A stretch of 64,000 nucleotides of DNA from Paulownia fortunei (lineage: Eukaryota; Streptophyta; Magnoliopsida; Lamiales; Paulowniaceae), in assembly GCA_019321725.1 (NCBI GenBank), contig CM033116.1:7272841-7336840 (forward strand). Direction: 5' to 3'. A model generated the notes under the pieces. The model saw nothing but the letters and a program-made list of their open reading frames with translations. It made no database searches and was not told the DNA's origin. The translations under genes were made by a program, and so were the position numbers. This document shows, in pieces, positions 1-64,000 of the stretch. How positions within the stretch are numbered: the stretch's first letter is position 1; every line of letters starts with the position of its first letter.

Positions 1-175
1 CCAAAATTATCAACTTGAATTCATCAAATTTGAAAAAATCCACAGCATCTAAGATAGATTTCAAAGCGTTCATCAAAAAATTTATCATATTATAGCACTT
101 AATTTGAGATTACGATTCTAAATCTTTGAATTAATATTATCAAATGACAAACCAAATTTTAAGGAGATCAAAGTA

Positions 176-530
176 GGGATGGCAATGGGGCGGTTTCAAA
201 TCCAAATCCACTTTGTTTGGGGTGGGTTTTTACTATTATAAATGGGTTCGAGGCGGGTTTGAATTTTTGTTTTCAAACTCTCCCAGCCCCAAACTTACCC
301 CATATATTTTTTTAAAATATATTACAAATATTTATGAGATATTTTTTAAAAAAAATTAGTGTATTATTTTTTTAAAAATATACTTTTTAAATATTTTCTA
401 AAAAATAATATAGGTCTAGTGGGTCTAACATATTAGTCTGGGTCCAGGGTACGTCCGAATTTGGGTCCTAAAAAAACTTGATGGGGCGGGTCTTGGATTT
501 GGCCAAACTCGCCCTGTTTCCATCACAAGA
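176..530. mobile_element. MITE-like element with GGGATGGCAATGGGGCGG-type inverted ends
   Basis: The left end reads GGGATGGCAATGGGGCGG. The right end, read on the other strand, begins GTGATGGAAACAGGGCGA, about 13 of 18 matching positions. The interior is AT-rich with G-rich and C-rich flanks, and there is no coding capacity. This fits a short non-autonomous DNA element. I could not define a convincing target-site duplication, so superfamily is not assigned and the borders are good to about 5 bp. Confidence 0.5.
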
Positions 531-1010
531 TAAAAGTGTCAAACTTCACCTTCAAGTTATAAAAACTCAAAGATCGCGTTCTTGAATAAAAGAATTAGAG
601 GATCAATTTAGAGATTGTATCTCCAATTGATAACCAAATTTAATAAAATTTTATTTATACTATTTTTCTTATTCTTTTATTTTTGCAGACATGAAAATTG
701 TACTACAAATTTCTAGCATGCCCAATAGAATAGTATGTGTCTCTTATCTTATTTTTCACAAATCAAGTTAAAGTTCATACGAAGACGAAGGACAAACACT
801 TCACCTCCACAAATTTCACATTACTTGCATCAATTCATCAATCAACTTTTTGAACAACTATGCAAGTAGGGTAAATGAAGGAGGTGTTCATTTTTTCACT
901 CAAATTTCATTCAAAGGAGGCATAACATGAAACTGAAGTTGTTGAAAGCCAATTCCAAATGAATGAAGAAGAAGATGAAGAATCATCACAATTTCAAACT
1001 TTTCATTGCT
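527..1010. repeat. Duplicated block, copy A
   Basis: This ~480 bp segment matches 2468-2960 in collinear order. Shared stretches include the TTTTATTTRTACTATTTTTCTTATT tract, an AAATATGCAAGT-like segment, a CACTCAAATTTCATTCAAAG segment, and GTTGAAAGCCAATTC followed by AATCATCACAA. It has no coding capacity. It directly precedes the minisatellite, so the duplicated unit seems to be block plus minisatellite start. Confidence 0.75.
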
Positions 1011-2050
1011 TTTATATACGAGTATAAATTATTTGAAAAATTTAAATTAAAGCCTGATCAAGCATTTCTAGATAAAAGTACAACTATCTAAATTTTTTAA
1101 ATGCATTTGATAAAAGTATAAACTGTTAGTAATACTCCTTAGCACGAGAATAAACTAACAACAAGTACAAATAAATTCAAAAACTCATTGATATGAATAT
1201 AAAAAGGTCTATAAATCAAATCAAATGAAGAACTCATTGACAAGAGTATAAAAGGTCTACAAGTAAAATAAAATGAAGTACTTCTTGATAAGGTATAATA
1301 GATCTAAAAGTCGAATTCAAATAAAGACTGTTTGATATGAATATAAACAATCAGCGAATTTCAAATTCAAATAGAGACTTTTTGATACGAGTATATATTA
1401 TCTAAAAAAAATCAAATTCAAATTCAAATGAAGATACCTTGATACGAGTATAAACTATCTAACAAATTCAAATTTAAATTGAAGGTTCCTTGATATGAAT
1501 ATTAATTATCTGTGAATTTCAAATTCTAATAAAAGCTTCTTAATACAAGTGTAAACTATATAACAAATTCAATTTCGAATGGAGAGTGTTTGATATGAGT
1601 ATTAACTATCTAATAAATTCAAATTTAATTTGAAGGCTCACTGGTACGAAATTCAAATGGAGACTCCTTGATACGAGTATAAACTATTTATAAATTTTAT
1701 ATTCAAATAGAGCCTCATTGATTCGAGTATGAACTATCTAAGGAATTCAAATTGAAATAAAGACTCCTTAATAAGAGTATAATCTATCTGCAAATTTCAA
1801 ATTTAAATAATTTTTTTTGTAGAAGTATAAACTACCTAATAAATTCAAATTGAAATGAAGAGTGGTTGATACGAGTATAAACTATCTACAAATCAAAGTT
1901 GAAGAACTCCATGATATGAGTTTAAACCATCTATAAATTTTCAATAAATTCAAGTCAAGAGCTCCTAGATATAAGAAAAAACTGTACAAGTTCAAATTAA
2001 TTCAATTGAAGAACTCCTTGATATGAGTTAAAATTGTCTCTATGTTTCAA
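1010..2050. repeat. Degenerate minisatellite, ~20 units of about 44-56 bp
   Basis: A core close to GATACGAGTATAAACTATCT recurs about every 50 bp, for example near 1384, 1440, 1492, 1591, 1669, 1721, 1770, 1868 and 1912. Between cores lie AAATTCAAATT-rich spacers and an AGACTCCTT or GAACTCCTT segment. I count roughly 20 cores, all in one orientation, several heavily mutated. Unit length drifts from about 56 to 44 bp. The units are AT-rich with no ORF. Confidence 0.85.
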
Positions 2051-2467
2051 ATAAATTAAAGTAAACTATTATAACTTGATCCTCTCGATGAATGATTTTG
2101 AGACTCATTCATTTTTAACATTCATTAAAACAAATACACATGAACAAGTTTCGGGGGTATTTATAGATAAATTAAATTTGTGGCTAGTCAAATTGGGATA
2201 TTTTGGCAATGGAGTGAAACAATCAACCTATTGATATTGGAAGACCCAACAAATCATATCTTGCAAATTTTGGAATTGATTGCTACTATTTTTGGTATTC
2301 CAAATCAAAATATTTTGGTTAAAGAAGTGAATGTTAATCAAATCATAGAGGACCAATCAAATCATGTTACTTTATCAAATAATCATGGCAAGAGCTCATA
2401 TCAACATGTATATAGAAGTGATCTATAAGAAATAGACACAATTCTAAATTTAGGCAAAAGAGACAAT
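2051..2467. other. AT-rich spacer between the duplicated blocks
   Basis: It holds an 82-codon open frame (2180-2428, plus) with no recognisable domain and a composition like the flanks. I do not regard it as a gene. The segment ends where the second copy of the duplicated block begins. Confidence 0.5.
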
Positions 2468-3036
2468 GGAGATGGTTCTCAAAGTGTCCTCCATCTTTGA
2501 GTTATAAAAATCTAAAACTTGTGTTCTTGAAAAGAAGAATTAAAGGATCAAAATAGAAATTGTATTCCAAATTGATGATTAAATTCATTAAAATTTTATT
2601 TGTACTATTTTTCTTATTTTGCTATTTTTGTAAACACAAAATTTGGGTTACAATTTTTCAGCACGCTTAGTTGGATGATCTCTGTCTTTCATCTTCTCTC
2701 TTCACAAATCAAGTACACAAGGAGATAAAGGAAAAATCTTCATCTTCACAAATTTCAAGTTTCCTACATCAAGCCGTCAATCAATATTTTAAATAAATAT
2801 GCAAGTGGTAGCAAATGAAGGTAGTGTTCCATGTCTTCACTCAAATTTCATTCAAAGAGGGAAAAACGTACAACTAAAGTTATTGAAAGCCAATTCACAG
2901 TAAATAAAAAAAATGTAGAATCATCACAACTTCAACTTTTCAATGCACCCAGATACGAACATAAACTATCTAATTTCTTCAACCTATAATATTCTCAATC
3001 ACTCATTGATAAAGCCTAAACTGTCAATGATGCTCA
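2468..3036. repeat. Duplicated block, copy B, cut by the Copia LTR
   Basis: Second copy of the block at 527-1010. After 2940 it also has one or two minisatellite-like cores (ATACGAACATAAACTATCTA), so the tandem unit included the start of the satellite. Recognisable similarity stops about where the Copia 3' LTR remnant begins near 3037. Insertion or later deletion of that element truncated this copy. Confidence 0.65.
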
Positions 3037-3600
3037 TCTTTATAGTTGACGTCATTCTTTTGCAAATCAATTTATCTTTAAGTTCGGACTGTTGAACTCC
3101 CTTTCATACTGAAATTCTTCTCCCAAAAAATTGCGTTTATCTCCTCGAATGCTCACCATCTTCTTCCATAGAGCGTTATGTGCAAATGCATTACTCAAAG
3201 CTTGAATATGGTGTAGAAGTTAAACTCCACAAGCTACACAATCTTTTTGCTTCAAGACTTATTTATATAGCATCATTTATTTTCAAGATTGAATTCAAAT
3301 CTCATAGATATGTTGCATATATTTTCAAAGATCTCCACAAGATCCTTGCCTTACAACAAGATATCTTCATTACCTTCATTGCATCAATCTTGATCTTGTA
3401 AAATATCCTTTGATATTTCTATCCAAAATCTTGTTTACAAACTTCCATAATTATCAATATGTAATATGCTCAAAATAAATAAGATTTATTAAACAATACA
3501 CCATTTAAAATTAACAACTATAAATGGTAAGTCAACTTGATCCCAAAAGTTTGTACAAGATAATTGTGATTGCCAACAATGCCAACCACAATCTTAATAA
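3037..3600 (-). repeat. Truncated 3' LTR of the minus-strand Copia element
   Basis: This segment aligns with 12541-13157. Shared words include TATAGTTGACGT, CAAAGCTTGAATATRGTGTAGA, AACTCCAYAAGCTACACAATC and GCCAACCACAATC. Similarity fades to the left of about 3037, so the last ~250 bp of the LTR (minus sense) are missing or unrecognisable. A C7 run at 3602-3608 just outside its right edge is the polypurine tract on the minus strand. Confidence 0.8.
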
Positions 3601-4741
3601 TCCCCCCCTTTGATATTGTTTGGTCAAATATCATTTACTCCCCATAAGTTCAGCAATTATGCAGGATCTTTCAACTGACTAAATTGTTGAAACATATGTT
3701 TACTCATGTTATAGCAATGACAAATAATTCTAAAGAACTCCCCCTGCAGAAAAGATAGAAACATTCAAATTTATTGGTTCATTCTAAAATATCATAGTAA
3801 AACCCCATTCAATCAAATATGAGTTATAATCCAAGTCAAAGCCAAAATAGATAGAAATGTATGGGAAAAAACAACGATTATAAATCCAATATAATCCCAT
3901 CAAAATTCATTTTCTTCTTGTAATAAAATTCATGCATCATCTTTCTTCTTCTTGTAAAATTCATGCATCATTGGCTGATTGTACTTCGCCTTTTTGACCA
4001 AATTGTGGTAAAGGTCCACTAAAACTAGAAACAAAAATCATAATCATGAGCGTCAATAGTGGAAACTCTTCCTAACTGTTTGCCCTTCAATCCAACATTT
4101 AAAGCATTCATTTGCTTTTCTTTGATAGTCAAGTTCTACATTTGTTATCTGATTCCCAAAACTTTCTGTTGAAAAAAATAGAGAAAATCTATTAGAGTTG
4201 ATGTTGCAACATGATCACATAATAGAATTGCCAAATTCCAACATAATCACTTTAGCCCTTATGTTATGATTACAATAGAACAATTCAGTAAACATATCAC
4301 AGTCCAAATAATCCATAATCAAAGTTAAGAATTATAGAGCATAGCATTAACAATAGCAAAACATAAACAACATTAGGAGCATCTAAAAAACATCAAACAT
4401 ATATAACACTAGGAGCATCATATTATCATCTAAAAACAACATCATAACTCTAGTTCATCCATAAACAATGGCAATTGAGTATCATCTAAGGAAACGACAA
4501 CATAAACTCCCCCCCAAGTGTATGGTTTCAAATGAAAGATGCAAAACCAAAATAAACATGCATAAATCAATTATAATTAAATCAAATAAATCATCAAAAA
4601 CCATTAGAACCACTTCTCCTTTTTAACCATAAAGTGTCAAGGTGTCATCACAAGTTGGATCAGCTATCAGTGTCAACAGTATCATTTTTATCAAAGCTTC
4701 TATCCGTATTATCTATCTTAGTCTCCTCATAATTGGAATCC
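3601..4741 (-). other. 3' untranslated region of the Copia element with repeated polypurine tracts
   Basis: Mostly non-coding. On the minus strand, G-rich purine runs occur at about 3602-3610 (next to the LTR), near 3740 (CTCCCCCTGCAG on plus) and near 4507-4516 (ACTCCCCCCCAAG on plus). Repeated polypurine tracts between pol and LTR are known in Sire/Maximus-type elements. The one touching the LTR is the likely plus-strand primer. Confidence 0.5.
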
Positions 4742-5962
4742 TTATAGTGGAGGAATATTTTTTGAAAGATCATGACCTATGGAGGATGTTGCAACATTAA
4801 CAGAGGATGAACTACCAACATTATTTGGTTCATTTCCTTTACCTTTCCCATAGAAGTCCTCATATTTAGCTTTTATATCATCGAGCAAGAAAACTTCATC
4901 ATTAGAATATGTTTTAGAAGTCATTAATGACGAAAGAAAAGAAATCAAATACATGATTTCTAATAAATCACTTTTCCAAACCTAAAAGAGTCAACATCTT
5001 TTCCTTTTTGAGACAGATTGGAATAAAACTTATGCACAACAAATTAAACACGGGATGCAACTTTAGTTACTCTCCCTAGCAAGCCAACAGTAACCCACTT
5101 AACATGTTGTGACATATCAATCAACCATTTAGAATGAAATTTTCTTTTCAACATATATGTCGATAAATTGTTGTTTATGGGAGAATAAAAAGTAGAGGAC
5201 AAAACATTACTTATCTCATACCTTAAAGTAGAATCATAGTTTACTTTATGAACTAGTTTAGGGGAAGCATCTTGATAGGATTCAAAATTTGAGGCTTTGG
5301 AGTCTGAAATAGAAGATGTCTCGGTCTGGACATTTTTTTGCAATCTCGAAGTCCTGCTAGATGCTGCCTTAGTGAAATCTTCCTTCGATTGGTAAAGTGG
5401 ATCATTATTAATAACTTTCTTATTTTCTTTCTACACTGTCTATACTTGAATCCCTATGCTGAAGCATTCTGGGTTTGATTCACAGTGGCAGCCTGGTCCT
5501 CTTTAAGTTGTTGCAACAAAAATATGTGATTCATCTTATATTGCAACTAGAGGATTGGTTGGGGGCCTAGTAATAGAAACCAAGTAATATCAATTGGTTG
5601 TAGATAGGTCTCCATGGTTACATCAAAATCTCCCTCATTGTGTTCAAGATACACTTTAGAACTATCTACTGATTCATTAGGTGAGTTTTGGGTAGTATAA
5701 TCTCTAGAATCAGTGAAATGAGAACTAGGTTGTCCTTCTATTGAAACACATCTTCAATTTCCTCATTTGTTTCAGCCCATTTCGGATCATATGTAAGCAT
5801 GCACAGTATAGGAATAATAGTAATGAGTGTTAGATTTTCAAGTGTAGGGTTTGTTCTTTTCATTTGTTTAGATATAGAAGAAGAGGTCACCCTTGCTTCC
5901 CTTTTTTGTGAGGATATTGCCTTCTTAGAGTCGCCCATGGAAGCCTTTCTTGTTTTCACCAT
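4742..5962 (-). pseudogene. Extra 3' ORF of the Copia element (env-like position), broken
   Basis: Minus-strand open pieces lie in a row: a start near 5962 (MVKTRKASMG...) with a basic Ser/Lys/Arg-rich N-terminus, a middle stretch at 5350-5740 in shifting frames, 5044-5343 and 4742-4954. They are collinear and probably one former protein broken by stops and frameshifts. I see no clear signal peptide or membrane helix. It sits after RNase H and before the polypurine tract, where Sire-type elements have an extra, so-called env-like ORF. The function is unknown and the assignment rests on position only. Confidence 0.5.
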
Positions 5963-6868
5963 TTTTGAAGTCTGAAACAAGAAGAGAACACAGATGGGTG
6001 AAAAGGAAAAAAGAGTAGAAAAAATAGCTTTGTAAAATTCAGTTTTCTGCAATGTGTCACAATAATTTAACCACACATAAACCCGCCCAAAATTCTCGCC
6101 AGAAATACTAAACAGTTGTTGTAACCCCATAATAATTGAGATGATTATCTTCCTACAAATGAACAAAGATATGTCCAATCATCTTAAGTAAGGGAAGTTT
6201 GAAAGTTAGATAATGATAAGGATTTTGTTGAAACAAGATATACAAGATCCACTTCCATATTTATTAAAATCTCTTTTGATACACTTCTACAAAATTAAAA
6301 AAAAAACTCCTAAATTATGCTTATAAATGCAGAATTAAAACATGCATATCAATCTATGGGATTTTCAATAAATGCAATAAAATAAATGTATCACATGTTT
6401 TAAAAAGATCAAATATACATGTCTCAAAACAGAAAATCTTTTCAAACTTATATGCATATAATTTTTGTTTACATTTCGAATCTAATTCCTTAGATATTTT
6501 TGAGAGAGAAATTTTTGTGATATTTTTTTATTTTGAAACTCGTGTTGAGATTGGATTTGGCTAGCCGGAGCTTTCACTCTATTCCTAGGGTAACTTTTTT
6601 CTCATGATTGATCATTTCCCTCTCTCTCTCTCTCTATCTCTCTCTTTTTAATCTAGAGATACAAAGGATTATATAAACACATGGCTAGCTCCACACCATA
6701 AGGTAGGTAGTTTTTTTTGCCAAAGGTCTCCAAAAATAATATAAATATCAAGAAACATTTCTGGAATGTTTTTCAATTTCGCATGTAGTGTTATTCTATT
6801 GAGATTTTCCAAATTGAGGCACATAATTTGATAATTTAAAAACACATATTGAGAAATGAATTATGTAT
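5963..6868. other. Non-coding part of the Copia 3' region with a CT microsatellite
   Basis: AT-rich sequence between the extra ORF and the solo LTR, with a (CT)n run at about 6620-6650. I see no gene. The last four bases before the solo LTR, GTAT at 6865-6868, match the four bases after it at 8470-8473. Confidence 0.5.
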
Positions 6869-8469
6869 TGCGAAAATTCGTGAACGCAAGCGCACTCATG
6901 AGAATTGTTGAATTATTAAGTACCAAAATTATGTTAACTCTAATTTTATTTGAATAAATGAAAATGGGTGATTATGATTACAAACTAAGTCTACCTACAC
7001 TAACTAATGATAAAAATCAACTAATGATGAAATTCAAAAACTCAAAAGCCTAGGGTTATGATTTCACCATAATTAATCCGAATTGAATAATTCATCTCAT
7101 CAATCTCAATTTAATTCCCAAGTGATAGTCGAGAATCCCTAAATTATCCACTAGCCTCTCCCAAGGTCTAATGAAAATATTATCAATTGCTAACCTACTA
7201 TATTCCTATGTGAATTACAAGAATCAACAATTTATTAGGTTCTATGGATCTCTAACAAGACTACACAAACCATGCAAGTATATTCCTATCTTACATGCAA
7301 TTTATGGTTTTCTACACATAGAACTAGACACATATATCACCTCCCGCGTCAATATGATTAGCAAATCATTCAATTAATGGCTAATTAATTGAAAGCATTA
7401 ATAACAATGTAGAAAACTCAACTTGAAAATTAAATCAAGAATTAAATTGATAATTATATCCAAAACATCATAATTAGATTGCATCACAACCCTAGAAAAA
7501 TAAATTAGTTCATGATGGTAAAAATAAAAGATAACTCAACAATATCCATGAACATAATTAATGAGAAAAAGAGGAAAATGAAATAAAACTTGGAAGATAA
7601 TGAGTTTCTTCCCTTGTAGATGTCTTCTTCACAAACCATGGAAGAATTATCTCATCCTCTTCTTCTTTCTTCTTCTTTCTTGGCTTGTTTTCTCTTCTCT
7701 CCCTCTCTCCCCCTCTAAAAAATCTGATATCTTCCCCTTGGAGGCTTTTAAATCCTTAAACTTGATTGGAGATGCCCTAAAGAGGGCATAAAATATCAAT
7801 TTGCCCTTACTTACACGGTTGGCAGCGCCTAGGCACCAATTTCCAGCGCCTAGGCACTGCAGCACTTTGCAGCCCAGTGAGGGCAGCGCCTAGGCGCTGC
7901 ACATTCTGTCCTAGACAGACCTTGCAGCGCCTAGGCACTGCTCTTGTTGTCCAAGTTTGATTTCTTGTGCGCTTGTAGCCTCTTTCAACTACTTTTTCAC
8001 TATTTTCTAAGCTAAATTGGTTTTTGGTGTCTGCATATTAATTGTAGTTCTATGTCTTTGCGTTCGATAGGCACTTGAATTAACTCAATATGAAATCTTT
8101 GGAAAGAGTTATGCCTAAAATATCAAGGTGTATCATACCAGAAATTTTCAGTTAAGTGCAGACTATTTAACCCGATTTTTCTCATTTAACTTGAAAGAAC
8201 TGGATTTCATAGTAAACATGAACATTATAGATATATCTCTTGGATTTCCAATAATTTAAGAAATAAGTCAAAATGATATTGGAACAAAAAGTTATGTTTG
8301 ATATAGATATATTTAAACCAAGTTTTATGTTTCTTTCCATTTTCTCCTTATTTTGCTATTACCTACAATATTTCAAACTAAATTCATAAAAGTTAACAAA
8401 AACACTTGAAAATGAATCAAAAAATTAAGCAAATCGTACTCAATTAATAGGTATAAAATTAACTCATCA
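6869..8469 (-). mobile_element. Solo LTR inserted in the Copia element
   Basis: In minus orientation it begins TGATGAGTTAATTTT and ends CGTGAACG...TTCGCA. The plus-strand relative at 15565-16945 begins TGATAAGTTAATTTT and ends CGTTCACGCATTTCACA. Shared interior words include ATTTTCATTAGACCTTGGGA, AATTGAGATTGATG and TAATTATGGTGAAATCATAA. GTAT flanks both ends (6865-6868 and 8470-8473), a short target duplication. No internal retroelement genes are adjacent, so a recombined solo LTR is the simplest reading. It carries GC-rich palindromic repeats (separate entry). Confidence 0.75.
7820..7945. repeat. Array of GCAGCGCCTAGGCGCTGC-type palindromes
   Basis: Four copies of a CAGCGCCTAGGCRC core occur near 7822, 7844, 7883 and 7924. 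The copy at 7883-7900, GCAGCGCCTAGGCGCTGC, is a perfect 18 bp palindrome; the others are one or two bases off. A smaller palindrome, CTGTCCTAGACAG, lies at about 7906-7918. These GC-rich units contrast sharply with the AT-rich LTR around them. Confidence 0.85.
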
Positions 8470-8639
8470 GTATGCCTAATGCAGTTCCTACCATGAAAAA
8501 CAAGCAATCCTAAAAAGACTAACATGTTCTAACAATCCTCTAATTTGTTGCAACATTTATAAATGAACACACATGTTATTTAGTTGCAACATTTGAATGC
8601 TCATATAATTACACAACACAGATTCCTAGTGACTTTCAC

Positions 8640-8965
8640 AAGGAATCAAATCGAAGTCCATCAGGAGGTTTGGTAAAGATGTCATCAAGCAGTTTCTCTA
8701 TTGCAACATAACCTATTATCATAACCTTTTTTCAATCAAGTCCCTAGTAAAATAATTATGGATATCTATATGCTTAGATCTAGGATGTTGAATAGGATTC
8801 TTAGATATATGAATTGCACTAGAATTGTTGTGGTAAATATATAATACTTCATATTCAATGGTGTTGTAGTTTTTCAATATCTACTTCATCTAAAGAAGTT
8901 GAGAACAATAAAAAGATATCAAGTTGTTCCGCAAGTAAAACAACTTTGGGTAGTGCTCTTCTGGT
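8640..8965 (-). pseudogene. Copia RNase H remnant
   Basis: Translated leftward in shifting frames, this gives a CSQLL-x-MK segment, then HNNSSAIHISKNPIQHPRSK, KHIDIHNYFTRDLIEK and, after a frameshift, DDIFTKPPDGLRFDSL. These are the usual landmarks of the C-terminal RNase H of Copia polyproteins, including the DN-x-SA-I-x-KNP motif with its first Asp changed. Internal stops and at least one frameshift are present. It lies close downstream of integrase because the RT core is absent. Confidence 0.8.
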
Positions 8966-9059
8966 TGTCAGCATATATAGCCTAATCTTGCATAAACACC
9001 GACTCAGTATTGTCATTGTTCTCCATTTCACATTATGTTCTTGTTGTTGCAACATAGGG

Positions 9060-9944
9060 TACTAGTGTGGGTTCTGTTGCAACATCAACTTTAGCAGAGA
9101 CTTGGACAGAATTTTGTTCAGCATTTCTTTCATCACCGAGCTTAAGAATCTCCTCTTCTACCAACTAATCTACAAAGATATTATAGTCATCAATCACTAT
9201 ATTTGAAGATTCCATGACAATTTAGATTCTCATGTTATACACATGGTATGCCTTACTATTCAAGGAATAACCAAAAAAAACTCCTTCGTTACTCTTAATA
9301 TCAAATTTTCTTAACTCCTTACAATCATTTAGTATACAACACGTACAATTGAAGACATGAAAGTAGTTAAGGTTAGGCTTTTTACCTTTCCAAATTTCAT
9401 GTGGAGTTTTCTTGGTACCTGGCTTCAAATATACCCGATTAATAGTGTAACATGTAGTGCTAACTACCTTTGCCCAAAAATGCATGGCTACTTCTCTAGG
9501 TTCAACATTAATCTAGCTATCTCTTGAAGGGGATTGTTTTTCCTTTTCACAATACCATTTTATTGTTGTGTTTTTGCAGCCAAGAATTCATGTGCAATAC
9601 CGTACTTATCACAAAAATTGGTAAATATAGTATTTTCAGATTCCCTACTATTATCACTTTTAATTCTAACTATCTTACTAATATTGTTATCCTTTTTTTT
9701 TCAATTTCTTGCATAATTTTTTGAACACTTGAATAATATCAGATTTTTCTCTAATAAAATCTAGCCAAGTAAATCTAGAAAAATCATCGACATACACAAA
9801 CACATACTTTTTACCTTCTAAACTTTGTACTTGTATTAGTCTCATTAGGTCTATGTGGAGAAGTTCGAGAGTTCGTGTTGTGCTGATGTGTTGCAACACT
9901 TGTTTGTACCTTTCTTTTATTTTCCATGCTGGCAAGCACCACAT
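9060..9944 (-). pseudogene. Copia integrase (core and C-terminal part), broken
   Basis: 9687-9944 encodes ELLHIDLMRL followed by YVFVYVDDFSRFTW, the first two acidic positions of the retroviral-type integrase core. 9222-9485 encodes the downstream part, with TPHEIWKGKKPN and FGYSLNSKAYHVYN landmarks. To the left, 9060-9220 matches the linker that normally joins integrase to RT, but it runs straight into RNase H. The D,D,E domain is broken by stops, and the segment between the two open pieces is frameshifted. Confidence 0.85.
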
Positions 9945-10285
9945 ACTCCTAGATTCTTATTATTCAATTTTAGTAATCCAAGCACAACTTTTGTATTCAC
10001 AATCTTAGTCAGATTTTTGAAGTTCAAATGCCCTAATTTTTGGTGCCACAAATTAGTTTCATCTAATTTTATGTTGTAACATGTCTAAGATTGTTGCAAC
10101 ATACAATAGTTATAAGATGATCGAAAGCCAGTTAATACGCACCTGTCAGTATCATCAAATACCTATCATTTATCTTTATTACACCTAATAAAGAGATTCA
10201 ACTCACAAAATTGATTGATGTTGATCAAATTTACATTCAAACCTTTTATACGGAGTACATTCTTTAGCTTTGGTAGTCCTTCAAT
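9930..10285 (-). pseudogene. Copia GAG-pre-integrase / HHCC region
   Basis: Minus-strand translation gives NLWHQKLGHLNFKNLTKI and later VCGACQHGK. These are the H-x-H and C-x2-C landmarks of the zinc-binding N-terminal integrase region of Copia elements. A stop follows and the frame is interrupted more than once. It connects the protease and integrase remnants. Confidence 0.8.
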
Positions 10286-10574
10286 ATTGAGTAGTCCATT
10301 TCCAAGTACTCGTCTTTTTTCTCCATCTCCAAAAAGTAACATGTCCTTCAGTCACACTTTGATAGTCTTTTATTTTTTTCTTGTCATCTATCATATGTTT
10401 GGAACATCTACTATTAAAATAGCAAGAGTCAACAGTACAAGCTTTTAAAGAAGTGTATGCAACATGACATCTAAGAACTAACTTTTTAACCCAGATTTTA
10501 AGTTGAGACTCATTTTTCAAGTAAATTTTGATCTTAGGAGCATGTTTTAGCAATTTATGTTCATGTTTCAACAT
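10281..10574 (-). pseudogene. Copia aspartic protease remnant
   Basis: The motif CYFNSRCSKHMI lies where Copia proteases have W-x-x-DSGCS-x-HM. The catalytic Asp-Ser-Gly triplet is changed to Asn-Ser-Arg, so the enzyme would be dead even without the frameshift. Downstream the FGDGEK segment is readable only in another frame. Confidence 0.75.
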
Positions 10575-11355
10575 TGCGGAAGACGATTAGCTAAATCGCA
10601 TACCATTTTTTCAAAGACATCTTATAGTTAAAGCATCTTAATCTAATAAACCTCTTAGGTTGAGGTTTTTGAAAAATAGGTTTCTTACTTTTGTCAAAGA
10701 TAGACTGCAACAAGTATTATCTCCTAAACAAAAATAATTTTTTACTTTGAGGACTCACCAGTATATCTCAAACTATGATGATCACTATAAAGTTTTCCCA
10801 TAGTGAGAATTTCATCCAAGTTTTCTTACTAAAGTTAAATTTATTCATCTTCCACATGTTCAACTCTAGCTAAATCTCATCCAATTGTTTTGTTATTTTC
10901 AGCAACAATGAGATCATACTTGATTACCTTATTTTTCAATGACTCTTTCTCCATGTTTAGTACAATTGTTCCTCAAGTGATTTATTTTTCTTACATACCT
11001 CAACCCATTTTGAAATATTTCATTGTACATCAGGTTGACATCATTGATACTGGGCTCATCATCACTACTAGCCTATAAAATAGTACAGTACTAGTCTTCT
11101 TCCACGTCTTTCACATCTATTGCAGTAGATGAAGTTAAGATGATGCATCTTGTAAACATGTGATAACATACCTTTGTGACGTTGCAACATAGCCAATAAT
11201 ATTTTTTGACTCATATCGAAATCTGACCGCCAGCTTTTGTATAGAAAGCTACGTGGTTGTTGACATGTTCCTGTTTATCATCTTCTTGACTTCCTTCTAA
11301 TTCTTTGTCACTCCATATGGTGTTGAGTGAACGATTCACCCATTTCAATGTGGCG

Positions 11356-12230
11356 CACTTAGCTTGTGTGTGTCTAAATCCCTTGCATTCACGACACTAG
11401 ATCTTTATATCATTCATGTCATCAGAAGGATTAATAAACTTTTTTCCATTTTGAGAATTAAAAGGCTTACCAGATTTTGGTTTGTTGAATTTTGTGTTCA
11501 TCTTTTTGAGAAATTTTCTAAATTTTTTGTTAATAGAGTAATAGAATTTGACACATGAGCATTGTTCTTTGGTTCAATTGTTGATTTTGGAACTTAAATT
11601 GCAATACTTTTTTTCCTTCTCTCTCTATTGTGATTGAAGTTCAATTCAAATATTTGTAAGAAAACATCACGAGCTTCTTCAATGACAGTGACCTTATATG
11701 CAAACTTTTCTTGTAGTGACATCAATATTTTTGGAACAAGCTTGAAATTTGTGTATTTTTTGCCACATGCTTGGGCTTCATTTGCTATGTCACATAACTT
11801 TGTATTGAAAGTGGTAATAGTCTCATTGTCCTCCATCCTAAGATCTTCAAAACTTGAAGCTACAATTTGTAGGCTGACATTCTAACAATTGTTTTTCCTT
11901 CATATGCAGTTTGCAATATTTTTCAAGCCTCCTTTACATACTCACATATTTCAATAAGTTTGAATTGATTAGTATCAACAATATTGAAAATTGCATCCAA
12001 TGCTTTAGTATTATAATTGGCAATTTTCTTCTGCTTAGTGTTCTATTGCTCCTCTAGTTTGAGAACCTCTTATTTCTTTTCATTTGTCATTATTGGATGT
12101 GTCCAGGCTATTATAACAACATACCATGCCTTTTTATCCCATCATTTTTGCTTTCTAGTACTAATAGTTCGATCCTTTCAACAGTGCAGGATGTGTTGTT
12201 GATGCTCCTTCGAGAAAGTCATCCATTTCT
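11356..12230 (-). pseudogene. Copia gag with CCHC zinc knuckle, broken
   Basis: The N-terminal part (about 11840-12230) reads ALDAIFNIVDTNQFKLIE, and later KILQTAYEGKTIVRMS. The continuation at 11594-11836 reads MEDNETITTFNTKLCDIANE. Both fit the UBN2-type Copia gag. At 11356-11397 a knuckle CRECKGFRHTQAKC (C-x2-C-x4-H-x4-C) is intact. Stops and frameshifts separate the pieces. Confidence 0.8.
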
Positions 12231-12281
12231 ATATGTTTACATATCAGTTTTTGAAATCTCACTAAATATGTCTAGTGACCT

Positions 12282-12294
12282 GCTCTAATACCAA
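12282..12294 (-). other. Primer-binding site of the minus-strand Copia element
   Basis: On the minus strand this reads TTGGTATTAGAGC, one base from the common plant initiator-Met tRNA complement TGGTATCAGAGC. It lies directly inside the 5' LTR and fixes the LTR border near 12296. Confidence 0.8.
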
Positions 12295-12295
12295 T

Positions 12296-13157
12296 TATAA
12301 GATCTTTTTTTTTATGTTATTACCAACTCTAATTTAGTTAGTGAGGTTCAATTATTGTAATATATAAAAAGTTTGTTGTAATGAGTTGTCGAAAATAAAA
12401 AAGTGATGTAATAATTTTTTATGTACTTCAGATATAAAAGTATCATATATATACAAGGTCAAACCTACAAAATGAACAATTTACTAATTCAGACTACGAA
12501 TACAATATTAAGAGTTATTCATAAAATCAAGACCCCTTTTTATAGTTGACGTTGTTCTTGTACAAATCAATTGTTCAATTATTCAACAAGATCCACTCGA
12601 CTTTAAGTCTACACTGTTAAACTCCCTTCAATATTGAAATTTCTTCAGACGGCAGACCGACCTTCTCCTGAAAATCTTCAAATTCTTCTCGCAAAAAATT
12701 GTGCATATCTCCTGAAAGGCTTTCCCTAAGAGTGTTATGTACAAATTTACTGCTCAAAGCTTGAATATAGTGTAGATATTAAACTCCATAAGCTACACAA
12801 TCTTCTTGCTTTAAGACTTATTTATGTAGTATCGTTTATTTCCAAAACTAAGTTCAAATCTCGTAGATATGCTGTGTATATTTTTTCAAAGATTTCCAAA
12901 AGATTCTTGCCTTATCTACAAGATATCTTCCTTATCTTTATTGCATCCTAGATCTTGTAAAATAATCTTGAATATTTCTATTCAAAATCTTGCCAACATA
13001 CTTCCATAATTATCAATATCTCATAAACAAAATCAATAAAATTTGTTGAACAATATACCATTTAAAATTAACAACTTATAAATGATAAGTCAATTTTATT
13101 CCAATTTTTTGAGCAAGATAATCGTGATTGCCAATAATGCCAACCACAATCCTAACA
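12296..13157 (-). repeat. 5' LTR of the minus-strand Copia element
   Basis: In minus sense it begins TGTTAGGATTGTGGTTGGCA at 13157 and ends beside the primer-binding site near 12296, about 860 bp. The half nearest 13157 aligns with the 3' LTR remnant at 3037-3600. Many substitutions separate the two copies, so the insertion is old. Confidence 0.8.
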
Positions 13158-15142
13158 TCATTTTTACATATTATGCGAGGACTTACCCGTGGATGTGAAT
13201 GGTAAATGCACTAAGCTCCTGAAAAAATAAATTGCTGTCAATGCTTTCCATTTGTCAGACTTAAGCCAACCAGGGAATAGACGTCATGTTTATGAACCCT
13301 CTCTTTCTCTCTATTTATATATATCTATAAACACACACACACAGAAGTTATTAACCACAAGAAGCACTATGAGATGACAATTCATGTTGCATGCAACTAA
13401 TATGTAGATTCTGAGAGAGAGAGAATCTTCCCACTGCTATAGAAGTACTGATAAAATCTAAATGCCTGTTGGTGATCGTTATTGCACTCAAAATTGTAGC
13501 AATTTTTCGGGTTCTTAATTTTCTGAATTTGGTTTTTGACCAACCAAGGAGCGAAACGTCAAGGGCTGATACATGGGTTAGTTACTTTGGTCATAGAAAG
13601 TTAGAAGGCCCATCATATTAGCAACTAAACTATATGTACTTTAGACAAACAGATGGATACATACACTTTTGAAGTGATATGTTGGATTCTTGAGTACCTT
13701 TGCTCAAAGGGACGGGGGAAGGGGGGTCCCCATTCATGGTGATTGTACGAACATGGTGTTTATTTTTTCTATGGTTTTTCAAGATTGGGAATTTTGTAAG
13801 TGTATTCAAAATCTTCATCATGCCAATAGTACTCAATAGAAGTTTCTTATAATTCATGTCATCATAAGTAATTAGTGAAAACTTTTATTTTCGTTATATT
13901 ATCATTATACATGTATAGGCAACAACAATTTAAATATTAATTCTTGTTATTATTAAATTTATACAAATTATTATTGTGATAAAAGAAAAATTATTATAAC
14001 TTAATACATAATAATTATGATAATGTAATGCTTTCTCACTTAACACACCATCGCTAATATTTTTTTTCTTGTAGTTTAAGCAAGTATCTTTGAATTATCC
14101 ACTCAAAAGTTGTAAATAAATCAAAGACATTGAATCAAGAATTAACGGAATATCTTTGCATGCGTGTTGTAGTCGTGTTTGAAAAAATATACCATAATAG
14201 TGTATACTTAACCACACCTAAGAATAGTGTAACTAAATGTATCTTTGCACTGCCCTAAAGTAGTTCATGCACCAATGCTAGGTCCAATTACCAATCTTTG
14301 AATTTTTCTCAAATTGAAGTTACAATTTGTTCAACTAGGAGAGAAGCCAGGGGGCTAGCAATGATAAAAATTCAACTCTTTATTGCAAATGGGGGAAGAA
14401 AAGAACCACAGTTGCAAAATGTGATTAAAAATGAGTACTATCATAGTGGTAAGGAGTCATGCAAAAGCCTAGCATGATATTGACATCTCTTGAATCAGAC
14501 ATATAACAAAACTAACCAGTCAAAAAAGGCATCCTTTTTTTTTTTTCTTTCTGAAAATCTCTTCTTAATTAGTACCTAAATTGAATCTTAATTTCTACTT
14601 TAAGCAGTCTTATGTCATTCTAATGATGATTAGCTAAAGTTTGATCTACCTAACCTATGAACAAATGATTGAATCACGGGCAGAAAGGGAGCCAAGGACG
14701 GACGGACGGCGGCTCCCGGCTCTCTTAACTCCCGGCTCAGTTCTTTATTAGATAGGTATGCCTCCCACATGGGTCTTCATAAAGTATACATTTTTTACCC
14801 ATCTTTCTTGAAACTAAGTGGTGGGGACATCTTTATATTTTGTTGTCAAATTGCAAGTTGGGTTTAGGAATGGATGTCTCACGACGCAGATTATGAGTCA
14901 AAAAATGTAAAGTGTCATAGGACCACAGTGAAAAAGTGCATTCTCTTATAGTTACATTGTTGACTGAATATAGATACAATTCAGCAAAACTACATTCTGG
15001 TACAGATTTTGTCCCTGGATTGCAATATTGTAAGAGGCTTTCCTTGTCTCCAAAGGGTTGATTCTCACGTGGAATAAGAACATCAGGGCCAATATTATAT
15101 AGTTGAAAGATGTTATATATCAAGTATTGTTGTTATAATTGA
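13158..15142. other. Intergenic spacer, no supportable gene
   Basis: AT-rich sequence with short low-complexity tracts, including CTCTCTTTCTCTC plus (CA)n near 13305-13345 and a G-rich run near 13709-13729. A 75-codon frame (13630-13857, minus) and a 96-codon frame (14833-15123, minus) have no domain I recognise and no supporting splice or promoter context. I treat both as chance frames. Confidence 0.5.
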
Positions 15143-15509
15143 ATTGGTGGTCAAATCAATTTTAGTGTCGGTCAATGGTTCAACTGTCGGTATGAACGCT
15201 TCAACCATCGGTCTGATCGATTTGACGAAAATTGACTAAATTTTTTTATTACATTATGTAAAAGGGTAATGCAATAGATTAATTTTTATGTACAAAATAA
15301 AAAAAAATAACTAACTAAAAAGTATATTTAACGCCTCAAATCAAATAACTACATACATGTAACCAAATATCAAGTTAAATTTTTATTTTTTTAAAAAAGA
15401 AAAAGTTCTCACTGGTTTCTTGACCGTTTGATCGATTTTTTGGACGGTTTGATCAATCTGATCGATTTTTCGATTTTTTGCCCCTTGTCAGATTGGACCA
15501 ACCACCAAT
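15143..15509. mobile_element. MITE with ATTGGTGGT terminal inverted repeats
   Basis: The left end begins ATTGGTGGT and the right end finishes ACCACCAAT. Further in, GTCGGTCAATGGTTCAAC and CGGTCTGATCGATTTGAC on the left oppose GACCGTTTGATCGAT and GGTTTGATCAATCTGATCGA on the right as imperfect inverted repeats around an AT-rich core. It is ~367 bp and non-coding. Superfamily is not assigned because no target duplication is clear. Confidence 0.6.
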
Positions 15510-15564
15510 TTATATTTGGATCCTATGAACTGACCGACCTAATCAGATTTTAATTGACACCAAG

Positions 15565-16945
15565 TGATAAGTTAATTTTGTACCAAACTATTTAATACCC
15601 TTTTACTTAATATATTATTTATTTTCAAGTATTTTGTGTCAATTTTAAGCATTTTATGTTAATTGTATAGGTCTCGTGGAAAAGAGAAGAAAAATTAAAA
15701 AAGAAAACTAAAATTCATAAAAAAAAAAAAATAGAAGTCATGCCATGACTCAATAAATTGGAGTCGCGGTTCTGAAGTTAATTATAATCCAGTTTATTTG
15801 GTGCCACAATGCCAAATTTTCAAGCCCTGGCACCTAAATTAATTAAATTTACAAAGAATGGCAAACCACTTGAAGCCGCAGCACCAGTTCGAAAGAAAAA
15901 TTCTAGATTATTTAGTGTCGCGGCACTAGAAAACAGAAAAGAAGACATACAGTTTGGAGCCATGGCCCCTGAATTTGGAGTTGCAGCCTCAATTCGCAAA
16001 AAATTTAAAATATGATTTTTAAGTCAAATTATGGGATTTATTTTTGGAGGACTATAAAAGACAACTTTTAAGACAATTTTGGAGACTTCTTTTAGCTGAA
16101 AAACACAAAGAAAAGCAAGAGGAAAGAGAGAGCAAGGGCTTCAAGATTCAAGATTTGGGGTTCTTCTTCAAGATTTGAGAGTTCTTTTTCTTTTCTTTTT
16201 CCTTTTCTCTTACATTTTATCATGAATTCAAATTTATCTATGAATTTGATAGATATGATTAGGAGCTAAGTTTCTAATCTAGAGTTTTGATATACTCTAA
16301 TTAGGATGATTTGAATTTTTCTTTCAATTCAATTGAATATTTAGATCAAATTGAGTTTTCTACATGGTTCTTAGTACTTTCAATTATTTTGGCTACTAAT
16401 TGAATGATTTGCTAATCATAATAATTAGGAGGTGATATATGTATCTAGTTCTATATGTAAAAAATCATAAATTGCATGTAAGATAGGAATATATTTGCAT
16501 AGTTTGTATAGTCTTAATTGAGATCCATGAAGTCTAATAATTTATTTATGTTTAATTCATATAAGAATATAGTGAGTTAGCAATTAGTAAAATTTTCATT
16601 AGACCTTGGGAAAGGCTATTGAATAATTGAGGGATTTTCGACATCAACTAACAAAATAAATTGAGATTGATGCGATTGAATATTTAAATCGGACTAATTA
16701 TGGTGAAATCATAAACACTGAGTCTTTAAATTATTTAAATTAAATTATTTGATTTTGCACATTAGTCTAGTAGTAGCTCACGTTTTTTTGCATTAATCGT
16801 CACTCACTTTCGTTTGTTCAAATAACATTAGAGTTAATCTAATTTTGATATTTAATAATTCACAATCTCATAAAAACGATATTCTACTCATCCACTTTAT
16901 TACTTATTTATGATATAACATGCACTTACGTTCACGCATTTCACA
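15565..16945 (+). mobile_element. Solo LTR, second copy of the family at 6869-8469
   Basis: It begins TGATAAGTTAATTTT and ends CGTTCACGCATTTCACA. It aligns in reverse with 6869-8469 across the second half, including ATTTTCATTAGACCTTGGGA and TAATTATGGTGAAATCATAA. No gag or pol adjoins it. No convincing target duplication is visible. A 68-codon frame at 15809-16015 lies in the GC-richer internal part and is not a gene. That part has repeated near-palindromic words such as GGTGCCACAATGCC, GTCGCGGCAC and GGAGCCATGGCCCC. Confidence 0.7.
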
Positions 16946-18000
16946 ATACAAAGACATGAAATTATTAGTGAAACGGTTCAAAAATTTTGAATTCTAAGAA
17001 TTTACTTGAACTATTAAAAATTTATATTAGTAATAAAAAATTAAATGACAATATGAAAGTTGATATTAATGGCATGTATTAAGTAATAATAATTTTATTT
17101 GATCACTAATGATATGTATTAAGTAATAGTAATTTTTTGCCAACTTAATAATGACAAGAATTAGTTTTTTAAAATTTTACTAAAATAATTAGTGATATAC
17201 ATATTGTGATAAATTAGTGATAATAAAAATTGTCATCGTAGTTTATGATCATTTTTTTATTATAACTATACATGTACCACTAATTGTTAGTTTTGATGAC
17301 TTAAATATTGTTATAGTCACTATTAAGTTTGAGCAACTTTTGGATTATCAATTAATATATTCTCAATTTTTTTTTTCTCCATGTAGAACTAAGAATTAGT
17401 ATTAGAGTGACAAGAACGAAGATACGAAGCATTAAGTACCATATACACAACGTGTGCAAGAAGCCTAAATCAAAGGCAAAAATATTGATAGGAAACAGCA
17501 ATATACATTTTACAATAAGTTGACTATTGCATTATACACGTTACTATACTAAGTATATTGTGGACTACTAACAGTACAGGTCGAGTGCTCCAAAAAAGTC
17601 ATGTCCCCAAAGGATTCCTGGTTGATTCGTGGGGGCAAAACGTCACTTAGTCAACAAAGGGTTCAAAATCCCCTGAACTCAAATTACCTCGGTTTACGTC
17701 CTATAAGAAGGTTCAGAATGACCGTTTTTAAAGTTCGAATCTCCTATTTCAATTAGTTATTTTATTTGATATTTAAAAATATAAATATACATGAAATGTA
17801 AAAAATATATTTTTTTAATAAATATTTGAACTTGGATGATATATATTTTTTGACTTACATCTATAAAATAAAATACGATATAAACATAAATTAGATAGAC
17901 GATCAAAGTGATTTTGTAGTGTATTTCCATGAAAAGTATCGAATCAATCTATATGATTTTTGGTTGGCCACAAAGTTTTCAAGCCAAAGACTGTACGACA
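16946..18000. other. AT-rich spacer, no gene seen
   Basis: Repeated short phrases such as AATGGCATGTATTAAGTAATA and AATGATATGTATTAAGTAATAG (about 17068-17130) show local duplication. I see no domain, promoter or RNA gene. Confidence 0.4.
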
Positions 18001-18285
18001 AGTAGGAATGGCAATTGGGTGGTGGATGTGAGTTTTAACAGTATAAATGAGTATGAGTCGCAAATTTAGTTTTTTATTTTTAAACCCGACTCATTTATTT
18101 TTTTATATTTTTAAAAAATTATTATAGTATTATTTTAAAAAATATATATTTTTTAAATTATAAAACGAGTGTAACGAATATATCCATTAAATCTAAATTT
18201 AAAACAAGTCTAGATTTGAATATTAAAATCTTAAAGGATTAAATTCGGAATCTAGACAAACCTAACCTCATCTAGCCATGCATGA
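18001..18285. mobile_element. Possible relative of the MITE-like element at 176-530
   Basis: The left end, TAGGAATGGCAATTGGGTGG, resembles TAGGGATGGCAATGGGGCGG at 175. The interior has the same pattern of an ATAAATGAGT-like segment then A/T-rich sequence. The right end, ACCTCATCTAGCCATGC, is only a weak inverted match, so this is tentative. Confidence 0.35.
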
Positions 18286-18364
18286 AAAATAAATCTTTTC
18301 TAGCAGTCCTCAATGCCCTTGATTTGGGAATCAACCAATTCTTTGTATAAGTGCTAATATCTTT

Positions 18365-18391
18365 CCCACCCCTACCCCCACCCCCACCCCC
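18365..18391 (-). promoter_or_regulatory. G-quadruplex-like tract upstream of the CCT gene
   Basis: The plus strand has five C-runs of 3, 4, 5, 5 and 5 bases separated by loops of 1, 2, 1 and 1 bases. The minus strand is therefore a very strong candidate G-quadruplex, and the plus strand a candidate i-motif. It lies ~280 bp upstream of the CCT gene ATG. Any effect on transcription is inference. Confidence 0.6.
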
Positions 18392-18468
18392 AAACCAAGT
18401 TATCAAGAACTTGGTGGTGGTGGTGCTGGTAGGCTAACGTACCCTCCGGGGTGACAAGATTAACAAGT

Positions 18469-18507
18469 CAACGCGTTGAGTCCGATGACATCATCTTCCA
18501 CGTCATC
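18469..18507 (+). promoter_or_regulatory. Palindrome and bZIP/W-box-like motifs in the CCT promoter
   Basis: CAACGCGTTG (18469-18478) is a perfect palindrome and overlaps GTCAAC, the reverse of a W-box-like GTTGAC. TGACATCATC (from 18486) and CCACGTCATC (18498-18507) resemble bZIP sites with TGACRT or ACGT cores. They lie 160-200 bp upstream of the ATG. No clear TATA box is seen. Function is inferred from motif resemblance only. Confidence 0.4.
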
Positions 18508-18668
18508 TTCCAGCTTGTCCAGCTCCTTTAAGTAGTGTGCATGAGGCTACTGGCTTTTATCAAATCTAACCAGTTTTCCCAATTCATTTTCCCCTTAACA
18601 ATCTAACTTTCTCCCTCTTCCTCACTCGCAAATTCGCAAGAAACCTCGCCAAAAACATCACAAGAAAC

Positions 18669-19874
18669 ATGTTCGGACACTACGGGAACGATCTCTCCTT
18701 GGACTATTTCCTGGAACTCCACGGCCAATTCCCGTCGGCCGACACCCACACTGCTCAGCCCACGTTCCCACTTCCTCCGTTATTCGTCCCCTCTCTCGCA
18801 ATTCCCAGCAACGAGCACGACTCCGTATCAGGATTAAGGTCGGAGATCGGGTACAGTAGCAGCGGGTGCAGCAGCTACATGGGTTCCCCCAGTTCAATAA
18901 CTAGCTACGGAACATACAGTCCGACTCTAATTCAGAGGAGCATCAGTAGTCACTCTCTTCAGAAAAACTTGGAATCGTCGCCGACAGGATATTTCGAATC
19001 AGAAACCAGCTCTGTCAGGAAAGTGTTGAGCATTGGTGATTTGCAGGTGAGCATTGCAAGTCTTACCGATGAGACTATTAGTATTTGTCATGATATGATT
19101 TATTATAAAGTTCTGAACTTAAAAGAATTTCTTTTTTTCTTTGTAAACCTGAGTGCAGCAGGGCGTAAACTTGGCGCAACACAGCCAGCGGTCAAACGGT
19201 CCATTGGCAAGCGAGAGAAGTATAATTGAGAGCATGAACAGAGCCACTCGATACAGTCCAGAGGAGAAAAGGGAGAGAATTGACAGATATAGAAGCAAGA
19301 GAAATCTCAGGAATTTCAACAAGAAGATCAAGGTTTAAAAAACCACTTCCAAATTTTCCTTTGTTACTTGATGAAAACAAAATTGCAAAAAGAAGACAAG
19401 TTTTGGCCACTATTAGAACTAATCCAGCTAAGAAAATCGAGGGGGGGAGGGAAAAAGATATGATACGACGCTAATCATATTAAGCACATATTAACGGGGT
19501 TACCTTAAATTCAGTAACTTTATAATAATGTCTAATGCGCGTGTTAAACACGCTTACGCGTTTATTATCACTTTTTGTATGTAACTACGTACTTTCTTTT
19601 TGAATTTCTATGGTGGTCCATAACAGCTTCGAGGCCTCTATGTCTTCCGTTTCTTTCTTTGGTTTTGCCATTTACACCATATTTGTTTTAGTATGAATGT
19701 AGGAAGACTTTAGCTGACACCCGACCACGGGTCAGGGGAAGATTCGCCAAGAATGATGAAATAGAGAAGGCACCTCAAAGCCAATGGGATCATGCATATG
19801 TGGAGGAAGACGATGAGGATGATGATAGTTGGATCCGGATACTTGATGCATTGTCAACAAATTTGATGCCTTAA
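18669..19874 (+). CDS. CCT-motif (CMF-type) transcriptional regulator, three exons
   Basis: Exons 18669-19046, 19159-19332 and 19692-19874 join in phase 0 into 244 codons plus stop. Introns are 112 and 359 bp with GT...AG ends. The C-terminal CCT domain (residues ~157-206) starts RYSPEEKRERIDRYRSKR, continues NLRNFNKKIK across intron 2, then YECRKTLADTRPRVRGRF. CCT domains of CONSTANS, TOC1 and CMF proteins act in nuclear targeting and DNA or NF-Y association. There is no B-box or response-regulator domain, so this is a CMF-type protein. The N-terminus is Ser/Pro/Tyr-rich with a VRKVLSIGDLQ segment at the end of exon 1, and the C-terminus has an acidic EEDDEDDDSW patch. It looks intact. The ortholog is not assigned. 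Confidence 0.9.
19152..19161 (+). promoter_or_regulatory. NAGNAG tandem splice acceptor of CCT exon 2
   Basis: Intron 1 ends GTGCAGCAG followed by GGCGTA. Splicing after the first CAG gives ...GDLQ-QGVN; after the second gives ...GDLQ-GVN. Both keep frame, so two isoforms differing by one Gln are possible. Confidence 0.6.
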
Positions 19875-21369
19875 TACCTTCATCCTAATAGAGTTCCATG
19901 AATTTTAATTTTAAGGAGCTCCAATTTAATTAGCCTGATTGCTTCGAATTACTTAATGAAGCATTTTAAGAATTATTAGAGACAAAATAGATTATGTACA
20001 TTTCCCATATTCTAATGTGCTGTTTCTATCTTTCAGAGATTTGCAAAAGAATTACGTGATTCACGATGGATAATATTCTTACAGGGGAACTTTATATTTG
20101 GCTTAGGCTTCTGCATTTGGAGTCCATGATATGTAGATTGTTTTCATTTTGAGAAGTAATTTTTTATTTTTTACTATTTAAAAATGAGAAAATGCATTTA
20201 TTTTGTCTATTTTCTTTAGAAATAACACTTATTCTTATTTTCAAAATACATTTCAAATTTATTAACATTTCACATCTTTTTATACAGAAAACACCTTAAA
20301 ATAAATATAATTTTATTTTCAAATTTAACATGTTTTTTTTAACACGAAAACCTAACTAGAGAAATTTTCAACTTAATATGAAAATGGGTTTGAAAAGAAA
20401 CGGCCACAAAGCTTTTCATTACTATAGTGACAAAGTTTTTGGTGAATTAGGAAAGATTTTTATGTTAATCCCACATGAATGGACAGATAACTTCCTTATT
20501 ATAGTGGCAAAATCCCACAGCCACACAGTGGCAGATACCTAGTCTACTTGAGGGCACTTTTACACTTTTACCCGACAAACTAGAGCCTTTATAAAATGAT
20601 GTTTTACTAATAAGTAGTGGCTAGATATCACAGGGCAATTTGGACAGTGTTTTGAGCAGCATGAAGCACTCCTGAATTAGCAAATATCAGTTCCTACAGT
20701 AATCATTATTTGAAGAATATGAGGGCCTCACATAAATCTGCATTAATTGGATTCAAATTGCTATGATTGTAGAGAGAAAAAACTAAAGTCTAGGGATTGA
20801 ACATTTCACAGCCTAGGTAGTAGGAACGGATGGATGAAATGAAAGAGAATAATATGATTGTGGGGTTTTGTATATGATTGGATTTTTCAGAATTAGTGAC
20901 CTGAGAGAAGTTTCCAAATTGTGTTGTTTGTCTTTTAATGGTTAAAAATTGTTCTATTTTATCATAATTGGTTGGAAAGATAGTGGTGAATAGGCAAGAG
21001 GAAAAAAGCAAACACCTTCAAACAAAAAGAACTATACAAGCAGGAAACTGTAAGGGGCTAATGGAGTTGTGCTCTAGAGGCGTCCAATAGCTTTGGATTA
21101 GGGGCGTGGGTGGGTAAAACCTGCCACCCCTCAATTATATCCATTGGCCTTGTGACCGGACCGCAGTTTGGATTTTTAATTATAATTTTTTATTGTATAT
21201 CTTATTGCTCATAACACGTACATACATCAATGAAAAAAATCGACCTATTTTCATTTGATATTTTGGCCTAAATTCCTTGCCTCTTTGATAATCAAATTCT
21301 CTTTTTTGATAATTGAATGTATTTCTAGAGTCCTATATTTAGTAATGCCCCAACTCTTTCTTTTGTATC
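19875..21369. other. 3' flank of the CCT gene and spacer
   Basis: AT-rich sequence after the CCT stop, presumably holding its 3' UTR. A short minus frame at 20790-21011 has no domain. I see nothing else supportable. Confidence 0.4.
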
Positions 21370-22330
21370 GAGGAGAATACTACTTCTACGAGAAAAATGT
21401 CATTGATGGGTGTTAGTGTCAGAAAAGATTAAGATTTATGGAAGTTGAATTTTTTCACAGAAATCAGATGTTGTAAGCAATGTTGTGAGAGATGCTGCAA
21501 TGTTGGCGGAATAGTATTTAATTAATTAATTATAATTATTCTTGGTAGGTTTTCATAATTTAGAGATTTTTGAAACATTTATTTAAGGTATTTAGTAAAG
21601 TCACATGTATGATAAATGTGTTGAAACTAAAGATATTCTTGATTTGTTTTGATAAGGTAAGAGAAGATTTGGAAATCTTTTGAATAAGACAATAAATCAA
21701 GAAATCAATACATTTCAGATATGCAGCAATCAAGATCCGATTTCAATGGGGATTCACATGGAAATACACGGCTGCATATATACCAAGTCTCAACATTGAA
21801 GAATCGAGGTGAATGAACTGAATAGTGCCACGAAAGTGACTCAAACTTGAGATGTTTTTTACTCACATACATTATTCGGGAGAAGAAGGTGAAGGTTTTT
21901 GGGAGATCACCACATCAGCGATCTGAAAGAGTTCAAAGTTGGAGAAAGTCAAGTAGTGCTGATTACTCATATACATTTTTCGAGAGAAGAATGTGAATAT
22001 TTTTGGGAGAAAGCCGAATCAGCCATCTGAAAAAATTAAGAGTTGGAGGGAGTCTAACAGTGCTGATTTAAGTCAAAGGGAGCTCATAGGAACAACTAAT
22101 TAATGGAATATATAGGATGACTTTTATTTAAAGAGGGAGTTTTTAAATTATTTTAATTCCATGAGATGTATTATGTAAATTGTTACTAATTAGTGGATTG
22201 TTTCTATCTATGTTCGTGACTATGTGTAATAGAGTACATAGTACTTGAAACACGTAAAAATCCTGGTGTTCAACTTTTAATTTTCGCTGCGTATTTTATC
22301 TAGATATTACAACGCTTTTCACAATACTTA
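21370..22330. repeat. LTR-like debris with a 104 bp tandem duplication
   Basis: 21860-21963 and 21964-22067 are imperfect tandem copies, each running from TACTCAYATACATTWTTCG through GGGAGA, CATCTGAAA-like and GTTGGA segments to GTGCTGAT. Further on, the AAAATCCTGGTGTTCAACTT...TTCGCTGCG segment near 22257-22292 resembles the 3' end of plant Copia LTRs. No partner LTR or coding sequence is present, so a remnant is likely. Confidence 0.45.
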
Positions 22331-24309
22331 GAATTTTAAGTAAAAAATTGGACAACAAATTATATCAATAGGGATTTCAATCAGGATACCTGAAGTGTTT
22401 TTTATATACATGGCGTGCATATATAATATATAATGTTAAAATACAATACAAAATTACAACAAAAGATTCAATCAGTATACCTTAAAAGCCTATTTGACTC
22501 CCAAAACATTTATCCTATCCCCTTTTTTCGTTAGCTGTTTCATATTCCTTTATCTTTCTGATTCTTTGACAAATATATTGGTGCGTAAATAACTTTCTCT
22601 TTATAACATGTGATATAAAATGCATATCGAAATTAAAAAAGAAATTCCTATTTAAATGATTCACAGTCAATAACATTAGTCATATTGAAACTTAGAAAGT
22701 TGTCTTTTTTATGACGGACATAACCCCACAAAACACCAAAGAATACTAAAGTTAACTCCATATGCATTTTCTTGGTAATACAGAACACTACTCTAGAATC
22801 AGTCTCGGGTTATTATGGTCATGTATGTGTGGCCCCACATATGGACCCCACATGATGTGCTGACCTACCAAGACAAACCCTTCAAGACCTTGGGGATTAA
22901 TGTACCAAACAAAGCTCTCATCATAATTATGTGTAATTAATTCTTACACGAAGTTAGGTACTATGACTTTCCACTTCCAAGTATCTTACTCAAATTGAAA
23001 GTGCATGTTTGGCGTTAGGAGCCATACTAAGTCTTCTATATTGCAAAAGTAACAAATCGCACAATCTCTTTACACTACTCATTTGATCTCTCGTGTTACT
23101 GAATCATTAGTTTCAGCATACAATAATGTTAAATGGGCTGAGACAAACTATTTGACCTGGAACCTGAAACTAGACTTTCTTCAAGCAAAGGCTAATACCA
23201 TCAAGATGGCAGAAGTGGGGAGGACGGCCTGTTGGTTCTTGTCGGCCGGCGGTGGGCTGTCCACTTTATCTGTCATGCCTAATGAATCACTATGATATTA
23301 ATGTCAAATACATAAGGTTTTTTCGTTTAGTAACTAAATTCGGTAATGAGAATGATCGTACATGGGAAAAGGTTTAGGAGACTTGGGTCTGGAACCTGGG
23401 TTTTGACATCATGAAACCCAACCAGGTACTAACAGAAAACAGAGTTGAACTTTGCAACCTAAAAAAGAGCTTTATGAAAAGAAAAAAGAAAAAAAAAATC
23501 TTGCCACTTGGATATTAGACAATATTGTGCAGGAAAATTTAGAAGAAAAGGAAAATCACAGAAGCCATTTTCGTGTAGGTATAACTAGTGATAACGGCAA
23601 TCTATTGGCACAGAGAAGATTAATGTAAAATAGCCATTTCACAGGGCCTAATATGATCACTTGAGAAGAGACACTGAGTTGGATCCAACTCAACAAATAA
23701 TGAGCAACATAGTTGATGACTAAAGGCTTTGATGCTAATGAGTCCCTATTATGTTGGAAAAGGCAATGTCTAAGGCAAAAAATATTACGACAGCAGCCGC
23801 TCTATCTACATTTTTTAAACAGAAGGAATAACAATATTGTTTCCCCCGAGGAAAAAATGCCCAAGCACATGTAAAGCATTAGCTTTAAATATGCAAGTCT
23901 ATGGCATCTAAATGTTGAAGGGTTGTAGGGTGGCCTCATTATTTCTATATGTTAATTTCGCATAGATTTGGTGATGTCGCCAAGTAAAATTTTATTTTAT
24001 TTTTTATAAATATAAATAATAATAATAATAATTATATTTAGCTCTATGTATGAACGATTGAAAAAATCAAAATCGATACTCAATCTCTCGTTATTGAAAT
24101 CAAAAGTTTTGATTCACAATTAAAAACTTGTAACTCATTTTTAGGAAATGAAAACGGTTCACTAAGTCCCCCAAGTGTATATCGTCTAAAGTTAATCTAT
24201 ATTTTGGATACCCACACAAAACTAAACATATACTAGTGGTTTTAATTTGATAATTTTAATGTATTAAAGTTTAAAAGTAATAACACATACATTTTGTATA
24301 TGCATATAG
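22331..24309. other. Spacer, no supportable gene
   Basis: A 70-codon plus frame at 23083-23295 has no recognisable domain and an unremarkable composition. The rest is AT-rich, with short poly-A and (AAT)n runs near 24010-24035. Confidence 0.4.
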
Positions 24310-24759
24310 GACTTTTGAATTCTCTTATTCAAGAATCAAGAACAAAAAAAAAAAAAAACAAAAAAAACACAACAATCATTATAGGGGAGGAGAGGTGGAC
24401 GATATTTCTTTCTTAAAGAGGGGGCCAAATTAGCTCTCAAAACTTACTAAATTCGGCCACTAGGGAGGACTATTTATACACCCTCCTCGTGTCCCATCTC
24501 AATAGGACTTTCAATTGACGTTGGATTTCAGCTCCTTAAGGGATTTACAATTGATGTGGGATTCCAACTCATTAAAGGGTAGTTCTAGTATCTTATACTC
24601 ATTCAACTATCATATTTTCTTTTTCCTTTAGGATAGGAATTTTTAATCTTTCAATTCCCATCCTTGATTCCATCTAGTCAATACTCACTTGACCTAAACT
24701 TAAAATTAATTAAGCCAAACTAGTTGATTTAATCAATTAATCTTTTAACAATTGTAGCA
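24310..24759. repeat. Repeat remnant with a 37 bp imperfect tandem pair
   Basis: TTTCAATTGACGTTGGATTT and TTTACAATTGATGTGGGATT begin two imperfect units of about 37 bp (24508-24582), each ending in a TTAAAGGG-like segment. An A-rich stretch precedes them. It probably derives from a retroelement leader or LTR, but no coding sequence supports a family. Confidence 0.3.
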
Positions 24760-24837
24760 AGCTTTTCAAGCCTTTGGTTTTTAGTTGGTGACTTCAAGAA
24801 TGTCTTCTCTATTAAAGACAAACTTGGAGGCTGGTCA
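24760..24837 (+). pseudogene. LINE endonuclease fragment
   Basis: The frame reads WFLVGDFKNVFSIKDKLGGW, matching the conserved GDFN-x-x-x-S-x-x-(D/E)-(K/R)-x-GG block of the plant LINE endonuclease. It stops exactly where a CACTA-like terminus begins. The RT part at 25920-26340 in the same orientation could be the rest of the same LINE. Confidence 0.6.
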
Positions 24838-25300
24838 CTACAACAAAATGTGGGCTTTAGCGGCAAATCAATTGGGTCACTTGTGAAATGGCACGCAAAA
24901 AAGAGTTAAGAGGCCAATTTTTCTCAAACAGGATCTCTAGACATCCAATTTTTGCAGGCAGATTTCCAGAGGCCCACTCTTAACGGCCTGTACAAGGAAT
25001 ATAAAAGTCCATGGAGTAGGCAAACACATTTTATAAATTTCCACTTAGTAATCATTTTGCATTCTTTTCTTAATAAACAGTTATTAAATCTCATCGATGT
25101 ACACGATCATGCCAAGCACTGGAGAGGCAGGTAGGAGAATGGAGATTGATGCTACTACCCAAGGTTTGGAGTAATGCTTTTATGCTACTAGGTCAAGAAT
25201 GCTCATGCACTAAAATTTCTTCTTTTTCTATCAACGAATTGATTTTCTAACATATTTTTTCATTATTTTAAACTTGGTGAAAGCAAGGAATCCAGTCCTG
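24838..25300 (+). mobile_element. CACTA (En/Spm)-like terminus
   Basis: The sequence begins CACTACAACAAAATG, the typical CACTA terminal inverted repeat, and continues with subterminal GC-richer sequence (GGCTTTAGCGGCAAATC). A matching inverted end is not found before the LINE RT fragment, so only one terminus is supported and the right border is arbitrary. A 60-codon frame inside is not a transposase. Confidence 0.45.
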
Positions 25301-25919
25301 CTAAGGAAGCTGTTGATGATGTCATCTCAATTTTGATATTTTATTATAATTTTGTATTAAATTTTGTATTGCATATATTACACATGCAATCCATATGTAT
25401 ATGAATAATTTTAAGTGCATATTTAAGAAAATATTTTATACACAAATAGTGGTGCTGAATCAGAATGCAATTGACCAAGAAGCTGAATATACTCCTGAGA
25501 TCAAGGTTTATCTTATCGCAACCCTTTTGTTTTAGGCTTTCAATTTCATGTGTTTCCTTTATTTATTTATCCATTTCTCTTTTCGTTATTTCATGAACAC
25601 ATGAACACAGTGTTACAAATTGAAAAAGTGAAATACAAATAGAACAAAAAAAGTAAAACAAAAGATTTGAAACATTTTATACTCGGGTTTTGTTACATGA
25701 GACCAACACCAAAAGACTTCGGTATCCCAACCAAAAAGCCAAGCAGGCATTGCTCCACCCCACATATTGACTATCATTGGTTGGTAAACAAATAATTTTT
25801 ATTTATTTATTTATTTTGTTTTTGTTTTTAAGGTTGGTAAACTAAGTTTTGGTGCTACATTTCTGTAATAATTTTGATCAGTGATAACTCTTGAACCATT
25901 CCTGCAATATGGTTTATAC
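25301..25919. other. AT-rich filler between the LINE pieces
   Basis: Low-complexity sequence with ATTTATTTATTTATTTT near 25800. It may be the remainder of the CACTA insertion, but no terminus marks it. Confidence 0.3.
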
Positions 25920-26340
25920 TTAGAGGAATCAATTCAACACTTCTTCACCTTAGGATTCCTCTTTAGATCTATGAAGCAACTCATATCGTATTATTCCAAA
26001 ATACAAGTCACTTCAATATTTGATTAGTATAGGCTCATAGGTCTTTGCAATATATTTTATAAGTTCGTCTCCAAATTTTTGGCATGTAGATCTAAAGCTG
26101 TATTAGATAACATCGTTGCTCTTGCTCGATCTGCTTTCATCCCAGGGAGAAATATATATGGCAGTTCCATAATGTCCCATGAAAGTATGCATCATCTTAA
26201 CCACCACAAAAGGAAAATAGGTAATATGGGTATCAAAATTGATCTCTCTAAAGCCTTCGACAGGGTAGACCAGTCCACTTTAGTCGAAATCTTCCATTGT
26301 CTGGGATATTCAAATTCACTACTTAATTTTCCAATATCTC
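25920..26340 (+). pseudogene. LINE reverse transcriptase fragment
   Basis: In shifting frames this reads FFTLGFLFRSMKQLI, GLCNIFYKFVSKFLA, SAFIPGRNI and IKIDLSKAFDRVD. These are conserved RT blocks of plant LINEs (PI-x-LCN, SAF-(I/V)-x-GR and the KxD-x-x-KA-x-D block). It then loses similarity. With the endonuclease fragment at 24760 it forms a truncated, probably interrupted LINE. Confidence 0.75.
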
Positions 26341-26614
26341 TCAAGTTACAGTTTCTCAATCTTAGAAGGTGTTTGTTGAACTTATACCTCCAAAATATCT
26401 TACAAGATGTTTAAGAGCTTATAAACACTATAAAAGTATCTGGATTTTTTTTTATTAGGAGCTTATAAGATAAAAAATAAGATGTTTGGGTCTTATAAGA
26501 TAAATCGAACCCATCTTATTTTTTAAGATGATCTATATTTTTGACATTTCAAAAAACATAACATCCTCACTGATTTCTTGTATTCCAACTCTACCCTCCA
26601 CATAATATACTAGA
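26341..26614. repeat. Inverted-repeat-rich segment with TCTTATAAG-type words
   Basis: Short inverted words such as AGAGCTTATAA, GGAGCTTATAAGATAAAAAATAAG and GGTCTTATAAGATAAATC alternate with CATCTTATTTTTTAAGATG. It could be a small hAT-type MITE, but clear termini and target duplication were not found. Confidence 0.3.
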
Positions 26615-26983
26615 TGATAAGTGCATATTTTTACATTTTTTGTATCAATTATATTATATCTTTCTTGATTTGTTCTTGTTAATATTAGGTTTTTATTAGT
26701 GTTTTTATGTGTGATAGGACTTTAGGAGTCAAGAGATCAAACTGAATCAAAACATTCTTGTGCCAAATTTCATTGTAGCATTAGGAGACGGACCCCTAGT
26801 TACTTGCGCCCCATCCCCAGTTCAAGAGAAGAAAAACTGTAATATTGGGGATGGATCCTTAATTTCTAACGCTCCATCCCTAGTGAACTTCAATAGAAAA
26901 GATTCATTTGAACCTAGTGGTGACAAGTGGCGACCATTCATACTTTTGACACATTTTTGGATATATATATATATATATACACA
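26615..26983 (+). repeat. LTR-like sequence, left half of the outermost nested element
   Basis: It begins TGATAAGTGCATATTTTTAC, nearly the start of the Gypsy LTR at 30624. A GC-rich mid-part (GGAGACGGACCCCTAG, CGCCCCATCCCCAG, GGGGATGGATCC) and a (TA)n TATA-like run at 26960-26979 follow. It is interrupted at 26984 by the Copia 5' LTR and resumes at 47437. An open frame at 26760-27044 crosses the insertion border and is not a gene. Confidence 0.6.
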
Positions 26984-28784
26984 TGTTAGAGATAGTGCCC
27001 TCAAAGCATGTAATAGTATATTAATTGCTAAATTAAAAAAATAATATTTGATACTTGTTTTTATGCATATTGGTATGCTAGTGAATATCAGAAAATTCTT
27101 GTTTATTTATATAACCATAATCTTAGTATATAATTGTTACATACAAGAGGTTTAAGATTATGGATAATAAACTAAATTAGTCCATACTGAAATTAATCAA
27201 AATTGAATTTTTTTAAAATCATTATTAGTAAAATCCATTAATATTTAAGAATATAATGATCTTATCCAGATTATTAATATGGTGATGTTATAATGGAGAC
27301 ACTTTATATAATATGATTATATAGGATTAGACCAGATATAATTTGAAATTTCACATAATTTTTGTTATTTTCTTAAAATTTAAATAACATCAATAGATGA
27401 TCATATATTGGTTGATCTTAATCCTGAGTGGTTATACAATCCTATTTATTTTAGTATGATATTTGATTTGCTCGTTAAAAATTTATTAGTTAGCATTCTT
27501 GAACATTTATATTTTTTGATCATATTGGGATAGATAGTTGGGAATATATCTTACAGATATGGAAATCATATCTTCACGCGGAAAGTGAAAAGACGTTTTT
27601 CTTGATTAGTTAATTCTGAAACTGAATAGTAGAGCGTTCAAATTTATAATCTGGTTATAAATTAATTGTTCACTAGTAAATTAATGGTAGATAAGGAATA
27701 ATATATAATTAGAGAGATTAATGAAAAACCTAGCTCTAATTATGATTCGTCTTTGGATGGTCACACTATATGTGATGATTATATCGATAGATTACTCAGT
27801 ATTGATCATAGTTAATTATTCTATAATTACTAGAATACAATTCTAGAATTTTAGTAGAGTAATATTAGAATTAATAAATTGGATGAATTAATTAAAGAAT
27901 TTAATTAATTATCTGAACTTATTGAAGTTTGCAATTATAGTCCATAGGTCCCCAATCCACCTTCATAAATACTGAAATGGATTTTATGTAATAAACTTAA
28001 TTGTACTTGTAATTGTAGAAAATTATTTCCAAAATTGGGTATTAATTATAAATATAAAAGATTATTGGAAATATCTGATATTGTTAGATAATAAATAAAT
28101 ATGAGATATTTATTTTGATATTTATAATTATTATCTTGAATTATGAATTCTATATAATTGCTAAGGAAGTTAGAAATAACTTTCCTATCAGATAAGGGTA
28201 TTTGCCTATTAGAGTTAGAGGATGATTAGGAAACTACTAATTCTATAAGTATAAAAAGGGAATCTCTCTCTCTCTCTCTCTCTCCTTGACTACATGTTTT
28301 TTACACCAAGAGAGATAAAAGAGAATCTTTCCCTTTCTCTTTCCTAAGAGATACATTATTTTCTAGAGAAGAGTTATCTAGACTTTTGCTAAATATATTC
28401 CTTTCCCTCTTCTAAATCCAGTTTTGTGATTTTATGAGTTGAAAATATAACAAGATAACTTATACAGTATAATTTAATTTAGTGTTAAGAATACCTACTC
28501 ATTCCCATTGATGTAGAGGCTTAGATTGAAAGACATTGGTGTTTGATTCAATCAGATTGAAGCATGGTGAGGAAGACTTGGAGATTCTAAAAACATTATT
28601 AGAAAAAGAATTGATTATTCCTTTCAGGGTATATTTTCTAAAACTCTCTTGAATATAATTGTTATATTTTGTAGAACTGATTAAAATTAGATATTCATAC
28701 AACTATATTAATTTTGTGAAAAATTTTATAGTATCGGGAAATAAATCAAAATTATTTTTATATAATAAGAATTAATTTCCAACA
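26984..28784 (+). repeat. 5' LTR of the nested Copia element
   Basis: It begins TGTTAGAGATAGTGCCCT and ends TTTCCAACA; the 3' LTR begins TGTTAGGGATAGTGCCCT and ends TTTCCAACA. It keeps a promoter segment (TATA-like AGTATAAAAAGGG at 28249-28260 followed by (TC)n) that is deleted from the 3' copy. It lacks a ~30 bp GACACCGCATC segment present near 47352. Confidence 0.9.
28249..28285 (+). promoter_or_regulatory. TATA-like box and (TC)n start region in the Copia 5' LTR
   Basis: AGTATAAAAAGGG is followed directly by a (TC)n run at about 28263-28284. A TATA box followed by a pyrimidine-rich tract suits an LTR promoter and start. The matching part of the 3' LTR is lost. Confidence 0.5.
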
Positions 28785-28786
28785 AC

Positions 28787-28799
28787 TAGTATCAGAGCC
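28787..28799 (+). other. Primer-binding site of the nested Copia element
   Basis: TAGTATCAGAGCC differs by one base from the plant initiator-Met complement TGGTATCAGAGC and starts two bases after the LTR end. Confidence 0.8.
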
Positions 28800-30124
28800 A
28801 GTTTGTATGAATACTATATTTTTAATCTTAAGTATGCATAAGTGGGTATTTGTATTATTGAATGCATTTTTTGATTATTATGAATGATTATATCATTTGA
28901 TAGATGCATAGTAATACTTTTTGGTCATTATTATTTGGTTCCCTTGGATTGCATGGTTGATGTAATTATTTTTTATTAGATAAAAAATTGTAAACCTTAT
29001 ATTTATTGTATAGTATATTTGTAAATTTTGCCAAATCTCCATACCTCGCATGATGGAGATCATATGAAGATGGAGTTGAAGAAGTAAGAAAATTTGCAGA
29101 TTTTATGTAATTATATATTTTATTTTTCTTTTATTTCTTTTTGGGTTGTAATTTAGTATCTTAGGGAACTCGGCCAAAAACATCATTTATTATTTATTTA
29201 TTTGATGAATGTAGGAGATACAAATTGCCACGCATAATCATATGTCATTCATAAAACCTACTCTTAGTCATTAGGAATATCACGTATACTTGTCATCATT
29301 TAAATAATTTAATATGTAATATCTTATAGGATAGGAGATGAACTTGGAATAATCGATTAAAATTATAATTTTGATTTAATAGTTAAATTTGATATAATCA
29401 CTATTTTATTTAGGCTTTAATTATTAAAGAGTTAATAATTATTAGCTTAGGTTATTCTAAATAATGAACTTAGATTTTTTTAGAAAAATCTGATAATTAG
29501 GTAAGCCCAATAGGATTAGACAACTTAGCTAGAATATATTAATGTATAGAGATATGATAATTATAATCATTCGATGTTTGGAGAATACTAATTGTAAAAT
29601 AATGAATGGGAGAGGGGTATATAATAATGTATTCCACGATCTCCACTATTAACACAACACTGTGAGATTTAAATGATACCTCGTGATGCTTTGATTTCGT
29701 CTTCCCTATGGAGGGTGTTCATTTAAGTCAATAGTAAGGCTGGTTTCTAAAAGATAGGATTTTTCTATGTATTTCAAAATTGACCTACCCTACGATGGCA
29801 ATTTTGAGTTAAGTTGATAAAATCCAAAATAGTGGATCACACCCATAAAGATATAACTAAAGTTAGTTTAGCTACATCATGATCGATTTAAATGGTAATT
29901 CATAAATAGATGAAAATATGAGATATTTTATTGATTCATTTATTAATTGAGATATTCTCTATTCAATCATCTTTAGTATAACCTACCCTACAGCGGCATG
30001 TTAATTGTGAGATTGAGTTATCATGAAATTAGTAAATATAAATGCATCATGTTTACTATTCTGAATTTTTAATTTGATATTCATACAAGTATTGAATATT
30101 ATCTATTTATTAATTTCAGCACTC
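28800..30124 (+). other. Leader of the nested Copia element
   Basis: About 1.3 kb between the primer-binding site and the gag start, AT-rich and non-coding. Two similar phrases, GACCTACCCTACGATGGCA (29771) and ACCTACCCTACAGCGGCATG (29981), are about 210 bp apart, suggesting an internal duplication. Confidence 0.5.
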
Positions 30125-30623
30125 ATGTTTGTTTCAAATCCTATTCTTGCATTACTTACTAATGAAAAGTTGACTGGAGAAAACTTTGTTAAGTGGAAAA
30201 GTAATATATTTCCACTTGTCTATGAAAACTTCAAATTTGTCCTTATAGAGAAATGTTCTCAAGAACCTGCTACCAATACTCCTTGTAATGTACTAGAGAG
30301 CTATGTAAAATGGATTACAACCAATAACAAGGCTCGTGCCTATTTGTTAGTTGGCATATCTGATGTGCTTAGACTGAAGCATAAAAAGATGGAGATTGCT
30401 TATGAGATAATGGAGTCTCTATAGGCTATGGTTGGGCAACCTTCCGAACAATTGCATCATGAAGCTATGAAAATGGCTATTAACGCAAAGATGTAGAAGG
30501 GAACCTCAGTTAGGGAACATGTTTTGAACACAATTAACTACCTGAGCGAGGCTGAAATCCATGGTGCGACCATTAATGAGCGCACCCAAGTGAGTATGAT
30601 TTTAGAATCACTCTCACCGGCTT
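30125..30623 (+). pseudogene. Copia gag, 5' part, cut by the Gypsy insertion
   Basis: The ATG at 30125 opens MFVSNPILALL, then LTGENFVKWKSNI, a usual N-terminus of Copia gag (UBN2 family). Stops lie at 30422-30424 and at 30494, but similarity continues beyond them to QVSMILESLSPA. The reading frame then meets the Gypsy LTR at 30624 and resumes at 42663. Confidence 0.85.
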
Positions 30624-32250
30624 TGATAAGTGCATATTTTGACATAATTTTGTATCAAATCCTTTATATTTTTCTTACTTTATTCTTGTTAATATTCTTG
30701 TTTTATTAATATTTTGTGTTAGGAAATCAATGAATATAAAAAGATCAAAAGAAACATATTTTTGGACTTGTGCAGTTTTTGTATTTTGAGCATAACTTTA
30801 TGATCAAAAGCCCTATGGACTTGAAGCTTATTCCACTTGAAAGCCAAGAGATAAAAGTACAATGCTTTTGTTGGAAGCCCAGCCTAATTCAATCTTAATT
30901 ATAGCAAAAAATTTATCCAAGTGGTTGTATAAAATGGATCACTAAAATTCGGATAAGAGTTCAACCTAGTATTGACTTATTTGACCAATTGAGTCATATA
31001 TCTTCAGTTCAAATTTATTTTGGGCTAACATTTGGATATGTTATACAAAAGAGGTAAATAAATAAGTTATCTTCATACAAGATGATGAGAAAATGTGTCA
31101 TAATGGTAAAACCATAGGTTGCAAATTGCTATTGCTGTTAAATGATGACTTTTGGACATGATTCAGTAACTTGACTATATCTCCTTCATCCGACTGCCAA
31201 ATTTGACAAAATATATATGAAAATATATTAGCACCAAAGATCTACAATTTTTATTCTACTCATCATCAAAATTTGGATGTATTGGACCTAAAAAGGTAAT
31301 TCAATTCGGTAGGTGAGGACTTAGTGTAACAACTTACCAACTTTTGGCAACTAGTATACCACTTGATTAACCCCTCCATTATTTATTTAGCCTCTACCTT
31401 ACTCCAAGTATTATAAATAGACCATGTATTAAGCTTGTAAGAGATGGGGGTAGAGGGTTTCTTTAGGCTAAGTTTTATAATATGTATGTTTTCTAGTAAT
31501 GTAAGTTTTCTTATAGTAATAGAAATGCATTTTCTAGTTTTTTTTTCTATTTTTACTCTTTCCTACTTTTATTATGTCTTTCTAAATTTTATTTTGTTGA
31601 GAATAAAGGGTGAATCTCTTGATGGAGGAAGTTGAATGGTTATAAGGATATAAAATGTTTAAGTATGTTTTATTATTATTTTGAGTTTTAATCTAAACCC
31701 TGCTTGTTTCGTGATGATTCTTGATTTATGTATCTTCAATAACACAACTTATACTTAGGTTCATTTAGCTTATTATACGGTTTTACCCCACCGACTATTA
31801 ATATAAAATCTTGATTTGTTGTTGATAAAGGTGTGCATAAATGCTTAATCCCATAAATAAGTGTTGGCGTTAAGAGATAATGTGCAATAGTAAGACAATA
31901 TTATGATTACCTTATTGCGTGAGTTATTTGATAATATCTTCCCATTAGAACCTTCATTATGTATAGATTTCAATACTGGCAATTAATAGAGGTAAAAATA
32001 ATAAATAGTCATTTCTCTATCCAAAACTTAAGAGTGAATCTCTAATTCTCAGTACTTTTATTATTTTGGTTTTTCTTTAGTTACATCATACATTAATTGT
32101 TCATATATTTTGATTAACATAAATCCTATTTTTTTAGAATTATGATCCTGAATTCTTCAAGCAACTTTCCTGTGGATCGACCACGAACTCATGAGAAAAT
32201 TATTACTTAATACAACCTGTACTTAGGTTTGCAACCTTAAAGTTATAGCA
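30624..32250 (+). repeat. 5' LTR of the Gypsy element
   Basis: 1627 bp, starting TGATAAGTGCATATTTTGAC and ending AAAGTTATAGCA. It aligns along its whole length with 41038-42661; sampled stretches look close to nine in ten identical by eye. A TATA-like TATTATAAATAG lies at 31409-31420. The small frames inside are not genes. Confidence 0.95.
31409..31420 (+). promoter_or_regulatory. TATA-like box in the Gypsy 5' LTR
   Basis: TATTATAAATAG is kept in the 3' LTR as TACTATAAATAG near 41822. It is the likely LTR promoter, about 785 bp from the LTR start. Confidence 0.5.
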
Positions 32251-32256
32251 AGTTTT

Positions 32257-32274
32257 TGGCGCCGTTGCCGAGGA
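32257..32274 (+). other. Primer-binding site of the Gypsy element
   Basis: TGGCGCCGTTGCCGAGGA begins six bases after the LTR. TGGCGCCGTTGCCGGGGA-type sites, complementary to an Asp-type tRNA, are usual in Athila/Tat elements. Confidence 0.85.
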
Positions 32275-32499
32275 AGGTAAGGTAAGTATTCAGTTTTGTT
32301 AATATTTTTTCTTTGTAAATATAGTTTGTTTATTTTCTTTATAGATATATGGTTATATGGTTATATGGTATTGTAGTCATAATTCTTGGCGTTTAGTTAG
32401 AAATAATTCTAAAACTTTATTTGAAAATTTGTTTGAATCATCTTCACACACTTCTACCATAGCTGAAAATAAAAGTGTTCAGGATGAAAATAAGAATCA

Positions 32500-33475
32500 A
32501 TAGATGCATACCATACATTATTACTTGCAACTTCTTTGAAATTCTTCTCCTTTTTGTTTTATTTTTCCTCTCAATGCAAATAACTTTCAATTCAAATTAG
32601 GTATGATCCATTTACTTCCTAATTTTCATTGTTTAGACTCTAAAAGCCTTTACTTGCATTTGGAAGAATTTGATGAAGTATGTGCCACTTTTGATGACCA
32701 AACTTGCACAAATGAGATTGTTAAGCTCAAATTATTTCTTTTTCTTTAAAAGATAAAGCAAAAAATTGGCTTAATTCTTTAAAACCTAGGTCAATTGGCA
32801 CTTGACAAGAAATGCAAGTTGATTTTTTGAAAAAATTCTTTCCAACTCATAAAACTAATATTTTGAAAAGACATATTCAAAAATTTTCTCTAAATTCTAA
32901 TGAAGCTTTCTTTCAATACTGGGAAAGATATAAAAATTTGTTAAATTCATGCCCATATCATGGTTTTAAAAAATGACGCTTAATTAGTTTCTTTTATGAA
33001 AGTTTAACTCCTGAAATAAAATAATTTGTTGAAACAATATGTAATAGTGAGTTTCTTGATAAAGAACGTGATGAAGCCCTAGAATATCTAGATCATTTGA
33101 TAGAAAACTCTCAATTATGGCATAATGTTAATTCTTTCGAAGGTTTTATTAAATCTAATCTTGCTAATAGTAATAAAGGAAAATATTACCTTAGCCAAGA
33201 AAATGATCTAAATGCTAGGCTTGCTAGTTTAACAAGAAAAGTTGAAGCCATGGAACGTAAAAAAGTAAAGAAATTCAAATCTGTACAAAAGGAAGAAGTT
33301 TGTAGCAATTGTGAACTTTTGGGGCACTCCACCAATGAATGTCCAAACATTCCAGTACAAACAAATTTCATGATCACATTCAAAAAACCTTTTCATTCTC
33401 CATATTCTGAAACTTACAATCCACAATGGAAAAATCATCCCAATTTTAGTTGGCAAGATGATAACCGTGCCTAAT
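32500..33475 (+). pseudogene. Gypsy gag with CCHC knuckle, broken
   Basis: In-frame stretches include LHLEEFDEVCATFDD, LKDKAKNWLNSLKPRSIG, DFLKKFFPTHKTNIL and FFQYWERYKNLLNSCPYHGF, the standard retrotransposon gag core of Athila-like elements. Several stops interrupt them (for example after IGT near 32805 and after CPYHGFKK near 32976). The downstream open piece 33097-33474 holds a zinc knuckle CSNCELLGHSTNEC at 33301-33342. Confidence 0.85.
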
Positions 33476-34057
33476 TGTTGCATTCACAAAAACCACCAAA
33501 TTATTTTTATCCAGATGCACATACAAAATCCTTTGAGGAGACTTTGCAAACATTTATGCATAAACAAACAAACATCAATAATCAGACTTCACAAGCTATC
33601 AATGAGATCAAAAGCACACTTTGAACACTGACATCTTCTTTGTGTACTCATGAAAAAAGTAAATTTCTTGCTCAACCTCAACCTAATCCTTCCACTCAGT
33701 GTCATGTTTTTTCTTTAGGTGAAAATTCAGTTAAGGAGGCTAATTCAGTCACAACTCTTTGGAATGAAAAAGTTATTGATAAGTCTATTCATCCCAAGGA
33801 TAAAGTTTCTAATCCATCTGCAGAAATAAAGAATGAAAATAGTCTTGACGATGAAGGTAAGTTTGAAGAAGGTAAGTGTGAAAATGATGAAAAAAAAAGT
33901 ATTTACCTCCAGCACCCTTTCCTCAAAGATTGCAAGCAACTCAAAATTTGAACTCAAATACTGAAAATTTTGAAATTTTTAAACAAGTCAAGATTAATAT
34001 TCCATTGTTGGATACAATCATACAAGTTCCACCACATGCCAAATTTTTGAAAGATTT
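33476..34057 (+). pseudogene. Gypsy gag-pol linker region
   Basis: Open pieces such as 33640-33951 are hydrophilic and Lys/Glu/Asn-rich with no domain. This is the expected spacer between gag and protease in Athila-like elements. Confidence 0.5.
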
Positions 34058-34342
34058 GTGTATAATCAAAAGAAAACATCATGTACAAAAAAGGCATTTT
34101 TAACTAAAAATATTAGTTCAATCATTCAACAATTCACTCCACCCAAGTACAAAGATCCGGGTTGTCTAACCATTTCATGTATCATAGAAAACACTAGAAT
34201 AGAGCGTGCTTTGCTTGATCTTGGTGCTAGTGTAAATCTTTTACCTTTCTCAGTTTATAAACAGTTAAGTTTGAGAGAACTTAAAACAACTTCTGTTGTA
34301 CTCCAACTAGCTGATCGTTCGGTTAAAGTTCCAAAGGAGTAG
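34058..34342 (+). pseudogene. Gypsy aspartic protease
   Basis: RALLDLGASVNLLPFSVYK carries the D-L-G-A-S active-site block typical of Athila-like proteases. PGCLTISCIIENTRIERAL precedes it and LKTTSVVLQLADRSVKVPKE follows. A stop ends the frame soon after, and 34399-34959 continues with RESVAQIHTQIPIILGRHFP, the conserved C-terminal segment, in another frame. Confidence 0.85.
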
Positions 34343-34398
34343 TAGAAGATGTGTTGATATAAATTGATAAGTTTTACTTTTCAGTTGATTTCATTATT

Positions 34399-34959
34399 TT
34401 GGACAGAGAGTCTGTTGCACAAATACATACACAAATTCCTATCATTTTGGGTCGTCATTTTCCTGCAACTTCAAATATTTTGATCAATTGTAGGAATGGT
34501 ATTTCGAAGTTATCATTTGGAAATATGACTTTGGAACTAAATATGTTTAATGTTTGTAAGCAACCTGCAGAAGATGTCGAAGTACAGGAAGTGGATTCAA
34601 TTGAGGAACTTGTTCATGAATACTTTACTACCATTAACTCTTCAGATTCTTTGGAGATTTGTTTTGAAAGTGAAAGTATTTGTAAAAAGGCACACACTAA
34701 TACTATCTCTGAATTTTCGCAGGTACAAGAAAAATATTTTTTGAAGCCAAAGTTTGAAGAACTTTCATCATCAACAGTAAAATCTATTCCATCAAGTATT
34801 AAAGCTCTCATGGTTGATTTGAAACCTTTACCAGTTGATTTGAAATACTCTTTTTTGGGAGAGAATGAGACTTTTCTAGTAATAATTTCTTCCAAACTCG
34901 ATGCATCTCAAGAAGGTAAGTTGACCAAAACTCAGAACATACATAAGAATGCTTTATGA
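34399..34959 (+). pseudogene. Protease C-terminus and protease-RT linker of the Gypsy element
   Basis: It opens with PIILGRHFPATSNILI, the usual I-(I/L)-LGR block after the protease, then an acidic, poorly conserved linker, then SIPSSIKALMVDLKPLPVDL and KYSFLGENETFLVIIS, a conserved block that precedes RT in these elements. It is intact over 186 codons but needs frameshifts on both sides. Confidence 0.75.
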
Positions 34960-35890
34960 TGGACCATTGTTGATATTAAAGGTATTTAATCCTTTCATTT
35001 ACACACATAACATGTATCTAGAGAAAAATGCTAAGCCTTCTAGAGAAATGCAACGAATGCTAAATGCTAATATGAAAGAAGTAGTGAGAAATGAAGTCAT
35101 TAAACTCTTAGATAATGGAATCATTTATCCTATTTTTGATAGCAAATGGGTAAGTCCTACTCAAGTAAGAAATCGGGAGTTACTGTAGTCAAGAATGAGA
35201 ATGATGAAATAATTCCAACTAGAATTGCTACTGGTTGGCGAATGTGCATTGACTATAGGAAACTCAGCTCAGTTATTAGAAAAGATCATTTTCTATTACC
35301 TTTCATGGATCAAATTTTGGAAAGAGTTGTGGGACATGAATTTTATTACTTTTTAGATGAATATTTTGGGTATAATCAAATTGCAATTGTACTTGAAAAT
35401 CAAGAGAAAACAACTTTTACATGTCCTTTTGGTACTTTTGCATATCAAAGGATACCTTTTGGATTATGTAATGCACTGGCTACATTTTAACGATGCATGC
35501 TTAGTATTTTTAGTGGCATGGTTGAACATTTTCTTGAAGTCTTCATGGATGATTTTTCTATTTTTAGTAATTCATTTGATGATTGCCTATCTAATTTAGA
35601 AAATATTTTGATCAAGTGTGAAGAAAAGAATCTTGTGATCAATTGGGAGAAATGTCATTTCATGGTAACAACTGGTATTATTCTTAGACACATTATTTCA
35701 TCAAAAAGTATTGAGGTTGACAAATTTAAATTTGAGTTAATTACCAATTTGCCAACACCAAATACTGTGAAGGAGGATAGATCATTTTTAGGACATGTTG
35801 GTTTTTATAAAAGATTTATCAAAGATTTTAGTATAATATCTAAACCTTTGTGTAATCTTCTAACAAAAGACACTATTTTTTAATAGACTG
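34949..35890 (+). pseudogene. Gypsy reverse transcriptase, broken
   Basis: Three overlapping frames give the fingers and palm: EVIKLLDNGIIYPI, GWRMCIDYRKLSSVIRKDHF, FYYFLDEYFGYNQIA, TFTCPFGTFAYQRIPFGLCN, then after a stop the catalytic VFMDDFSIFSNSF (35539-35577) and later GHVGFYKRFIKDFS. The usual FLDGYSGYNQI is changed to FLDEYFGYNQI, but the catalytic MDD is kept. Frameshifts near 35150 and a stop at 35488 disable it. Confidence 0.9.
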
Positions 35891-35922
35891 ATTGTGAAAA
35901 TGCTTTTGTTAAACTTAAAAGC

Positions 35923-36474
35923 ATGCTTACATCTGCTCTAATCATGCAGCCTTTAGATTGGATTTTATCTTTTGAAATAATGTGTGATGCTAATGATTAT
36001 ACTGTTGGGGCTGTCTTGGGACAAAGAAAAGATAAGAAACCATATGTTATTTACTATGCCAGTAAAACTTTAAATAGTGCTCAATTAAATTATACAACAA
36101 CTGAAAAAGAATTACTTGTTGTAGTTTTTGCATTTGATAAATTTCGATCTTATCTTGTTGGCTCACTAGTTGTTTTTTTCAGTGATCATGCAACTTTGAA
36201 ATATATTTTGTTAAAAAAAGTTGCCAAATCGAGATTGATTAGGTGGATTCTCTTACTTCAGGAATTTAATTTTACGATTCGAGATAAGAAGGGAGTAGAG
36301 AATATGGTGGCTGATCATTTGTCGAGACTTGTTTGGGATGACTCATTTCAAACTACACCTATTAATGACACTTTCCCTGATGAACAACTATTTAGTGTTT
36401 TTATTTTACCTTGGTTTGCTGACATTGTTAATTTTTTTGTGATAGGAAAGATGCCATCGTATTGGAACTCTTAA
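35923..36474 (+). pseudogene. Gypsy RNase H
   Basis: The three acidic positions are visible: [36 protein letters not shown] and [27 protein letters not shown] marks the end of the domain. It is open for 183 codons but separated from RT by a stop at 35881-35883. Confidence 0.9.
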
Positions 36475-37640
36475 GACAAAAAGAAGTTTTTGACTGAGGT
36501 GAAAAACTTTTATTAGGATGATCCATACCTGTTCAACTATTGTCCGAATCAAATCTTTCAAAGATGTGTACCTGGCAATGAGATAGGTAATATTGTCAAA
36601 TTTTGTCACTCAAAAGCATGTGGTGGTCACTTTTCAGTAAAGAAAACTATTGCAAAAATTTTGCAATGTGGATTTTATTGGCCAACTCTTTTCAAATACA
36701 CTTACACTTTCTGCAAAAGTTGTGAAAATTGTCAAAAGTTAGGGTCTCTTTCAAAGTGAAATATGATGCCCCCTACACCCTATCCTAGTGATTGAAATAT
36801 TTGATTGTTGGGGTATTGATTTTATGAGACCATTTCCATTATTATTTGGTTTTCTTTACATATTGGTTGCCATAGATTATATTTCAAAATGGATCGAGGC
36901 AATTCCTTGTTGAAATAATGATAAAAAAATAGTGATAAATTTTTTGAAAGAAAATATTTTAAGTCGATTTGGAATTCCTCGATCTATTATCAGTGATGGG
37001 GGAAAATATTTTTTGTAACAAAGTTTTTGAAACTTTGATGAGTAAATCTGGAATCATTCATAAAGTTGCAACTCCTTATCATTCTTAGATAAATGGACAA
37101 GTTGAGCTTACAAATAGGGAAGTAAAATAAATTTTAGAAAAAATAGTTTACCCAAACCGTAAAGATTGATCTCTTAGACTTACCGATACACTTTGGACAT
37201 ATAGAACTGCTTTCAAAACATCAGTAGGCATGTCTCCTTATAGAATAGTTTATGGAAAACCTTGTTATTTACCTGTTGAACTTGAACATAAAACTTATTG
37301 GACAATCAAAATATTTAACTTCAACCTTGATGAAGTTTCAAAATTATGCGAATTGCAAATCAATGAACTTCAAGAACTGAGAAATGATGCATATGAGAAT
37401 TCTAAAATTTATAAAGCAAGAATCAAAGATTTTCATGATAATAAAATTTCAAGAAAAATATTTGAGGTTGGTAAAAAGGTTTTGCTTTATAATTTTCGAT
37501 TGCATTTGTTTCTTGGAAAATTGAGATCAAGGTGGAGTGGTCCTTTTATAAAAACGTATATCCTTATAGGGCGATTGACATTGAAAATCCTAAAAATGGT
37601 AACATATTTAAAGTAAATGGACAAAGAATTAACCCATTTC
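36475..37640 (+). pseudogene. Gypsy integrase, broken
   Basis: The zinc-binding region reads GGHFSVKKTIAKILQ, GFYWPTLF and KSCENCQKLG. The core follows with [29 protein letters not shown] and SRFGIPRSIISDGGKYF, covering the two Asp positions of D,D(35)E. 37230-37616 gives MSPYRIVYGKPCYLPVELEH and VLLYNFRLHLFLGKLRSRW, the C-terminal GPY/F-like part. Several stops lie between 36720 and 37160. Confidence 0.88.
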
Positions 37641-37992
37641 TAGAAAATCAATTTTCACAAGAGGAAATTCTTTTTCTTTCTAACCCTTATTATGATTAGT
37701 GTTGTGTGTGTGTGTGTGTATATATATACTCATTTTCTCTGACTTTATTGTTCTGAAAGTTTTTATTTTATTTTATTTTTTTTCTTTTCCCGATTAAGTG
37801 GAGGATAATGGTACTCCGTGGCTATTAAAGTTGGACTTGTCAGTTTCCCAAATAACTGAAATCTTTGTACAATTTTTCTCTGCTTTTCTCATTCTCTTTT
37901 CTTGTTCTTTTCAAAATGAGTGACATTTTCTAACTCTCAAGAAGCGATTTCCTTTTCTTTCTAAAAATGCAATTTTAAAAATTTATAAAATC
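37641..37992 (+). other. Spacer after integrase with a (TG)n(TA)n run
   Basis: The pol frame ends near 37700. (TG)n then (TA)n lie at about 37703-37730. AAGTGGAGGATAATGG near 37797 resembles the internal purine-rich tracts seen after pol in Athila-like elements. Confidence 0.5.
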
Positions 37993-38379
37993 ATGATTGA
38001 AAGATTGAGGATGCTTATGCACAAGGGCATCCTGGAGGATATACGATGGATAATTGAAGCAAAGGTAAAAGCAGGTGAGTTTTCACATGAGTTTCTAGAT
38101 TTGCTTACTAGATACATGTCTGGTTTTGGTAAAAACACATATTCAAAAAAACGAAGGGCGAAAAAAATGAAAGTATGTCACAATTGTGCTAGATGGACTT
38201 GCAACACAAAGTGTCGTTCTTTAGGAATGGTCTCTAAAAATCAAGAAAATAAACTTAAATTCAATATGGATGGAATGAGTAAGGAGTCTTTAGATCACAT
38301 TATATTGACTCTTGAGACACATTCATATGGATTGGTACAACGTGCAATTCTTGATTTATGGGATCATTTTCAAAAATGA
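37993..38379 (+). CDS. Unrecognised 128 aa protein with a Cys4 motif, inside the Gypsy element
   Basis: An uninterrupted ORF between integrase and the LOG-type ORF. Residues 1-45 look helical (MIERLRMLMHKGILEDIRW, then FSHEFLDLLTRYMSGFG). Residues 51-60 are very basic (SKKRRAKKMK), a possible nuclear localisation or nucleic-acid contact. C62-x2-C65-x4-C70-x3-C74 (VCHNCARWTCNTKC) is a plausible zinc site. The C-terminus ends LVQRAILDLWDHFQK. I do not recognise the family. It could be a retroelement accessory protein, a second captured host segment, or a partner of the LOG ORF 264 bp downstream. It is free of stops while gag and pol around it are broken. Confidence 0.55.
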   Translation: MIERLRMLMHKGILEDIRWIIEAKVKAGEFSHEFLDLLTRYMSGFGKNTYSKKRRAKKMKVCHNCARWTCNTKCRSLGMVSKNQENKLKFNMDGMSKESLDHIILTLETHSYGLVQRAILDLWDHFQK

Positions 38380-38643
38380 ATATGAGTTTTATAGTCTTGG
38401 GAATCTGATATTAAAAGACCCTATTTGCTAGTTCAAAGAAAGATGTGAGCCACAATCACAACTACATGTATATTCACGTCTAAGTAGGTAATTTTTAAAT
38501 TTTATGTGTGACCTTATTTTCAACCTTTTTGATAAAAGAAAAAGACATGTAATAAATGTCTTCCCTATTCACACCTCAACAAATATCATCGTACTCACTC
38601 TATTTTTGTACAACTTATTTTCAAAAATAAAAAAAATAAAAAA
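38380..38643 (+). other. Spacer upstream of the LOG ORF, ending in an A-rich run
   Basis: 264 bp between the two extra ORFs. It has no GT..AG pair that would join them convincingly. The last ~20 bases before the LOG ATG are almost pure A with two T (AAAAATAAAAAAAATAAAAA), followed by ATGAAAG. Confidence 0.5.
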
Positions 38644-39270
38644 ATGAAAGTTTCTTCAACTCACAAATTCAATTGCATTTGTGTTTTTTGTAGATCCAAT
38701 CTAGAAAAAAATTATGAGTTTATAAGGGCAACCAATAACCTTGGTAGAACTTTAGTAGAAAGAAAAATTCATTTAGTGTATGGGGGAGGTAGGTTGGGGT
38801 TAATGGGGAGTGTTGCTATTTCTGCTTATGTAGGAGGAGTCAAAGTTCTGGGAGTTATCTTAAAATCTTTAACAATACAAAATATCACAGGTATGATCAT
38901 TGAAGATGAGCTAAAAGTGTTACATATGCAGGACATAATGCCTAACATGTTAAACAATGCGGATGCATTCATCATTCTTCCTGGTGGTTTTGGTACACTG
39001 GAGGAATTATTCCAAGTTGTCTCTTGGGCACAACTCAACATTCACCAAAAACCTATAGGTATTCTTAATGTTAATGGTTTTTATGATGGTTTGCTATATT
39101 TTGTAGATCATACTGTGAAAAAAGGTTTTATTTCACTGTCTGCGAGAAGAATCCTCATTTCTGCTTTGACACTTGACCAGCTGATTGATCAATTTCAAGC
39201 ATATATGCCAGAACCTGATCCAGCCTTGGTGAATATGGATTGGTCCAACAGGAACTATGGTCAAAAATGA
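38644..39270 (+). CDS. LOG-type (cytokinin riboside monophosphate phosphoribohydrolase-like) protein captured in a Gypsy element
   Basis: Intact, intronless, 208 codons, near the usual plant LOG length. It has VFCRSNLEKNYEF (residues 14-26), LVYGGGRLGLMG (44-55), the signature PGGFGTLEE (113-121), WAQLNIHQKPIGILNVNGFY and GFISLSARRILIS. LOG enzymes release free cytokinin bases from their riboside 5'-monophosphates in the cytosol. Plant LOG genes normally have several introns, so an intronless copy between integrase and 3' LTR points to cDNA capture. One change matters: the usual MHxRKA segment reads MQDIMPNML, so the conserved Arg is Ile98, while Glu121 is kept. Catalysis is therefore doubtful. 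Fold assignment is confident; function is not. Confidence 0.9.
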   Translation: MKVSSTHKFNCICVFCRSNLEKNYEFIRATNNLGRTLVERKIHLVYGGGRLGLMGSVAISAYVGGVKVLGVILKSLTIQNITGMIIEDELKVLHMQDIMPNMLNNADAFIILPGGFGTLEELFQVVSWAQLNIHQKPIGILNVNGFYDGLLYFVDHTVKKGFISLSARRILISALTLDQLIDQFQAYMPEPDPALVNMDWSNRNYGQK

Positions 39271-41037
39271 AAATTGAATTTGACTCTCAGTTTGTGATAC
39301 TTATTGTTAATGTTTTCATCTAATAGTATGTGTTTGTTTTTTGTTATTTCAGTTTTATTTTTTTAGCCATACTTCAAGTGATATCTTTCAAACTCTACTT
39401 TTCTATCTATTTTTGACATTGGGGATAATGTCTCGATTAGGTTTGGGAGAGGGATAGTTGATATCATGACTTCTGTGTTCAATGTGTGTTTTTCTAGTAT
39501 TTTATTTCAAAATAAAAATAAAAATCAAGCGTGTTTTCTGATTGGTCCGTTGAAATCATGAAAAATGGTGGCTGAGTAAAGGGTAATTGTAACACTCTTG
39601 AGATGTATCCCTATTTATTTTTTGCATAACATGGTAAGTTTGTGAAGTTTTTAATAAATGTTTGTGAATTACCAATTTTTTTTAAAAAAAAATTGAGTCG
39701 TAGAGGTTCTTCCAATTTCAATGATTAAAATTAAGCATGAATAATGTGGTTTGATTGATGATGGGTGTTGTTTTGGACTTTGATGTTGTTATTTGTTTAA
39801 TGTATTTTTGCGATAATTATACTCAAATTGTTTTGCACAAATAGTTATGTTATTCAGTGTGAAGACAATCATGACAAAATAGGAAGTTCTTATGCTCTTT
39901 TTCTAATCATCACTTGGATCTTCAATATGTAGGGGTTGAATATTAAAACTTTTAGTTTTGATCTGTCGAGGTGAACGACTGATAGTGCACCGCTAGAAAA
40001 ATGATTAAGGCATTAGGCTTTCTAGCACCATTGCCAAATCAACTAGTTCTCCATATGATATTTCAAGAGAACATCCCCCTAATGAACCACTTTGAGCCTT
40101 TTAATAAATAAATATTTTTTGTAACCATATCTTTTTACTTAGCCTAAATACATTATTATCCAACCCTTGTTCTAAAAATGATTGGAGTTTAAGAGATATT
40201 CCATTGACAACGTGCACTTACAAAAAGAATTCAGATTAGAATAGAAGATAAGTGTGGGGGAGTTTCTCTTTTAAAACAAAATCGTAAAAAAAAATAAAAA
40301 AATATAAAAGTAAAAAAATTGCAAAGTGCTATGTGTTGCAACTAAAAATGAGATGTTTCAAGATGAATAAGAGGGGTCCAATTCAATAACAATAGACCCC
40401 AGTATTGAAATTGGTGGAGTTTGAGAGTTCTTCATCGATAAACTCTATGTCTCTAATTTTATGAAGTTTTTAGAACCTTTGTTGCATTCTATTATTTTAT
40501 TTTTTAGCTACATCACTGCCCTTTGACCCCATTACAATATTTGTTGAAGACTTTTTAATTTCGTGTGATGCCTTCTATGTAGTGGAGATTTACACCAAAT
40601 GAAGGACTTATGATGTTTAACCTTTTTATTAGAGATTGGGTGATGATTTTTGTAAGGTTTTATGAGAATTCACTTATTTGAAGCATGTATAGTTTTGTCA
40701 CTGTTGACATTAACTATCCACACACACATTTGAGTATGCTTATTATGGAAATGTATTGACTTTTGAATGACTAAGAGTTGAACTCAACACTTGTTTGATT
40801 TCATTTCCATTACTTTGTTGCTTTATGAGAATAATAGTTGGAGGATAGTTATTATAGGTGTTTGTGGGTATCACTGAAAACCTTCATGAGATTATAACTC
40901 GTCCTCTATGGGCCATCTAGGGGTTTAAAGGCTTGTTTCATATGCCAAATACAATCGTGATTTCCTACGAAAGTGGATTAGTTTAGGTTTGTTTTAGGCT
41001 TGCTCGAGGACAAACAAGGGTTAAGTGTGGGGGAATT
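39271..41037 (+). other. 3' non-coding region and polypurine tract of the Gypsy element
   Basis: About 1.77 kb without ORFs. Two G-rich tracts, AAGTGTGGGGGAGTTTC (~40249) and AAGTGTGGGGGAATT (41023-41037), lie in it; the second touches the 3' LTR and is the plus-strand primer. A third purine-rich stretch (GTTTGGGAGAGGG) is near 39440. Repeated tracts in a long 3' region are usual for Athila-like elements. Confidence 0.7.
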
Positions 41038-42661
41038 TGATAACTGCATATTTTAACATATTTTTGTATCAAATCCTTTATAATTTTCTTGCTTTATTCT
41101 TGTTAATATTATTATTTTATTAATGTTTTGTGTTAGGGAATCAAAGAATATAAAAAAATCAAAAGAAGCATATTTCCAGACTTGTGCAGTTTTTGTATTT
41201 TGAGCATAACTTCATGATCAAAAGCCCTATGAACCTGAAGCTTGTTTCATTTGAAAGAGAAGAAATAGAAGTACAACTTTTATGTTGGAATCTCAGTCCA
41301 CTTCAATCTTGATTATAGTAGAAAACTTGTCCAAGTGGTTGCACAAAATGGATCACTAAAATTCGGATAAGAGTTTGACCCAGTATTGACTTATTTGACC
41401 AATTGGTTCATATCTCTTAAGCCAAATTTATTTTGAGTTGAAATTTGGATATGTTATACACAAGAGGTAATAAATAAGTTTTCTGAATAAAAGAGGTGAG
41501 AAAATGCGTTAAAATAGTAAATACATAGGTTGTAATTTGCTGCTGCTGTTAAAGGACTGATTTTGGACACGATTCGGTAATTTGACTATATCACCTTCAT
41601 CTGACTGCCAAATTTGACAAATGATATATGAAAATATATCAGCACCGAAAAATCTACAACTTTTGTTCTTACTCATTATCAAAATATGGCTATATCAGAC
41701 ATAAAAAGGTAATTTAATTCGGTAGGTGAAGACTTAGTGTAACAACTTACCAACTCTTGGCAACTAGTATACCACTTGATTAACCCCTCCATTATTTATT
41801 TGACCTCTAGCTTACTCCAAGTACTATAAATAGGATATATATTAATCTTGTAAGAGACGAGGGGTAGAGGGTTTCTTTAGGCTAAGTTTTCTAATATGTA
41901 TGTTTTCTAGTAATGTAAGTTTTCTTGTAGTAATAGAAATATATTCTCTAGTTTTCTTCTATTTTTACTCTTTCCTACTTTTCTTATGTCTTTCTAAATT
42001 TAATTTTGCTGAGGAAAAAGGGTGAATCTTTTGATGGAGGAAGTTGAATAGTTATAAGGGTTGAAAATGTTTAATTATGTTGTATTATTATTTTTAGTTT
42101 TGATCTAAACCTTGTTTATTTTGTGGTGATTCTTGATTTAGGTATCTCCAATGGCACAACTTATACTTAGGTTCTTTTAGCTTATTGTACGGTTTTACCC
42201 TACCGACTGCTAATATGAAATCTTAATTTGTTGTTGACAAAGGTGTGCATAAATGTTTAATCCCATAAATAAGTGTTGGCGTTAAGAGATGATGTGTAAT
42301 AGTAAGTCAATATCATGATTACCTTATTGTATGAGTTATTTGATAATATCTTCCATTGAAACCTTCATTATGTATGGATTCCAATAGTGGCAATTAATAG
42401 AGGTAAAAAGAATAAATAACCATTTCTCTATCCAAAACTCAAGAGTGGATCCCTAATCCTTAGTACTTTTATTACTTTGATTTTTCTTTAGTTACAACAT
42501 ACATTAATTATTCATATAATTTGATTCACATAAATCCTATTTTTTTAGAATTGTAATCTTGAATTCTTCAAGCAACTTCCCTGTGGATCGAACTCGTACT
42601 TACGAGAAATTTATCACTTAATACAACTTGTACTTGGGTTTACAACCTTAAAGTTGTAGTA
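41038..42661 (+). repeat. 3' LTR of the Gypsy element
   Basis: 1624 bp, starting TGATAACTGCATATTTTAAC and ending AAAGTTGTAGTA; the terminal CA seen in the 5' LTR is TA here. It has the same order of landmarks as 30624-32250. Substitutions are spread evenly, so the insertion is old. AGCTT follows it. Confidence 0.95.
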
Positions 42662-42662
42662 A

Positions 42663-43010
42663 GCTTTCCTGCAGTTCAAAAGCAACTATGTTATGAACAA
42701 GTTGAGTTATGATATGACTCGATTACTTAATGAGTTGCAGACCTTCGAAGTAATTTCCATTGGAAAGGCTAAAGAAAGTGACGCAAATGTTGCCGCGGAT
42801 AAGTTATCTTCCTCAAATAATGGTAAGAAGAGGAAGAATCAAAAGGGTAGTTTTGGAACTCAAAAAGACAAAAAGAAAGGTCGTAAAGGCAAAAAGAAGG
42901 ACGACTCCAAGAAACAACCTAAAGAAAAGTGCTTCCTTTGTGGAGTTGAGGGGCATTAGAAGAGAAACTGTCCAAAGTATCTCTTCGAGTTCTAGGAGAA
43001 GGGGAAAGGT
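42663..43010 (+). pseudogene. Copia gag, 3' part with CCHC knuckle, beyond the Gypsy insertion
   Basis: Gag resumes as FLQFKSNYVMNKLSYDMTRL, in frame with SLSPA at 30609-30623 once the insert and one target copy are removed. A Lys/Gly-rich stretch follows, then the knuckle CFLCGVEGH-x-KRNC at 42930-42971, with a stop (42957-42959) inside it. Confidence 0.9.
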
Positions 43011-43039
43011 AAATATAATTTACTTATTCTTGAAACTTG

Positions 43040-43380
43040 TTTAGTAGAAGACGATTCGTCTTCTTGGATAGTTGATTCGGGAGCCACTAATCATGTTTGT
43101 TCTTCTGTGTAGAAACTTAGTTCTTCTAAGGAACTTACCGAAGGGACATTCACGATGACAGTTGGCAATGGAGCCTTGGTTTTGGCAAAAGCAGTGGGAG
43201 ACGATCATCTTATTTTTAGGAATAAATATTTAGTTTTGGACAATATTTATTTCATTCCTGGTTTTCATAAAAAAATGATTTTTGTTTCGAAATTGCTTAA
43301 ACAATTATTTGGTATTTCTTTTTATAATAATGAGATTATTATTTCTAGAAATGGTTGGATATTTATCATACAAAGATAGA
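43040..43380 (+). pseudogene. Copia protease
   Basis: WIVDSGATNHVC at 43065-43100 is the Copia protease active site with D-S-G intact. A stop follows (CSSV-x-KL). FTMTVGNGALVLAKAVGDD and LDNIYFIPGFHKKMIFVSK are the standard downstream blocks. Confidence 0.88.
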
Positions 43381-44420
43381 AAGTGGGCTTTATGTGCTTA
43401 GGCCCAATGAACAACCATTGTTTAATATCGAAATGTGTAAAGTAGAACATCCTAAACCTAAGAGGCAAAAGGTTTCTCAAGAGGATGAAACGTGTCTTTG
43501 GAACCTAAGGTTATGGCATATTAATATTGATAAGATAAACAAGTTAGTAAAGGATATTCCTTTAAGAGAGCTAAAAGTTGGAACTCTTTCTATTTGTGAA
43601 TCTTGTTTAGAGGGTAAAATGACTAAGAAACCTTTCACTGGAAAGGGCAACAGGGACAAAGAACCACTTGAGCTTGTACATATTGATGTTTGTGGTCTAA
43701 TGACCATAGAAGCTAGAGGTGGTTATGAATATTTCATCATATTTATTAACGATTATGCTAGATATGGTTTCAGTTACCTAATGTAAATAAAATCTGAAAC
43801 TTGTAGAAAGTTTAAAAAATTACAAGCAGAGGTCGAAAAGTAATTAGTTAACTCCTTAAAGTCTCTAAGATCAGATCGAGGAGTCGAGTATATTTGATAC
43901 TGAGTTCAAGGACTGTATGCTAGAATCAACTCTCAACACTTAGAACTCTTCAACAAAATGGTGTTGTTGAGAGGAGAAATCGAACTTTACTTGATATGGT
44001 GAGTCCATGATGAGCCACTCTTCATTACTAAATTTATTTTAGGGTTATGCACTACAAACTGCGGTGTATATTTTGAATATAGTACCATCCAAGTCTATCC
44101 AAAACACTCCCTTAGAGTTGTGGAATGGTAGTAAACGTACTTTACGTCATTTCCACATATGGGGGTGTCTGACACATGTACTTAAAGAAAAGGTTGAAAA
44201 GTTGAAACCTCGATCAGAGGTGTGTTTATTTGTGGGATACCCCAGTGGTACAAAAAGAGGTTTGTTTTATACCCCTAAAGATAAAAAGGTAATTGTGTCG
44301 ATAAATGCGATATTTCTTGAAAATGATTATATAACAAAATTTAAGCCTCGTAGTAAAGTTGTATTACAGGAGTTACTTTTTGATGAAATCAGACCACAAC
44401 TAACAAGAGCTGTTAGATAA
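43381..44420 (+). pseudogene. Copia GAG-pre-integrase and integrase
   Basis: 43355-43786 gives WNLRLWHINIDKINKLV and ICESCLEGKMTKKPF (zinc-binding part), then PLELVHIDVCGLM and YFIIFINDYARYGFSYLM (first two acidic positions). 43790-44060 is broken. 44064-44420 resumes with NTPLELWNGSKRTLRHFHIWGC and FVGYPSGTKRGLFYTPKDKK. Confidence 0.88.
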
Positions 44421-44579
44421 TATATCCAAAGGACCATCAACTCTCATTAGAATATCATCCCAGCTCGACGTAGTGGGAGGTCTGTAAGACCACCAACATG
44501 CTATAGAGAGAACGAAGAGGCACAAGTTTCTGTCTCCGACAACAATGAGGATGATCCATCGACATTTAAGTATACACTG

Positions 44580-45240
44580 GAAGATTATGATAGAGAAAAA
44601 TGGCAAGAGGCTATGAACCAAGAAATAGAGTCTTTGTACTCCAATTTTATCTGGGAGCTTATTGATCTACCTAAGGATGTTAGGCCCATTGGGTGTAAAT
44701 GAATCTTCAAGAGGAAGAGAGGTGTGGATGGGAAAGTAGAGACTTTCAAAGCAAGGATAGTGGTGAAAGGATATACTCAAAAGGAGGGAGTCGATTGTAA
44801 GGAAACCTTCTCGCCTGTAGCTATGCTTAAATCCATCTGCATACTGCTCTCCATTGCTGCGAGCCTAGATTATAAGATATGACAAATGGATTTCAAGACA
44901 ACCTTTCTGAATGGCTATCTTGAGGAAGACATCTATATGCAACAACCAGATGGTTTCATAGCACAAGGCCAAGAGCAGAAAGTCTACAAGTTGCCGAGGT
45001 CCATTTATGGACTAAAACAAGCTTTTAGATCATGGAACACAAGATTTGATGAGAAGAGTAATTGTTATGATTTTGATTAGCATGTTGATGAACCTTGTGT
45101 ATACAAGTACATCAAAAATAAGAAAGTTGTCTTCTTGGTACTTTATGTAGATGATATTCTACTAATTGGGAATGATATAGAAATATTATCTAATGTTAAA
45201 AACTAGCTAGCAAGAAATTCTAAATAGAAGATTTGGAAGA
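44580..45240 (+). pseudogene. Copia reverse transcriptase
   Basis: Blocks in order: WQEAMNQEIESLYSN, WELIDLPKDVRPIGCK, GYTQKEGVDCKETFSPVA, MDFKTTFLNGYLEEDIYMQQ, YKLPRSIYGLKQAFRSWN and VLYVDDILLIGND (catalytic YVDD at about 45142-45165). Stops at 44700 (GCK-x-IFK) and 45078-45080 break it. Confidence 0.88.
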
Positions 45241-45776
45241 AACAAATTATATTCTTGGAATCCAAAATTATAAGAACATAATATTGGCATTGTCTCAGGT
45301 ATCTTATATTGATAAGATAGAGGCAAATTCCCTATGCCTCACTAGAAGACATCTTTATGTAAGCCATGTAGTGTACAAGGCTAAACATTTGTTATGCGAT
45401 AGGGATAGTCCGTCATTTCCAGTTAAATTTTGGATTAAATTACTAAAAAATGGTAATAAATATTCTCAAGTATCCTAGGACAACAAAAACTTATATGCTA
45501 GTGAATTTAGGTATAGATTTGAATTGTTTTAGATATACTGATTCTAATTTTGATCAAAAAATGATAGTCGAAAGTCGACTTCCGGATCAGTGTCCACTAA
45601 GAGTGGAGAAGCCATAGTCTGAAATAGTGTTAAAGTGTCAAACAATCCAACAATGTTTGACTCAAGCTTTATTATTGATTTGGAAGTTGTTACAAATATG
45701 ATAAAACATTTGAGAGTCATATAATGGGATTAGGACTTAGAGACATGTTTTACCTGCTTTAGGGAAACTGGGAGAT
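45241..45776 (+). pseudogene. Copia RT C-terminus and RNase H debris, ending in a polypurine tract
   Basis: ETNYILGIQNYKNI and LSQVSYIDKIE are RT-connection blocks. SKSTSGSVSTKSGEAIV lies near 45555-45620, and GLGLRDMFYLL marks the normal pol C-terminus near 45727. Most of RNase H is missing. The last bases before the 3' LTR are the purine-rich GGGAAACTGGGAGA. Confidence 0.75.
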
Positions 45777-47436
45777 TGTTAGGGATAGTGCCCTAAAAGC
45801 ATGTATTAGTACATTAATTGCTGAATCAATAAAATAATATTTGATACTTGTTTTTATGTATATTGGTATGCTAGTGAATATCAGAAAATTCCTATTTATT
45901 TATGTAACCATAATCTTAGTATATAAGTGTTATATACAAGAGGATTAAGATTATGGATAATAAACTAAATTAGTCCATAATGAAATTAATTAAAGTTGGG
46001 ATCTTTAATTAAATCATTATTAGTGCGGTCCATTAATATTGAGAATGTAATGATCTTATCCAAACTATTAATGTGGTGACATCATAATGGAGGCACTTTA
46101 TATAATATGATTATATAGGAATAGACTAGATGTAATTTGAAATTTTACATAATTTTTGTTGTTTTTTTTAAAATTTAAATAACATCAATAGATGATCATA
46201 TATGAGTTGATCTTAATCCTGAGTAGTTATGGATTCCTATTTATTTCAATATGATCTTTGATTTGCTCGTTAAAGGTTTGTTAGTTAGCATTCCTAAACA
46301 CTTGCATTTTGAGATCATATTGGGATAGGTAGCTGAGAATGCAATTTATAGATCTGGAATCCATATCTTCCCGTATGAAGTGAAAAGATGGTTCCTTTAA
46401 TTAGTTAATTCTGGAATTGAATAGTAGAACACTCAAATTTATAACTTGATTATAAATTAACTGTTCACTAGTGAATTAATGGTAGATAAGGAACAAGAGA
46501 TAATTAGAGAGATTAACGAAAAACCTAGCTCTAATTATTAATCGTCTATGGAGGGTCAAACCATATGTAATGATTATATCGATGGACTACTCAGTGTTGA
46601 TCAGAGTAAATTCTTCTATAATTCCAAGAGTGCAATTCCAGAATTTTAGTGGAGTAATCTTGGAATTAATAAATAGGATGAATTAATTAAACAGTTTAAT
46701 TAATTAACCAAATTTATTGGAGCTTGCAATTATAGGTCCATAGGTCCCAAATGCATCTTCATAAATACTGAAATGGATTTTATGCAATCAATTTAACTGT
46801 ACATGTAATTATAAGAAATTATTTCCCAAATTGGGTGTTATATCAAAGATTATCGAAAATATTTGATATTGTTGGATAATAAATAAATATTAGATATTTA
46901 TTTTAATATTTATACTTATTATCTTGTGCTGAATATTTAAAATATTTAGATAAATTTTAGATATTTATAATATCTTGTGCTGAATATTTATAATTATAAT
47001 TATTTCCTTACACTTTTGCTGAATATTTCATTTTCCTCTCCTAAACCCAGTCTTGTGATTTCATGAGTTAAAAATATCACAAGATATATTATATAGTATA
47101 ATTTAATTTAGTGCTAAGAACGCCCACTTGTTCCCATTGGTATGGAGGCTTGGACTGGAAGACCTTGGTGTTTGATTCATTCATATTGAAGCATGAAGAT
47201 TCTAAAAGTGTCATTATAAGAAGAATTGACTTTTTATATCAAGTTATGTTTTCTAAAACTCTTATGAATATAATTGTTATATTTTGTAGAACTGATTAAA
47301 ATTATATATATTCATACAACTATATTAATTTTGTGAGATTTTTTATAGTATCTGACACCGCATCTTTTCGTTGTGCCCGATTTGATCAGGAAACAAATCA
47401 AAATTATTTTTATACGATAAGAATTGATTTCCAACA
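45777..47436 (+). repeat. 3' LTR of the nested Copia element
   Basis: 1660 bp, TGTTAGGGATAG...TTTCCAACA. About 47,000 the promoter segment present in the 5' LTR at ~28140-28400 is replaced by short ATATTTATAATATCTTG repeats, so it has lost its TATA box. It keeps a segment near 47352 that the 5' copy lacks. Confidence 0.9.
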
Positions 47437-48594
47437 ATACACTAGACACATATATTACATCACACATATCCATATATACATTCTAGATTCTTGAAACCAA
47501 GACACACATTACACACCCTACAATAAATTTACACATACCATCTCACACACTATTGTCACCCTCTCCACACGCACTCCCTAGAATTCAATTCACTCTTGTA
47601 AGCAATCTTAGGATATTGGGCATCAAGGAAGACGAAGTAGAAAGAGGCTTGGAGGGGGAGACATCCGTAATCCACTATCAACCTCCACTATCTTCATCAA
47701 CCTTTAAATTTTTTTGACTCCCAAAGTTGTTAGTTTTAAGTTTTTTATCGTTTTTTATCATGTTAGGCTATATTTCTGATTCAAAGCTTAAAACATGTTG
47801 TAATTAAATATTTGGTAATGTTGATCAATTTTATAATTGAAATTGTTCATATTTTTCTATACTTAATTTCTTAATTTCTTTGGTATGCTGAATATTTGGG
47901 TGCACAATCAAATTGAGTTTGAGAATTTCCTGCAACTAAATTAGAGATTTTGGATCAGTAATTGTTTTGAATTTCTAATCATGTGTAGTAAATTATGATT
48001 AATGATTATGAGATATTTTTATTAATTGTAATGAAAAACATAACTTAAGTTGAATAACCCGAGCTTATGTGGTTGTTGCTTAGATCAATCTATGTTTTTT
48101 TATTTTTATAATTGTTCTAGGTTGTTTGATGAGTAAAGAATTAGGTAGAAAACTTGTTATACCCCACGAGCAATTAAGAAAAGATCAAGGTAGTAAAGTC
48201 TTTTATTTATTATATACAGTTGATAATTTCAATGGCAAATTAATAATATTGACTTCAAATTGACATCAAATTACAATCCATTATTTAGTGGTAGTGAAGG
48301 AAACCTCAACCTACTTTAGTCGCTTGTTGCTTGTTGTTTTAATCTTTAATGCTCTTTATTTTAATTATTTTTAATTTCTGCAATATTAGCTAATTGACTC
48401 GATCCCCCAACCATTGTTTATTTATTTCTAGAGTTTAGTCTTAATCATAGGTTAGTAATTTTGAAGTTCATTTTTTAATTATTGAGTCTATAGTAAATCA
48501 ATTAGTCTTGATTCTTATGGGATCGATTTTTATTCACTTTATACTCGTTAAAAAATTATTAATAATAAAATTTAAATTTGGTAGGTCTGCAACA
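47437..48594 (+). repeat. LTR-like sequence, right half of the outermost nested element
   Basis: It continues the sequence broken at 26983. It has a C/A-rich leader with ACACAC words and a purine-rich stretch AGAAAGAGGCTTGGAGGGGGAG. Near the end, GGGATCGATTTTTATTCAC is comparable to CTGTGGATCGACCACGAAC late in the Gypsy LTR. A plausible end is TCTGCAACA at 48594. I could not find a target duplication with the left edge, so the right border is provisional. No gag or pol belongs to it, so a solo LTR is the likely form. Confidence 0.45.
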
Positions 48595-49740
48595 ACCGAT
48601 CGTTAGGTAATTTTCCAAATCCCACATAAATCTCTCCAGCCGACCCCATTGTCTGTATGAAGCACCTCTTCGCCACCATCTCTTCGGCGAAAGGCATCGC
48701 TGGAATCATCATCTCATCAGTCCTCAAGATATAAGTAAGATCTAGCTACCTTTTTCTCTCGTTTAATCAATCTAATAATCTTGAAATTAAAAAAATTGAG
48801 TTGAGAAGAGATCCAAATTTTTGGTCTATTTTTGTTTTCATTTTGTATAATCTTCTAGTTTACAAGATCTAGTTATCATATTACAGTTTTTCGTTTGAAT
48901 TTGGATTGGGCTATAAAAATGAGATTCTACTCGGAATATGCAATAACAAAGTATGTGCGACCAAAGTTAATTAGAAAAGCCATTTTCTTTGAGACTTAAT
49001 AGCTTGGAAGAGGGCTAAGGGACAAAAACTTTGAAGCCAAAAGTTCAAAAACCTAAAATTTAGATACTGATGTGAAGAAAAGATGAAGTAAGAATTCAAT
49101 ATAAGGGCTTCGCTAGAATAAAGAGATTACGAATATAATACAAATGAACATTGTTCATTAGTGTGGCTTCAAAAATGCTGGAAAATGAGATTGCATTATA
49201 AAATATATTCTGTCCCCACTTAGTTTAGGTGGTTAATAATTTGAATAAATAGAACAGTTCATTAGATTGTCATTTATTATTGGTCTGTCTTGTTTTGCAC
49301 CTCAATTTTTTTGCTACCCTTATATAGTTTTTGTTCCTTCAGAACATCTATTGCAAATAAAGATAAACTTCTTGGGAACAAACTAGAAAAATAAATTCAC
49401 ATATTACTTATTTTCTTTTCTTTGCCTTAAGTCCCCAAGAAATGCTCATGAAGAAAATATATTAGCTAGAGTGTTGATAGTGGTTTCTCGAATTTTTTTA
49501 TGATGAAGTGTTACAGAATATATAAAAGTTTCTTGCATGGCTAGGTGAGCAAATCCATATAAATTTGTTGTAGGAGTATAATAGATAAATTATATATTTC
49601 TTGTTTTGCAATATATTGAGTCATTCCTCCAATTTGTGATTGACAAAAAAATTTTTGGATCGAGAATCAAGATAATAGAAATAAAGGATTCATGTCAATT
49701 GCAATTTTTGGTAAGAATACAAGTAAGAGTGCAGGTAAAA
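48595..49740. other. Spacer
   Basis: A short GC-richer stretch (48650-48720) contains TCTTCGCC...TCTTCGGCGA words but no supportable ORF. The rest is AT-rich. Confidence 0.35.
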
Positions 49741-49759
49741 CAAATGAACTGATTGAAAT

Positions 49760-49990
49760 GCAATCCTCTGCGAGGTAATATGCATTGTTATCCATTAAGC
49801 TTATTGAACTTTATGAGGAGGAAACTGGGAAAGGCAGGCCAGATAGCCATTTCAACGTCAATTGGTGGAAAAATTTGGTGAGTAGGTTCAATGAGATGAC
49901 TGGGAGAAACTATAAGCAACTTTGAAATAACTGGGATACTATGAAAAAAGATTGGTACTATTTAAGAAATTAATACACAAGAAGTCTGGA
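49760..49990 (+). pseudogene. MYB/SANT-like DNA-binding domain relic
   Basis: Translation gives LLSIKLIELYEEETGKGRPD, then SHFNVNWWKNLVSRFNEMTG, RNYKQL-x-NNWDTMKKDWYY with stops inside. This matches the Myb/SANT-like domain of plant LIMYB-type and Harbinger-associated proteins (order: helix, HFN-x-x-W, F-N-x-x-TG-x-x-Y, K-x-W-D-x-(L/M)-K-x-(E/D)-W). It is short and interrupted, so it is a dead copy. Whether it came from a host gene or a PIF/Harbinger element cannot be told. Confidence 0.65.
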
Positions 49991-50483
49991 GTGAGTAAGT
50001 TGGAAACCCATAATGAACTCACTTGATGCTTTAATTTGATGAGTGGTGGAAGAGAAAACTTTGAATAATTTTTGTTGCACTAATCTTATATAAGTCAATA
50101 CTCTATTTTATTTATTAGATCTTAGGTTGACTTCATAAGCTTGATTGTTGGAAAATAGAGACTATAGCAAGTTTAGGAATAAGGATTTATCTTTGATTTG
50201 ATATCAATATGATAAGCTAATCTCTGATGTTGCTGACACGGGAGAAAGAGCACCAGCACCAAGCTAAAGATCTGAGAATGGGATTGACAATGGAGTAGAG
50301 ATGTTATAGGATAATAGTGAGTCAAAAGAACTTAAAGAACATGTGGAGATTGGTGATAGTGATGACATTGAGGATATCGGAATAAATGAGTACAACACAA
50401 ATTCTGGAAAAGTTATGATGTCTATCGAACTCTGCAGCTATCTAACTCGTCCCTTCCATTAGAAGAAGGTGATTTCCATATCA

Positions 50484-50496
50484 ATATATATATATA

Positions 50497-50542
<46 letters not shown>
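50484..50542. repeat. (TA)n(TG)n compound microsatellite
   Basis: An AT-alternating run of ~28 bp is followed by ~15 TG units. The 62-codon frame crossing it is an artefact of the repeat. Confidence 0.9.
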
Positions 50543-50545
<3 letters not shown>

Positions 50546-50773
50546 TTACAAATGTTTAGCCCTTTTAGATTCTCCCAACATACTGGATATATTATTCCTT
50601 ATTTCATTGTTCTTTTTGTTGAAACTAGATATGATGTTATCACCACGAGAAATTTGAATCTATGTTGTTCTTTTGGAAGATAGCTATCTTTAAAAGATGG
50701 GAGGTATGGTGAAGCCTTTTAGCTTCATTTAGGCCCTCTTTACTGATTGTGGCGCTAGCTTGAGACAAGGCTT

Positions 50774-50815
50774 TCCATAATGCTTACAGTCTCCCCATAA
50801 TGCTTACAGTCTCCC
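50774..50815. repeat. Short tandem duplication
   Basis: CCATAATGCTTACAGTCTCC occurs twice with one extra C between copies. No gene is involved. Confidence 0.85.
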
Positions 50816-51048
50816 GTTGCATTAAGAAAATAAATTTCTGAGAAAGTTCAACATAAAAAACTCATCATTTCATAATTTCATATTGAGAATGGTTATTAGG
50901 TCTGCTGTGTTTATTCTATTATAATTGATGTATATAATGACAAATTAGTTTTTTCTTCTTTATGTTTTTAGTTCAATGGAGCCTTGAAATATTAGAGATT
51001 GAGAGCATTGGGATATCTCAAATTGTGCTTTAATTTGTCCAAATATTT

Positions 51049-51063
51049 TTCATGACGAGAAAA
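51049..51063 (+). repeat. Left target-site duplication of the LINE
   Basis: TTCATGACGAGAAAA here and TTCATGATGAGAAAA at 61514-61528 match in 14 of 15 bases and flank the LINE, the second directly after its poly-A tail. Confidence 0.9.
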
Positions 51064-51067
51064 AGAG

Positions 51068-52524
51068 ATGTCAGCCTCTACGGAAAACACTCCCACTTCT
51101 CTCAACCCAAACCCTGTTCAGCCACAACCAAAGCCGCCTGACCCTCCTGGTTCATTTGTTGCCGTTTTGCGTTCTGCACCAGCGACAGAACATCCCACAA
51201 CACAAACTAATCGCAGCTCTAAAAAGATTTTGACAGAATTTGATGGAAAATCATAGGGTCAAAAATCAGCCTATAGAGGGAAAAAATTCATCCAATTCAA
51301 TAGGACTGAAAATGTTGAGATGGTTGGCCCTTACAAATATACTCTTATTGGTAAATTCTCCCATGGCAGTCCACCTATTCGTGACATTCAAACAAGATTT
51401 GCTGGCCTTGGTTTACAAGGTGCTTTCCAGATTGGTTTGATTAACATAAAGCACATCTTAATTCAATTAACAAGTGAGGAAGATTTTATGCGTATTTGGA
51501 TGAAACAAATTTTGTTTCAGGATGGATATCAAATGCGTTTATTTAAATGGTCACCAATTTTCTGTACAAAGATTAAATCTTCGATCGTTCCCCTTTGGGT
51601 CCGATGCATCTGTTCCACAAAAAAGCACTATATGGAATTGCGTCGTTGATAGGCAAACTATTAAGGGTGGACGAACCAACCGCAGATAGAACTAGACCAT
51701 CCGTCGCACGCGTTTGTGTTGAGATAGATCTACTTGAATCACGAGACGATGAGATACTCATTGGACTAGAAGAATCAGTGATTTCACAAAAAGTAATATA
51801 TGAAAATCCACCAAGCTATTGCACCTGATGCAAGCATCTTGGGCATAGTAATGAGGTTTGTGAAGGGAATGAGTATAGACGTCCAAAACCTAACTCTAGA
51901 GTGTCAAATGCTAAGGGCTCTATTCAATATGAAGATGAGTTGAAAAGAGAAGAGATCCATCGGGGAAACCAGATTGTCGATGAGACAAATATCGTCCCCC
52001 ATCAAAAAGCTATAAGGATCAAAAAATCAAGGTCTGAAAATTCACGTGCTGCTGACCTTAAGAACAACCTGGTTACAATGGCAAAGTCCCCGAATTTTTT
52101 TGATCCAATTTTGGAAGAATTATCGAGTAAAGCGTGTGCGAAAAATCTAAGTACAAATGATGTTGTAAATGATAATGCTCATATTCAATCCTCTCCGAAA
52201 CGGAATCATAATCCTGGAAAGGATATGAGACTCAATGAGACAAGCTTAAGGAGTCCTCGGGTTAGGATTTTAGAAGATTCAACCAATCTGCATGTGGTCA
52301 TTAATTCTGAGTTAAGAGGATCAAAGGCTGATTCTGGTAGTAACCTGACACGAGTAACCAATGAAGCAATACAGTGTCATATTACTGAGCAAGCTCCCCT
52401 CCTTAATGCTCAATCATCCAGTGATAACATTAAATTAGGAGTACGACTTCCTATTAACAATGGTTTGGATCCGGGATTTGAACAAAATCATGATGAGCTT
52501 TTGATGATATCCAAATTGATGTAA
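51068..52524 (+). pseudogene. LINE ORF1, broken
   Basis: The N-terminus MSASTENTPTSLNP is Pro/Ser-rich with PPGSFVAVLRSAP. After a frameshift (51240-51660) come VGPYKYTLIGKFSHG and FQIGLINIKHILIQLTSEED, the DUF4283-like core of plant LINE ORF1. The CCHC knuckle C-T-x-CKHLGHSNEVC spans 51820-51861 with a stop (TGA 51826-51828) in its first loop. 51901-52524 is an open, charged C-terminal tail of 207 codons. Confidence 0.8.
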
Positions 52525-52723
52525 GCCACCGTCGTCAATTGTCCGGAGATTTAGAAATGACGGAAAATTTGAGCTTGGCAATTGTTCCTATTTCTGAACC
52601 AGTGGAAACTTTGGTACCTGGTACCTGATCGAAGAAATGCTCCAAAAAGGTTTCTATTCTCTCAAAACGGGTAACTCGCACCTCTTCAGACTTATCTACC
52701 CTCAACCCTTTTAATGAATTTCT

Positions 52724-53400
52724 TGACATGGAATATTAGGGGTATTGGAAACAATTATAATCAAAGAATGTTTTAAAATATCTGCAAGAGAAATAAACTT
52801 TCATTGGTAGCCATCTTGGAACCTAAAATCCATTTAAATGCTCATACCATGTGCCAAAAATTTGGTTTTGATAATGTCTTCTCTAATGTTTCTGGACATA
52901 TCTGGATTTTTTGGAAGGGAGATATGCAGGTTACTTTGCTGCAAGATCATGAGCAATATGTTGATTTATTGGTTTGTTCGGCTTTGGTTTCCAAACCTTT
53001 CTATTGCTCGGTGGTCTGTGCTAAACATACATGAAGGGAACGACTTGTCCTTTGGGATGAGTTACGGAGAATTGATCATAGATCAGAACTATGAGTTATT
53101 AGTGGAGATTTTAATACCATTCTTCATGCTAATGAATATAAAGGGGGTGCAACACTTAAATTAAGCTTGATGGAAGACTTTGGGAATATGATCCTGGATT
53201 GCTCTCTTTTGGATGCAGGATATGAGGGCTCTATTTATATATGGAATAAATACCGAGTGTGGAAGAGACTGGATAGGGTATTGATTAATGCATTGTGGGC
53301 TGATATCAGCATTCAAAAATCAAACATTTGGCGCGAAGGAATTCAGACCATAGCCCGTTGCTTATGCAGCTGGATTTCATGGCAGAGCATGTACCATCAT
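52724..53400 (+). pseudogene. LINE ORF2 endonuclease domain
   Basis: FLTWNIRGIGNN and VAILEPKI are the N-terminal Asn and Glu blocks of the apurinic-like endonuclease. VISGDFNTI (near 53098-53122) is the GDFN block. YIWNKYRVWKRLDRVLINALW is the usual segment before the final SDH block, which is degenerate here. Stops follow RMF and KHT. Confidence 0.85.
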
Positions 53401-53423
53401 CTTTCTGATTCCTCAACTGTTCG

Positions 53424-53998
53424 GTGAAACATAGTGATTTTCATAATTCTGTTAAAGAAGTGTGGAATTACCCTACATCAATGGTGGGTCTTCTCAATCT
53501 ACAGTGGAAATTATTTTGGGTTAAGCATCATTTAAAGCAATGGAATAAAGAAGTTTTTGGAAATGTATTTGATACGGTTAAGGCTGCTGAAAATGAACTC
53601 AATATTATGGAATGGGCATTTGATGAGGATCAAAGTGATTCTAATCTCATGGAGCTTAAGAGAGCTCAAGCTCAACTTGCAGCAGCCTTGGCTAGAGAAG
53701 AATCATTTTGGAAACAGAAATCCGCATGCAAATGGTTAAAGGAGGGTGAACAGAACACGGCATATTTCCACTCTTTAGTGAAGAAATGCAGGCATAAATA
53801 TTATATTTATATGGTTGAGAATAATGGAGAAAAAATAATTGATCGGTCTCGGTTAGGACCATCGGCAGCAGTCTTCTTTGAAAAATTGTTAACTGGTGGT
53901 TCAGTTACTTTCTCAAATAATAATCTCAATTGTGTACCAAGGATTTTAGATGATGCTGATGTAGCAGGATTGTGTATAGCATCGTCCCTTGAGAAAAT
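53424..53998 (+). pseudogene. LINE ORF2 linker before RT, cut by the Copia insertion
   Basis: Contains KLFWVKHHLKQWNKEVFGNV, EESFWKQKSACKWLKEGEQ and NTAYFHSLVKKCRHK, the well-conserved linker between endonuclease and RT in plant LINEs. The frame ends at SLEKI with the Copia LTR and resumes after 58760 as KMVVFNIDPNIVAGPDG. Confidence 0.9.
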
Positions 53999-54266
53999 TG
54001 TTGGGGAATTATGGAAATTCCCGATAAATAAGATTAGTGAGAACAAAAATAATACATACAAATTTGATAACGGAGTTGGGTCAATTGTGCCTACGTCTCC
54101 GGACCTGCTACAGATCGTTTTACTAAAAGGAGAAAAAATACAAGTGTTTACAACACTTACAACCTACAACCCACACAAGAATTTTTTTTCATAAAATTCT
54201 TTCACAAGCTTTCTCTTAAGCTTTTCTCTCAAACTTTCTCTAATTCTCTAATTTCATTTTCTTGAC
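53999..54266 (-). repeat. 3' LTR of the minus-strand Copia element, internally deleted
   Basis: 268 bp against 429 bp for the other LTR. Both begin TGTTGGG on the plus strand and end TTCTTGACA. The ~160 bp between CTAATTT and CATTTTCTTGACA, including the TATA-like promoter, is missing here. Confidence 0.9.
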
Positions 54267-54319
54267 AATTTCCCACTTGAAGACTAATTTTAATCTGTCT
54301 TCACACCTCGATCTATGCA

Positions 54320-54700
54320 GCAGATCTTTTCGATCTTGTTACTCTTGCAGGCCAACTGAAGTTGAACACAACTTCAGTTTGTCGATAGTCACCGTCTTTG
54401 TCAACATATCTGCTGGATTCTTACTTCCTTTGATCTTCTCCAATATTAGTACTTCATCTTCCAATAAAGATCTAATAAAATGATAATGAAGTCCAATATG
54501 CTTGGTTTTGGAATGAAATATTGAATTCTTCGCCAAGTGTATTGCATTTTGACTATCACTATGCAAAACATTCTTCTCTTGCTTGAATCCCAACTCAATT
54601 AACAAACCTTGAAATCATATAATCTCTTTACTGGCTTTAGTTATTGCTACATACTCAGCCTCTGTAGTAGATAGAGTGACAATCTTTTGTAACTGCGATA
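54320..54700 (-). pseudogene. Copia RNase H
   Basis: LHSDSQNAIHLAKNSIFHSK, KHIGLHYHFIRSLLED and NPADMLTKTVTIDKL are standard. Upstream, VTLSTTEAEYVAITKASKE is visible around 54640-54690 with a stop between the two open pieces. Confidence 0.88.
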
Positions 54701-54799
54701 TCCAACTAACAGCTGTAATTTCAACAGTGAATATATAACCGGTGTTGCTTCTTTGGTGATCGGTTTCACCTCCAAAGTCTGCATCTACGTAGTCTTATA

Positions 54800-55961
54800 C
54801 TTTTAATTCTCCTTTTTCAAAGTGCAAACATTTCTTTACAGTGCCTCGTAGATACCTCAAAATCCACTTTACTGCTTCCTAATGAGTTTTTTATGGATTT
54901 GACATAAACCTGCTAACAACTCCCACTGCATGGCCAATGTCTGGTCTCGTACATACCATTGCGTACATCAAACTTTCAATAGTTGAGGCATAAGGAACCT
55001 TAGCCATGAATTCTCTCTCTTCCTCCGTCTGAGGGGACTGATCCTTGGATAGGCGAAAGTGACTAGCCAAGGGTGTGCTGACTGGCTTGGCATCACCCAT
55101 GTTGAATCTCTGTAAAACACGATTGATGTACTTTGCCTGAGATAACTGCAAGAACCCTCCCTGGCTATCCCTTGTGATTTGCATTCCAAGAATCTTCTTT
55201 GTTGGACCCAAGTCTTTCATGTCAAACTCCTTTGACAATTATTATTTCAATCTTTTGATATCATCCATATTTGAACCTACTACCAACATGTCATCGACAT
55301 ATAGTAGTAAAATGATATAGTTGGAGCTATATCTCTTGAAGTAGCAACGGTGGTCAGCGTTGCACTTCTGGAAACCTTCTCTGTGCATGAAGTCATCAAA
55401 TTTTCTGTACCACTGCCTTGGGGCTTGTTTCAGGCCATACAAGCTCTTCTTAAGTTTGCACACCATGTTCTCCTTCCTTGTTTCTGAGAAACCTTCTGGC
55501 TGGTGCACATATATCTCCTCATCCAAGTCTTCATGAAGGAATGCAGTCTTCACGTCCAACTATTCAAAATGAAGATCTTCAATGGCAAAAATACTTAATA
55601 TTGTTCTGATGGTATTGAACTTCACAACGGGAGCAAAAATGTCGGTGTAGTCAACTCCTTCCTTCTGTTGGGATCCTTTGACAACTAGTCAAGTTTTGTA
55701 TCTCTTGGAACCATCATGCTCTTCTTTCACCCAGTACACCCATTTGTTGTAAAGTGCCTTCTTCCCCATGGGTAGTTCAACTAGTTCCCATGTCTGGTTG
55801 AAGATTAGAGACTTCATCTCTTCTTTTATGGCAATATCCCACTTGTTGGCATCTTCAGTCTCACAAGCTTCATCATAACATTCAGACTCCCCTCCATCAG
55901 TCAACAACAGATAGTTCATGTATCTTCTGTTAGGCACATGAGGTCGAGAAAACCTTCTCAA
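54800..55961 (-). pseudogene. Copia reverse transcriptase
   Basis: Reading leftward: WDIAIKEEMKSLIFNQTWEL, KKALYNKWVYWVKEEHDGS, MDVKTAFLHEDLDEEIYVHQ, YGLKQAPRQWYRKFDDFM, LLLYVDDMLVVGSNMDDI (catalytic YVDD), then MSKEFDMKDLGPTKKILGMQ and YASTIESLMYAMVCTRPDI. Stops at 55559, 55689 and 55238 separate the pieces. Confidence 0.9.
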
Positions 55962-56216
55962 TACATGAGTTGGAGTAGAAGGTTGCGGTGTGTTGGACTA
56001 TTGCACACTGCTGTGCCCAACGATTTCCTCTAGTTGAGGACTTGGTATAATTGGCTCCGTCACGGGACTATCTGGGACATCATTAGCATTTACATCTGCA
56101 AATACTGGCTCACTTTGCACTGAGTCATTGGAGTCTATTTTATGCATGTTTTTGTACATTACCCTTTCGTCGAAAATCACATCTCTGCTACGGATCACCT
56201 TCTTATTTTTATCTTC

Positions 56217-56860
56217 TCAAATGTGGTAGCCAAACTCATCCTCGCCATAGCCGATGAAGGTGCATTTCTTGGATTTGGGATCAAGCTTATTCCTGCCTTG
56301 ATCACTAATATGCACATATGCTATACAACCAAAAACTTTTAGATGTGATAGTTTTACCTTTTTTCTGCTCCATATCACTTCTGGTATTTTGTGCTCCAAT
56401 GGAGCCGATGGGCCTCGATTGATCAAGTAAGCTGTTGCGTTGAATGCTTCTGCCCAGAACTGCTTTGGTAGACCTGACTGTATACGAATGCTTCTAGCTC
56501 TTTCTGTCAACGTTCGGTTCATACGCTCAGCTACACCATTGTGTTGAGGTGTACCGGCACGGTTCTCTCCATTCTGACCCCGTGCTCATAGCAGAACTTC
56601 TTGAATTTGATGTCTTCATATTCACCACCATTGTTGGTTCTGAGCCTTTTAATCTTGAGACCTGTCTCATTTTCAACCATAGCTTTTCATCTCCTAAAAA
56701 CCTCAAACAATTCAGACTTATGCTTTAGAAAGTAAACCCATACCTTCCGAGAGTGATCATCAATAAAAGTCATGAAATAGTGTTTCCACCAATGGATAAG
56801 ATGGTCATTGGTCCCCAAACATCAGAGTGAACGAGCTCTAGCCTTTCCTTCTTTGGGGTT
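56217..56860 (-). pseudogene. Copia integrase
   Basis: 56217-56522 encodes RTLTERARSIRIQSGLPKQF, NATAYLINRGPSAPLEHKIP and HLKVFGCIAYVHISDQGRNK. To the right, 56530-56860 holds the catalytic core in broken frames (NGVAERMNR-like end and HSDVWGPM start). 55998-56198 is the linker to RT. Confidence 0.85.
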
Positions 56861-57460
56861 CTGCCACTCGTTTGAAAGCTGACCCTCTTCTGCTTTCCAA
56901 GTATGTAATTTTCGCACATGTCTATTTCAACTGACTGTAGACCTGGAAGTTTCTCATTCAAGTGCATAATTTTCATTCCCTTTTCACTCATGTGGCCTAG
57001 CCTCTGGTGCCACAAATTTGGAGTTTCATTGTCTGCTGTAACTGCAATCGAACAGCGTGCCCCTGCTGTCATGTAAAGAGTACCACTCTTCTTGCCTCGA
57101 GCAACCGTCATTGCGCCCTTTGAAATATTCCAATCATCACCATGGAAGATCGTAGTGTAGTCTTCGCTAGCCAACTGCCCTATTGAGATTAAGTTTTTTT
57201 TCAGGTCAGGGATATGCCCGTTTAGCTCCCAAACAGACCTGTTCAACTTAATCCTTTACTACACATTTGCCAATAATAGCACACGATTCATCATCACTAA
57301 GATATACTTTTCCAAAGTTTTCAGAGACATACCTCTCGAAGAATTCTTTCTGTGAAGTAGCATGAAATAATGCTCCAGAGTCTAACACTCAAGACTCATC
57401 ATTGCTCTCTAAAGAGCATATTAACTCATCATCTCCCCCTGATGTGGAAGTAACATTTAC
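56770..57460 (-). pseudogene. Copia protease to GAG-pre-integrase segment
   Basis: 57246-56770 encodes LNGHIPDLKKNLISIGQLAS, NLWHQRLGHMSEKGMKIMH and CENYILGKQKRVSFQTSG, then ERLELVHSDVWGPM at the start of the integrase core. The protease lies at about 57270-57440, where a LDSGALFH-like active site is readable with stops. Confidence 0.82.
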
Positions 57461-58317
57461 TTCTGTCTTCGCCTCCTGGTCCTTCGATGCATTCTAGCAT
57501 TGATTTTTATAGTGTCCGGTCTTTTCGCAATTCCAACACTCAATGGTTTTTGAGTTATGAGAATTACTGGGATTTTTGGATTTGGACCTCTTATCTTTGA
57601 TCTACCTCGATAGTTCGATCTGTCACGTCCATTCCCTCTGGTTGAATTTCTTCCTCTTGACTCTGTATGCAAAATAGAAAAGATTGATGATTCACCCGAC
57701 TCTCTCCGTCGGATGTCTTCACTGAGAACCAGATCATGAACATTGTCAAATTTTAACTTATTGCTTCCCGATGAGCTACTCACAGTCATGACAGTAGTAT
57801 TCTAGCTTTCTGGTAGAGAAGATAAAAGTATCAATGCTCGTACTTCTTCATCGAATTCAATCCCAACTGAACTTAATTAGGTCGTGATTGTGTTAAGTTC
57901 ATTGAGATGTTGAGCTACTAATGCGCCTTCCGTCATTCGCAAATTGAACAAATGCCTCATCAAGTGAACTTTATTTATGGCCGATGGTTTCTCATACATA
58001 CTGGAGAGAGCCGCCATAAGACCTGTCTTGGTCTTTTTCTTTACTATGTTGAAAGTAACATTGCGGGAAAATGTCAATTAGATAACTCCAAAGGCTTATC
58101 TGTTGAGAAGATTCCAGTCTTTTTTCTTCATAGCTTCTAGCTTCTTCCCTGAGAGAGGTTGATACAGGATTCTTTGATATAGGTAATCCTCTATCTTCAT
58201 TTTCCAGAACCCAAAATCTGCGCCATCAAATTTCTCGAGTTTCACCTTTCCTTCATCTGTTGTCATTGCTCTTACTCGAAACTGACTTCCTCCGGATCAT
58301 TTCTGACTTTTCCTGGA
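57457..58317 (-). pseudogene. Copia gag with CCHC knuckle, broken
   Basis: N-terminal FDGADFGFWKMKIEDYLYQ (near 58180-58230), then NKVHLMRHLFNLRMTEGALV and AQHLNELNTITT (57877-58077), then KLKFDNVHDLVLSEDIRRRE (57457-57789). The knuckle ECWNCEKTGHYKNQC is readable in another frame at about 57490-57540. Several frameshifts are present. Confidence 0.85.
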
Positions 58318-58330
58318 GCTCTGATACCAA
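58318..58330 (-). other. Primer-binding site of the minus-strand Copia element
   Basis: On the minus strand it reads TTGGTATCAGAGC, the exact plant initiator-Met complement, one base inside the 5' LTR. Confidence 0.9.
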
Positions 58331-58331
58331 T

Positions 58332-58760
58332 TGTTGGGAAATTATAGAAATTCCCGATAAATCAGATTGGTGAGAATGAAAATAATACACATAAATTTGA
58401 TAACGAAGTTCGGCCAATTGTGCCTACATCTCTAACCTGCTGCAGATCGTTTTACTAAAGAGATAAAAAATACAAGTGTTTACAACACTTACAACTCACA
58501 ACTCACACAAGAATTTTTCTTTACAAAATTCTTTTACAAGCTTTCTCTTAAGCTTTTCTCTCAAACTCTCTCTAATTCTCTAATTTTGGGATGTTCTACA
58601 AATAAGTGCTAGAGGGGTTTATATAGGCTTCAAAAAATATGGGTGGTAAAATTTAGGTAAGAAATTAGGCAAGAAATTAGGTTAGACACCTTAATTGACA
58701 ATTGCCTAAATTAGGCACATTTCATTTTTGACCAAAAATGATTTGGCCATTTTCTTGACA
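58332..58760 (-). repeat. 5' LTR of the minus-strand Copia element
   Basis: 429 bp. In minus sense it begins TGTCAAGAAAATGGCC and ends TTTCCCAACA. It includes a TATA-like CCTATATAAAC at 58617-58627 (minus). AAAAT directly follows its outer end. Confidence 0.92.
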
Positions 58761-58765
58761 AAAAT

Positions 58766-59870
58766 TAAAATGGTGGTATTCAACATTGACCCTAATATTG
58801 TAGCTGGTCCGGATGGTTGCTCGTCACTATTTTTTCAAGCGTGTTGGGTTTCATAGCTGAAGATTTGCTTAATGCTTGCATTGATTTTTTCAGTGGCACT
58901 ACAATATCTCGATCTTTCATTGCAACCTCCATTGAACTAAGCCAATTTCGATCGATTAGTCTATGCAATGTCATCAATAAAATAATATCTCAGCTCTTAT
59001 GCAACAAATTATCCGCTTTGCTTTCGAAGTTAATATCGCCGGCTCAGAGTGGCTTTATTGCAGGAAGATTCATCAGTAATAATATTATGCTAGCTCAAGA
59101 GCTTGCACACTCAATTGATAATAAGTGTAAGGATGGAAATTTAATTCTTAAACTTGATATGGTGAAGGTATACGATCGAGCACAATGGAGTTTCTTATAT
59201 AACATTTTGCAAAAAATGGGCTTTCCATTGGATTGGATACAATTGATAAAGAATTGTATTGAGAATAACTGGTTCTTTATGTTAATCAATAGTGCTGCAG
59301 CAGGATTTTTTAAATCCTCATAGGGTTTATGCCAAGGTGACCCTCTTTCTCTTGTGTTATTTGTTATTGCATCTAACGTGTTATCCTGGGGCTTAGTGAT
59401 GATAGTATAAAGTATCGTTCGTTGGGTGGACCTTTTATTTCACATCTTGCCTATGCTGATGAGATAATTATTTTCACTAAAGCATCAAAGAAAGGATTGC
59501 GTTCGTTAATGAATTTCCAATGAGCTTATGAAGTTATATCGGGAAAACTGATCAATACTAGCAAATGTAGTTTCGTCACAGGTCAAGGAGTTCCTTCTTT
59601 AAAGATTAAGCAAATTAAGGACATTGCTGGTTTCATTCTTAAAAAGTTGCCTCTAATATATCTTGGTGCTCCATTGTATAAGGGCAGGAAGAAAGCTGTA
59701 ATTTTTTATGACATAATATTGAAGATGCGCCATAGAATTTGTGGTTATGAAAAGAAATTTCTCTCGCATGGCGGTAGATTAGTGCTCATACATAGTGTCT
59801 TACATTCAATGCCACTACATATTCTCCAGGTGTTGTCAGCACCAAAAAAATATCCTCCAACGTATTGATA
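58766..59870 (+). pseudogene. LINE reverse transcriptase, broken
   Basis: It resumes the LINE frame with FNIDPNIVAGPDGCSSLFFQ. Then FRSISLCNVINKIISQLL, ISPAQSGFIAGRFISNNIML and LILKLDMVKVYDRAQW are palm blocks. GLCQGDPLSLVLFVIA follows a stop. The catalytic block reads HLAYADEIIIF at 59443-59475: Asp-Asp is changed to Asp-Glu. KLPLIYLGAPLYKGRKK and RLVLIHSVLHSMPLHIL close the region. Confidence 0.9.
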
Positions 59871-60866
59871 GACTATTTAATTGAATTTTTTGGGGCTCTT
59901 TTGAAGGGCAGTCATGAATACTTTGGAGCTCATGGGATAAATCATGTTTTCCGGTTGACGAGGCGGGTTTAGGAGTCAGACATTTACAAAATATTTGTGA
60001 AGCATTTTCTTACAAGCTTTGGTGGAATTTTAGAATTGGTAATATGCTCTGGGCTTCTTTTATACATAGTAAATACTGTAAAATTGATCATCCATCCATT
60101 GCAAAATGTACGGTGCATCATTCTTCAGTTTGGAAATGGCTTTGCTTGCTCTGAGTTGTTTCTGAACATCTTTTCTGGTGTGTTGGTGTAGGACGTCTTA
60201 GTTTCTGGTTTGATAATTGGCATATGTTGGGACCGTTGAAGAAATTTACGTTTGGTACCGCACTTCAGCTCAGACTTTAATTTCAAGATTTTGGACAATA
60301 AAAAAATAGAATGAATTAATGTTTTTGGAATCTTTACCTACACCTATTGTAGATAAGATTATCAACTTCCCTATTGGCTCAAATTCACCAAATATACATG
60401 TTTGGAAGAATCGTCCTAAATAGCAAATCTGCAAGCTTTTTTGGAATCGTATCCTAACCCCAACTTCTTTAGTTTTTCTTTGGAGATTATCTCAAGATTG
60501 GATACCTATCAATGAATGATTACGGGATAAAGGCTTTGAGTTGCCATCTATTTGTTTTTGCTGCCATGCGTCTGAAGAATTTGTGGCACATTATTCTTAC
60601 ACGGACCTTAGGCTTTGTCAATTTGGAGACATTTCTATTTAGTTTTTCACATTTTGTTGCCCAACACAGATGACATAGTTAACTACATTCATGTGTGGTG
60701 TAATTCCAAAAATTTGGGTAACTACAGACATGTAAGGAATACCCTCTATTTGCTAATTTTATGGTTCATATGGTGATCTCGAAATGATGCCAAACATTGG
60801 GGTATAAAGTTTCGGTCTCAAACTATAATCATCTAAATACTTCAACATCTACAGTATTGTGAGAAA
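59871..60866 (+). pseudogene. LINE ORF2 region between RT and RNase H (zf-RVT)
   Basis: Frames with stops give WDKSCFPVDEAGLGVRHLQ (near 59935) and, at 60430-60620, FWNRILTPTSLVFLWRLSQD followed by CFCCHASEEFVAHYSY, the zinc-binding reverse-transcriptase module of plant LINEs. Confidence 0.75.
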
Positions 60867-61400
60867 ATGAATTTTCTTGGGACTAATTTTTGGAAAGGCG
60901 ATTCAACAATTGCTAAACTTTGGGGATTTATTGGATATAAAAGAAAGGTGGAAAAGATTTTTGTAGTCCTATGGAAGAGACCTCCAGATAATTGGCACAA
61001 GCTTAATTCTGTTGGTTCAAGCAAAGGGAATCTAGGAGCTTTGACAATGGGAGGCATCATAAGGGATTCACACGGTGCTTTATTTCTAGCTTATGCTTCA
61101 TATCTAGGCGATAACATGAATATGTTTGCTGAATTGTCTGCGGTTGTTGAGAAGCTCCAACATTGTTTCAAGCGCGGATTGACTCAAGTCTGGATCGAAA
61201 TTGATACGGCCTATCTAATTCCTATGCTTCAAAAACAAGTTGTAGGCGAATGGCAACAACAATAGTTACTTGGTAAGTTTTAATTCTTGAAAGAAAAAAT
61301 GAATCTCAAGATATCTCACATATTCAGGGAAGGGAACCAAGTTGTGGATTTCCTAGCTAATTATGCTTGTGAGCATAAATCTTCTTTTTTTCTGGAATAG
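60867..61400 (+). pseudogene. LINE C-terminal RNase H, catalytic Asp lost
   Basis: KLNSVGSSKGNLGALTMGG matches the KLN-x-DGSSKGNPG start of plant LINE RNase H, but the first catalytic Asp is Val (GTT at 61011-61013). AELSAVVEKLQHC (Glu block) and VWIEIDTAYLIPML (second Asp block) are kept. A stop follows QQQ; the remainder (NQVVDFLANYACEH) is readable in another frame. Confidence 0.85.
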
Positions 61401-61528
61401 TTCTAACTATCCTAGAGAGATTAGAGGTTTTCTTAACTTAGATAGGATGGAATTTTCTAACTTTAGATTTAAATAAAATATAAGGGAGTGGCACTCCTTA
61501 TTATAAAAAAAAATTCATGATGAGAAAA

Positions 61529-62162
61529 CACTGAAGATGAACATCGGGTTCAACAAAAAATAGATTACCATAAAAAAAACAGTATTATATTGATAGGAAA
61601 ATTTTCAAATTTACTATTTTACTCTCTGAGGAAGGCTAAAATGACCAAAGAGGAAAATATTTGCGTCTTTATTGTGGGTCCCAACCCGATCCGACCTCAG
61701 GATCCGATTCGATTGGATTTATGGACCGTTAATTATCCTGACATCCGTACACTATCTTTTATCATGTCACTTGTTTAGTAAGGAGGAGTCACATCCATGC
61801 CTCATTATCTATAAATAATCCCCACTTGGCTCATTATAAAATAACTTATTTTTTTAATTTAGCTCTTTAACGTGATCTTATCAATCTAAATACCTTAACC
61901 TGATTTAAACATCAGAGAGTTTTAGTTGGGGGACAAATCTAGCTAGCCTGATATATGTTCGTCTTGTAGTCTTTACAAACTCAAATCATTACCTTAGTTC
62001 TAGATCACATTGGTTTTCAAATCCTAACAAGTAGTCATTGGATGACAGTATGCAATTCAATTGCTATGGACATTGCTCAAAATGAAATAAATATATTTTA
62101 GTAGCTATTTAGATTCCAAACATGATTTACGTACAAAAAATAACTACTTACATGATTCTAAT
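61529..62162. other. Spacer between the LINE and the fold-back element
   Basis: AT-rich. A 62-codon frame at 61590-61778 has no domain. Nothing else is supportable. Confidence 0.4.
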
Positions 62163-62167
62163 GGTAT

Positions 62168-62926
62168 TGATGTGGTATCACTCCACTTCTTGAAACTCGT
62201 AGGTGAAAGTCAACTATAAGATGGGTCACTGCTTGCATCACAAAAAGTCGTTAGGGATGCCGGGTGTTGACCCGACGAAAACCCTCCGACGTTTAAGTTA
62301 GTTCTAGAGCAAATAGATGCAAGCCAAAAATCTTGTGAGCATATATCTGCATAATTAATTATTTACCTTTCAATAATGAAAATTGAGGATATTTATAGTG
62401 TTGATATGAGGGTTTTCGTAGGAATAGGCCTTATGGTCTAATAGGTTTAGCTTGAACATTATAGCCCAATTTGTCTTATTATCTTGTGGAGCATATGAAC
62501 TCTATCTATTGGGTTATGTTTTTGTTCTCACCCATAATCCAGACGGACCTCTTGAATTTAGCCTCTTGGCCGAAACAAAGATATGACCTAATAGACCGAG
62601 TTCATGAGCTCTACAAGATAATAAGACAAATTGGACTATAATGTTCAGGCCCATTAAGCCATAAGACCCATTCCTACGAAAACTTTCATATCAACACTAT
62701 AAATACCCCTAGTGTTCATTATTAAAAGGTAGGAGATAAATTACGCAGATATATGCTCTCAAAATTTCTAGCTTGCATCTATTTGTTCTGGAACTGACTT
62801 AAGCGTCGGAAGATTTTTGGCGGGTCAACCCCCGACACCCTAACGACTTATTGTGACGCAGACAGTGACCCACCTTACATTTGACTTTCAACTATGAGTT
62901 TCGAAAAGTGGAGTGATACCACATCA
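62168..62926. mobile_element. Near-palindromic fold-back element with GGTAT target duplication
   Basis: It begins TGATGTGGTATCACTCCACT and ends AGTGGAGTGATACCACATCA, exact inverted copies. The arms (~340-370 bp each) stay inverted-complementary through GGTCACTG/CAGTGACC, ACGTTTAAGTTAGTTC against GAACTGACTTAAGCGTC, GATGCAAGC/GCTTGCATC, GTGTTGATATGA and AAATTGTCTTATTATCTTG, around a short centre near 62540. GGTAT lies on both sides (62163-62167 and 62927-62931). It has no coding capacity. TG..CA ends with a 5 bp duplication recall LTR ends, so a head-to-head joined LTR pair is as likely as a MITE. Confidence 0.85.
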
Positions 62927-62931
62927 GGTAT

Positions 62932-64000
62932 CATGTCTTTTTTTACCATTATGACAATATAAAGAGCATATACTACCAAACACCTTAGTATTTTACAAGA
63001 TAAAAATAACTTATGAGCTCCAAATTTTTATTTTATCAAAACACATTAAAAACTTATTTTTAAAATGAAACCTAAGATCCCATTTTTCACCTCACATTAA
63101 AATAAAAACTCAAGAAATGCACTTAAAACCTTGGAAAGGAACTTCTTTGGCAATTTACAACATATAATCTTTCTTACCAAAATTAGCATTAAAAAGAACT
63201 TCAATTGAAGCTTTGGAGTTTGGACTAGATGAACATTATAAGAGATTTGAACATTTTGAACTCTATCTTTAAGAAAAACTTCACTTATAGGGCTTCTTAC
63301 CCCAAGACCTTCACCAGGAGCCCTAGCCTTGACAATTTCTCACCTATGTACTTCAAAATGGCACACCATAGGTTTAGACTTGGAGAAATCAATTCAACAT
63401 AGATTTCAAATGCTTTTTTAATTTAGCAATGGTTTTTATGTGAAAATAAAAATATGTTTAGTTTAGTGGGTAGAACTATTGACTTTATAAGATTTAAAAA
63501 GAAAATGTGTTTGCCTATGTATTTCCATGCACATTTAATAGTTCCAAAAGAATCATTTTCATATGATCTTATATTAAAATGTAAGAGAAATTACTTGTGG
63601 GTCCTATTATATTTTTTCATTGTCAAATTAATTTATGTTGGGACAAAAAATAATTATTTAATTAATTATGGATTTTGTTGCCTTCGTTATAGCACATCGG
63701 CTGTGGTGAAGATTGAGAGAGAAATTACTGTTTAATTTGTTAGTAGATTTTTATTATTTTTAATTTAATAGAATATTTATATCAAACGTTAATGATGTGG
63801 TCCTATTTCTAAAAAATATACATCCTAGGTCTGGAAACAATGGCTATAGGTCTTAAAAGTTGGTTTTTTCAATTTTTAGGTTTAACTAAAAAGATTTAAA
63901 AATAGAAACAAGTGGGTTTTTTTTTGTTGACAATAAGTGAAACGTATATACTTTAAGGACTTGGAATATATTTGAAGTACTTGGAATAATTGAAAATGAA
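62932..64000. other. AT-rich spacer at the window end
   Basis: No domain, promoter or repeat is clear. A 93-codon plus frame (63454-63735) shows no recognisable similarity and I do not call it a gene. Confidence 0.4.

Follow-up and report, generated by a model that had tools for sequence, protein, structure and literature searches.

Introduction

LONELY GUY (LOG) is a plant enzyme that activates cytokinin, and plant LOG genes normally contain several introns. In 2011, Steinbauerova et al. reportedly described a pair of Athila-like elements showing similarity to LOGL4. The occurrence of LOG in Gypsy or Athila-like elements is hence already on record, from 2011 and again from 2022. In the portion of the literature account consulted here, a LOG/YgdH domain is listed in the Gypsy consensus sequences of Citrus sinensis, Citrus clementina and Populus trichocarpa (PMC9289625). 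The same account states that extra genes in plant LTR elements are mostly without known domains, and that Ogre-like elements of orchids carry an m6A RNA demethylase domain reported as functional (PMC9289625).

The locus described below shares with the Citrus and Populus elements the presence of LOG as an extra domain of a plant Gypsy element, whereas the consulted portion of that account holds no pocket change, C-terminal tail, neighbouring open reading frame (ORF), copy analysis or members from Lamiales and Malvaceae (PMC9289625). As in the orchid elements, a plant Gypsy has acquired the domain of a host enzyme; the enzyme and the Gypsy lineage are different ones (PMC9289625). The plant LOG3 and LOG8 enzymes (PDB 2a33 and 1ydh) resemble the element-borne protein in fold, in the PGGxGTxxE motif and, for the family, in the catalytic Arg and Glu. 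Unlike them, the element LOG is intronless and element-borne, has Lys100 and Glu125 replaced and ends in an LxLxL tail, and the copy studied here lacks the catalytic Arg. Among the top results of open-literature searches, no paper described the combination of LOG with the viral-type Cys-rich ORF (CRP) at its side. Judging by the listed search results, what looks new is the family in Paulownia with its scale, the paired change in the pocket, the C-terminal tail and the neighbour of viral type.

Results

A LOG-type ORF resides in an old Gypsy element of Paulownia

The window, i.e. the whole 64,000-nucleotide stretch of Paulownia fortunei DNA analysed (positions 7,272,841-7,336,840 of contig CM033116.1), contains a Gypsy element of ~12 kb, in which LOG lies in sense direction between the remains of reverse transcriptase, RNase H and integrase and the 3' LTR. 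The features are as follows:

30619..30623, no strand: 5' target-site duplication GGCTT; 4/5 bases agree with the 3' copy AGCTT
30624..32250, + strand: 5' LTR of the Gypsy element; 88.3% identical to the 3' LTR (blastn), ends read by eye
32257..32274, + strand: primer binding site (PBS) of probable tRNA-Asp type; copy L027 has it with at most one base changed
32279..32290, + strand: predicted splice-donor-like site AAG/GTAAGT directly after the PBS; seen in the window copy and L027
33025..33471, + strand: gag-region piece with a CX2CX4HX4C knuckle, from sequence; no Pfam match
35143..36471, + strand: reverse transcriptase and RNase H, frame-broken; RVT_1 and RT_RNaseH matches
37170..37613, + strand: end of the integrase region, named by position and look; no Pfam match
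37816..37830, + strand: candidate internal TATA box site; GGCTATAAAA in 17/20 fetched copies, altered in the window copy
37924..38434, + strand: viral-type Cys-rich nucleic-acid-binding ORF (CRP), broken; Carla_C4 match, extent by tblastn
38644..39270, + strand: LOG-type ORF, truncated, without catalytic Arg; from ORF, Pfam, structure-sequence match and copy comparison
41025..41035, + strand: polypurine tract, read from sequence
41038..42661, + strand: 3' LTR; blastn against the 5' LTR, ends by eye
42662..42666, no strand: 3' target-site duplication AGCTT; 4/5 against GGCTT

This layout agrees with the first-pass annotation, which had placed LOG between integrase and 3' LTR in the same orientation inside a 4/5 target duplication and had described a broken pol and diverged LTRs. 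Two features go beyond it, namely the second extra ORF (CRP) upstream of LOG and the apparent nesting of the element in Copia-like gag. The K2P distance of the LTR pair is 0.125. At plant substitution rates of 1.3e-8 and 6.5e-9, this corresponds to an age of about 5-10 My.

Among the features of Ty3/gypsy elements, LTRs, target-site duplication, reverse transcriptase and RNase H were recognized, and the gag and integrase pieces were seen without Pfam match. The PBS string fits the 18-mer tRNA-Asp motif with one mismatch. As far as the consulted part of the source goes, a tRNA-Asp PBS is the type of Calypso and Diaspora (PMC1142308). Judging from PBS type, LTR size and layout, the element is probably of the Athila group, and we refer to it as 'Athila-like'.

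The splice-donor-like site is present in both copies whose PBS region was covered (the window copy and L027). Retroviruses splice accessory messages from a donor-like site behind the PBS. The candidate TATA stretch is absent from the other 3/20 fetched copies. The internal TATA box is a weak candidate, given the youth of the copies and the appearance of TATAAAA in 7.6% of the shuffled versions of one stretch.

The window copy of LOG is decayed

The ORF comprises 208 codons. It matches PF03641 with E 1.8e-32 (112.7 bits against a cut-off of 27), and its best match by sequence among solved structures is Arabidopsis At2g37210/LOG3 (E 6.5e-52, residues 7-205). The PGGxGTxxE motif is present as PGGFGTLEE. 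An open ORF of this length with a LOG signature had been proposed from the sequence, and this much was borne out. The ORF had also been called intact, which proved wrong: the frame stops 9 codons early compared with the 217 codons of relatives with a full frame, and the catalytic Arg (Arg99 of CgLOG) is missing. Openness over the full length holds in so far as most of the frame survives; the copy is nevertheless old and decaying and ends before its proper stop. The catalytic Arg is retained in 22/23 other translated Paulownia copies, L020 being the exception. The window copy is decayed and predicted to be inactive.

LOG is part of a multi-copy element family

A search of the Paulownia genome (509 Mb) with LOG yielded 4249 candidates, the best 150 of which were scored. 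All 150 match at E 4e-100 or better, and a stop is present in 60 of them (counted by eye). A chance ORF is rejected by these matches and by the Pfam result. Twenty copies out of the first ~40 rows of this best-150 list were fetched with flanks. LOG is found at the same place in 20/20, CRP in 18/20, the integrase end (37230-37613 in the window) in 17/20 and a downstream 3' LTR in 19/20.

To complement this LOG-chosen set, copies were also chosen by pol. Among the best 150 of 7946 candidates of an RNase H search, 39 were located where the motif list was complete, and in 27/39 LOG follows RNase H downstream at a distance of 2.7-4.2 kb. Two of the 12 misses were fetched: one has a frameshifted LOG, and in the other the element sequence ends about 130 bases before LOG. 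Moreover, the family LOG motif QDRMPNM has 540 exact matches in the genome, with 0 for the reversed control. A host-type LOG motif has 17 matches, perhaps including duplicates on small contigs. This motif pattern was employed because a protein query for host LOG exons returned, as its best 150 matches, only long hits of 45-62% identity that are apparently element-type. The one host LOG that was fetched (L057) aligns piecewise with gaps between, whereas the element LOG is intronless.

LOG is thus carried by a multi-copy Athila-like Gypsy family of Paulownia between integrase and 3' LTR. The position shared by all fetched LOG-chosen and most pol-chosen copies and the lack of introns support the earlier proposal that the element captured a LOG cDNA and spread it. 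In three of the fetched copies (L012, L023 and L027), LOG is present and the integrase end is absent. In two of these, L012 and L023, an LTR piece of the same direction precedes LOG by a few hundred bases, which points to shortened forms of the element that retain its LOG part.

Most relatives share a changed pocket and a C-terminal tail

A search for related proteins returned 5640 matches, and the best 120 were listed; some of these rows stand for over 200 sequences. The listed relatives come from Paulownia, Rehmannia, Orobanche, Reevesia, Xanthoceras, Populus and others. In the part of the source that we drew on, Arg99 and Glu122 are catalytic residues, and Lys100 and Glu125 belong to the adenine/prenyl pocket (PMC4979012). 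Of 116 listed relatives, 108 retain Arg99 and 113 Glu122, the PGGxGTxxE columns are kept in 110 to 115, and Trp129 is kept in 107. The pocket looks different. At Lys100 the same 116 sequences have Met (59), Ile (36), Leu (19) or Lys (2), i.e. M/I/L in 114, and at Glu125 they have Gln (76), His (32), Glu (2) or other residues (6), i.e. Q/H in 108. All 17 host LOGs (17/17) keep Arg99, Glu122, Lys100, Glu125 and Trp129, and the motifs RKAEM and EELLE occur in all 120 best matches of a LOG3 query. As both altered residues belong to the adenine/prenyl pocket, the enzyme may have come to act on something other than a cytokinin nucleotide.

The second departure is a C-terminal tail. LxLxL ends 89/120 listed relatives, from asterids and rosids, versus 0/120 best matches of the LOG3 query. 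These matches are mostly LOG1/LOG3-type, and the tail comparison covers that host type (the LOG8 chain lacked its end). The tail often combines a basic patch with LxLxL, as in KRKLNLTLSL and KKLRLDLSLSL; in Orobanche relatives the ending is a variant, e.g. IDAFLSL, that falls outside LxLxL. Among the 20 fetched Paulownia copies, the tail stays in frame in 19, with a stop ahead of it in two of these, and the window copy stops before it. LxLxL is given as a consensus of EAR repressor motifs in the consulted part of PMC9956375, and the relatives' tail contains the pattern defining such a motif (LxLxL or DLNxxP).

An AF2 model of one relative (P0001) reached a pLDDT of 85.7 and a pTM of 0.81, and its best Foldseek match is 2a33 (rmsd 1.0, TMt 0.95). 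Confidence falls below 50 at residues 202-213 and 215-217, and the tail is therefore likely flexible and exposed.

These observations allow for a protein that is no longer a cytokinin enzyme at all, with a pocket binding another nucleotide or none, and that serves mainly as an adaptor, bringing in TOPLESS-type co-repressors through its LxLxL tail. The joint change of Lys100 and Glu125 in most listed relatives, the distribution of the tail and its probable exposure all speak for such a repurposed fold. An adaptor, however, would not need the catalytic Arg and Glu that nearly all relatives keep; moreover, LxLxL is short, and the Orobanche variant falls outside it. We regard this explanation as possible though not probable. 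On balance, we favour a still catalytic protein: what the window holds is a decayed copy of a LOG gene carried by an Athila-like family, and the intact protein, judging from its residues and the model, is likely a nucleotide hydrolase that would release a cytokinin-type base where the element is active.

Nearly all sampled element-type LOGs form a clade apart from host LOGs

A first tree was built from 116 of the 120 listed relatives (4 were dropped by length) and two Arabidopsis LOGs. One branch (100/99) unites the Paulownia group (12 rows, 4 of them named) with Rehmannia (6) and Orobanche (9); the 45 Reevesia rows make up another (100/100). That the sequences sort by host order suggests that they have persisted vertically for a long time. 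A second tree contained 38 sampled relatives and 17 host LOGs as a block. Here, 37/38 sampled relatives fall on one branch (100/99) apart from the host LOGs, and Xanthoceras P0090 is placed between the other relatives and the host LOGs. Among these plants, the location inside a Gypsy element was observed here for Paulownia.

Because P0090 keeps Lys100 and Glu125, has no tail and sits outside the rest, it may be a separate capture. Extending this to independent captures in each plant lineage that came to look alike could also account for the Citrus and poplar elements named in the literature. The single branch of the other 37 sampled relatives, and the pocket change and tail common to most listed relatives, make so many parallel events improbable. 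The changes shared with relatives from other plants suggest that the elements kept LOG for long and that they likely adapted it to purposes of their own.

The element-type LOG clade includes two Populus sequences (P0044 and P0120) that carry the database name LOGL10. Gene models labelled 'LOG' or 'LOGL10', such as these two and the Reevesia rows, may thus in some cases not be host cytokinin genes, and counts of the LOG gene family may include retroelement genes.

The family LOG shows moderate signs of purifying selection

Five copies picked by a 21-base motif alone were all frame-broken (5/5), indicating that many copies are dead. For dN/dS we employed 23 better copies, after dropping L001, L002 and L004-L006 as the window or duplicates. 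The comparison between element copies gave a dN/dS of 0.27 at dS 0.049 for LOG; values were 0.47 for RNase H and 0.38 for the reverse transcriptase piece (7 copies each) and 0.62 for CRP (12 copies).

LOG variants shared by at least 2 copies, which likely arose in transposing lineages, number 13 changing to 16 silent (omega-like 0.30, binomial p 0.0014), judged against a neutral expectation of 2.7 to 1 changing to silent with transitions weighted twofold. Singletons number 36 changing to 20 silent (omega-like 0.67, p 0.17), plus 2 stops. Shared variants and singletons do not differ significantly (Fisher p 0.11), and drawing the sample from the best-matching LOGs lowers N/S; the evidence for purifying-type selection on the family LOG is therefore moderate. 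The idea that selection had acted on the protein thus gains moderate support for the family, and the window copy itself is damaged. Conservation of the protein across plant orders is the stronger argument for selection than the variant counts.

LOG might instead be a functionless hitchhiker that is open merely since many copies are young. The broken motif-picked copies, the broken window copy and the low dS among the compared copies would be expected from such a passenger. Its difficulty lies outside Paulownia: among the matches listed, relatives from Rehmannia, Orobanche, Reevesia and Populus have 52-65% protein identity at nearly equal length and retain the catalytic residues and mostly the tail. 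Together with the departure of the shared variants from neutrality, this already strains the explanation, which we consider quite unlikely. The intronless ORF and an A-rich stretch before its ATG could have indicated a processed pseudogene of a host LOG inserted into this single element, the case that the first-pass annotation had named as its own refutation. Such a pseudogene is ruled out for practical purposes by the same position in all 20 fetched copies, by closest genome matches (best 150 of 4249) that are other element copies and by sampled relatives branching apart from host LOGs.

CRP resembles viral nucleic-acid-binding proteins

In Paulownia copies, CRP lies ~235 bases upstream of LOG. 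It runs in a single frame over about 175-186 codons in 10/20 copies, a count that tolerates in-frame stops and leaves out L019 (42%). The window CRP matches Carla_C4 (PF01623) with 25.3 bits against a cut-off of 20.9. Of three other Paulownia copies, 2/3 pass PF01623 and 0/3 pass Viral_NABP (PF05515). A homology search with CRP gave 369 matches, the best 120 of which were listed and nine tested; 7/9 pass PF05515 and 7/9 pass PF01623, with a best Viral_NABP E of 1.2e-08. Besides passing these cut-offs, CRP shares with carlavirus-type nucleic-acid-binding proteins four spaced cysteines in a basic region. It differs from them in its length of ~182 aa, its occurrence in plant genome records and its place upstream of LOG in an LTR element (Paulownia). 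Viral nucleic-acid-binding proteins include silencing suppressors.

A PDB sequence search with CRP gave no match, and its AF2 model was poor (pLDDT 62.8). The CRP tree, made by a quick method, was too poorly resolved for comparison with the LOG tree. Within Paulownia, CRP showed no sign of selection, its shared variants being 6 changing to 1 silent. CRP and LOG matches in equally sized sequences (8723, 1730 and 2128) hint at both lying on one contig; other equal sizes looked coincidental. Searches of viral contigs with CRP and LOG alignments found no relatives.

A model for the LOG-bearing elements

Because introns are missing and the changes are shared, the uptake of a spliced LOG transcript is likely old. 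An ancestral Gypsy element would have acquired it once or very few times. LOG would then have stayed in transposing lineages, with selection removing amino-acid changes. With the catalytic residues retained and an altered pocket, the protein would most likely yield a free cytokinin-type base, released where the element is expressed. The local rise of a cytokinin-type signal might favour dividing, meristem-like cells, whereby new insertions would be passed to daughter cells. The exposed tail may dock a TOPLESS-type co-repressor, as motif and model suggest, and CRP, by analogy with its viral counterparts, might bind RNA and blunt silencing.

More speculatively, and in our estimation doubtful, Gypsy elements of many eudicots would own an accessory cassette in which a virus-type RNA-binding protein and a re-tooled hormone enzyme with a co-repressor tail are expressed from an internal promoter, the element silencing defence and driving division. 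If true, this would be a plant counterpart of oncogene-carrying retroviruses, with a cassette like that of a complex retrovirus. The LOG family makes it bench-testable what an extra gene does for a plant LTR element, since the reaction of the enzyme is known, its active pair is conserved and it departs from host LOGs in two shared ways (pocket and tail).

The surroundings of the element

The LOG-bearing Gypsy element seems to be nested inside a Copia element (26984-28735, 45777-47352, 30065-30421 and 42663-44417). Gag-like pieces without Pfam match flank the Gypsy insertion on both sides, GAG-pre-integrase and SH3_retrovirus domains lie downstream, and there is an outer LTR-like repeat pair (86% and 82%). 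A 92-base fragment at 26615-26705 matches the beginning of the Gypsy LTR with 82-84% identity. Further downstream, a 760-base stretch at 62168-62926 matches its own reverse complement at 81%.
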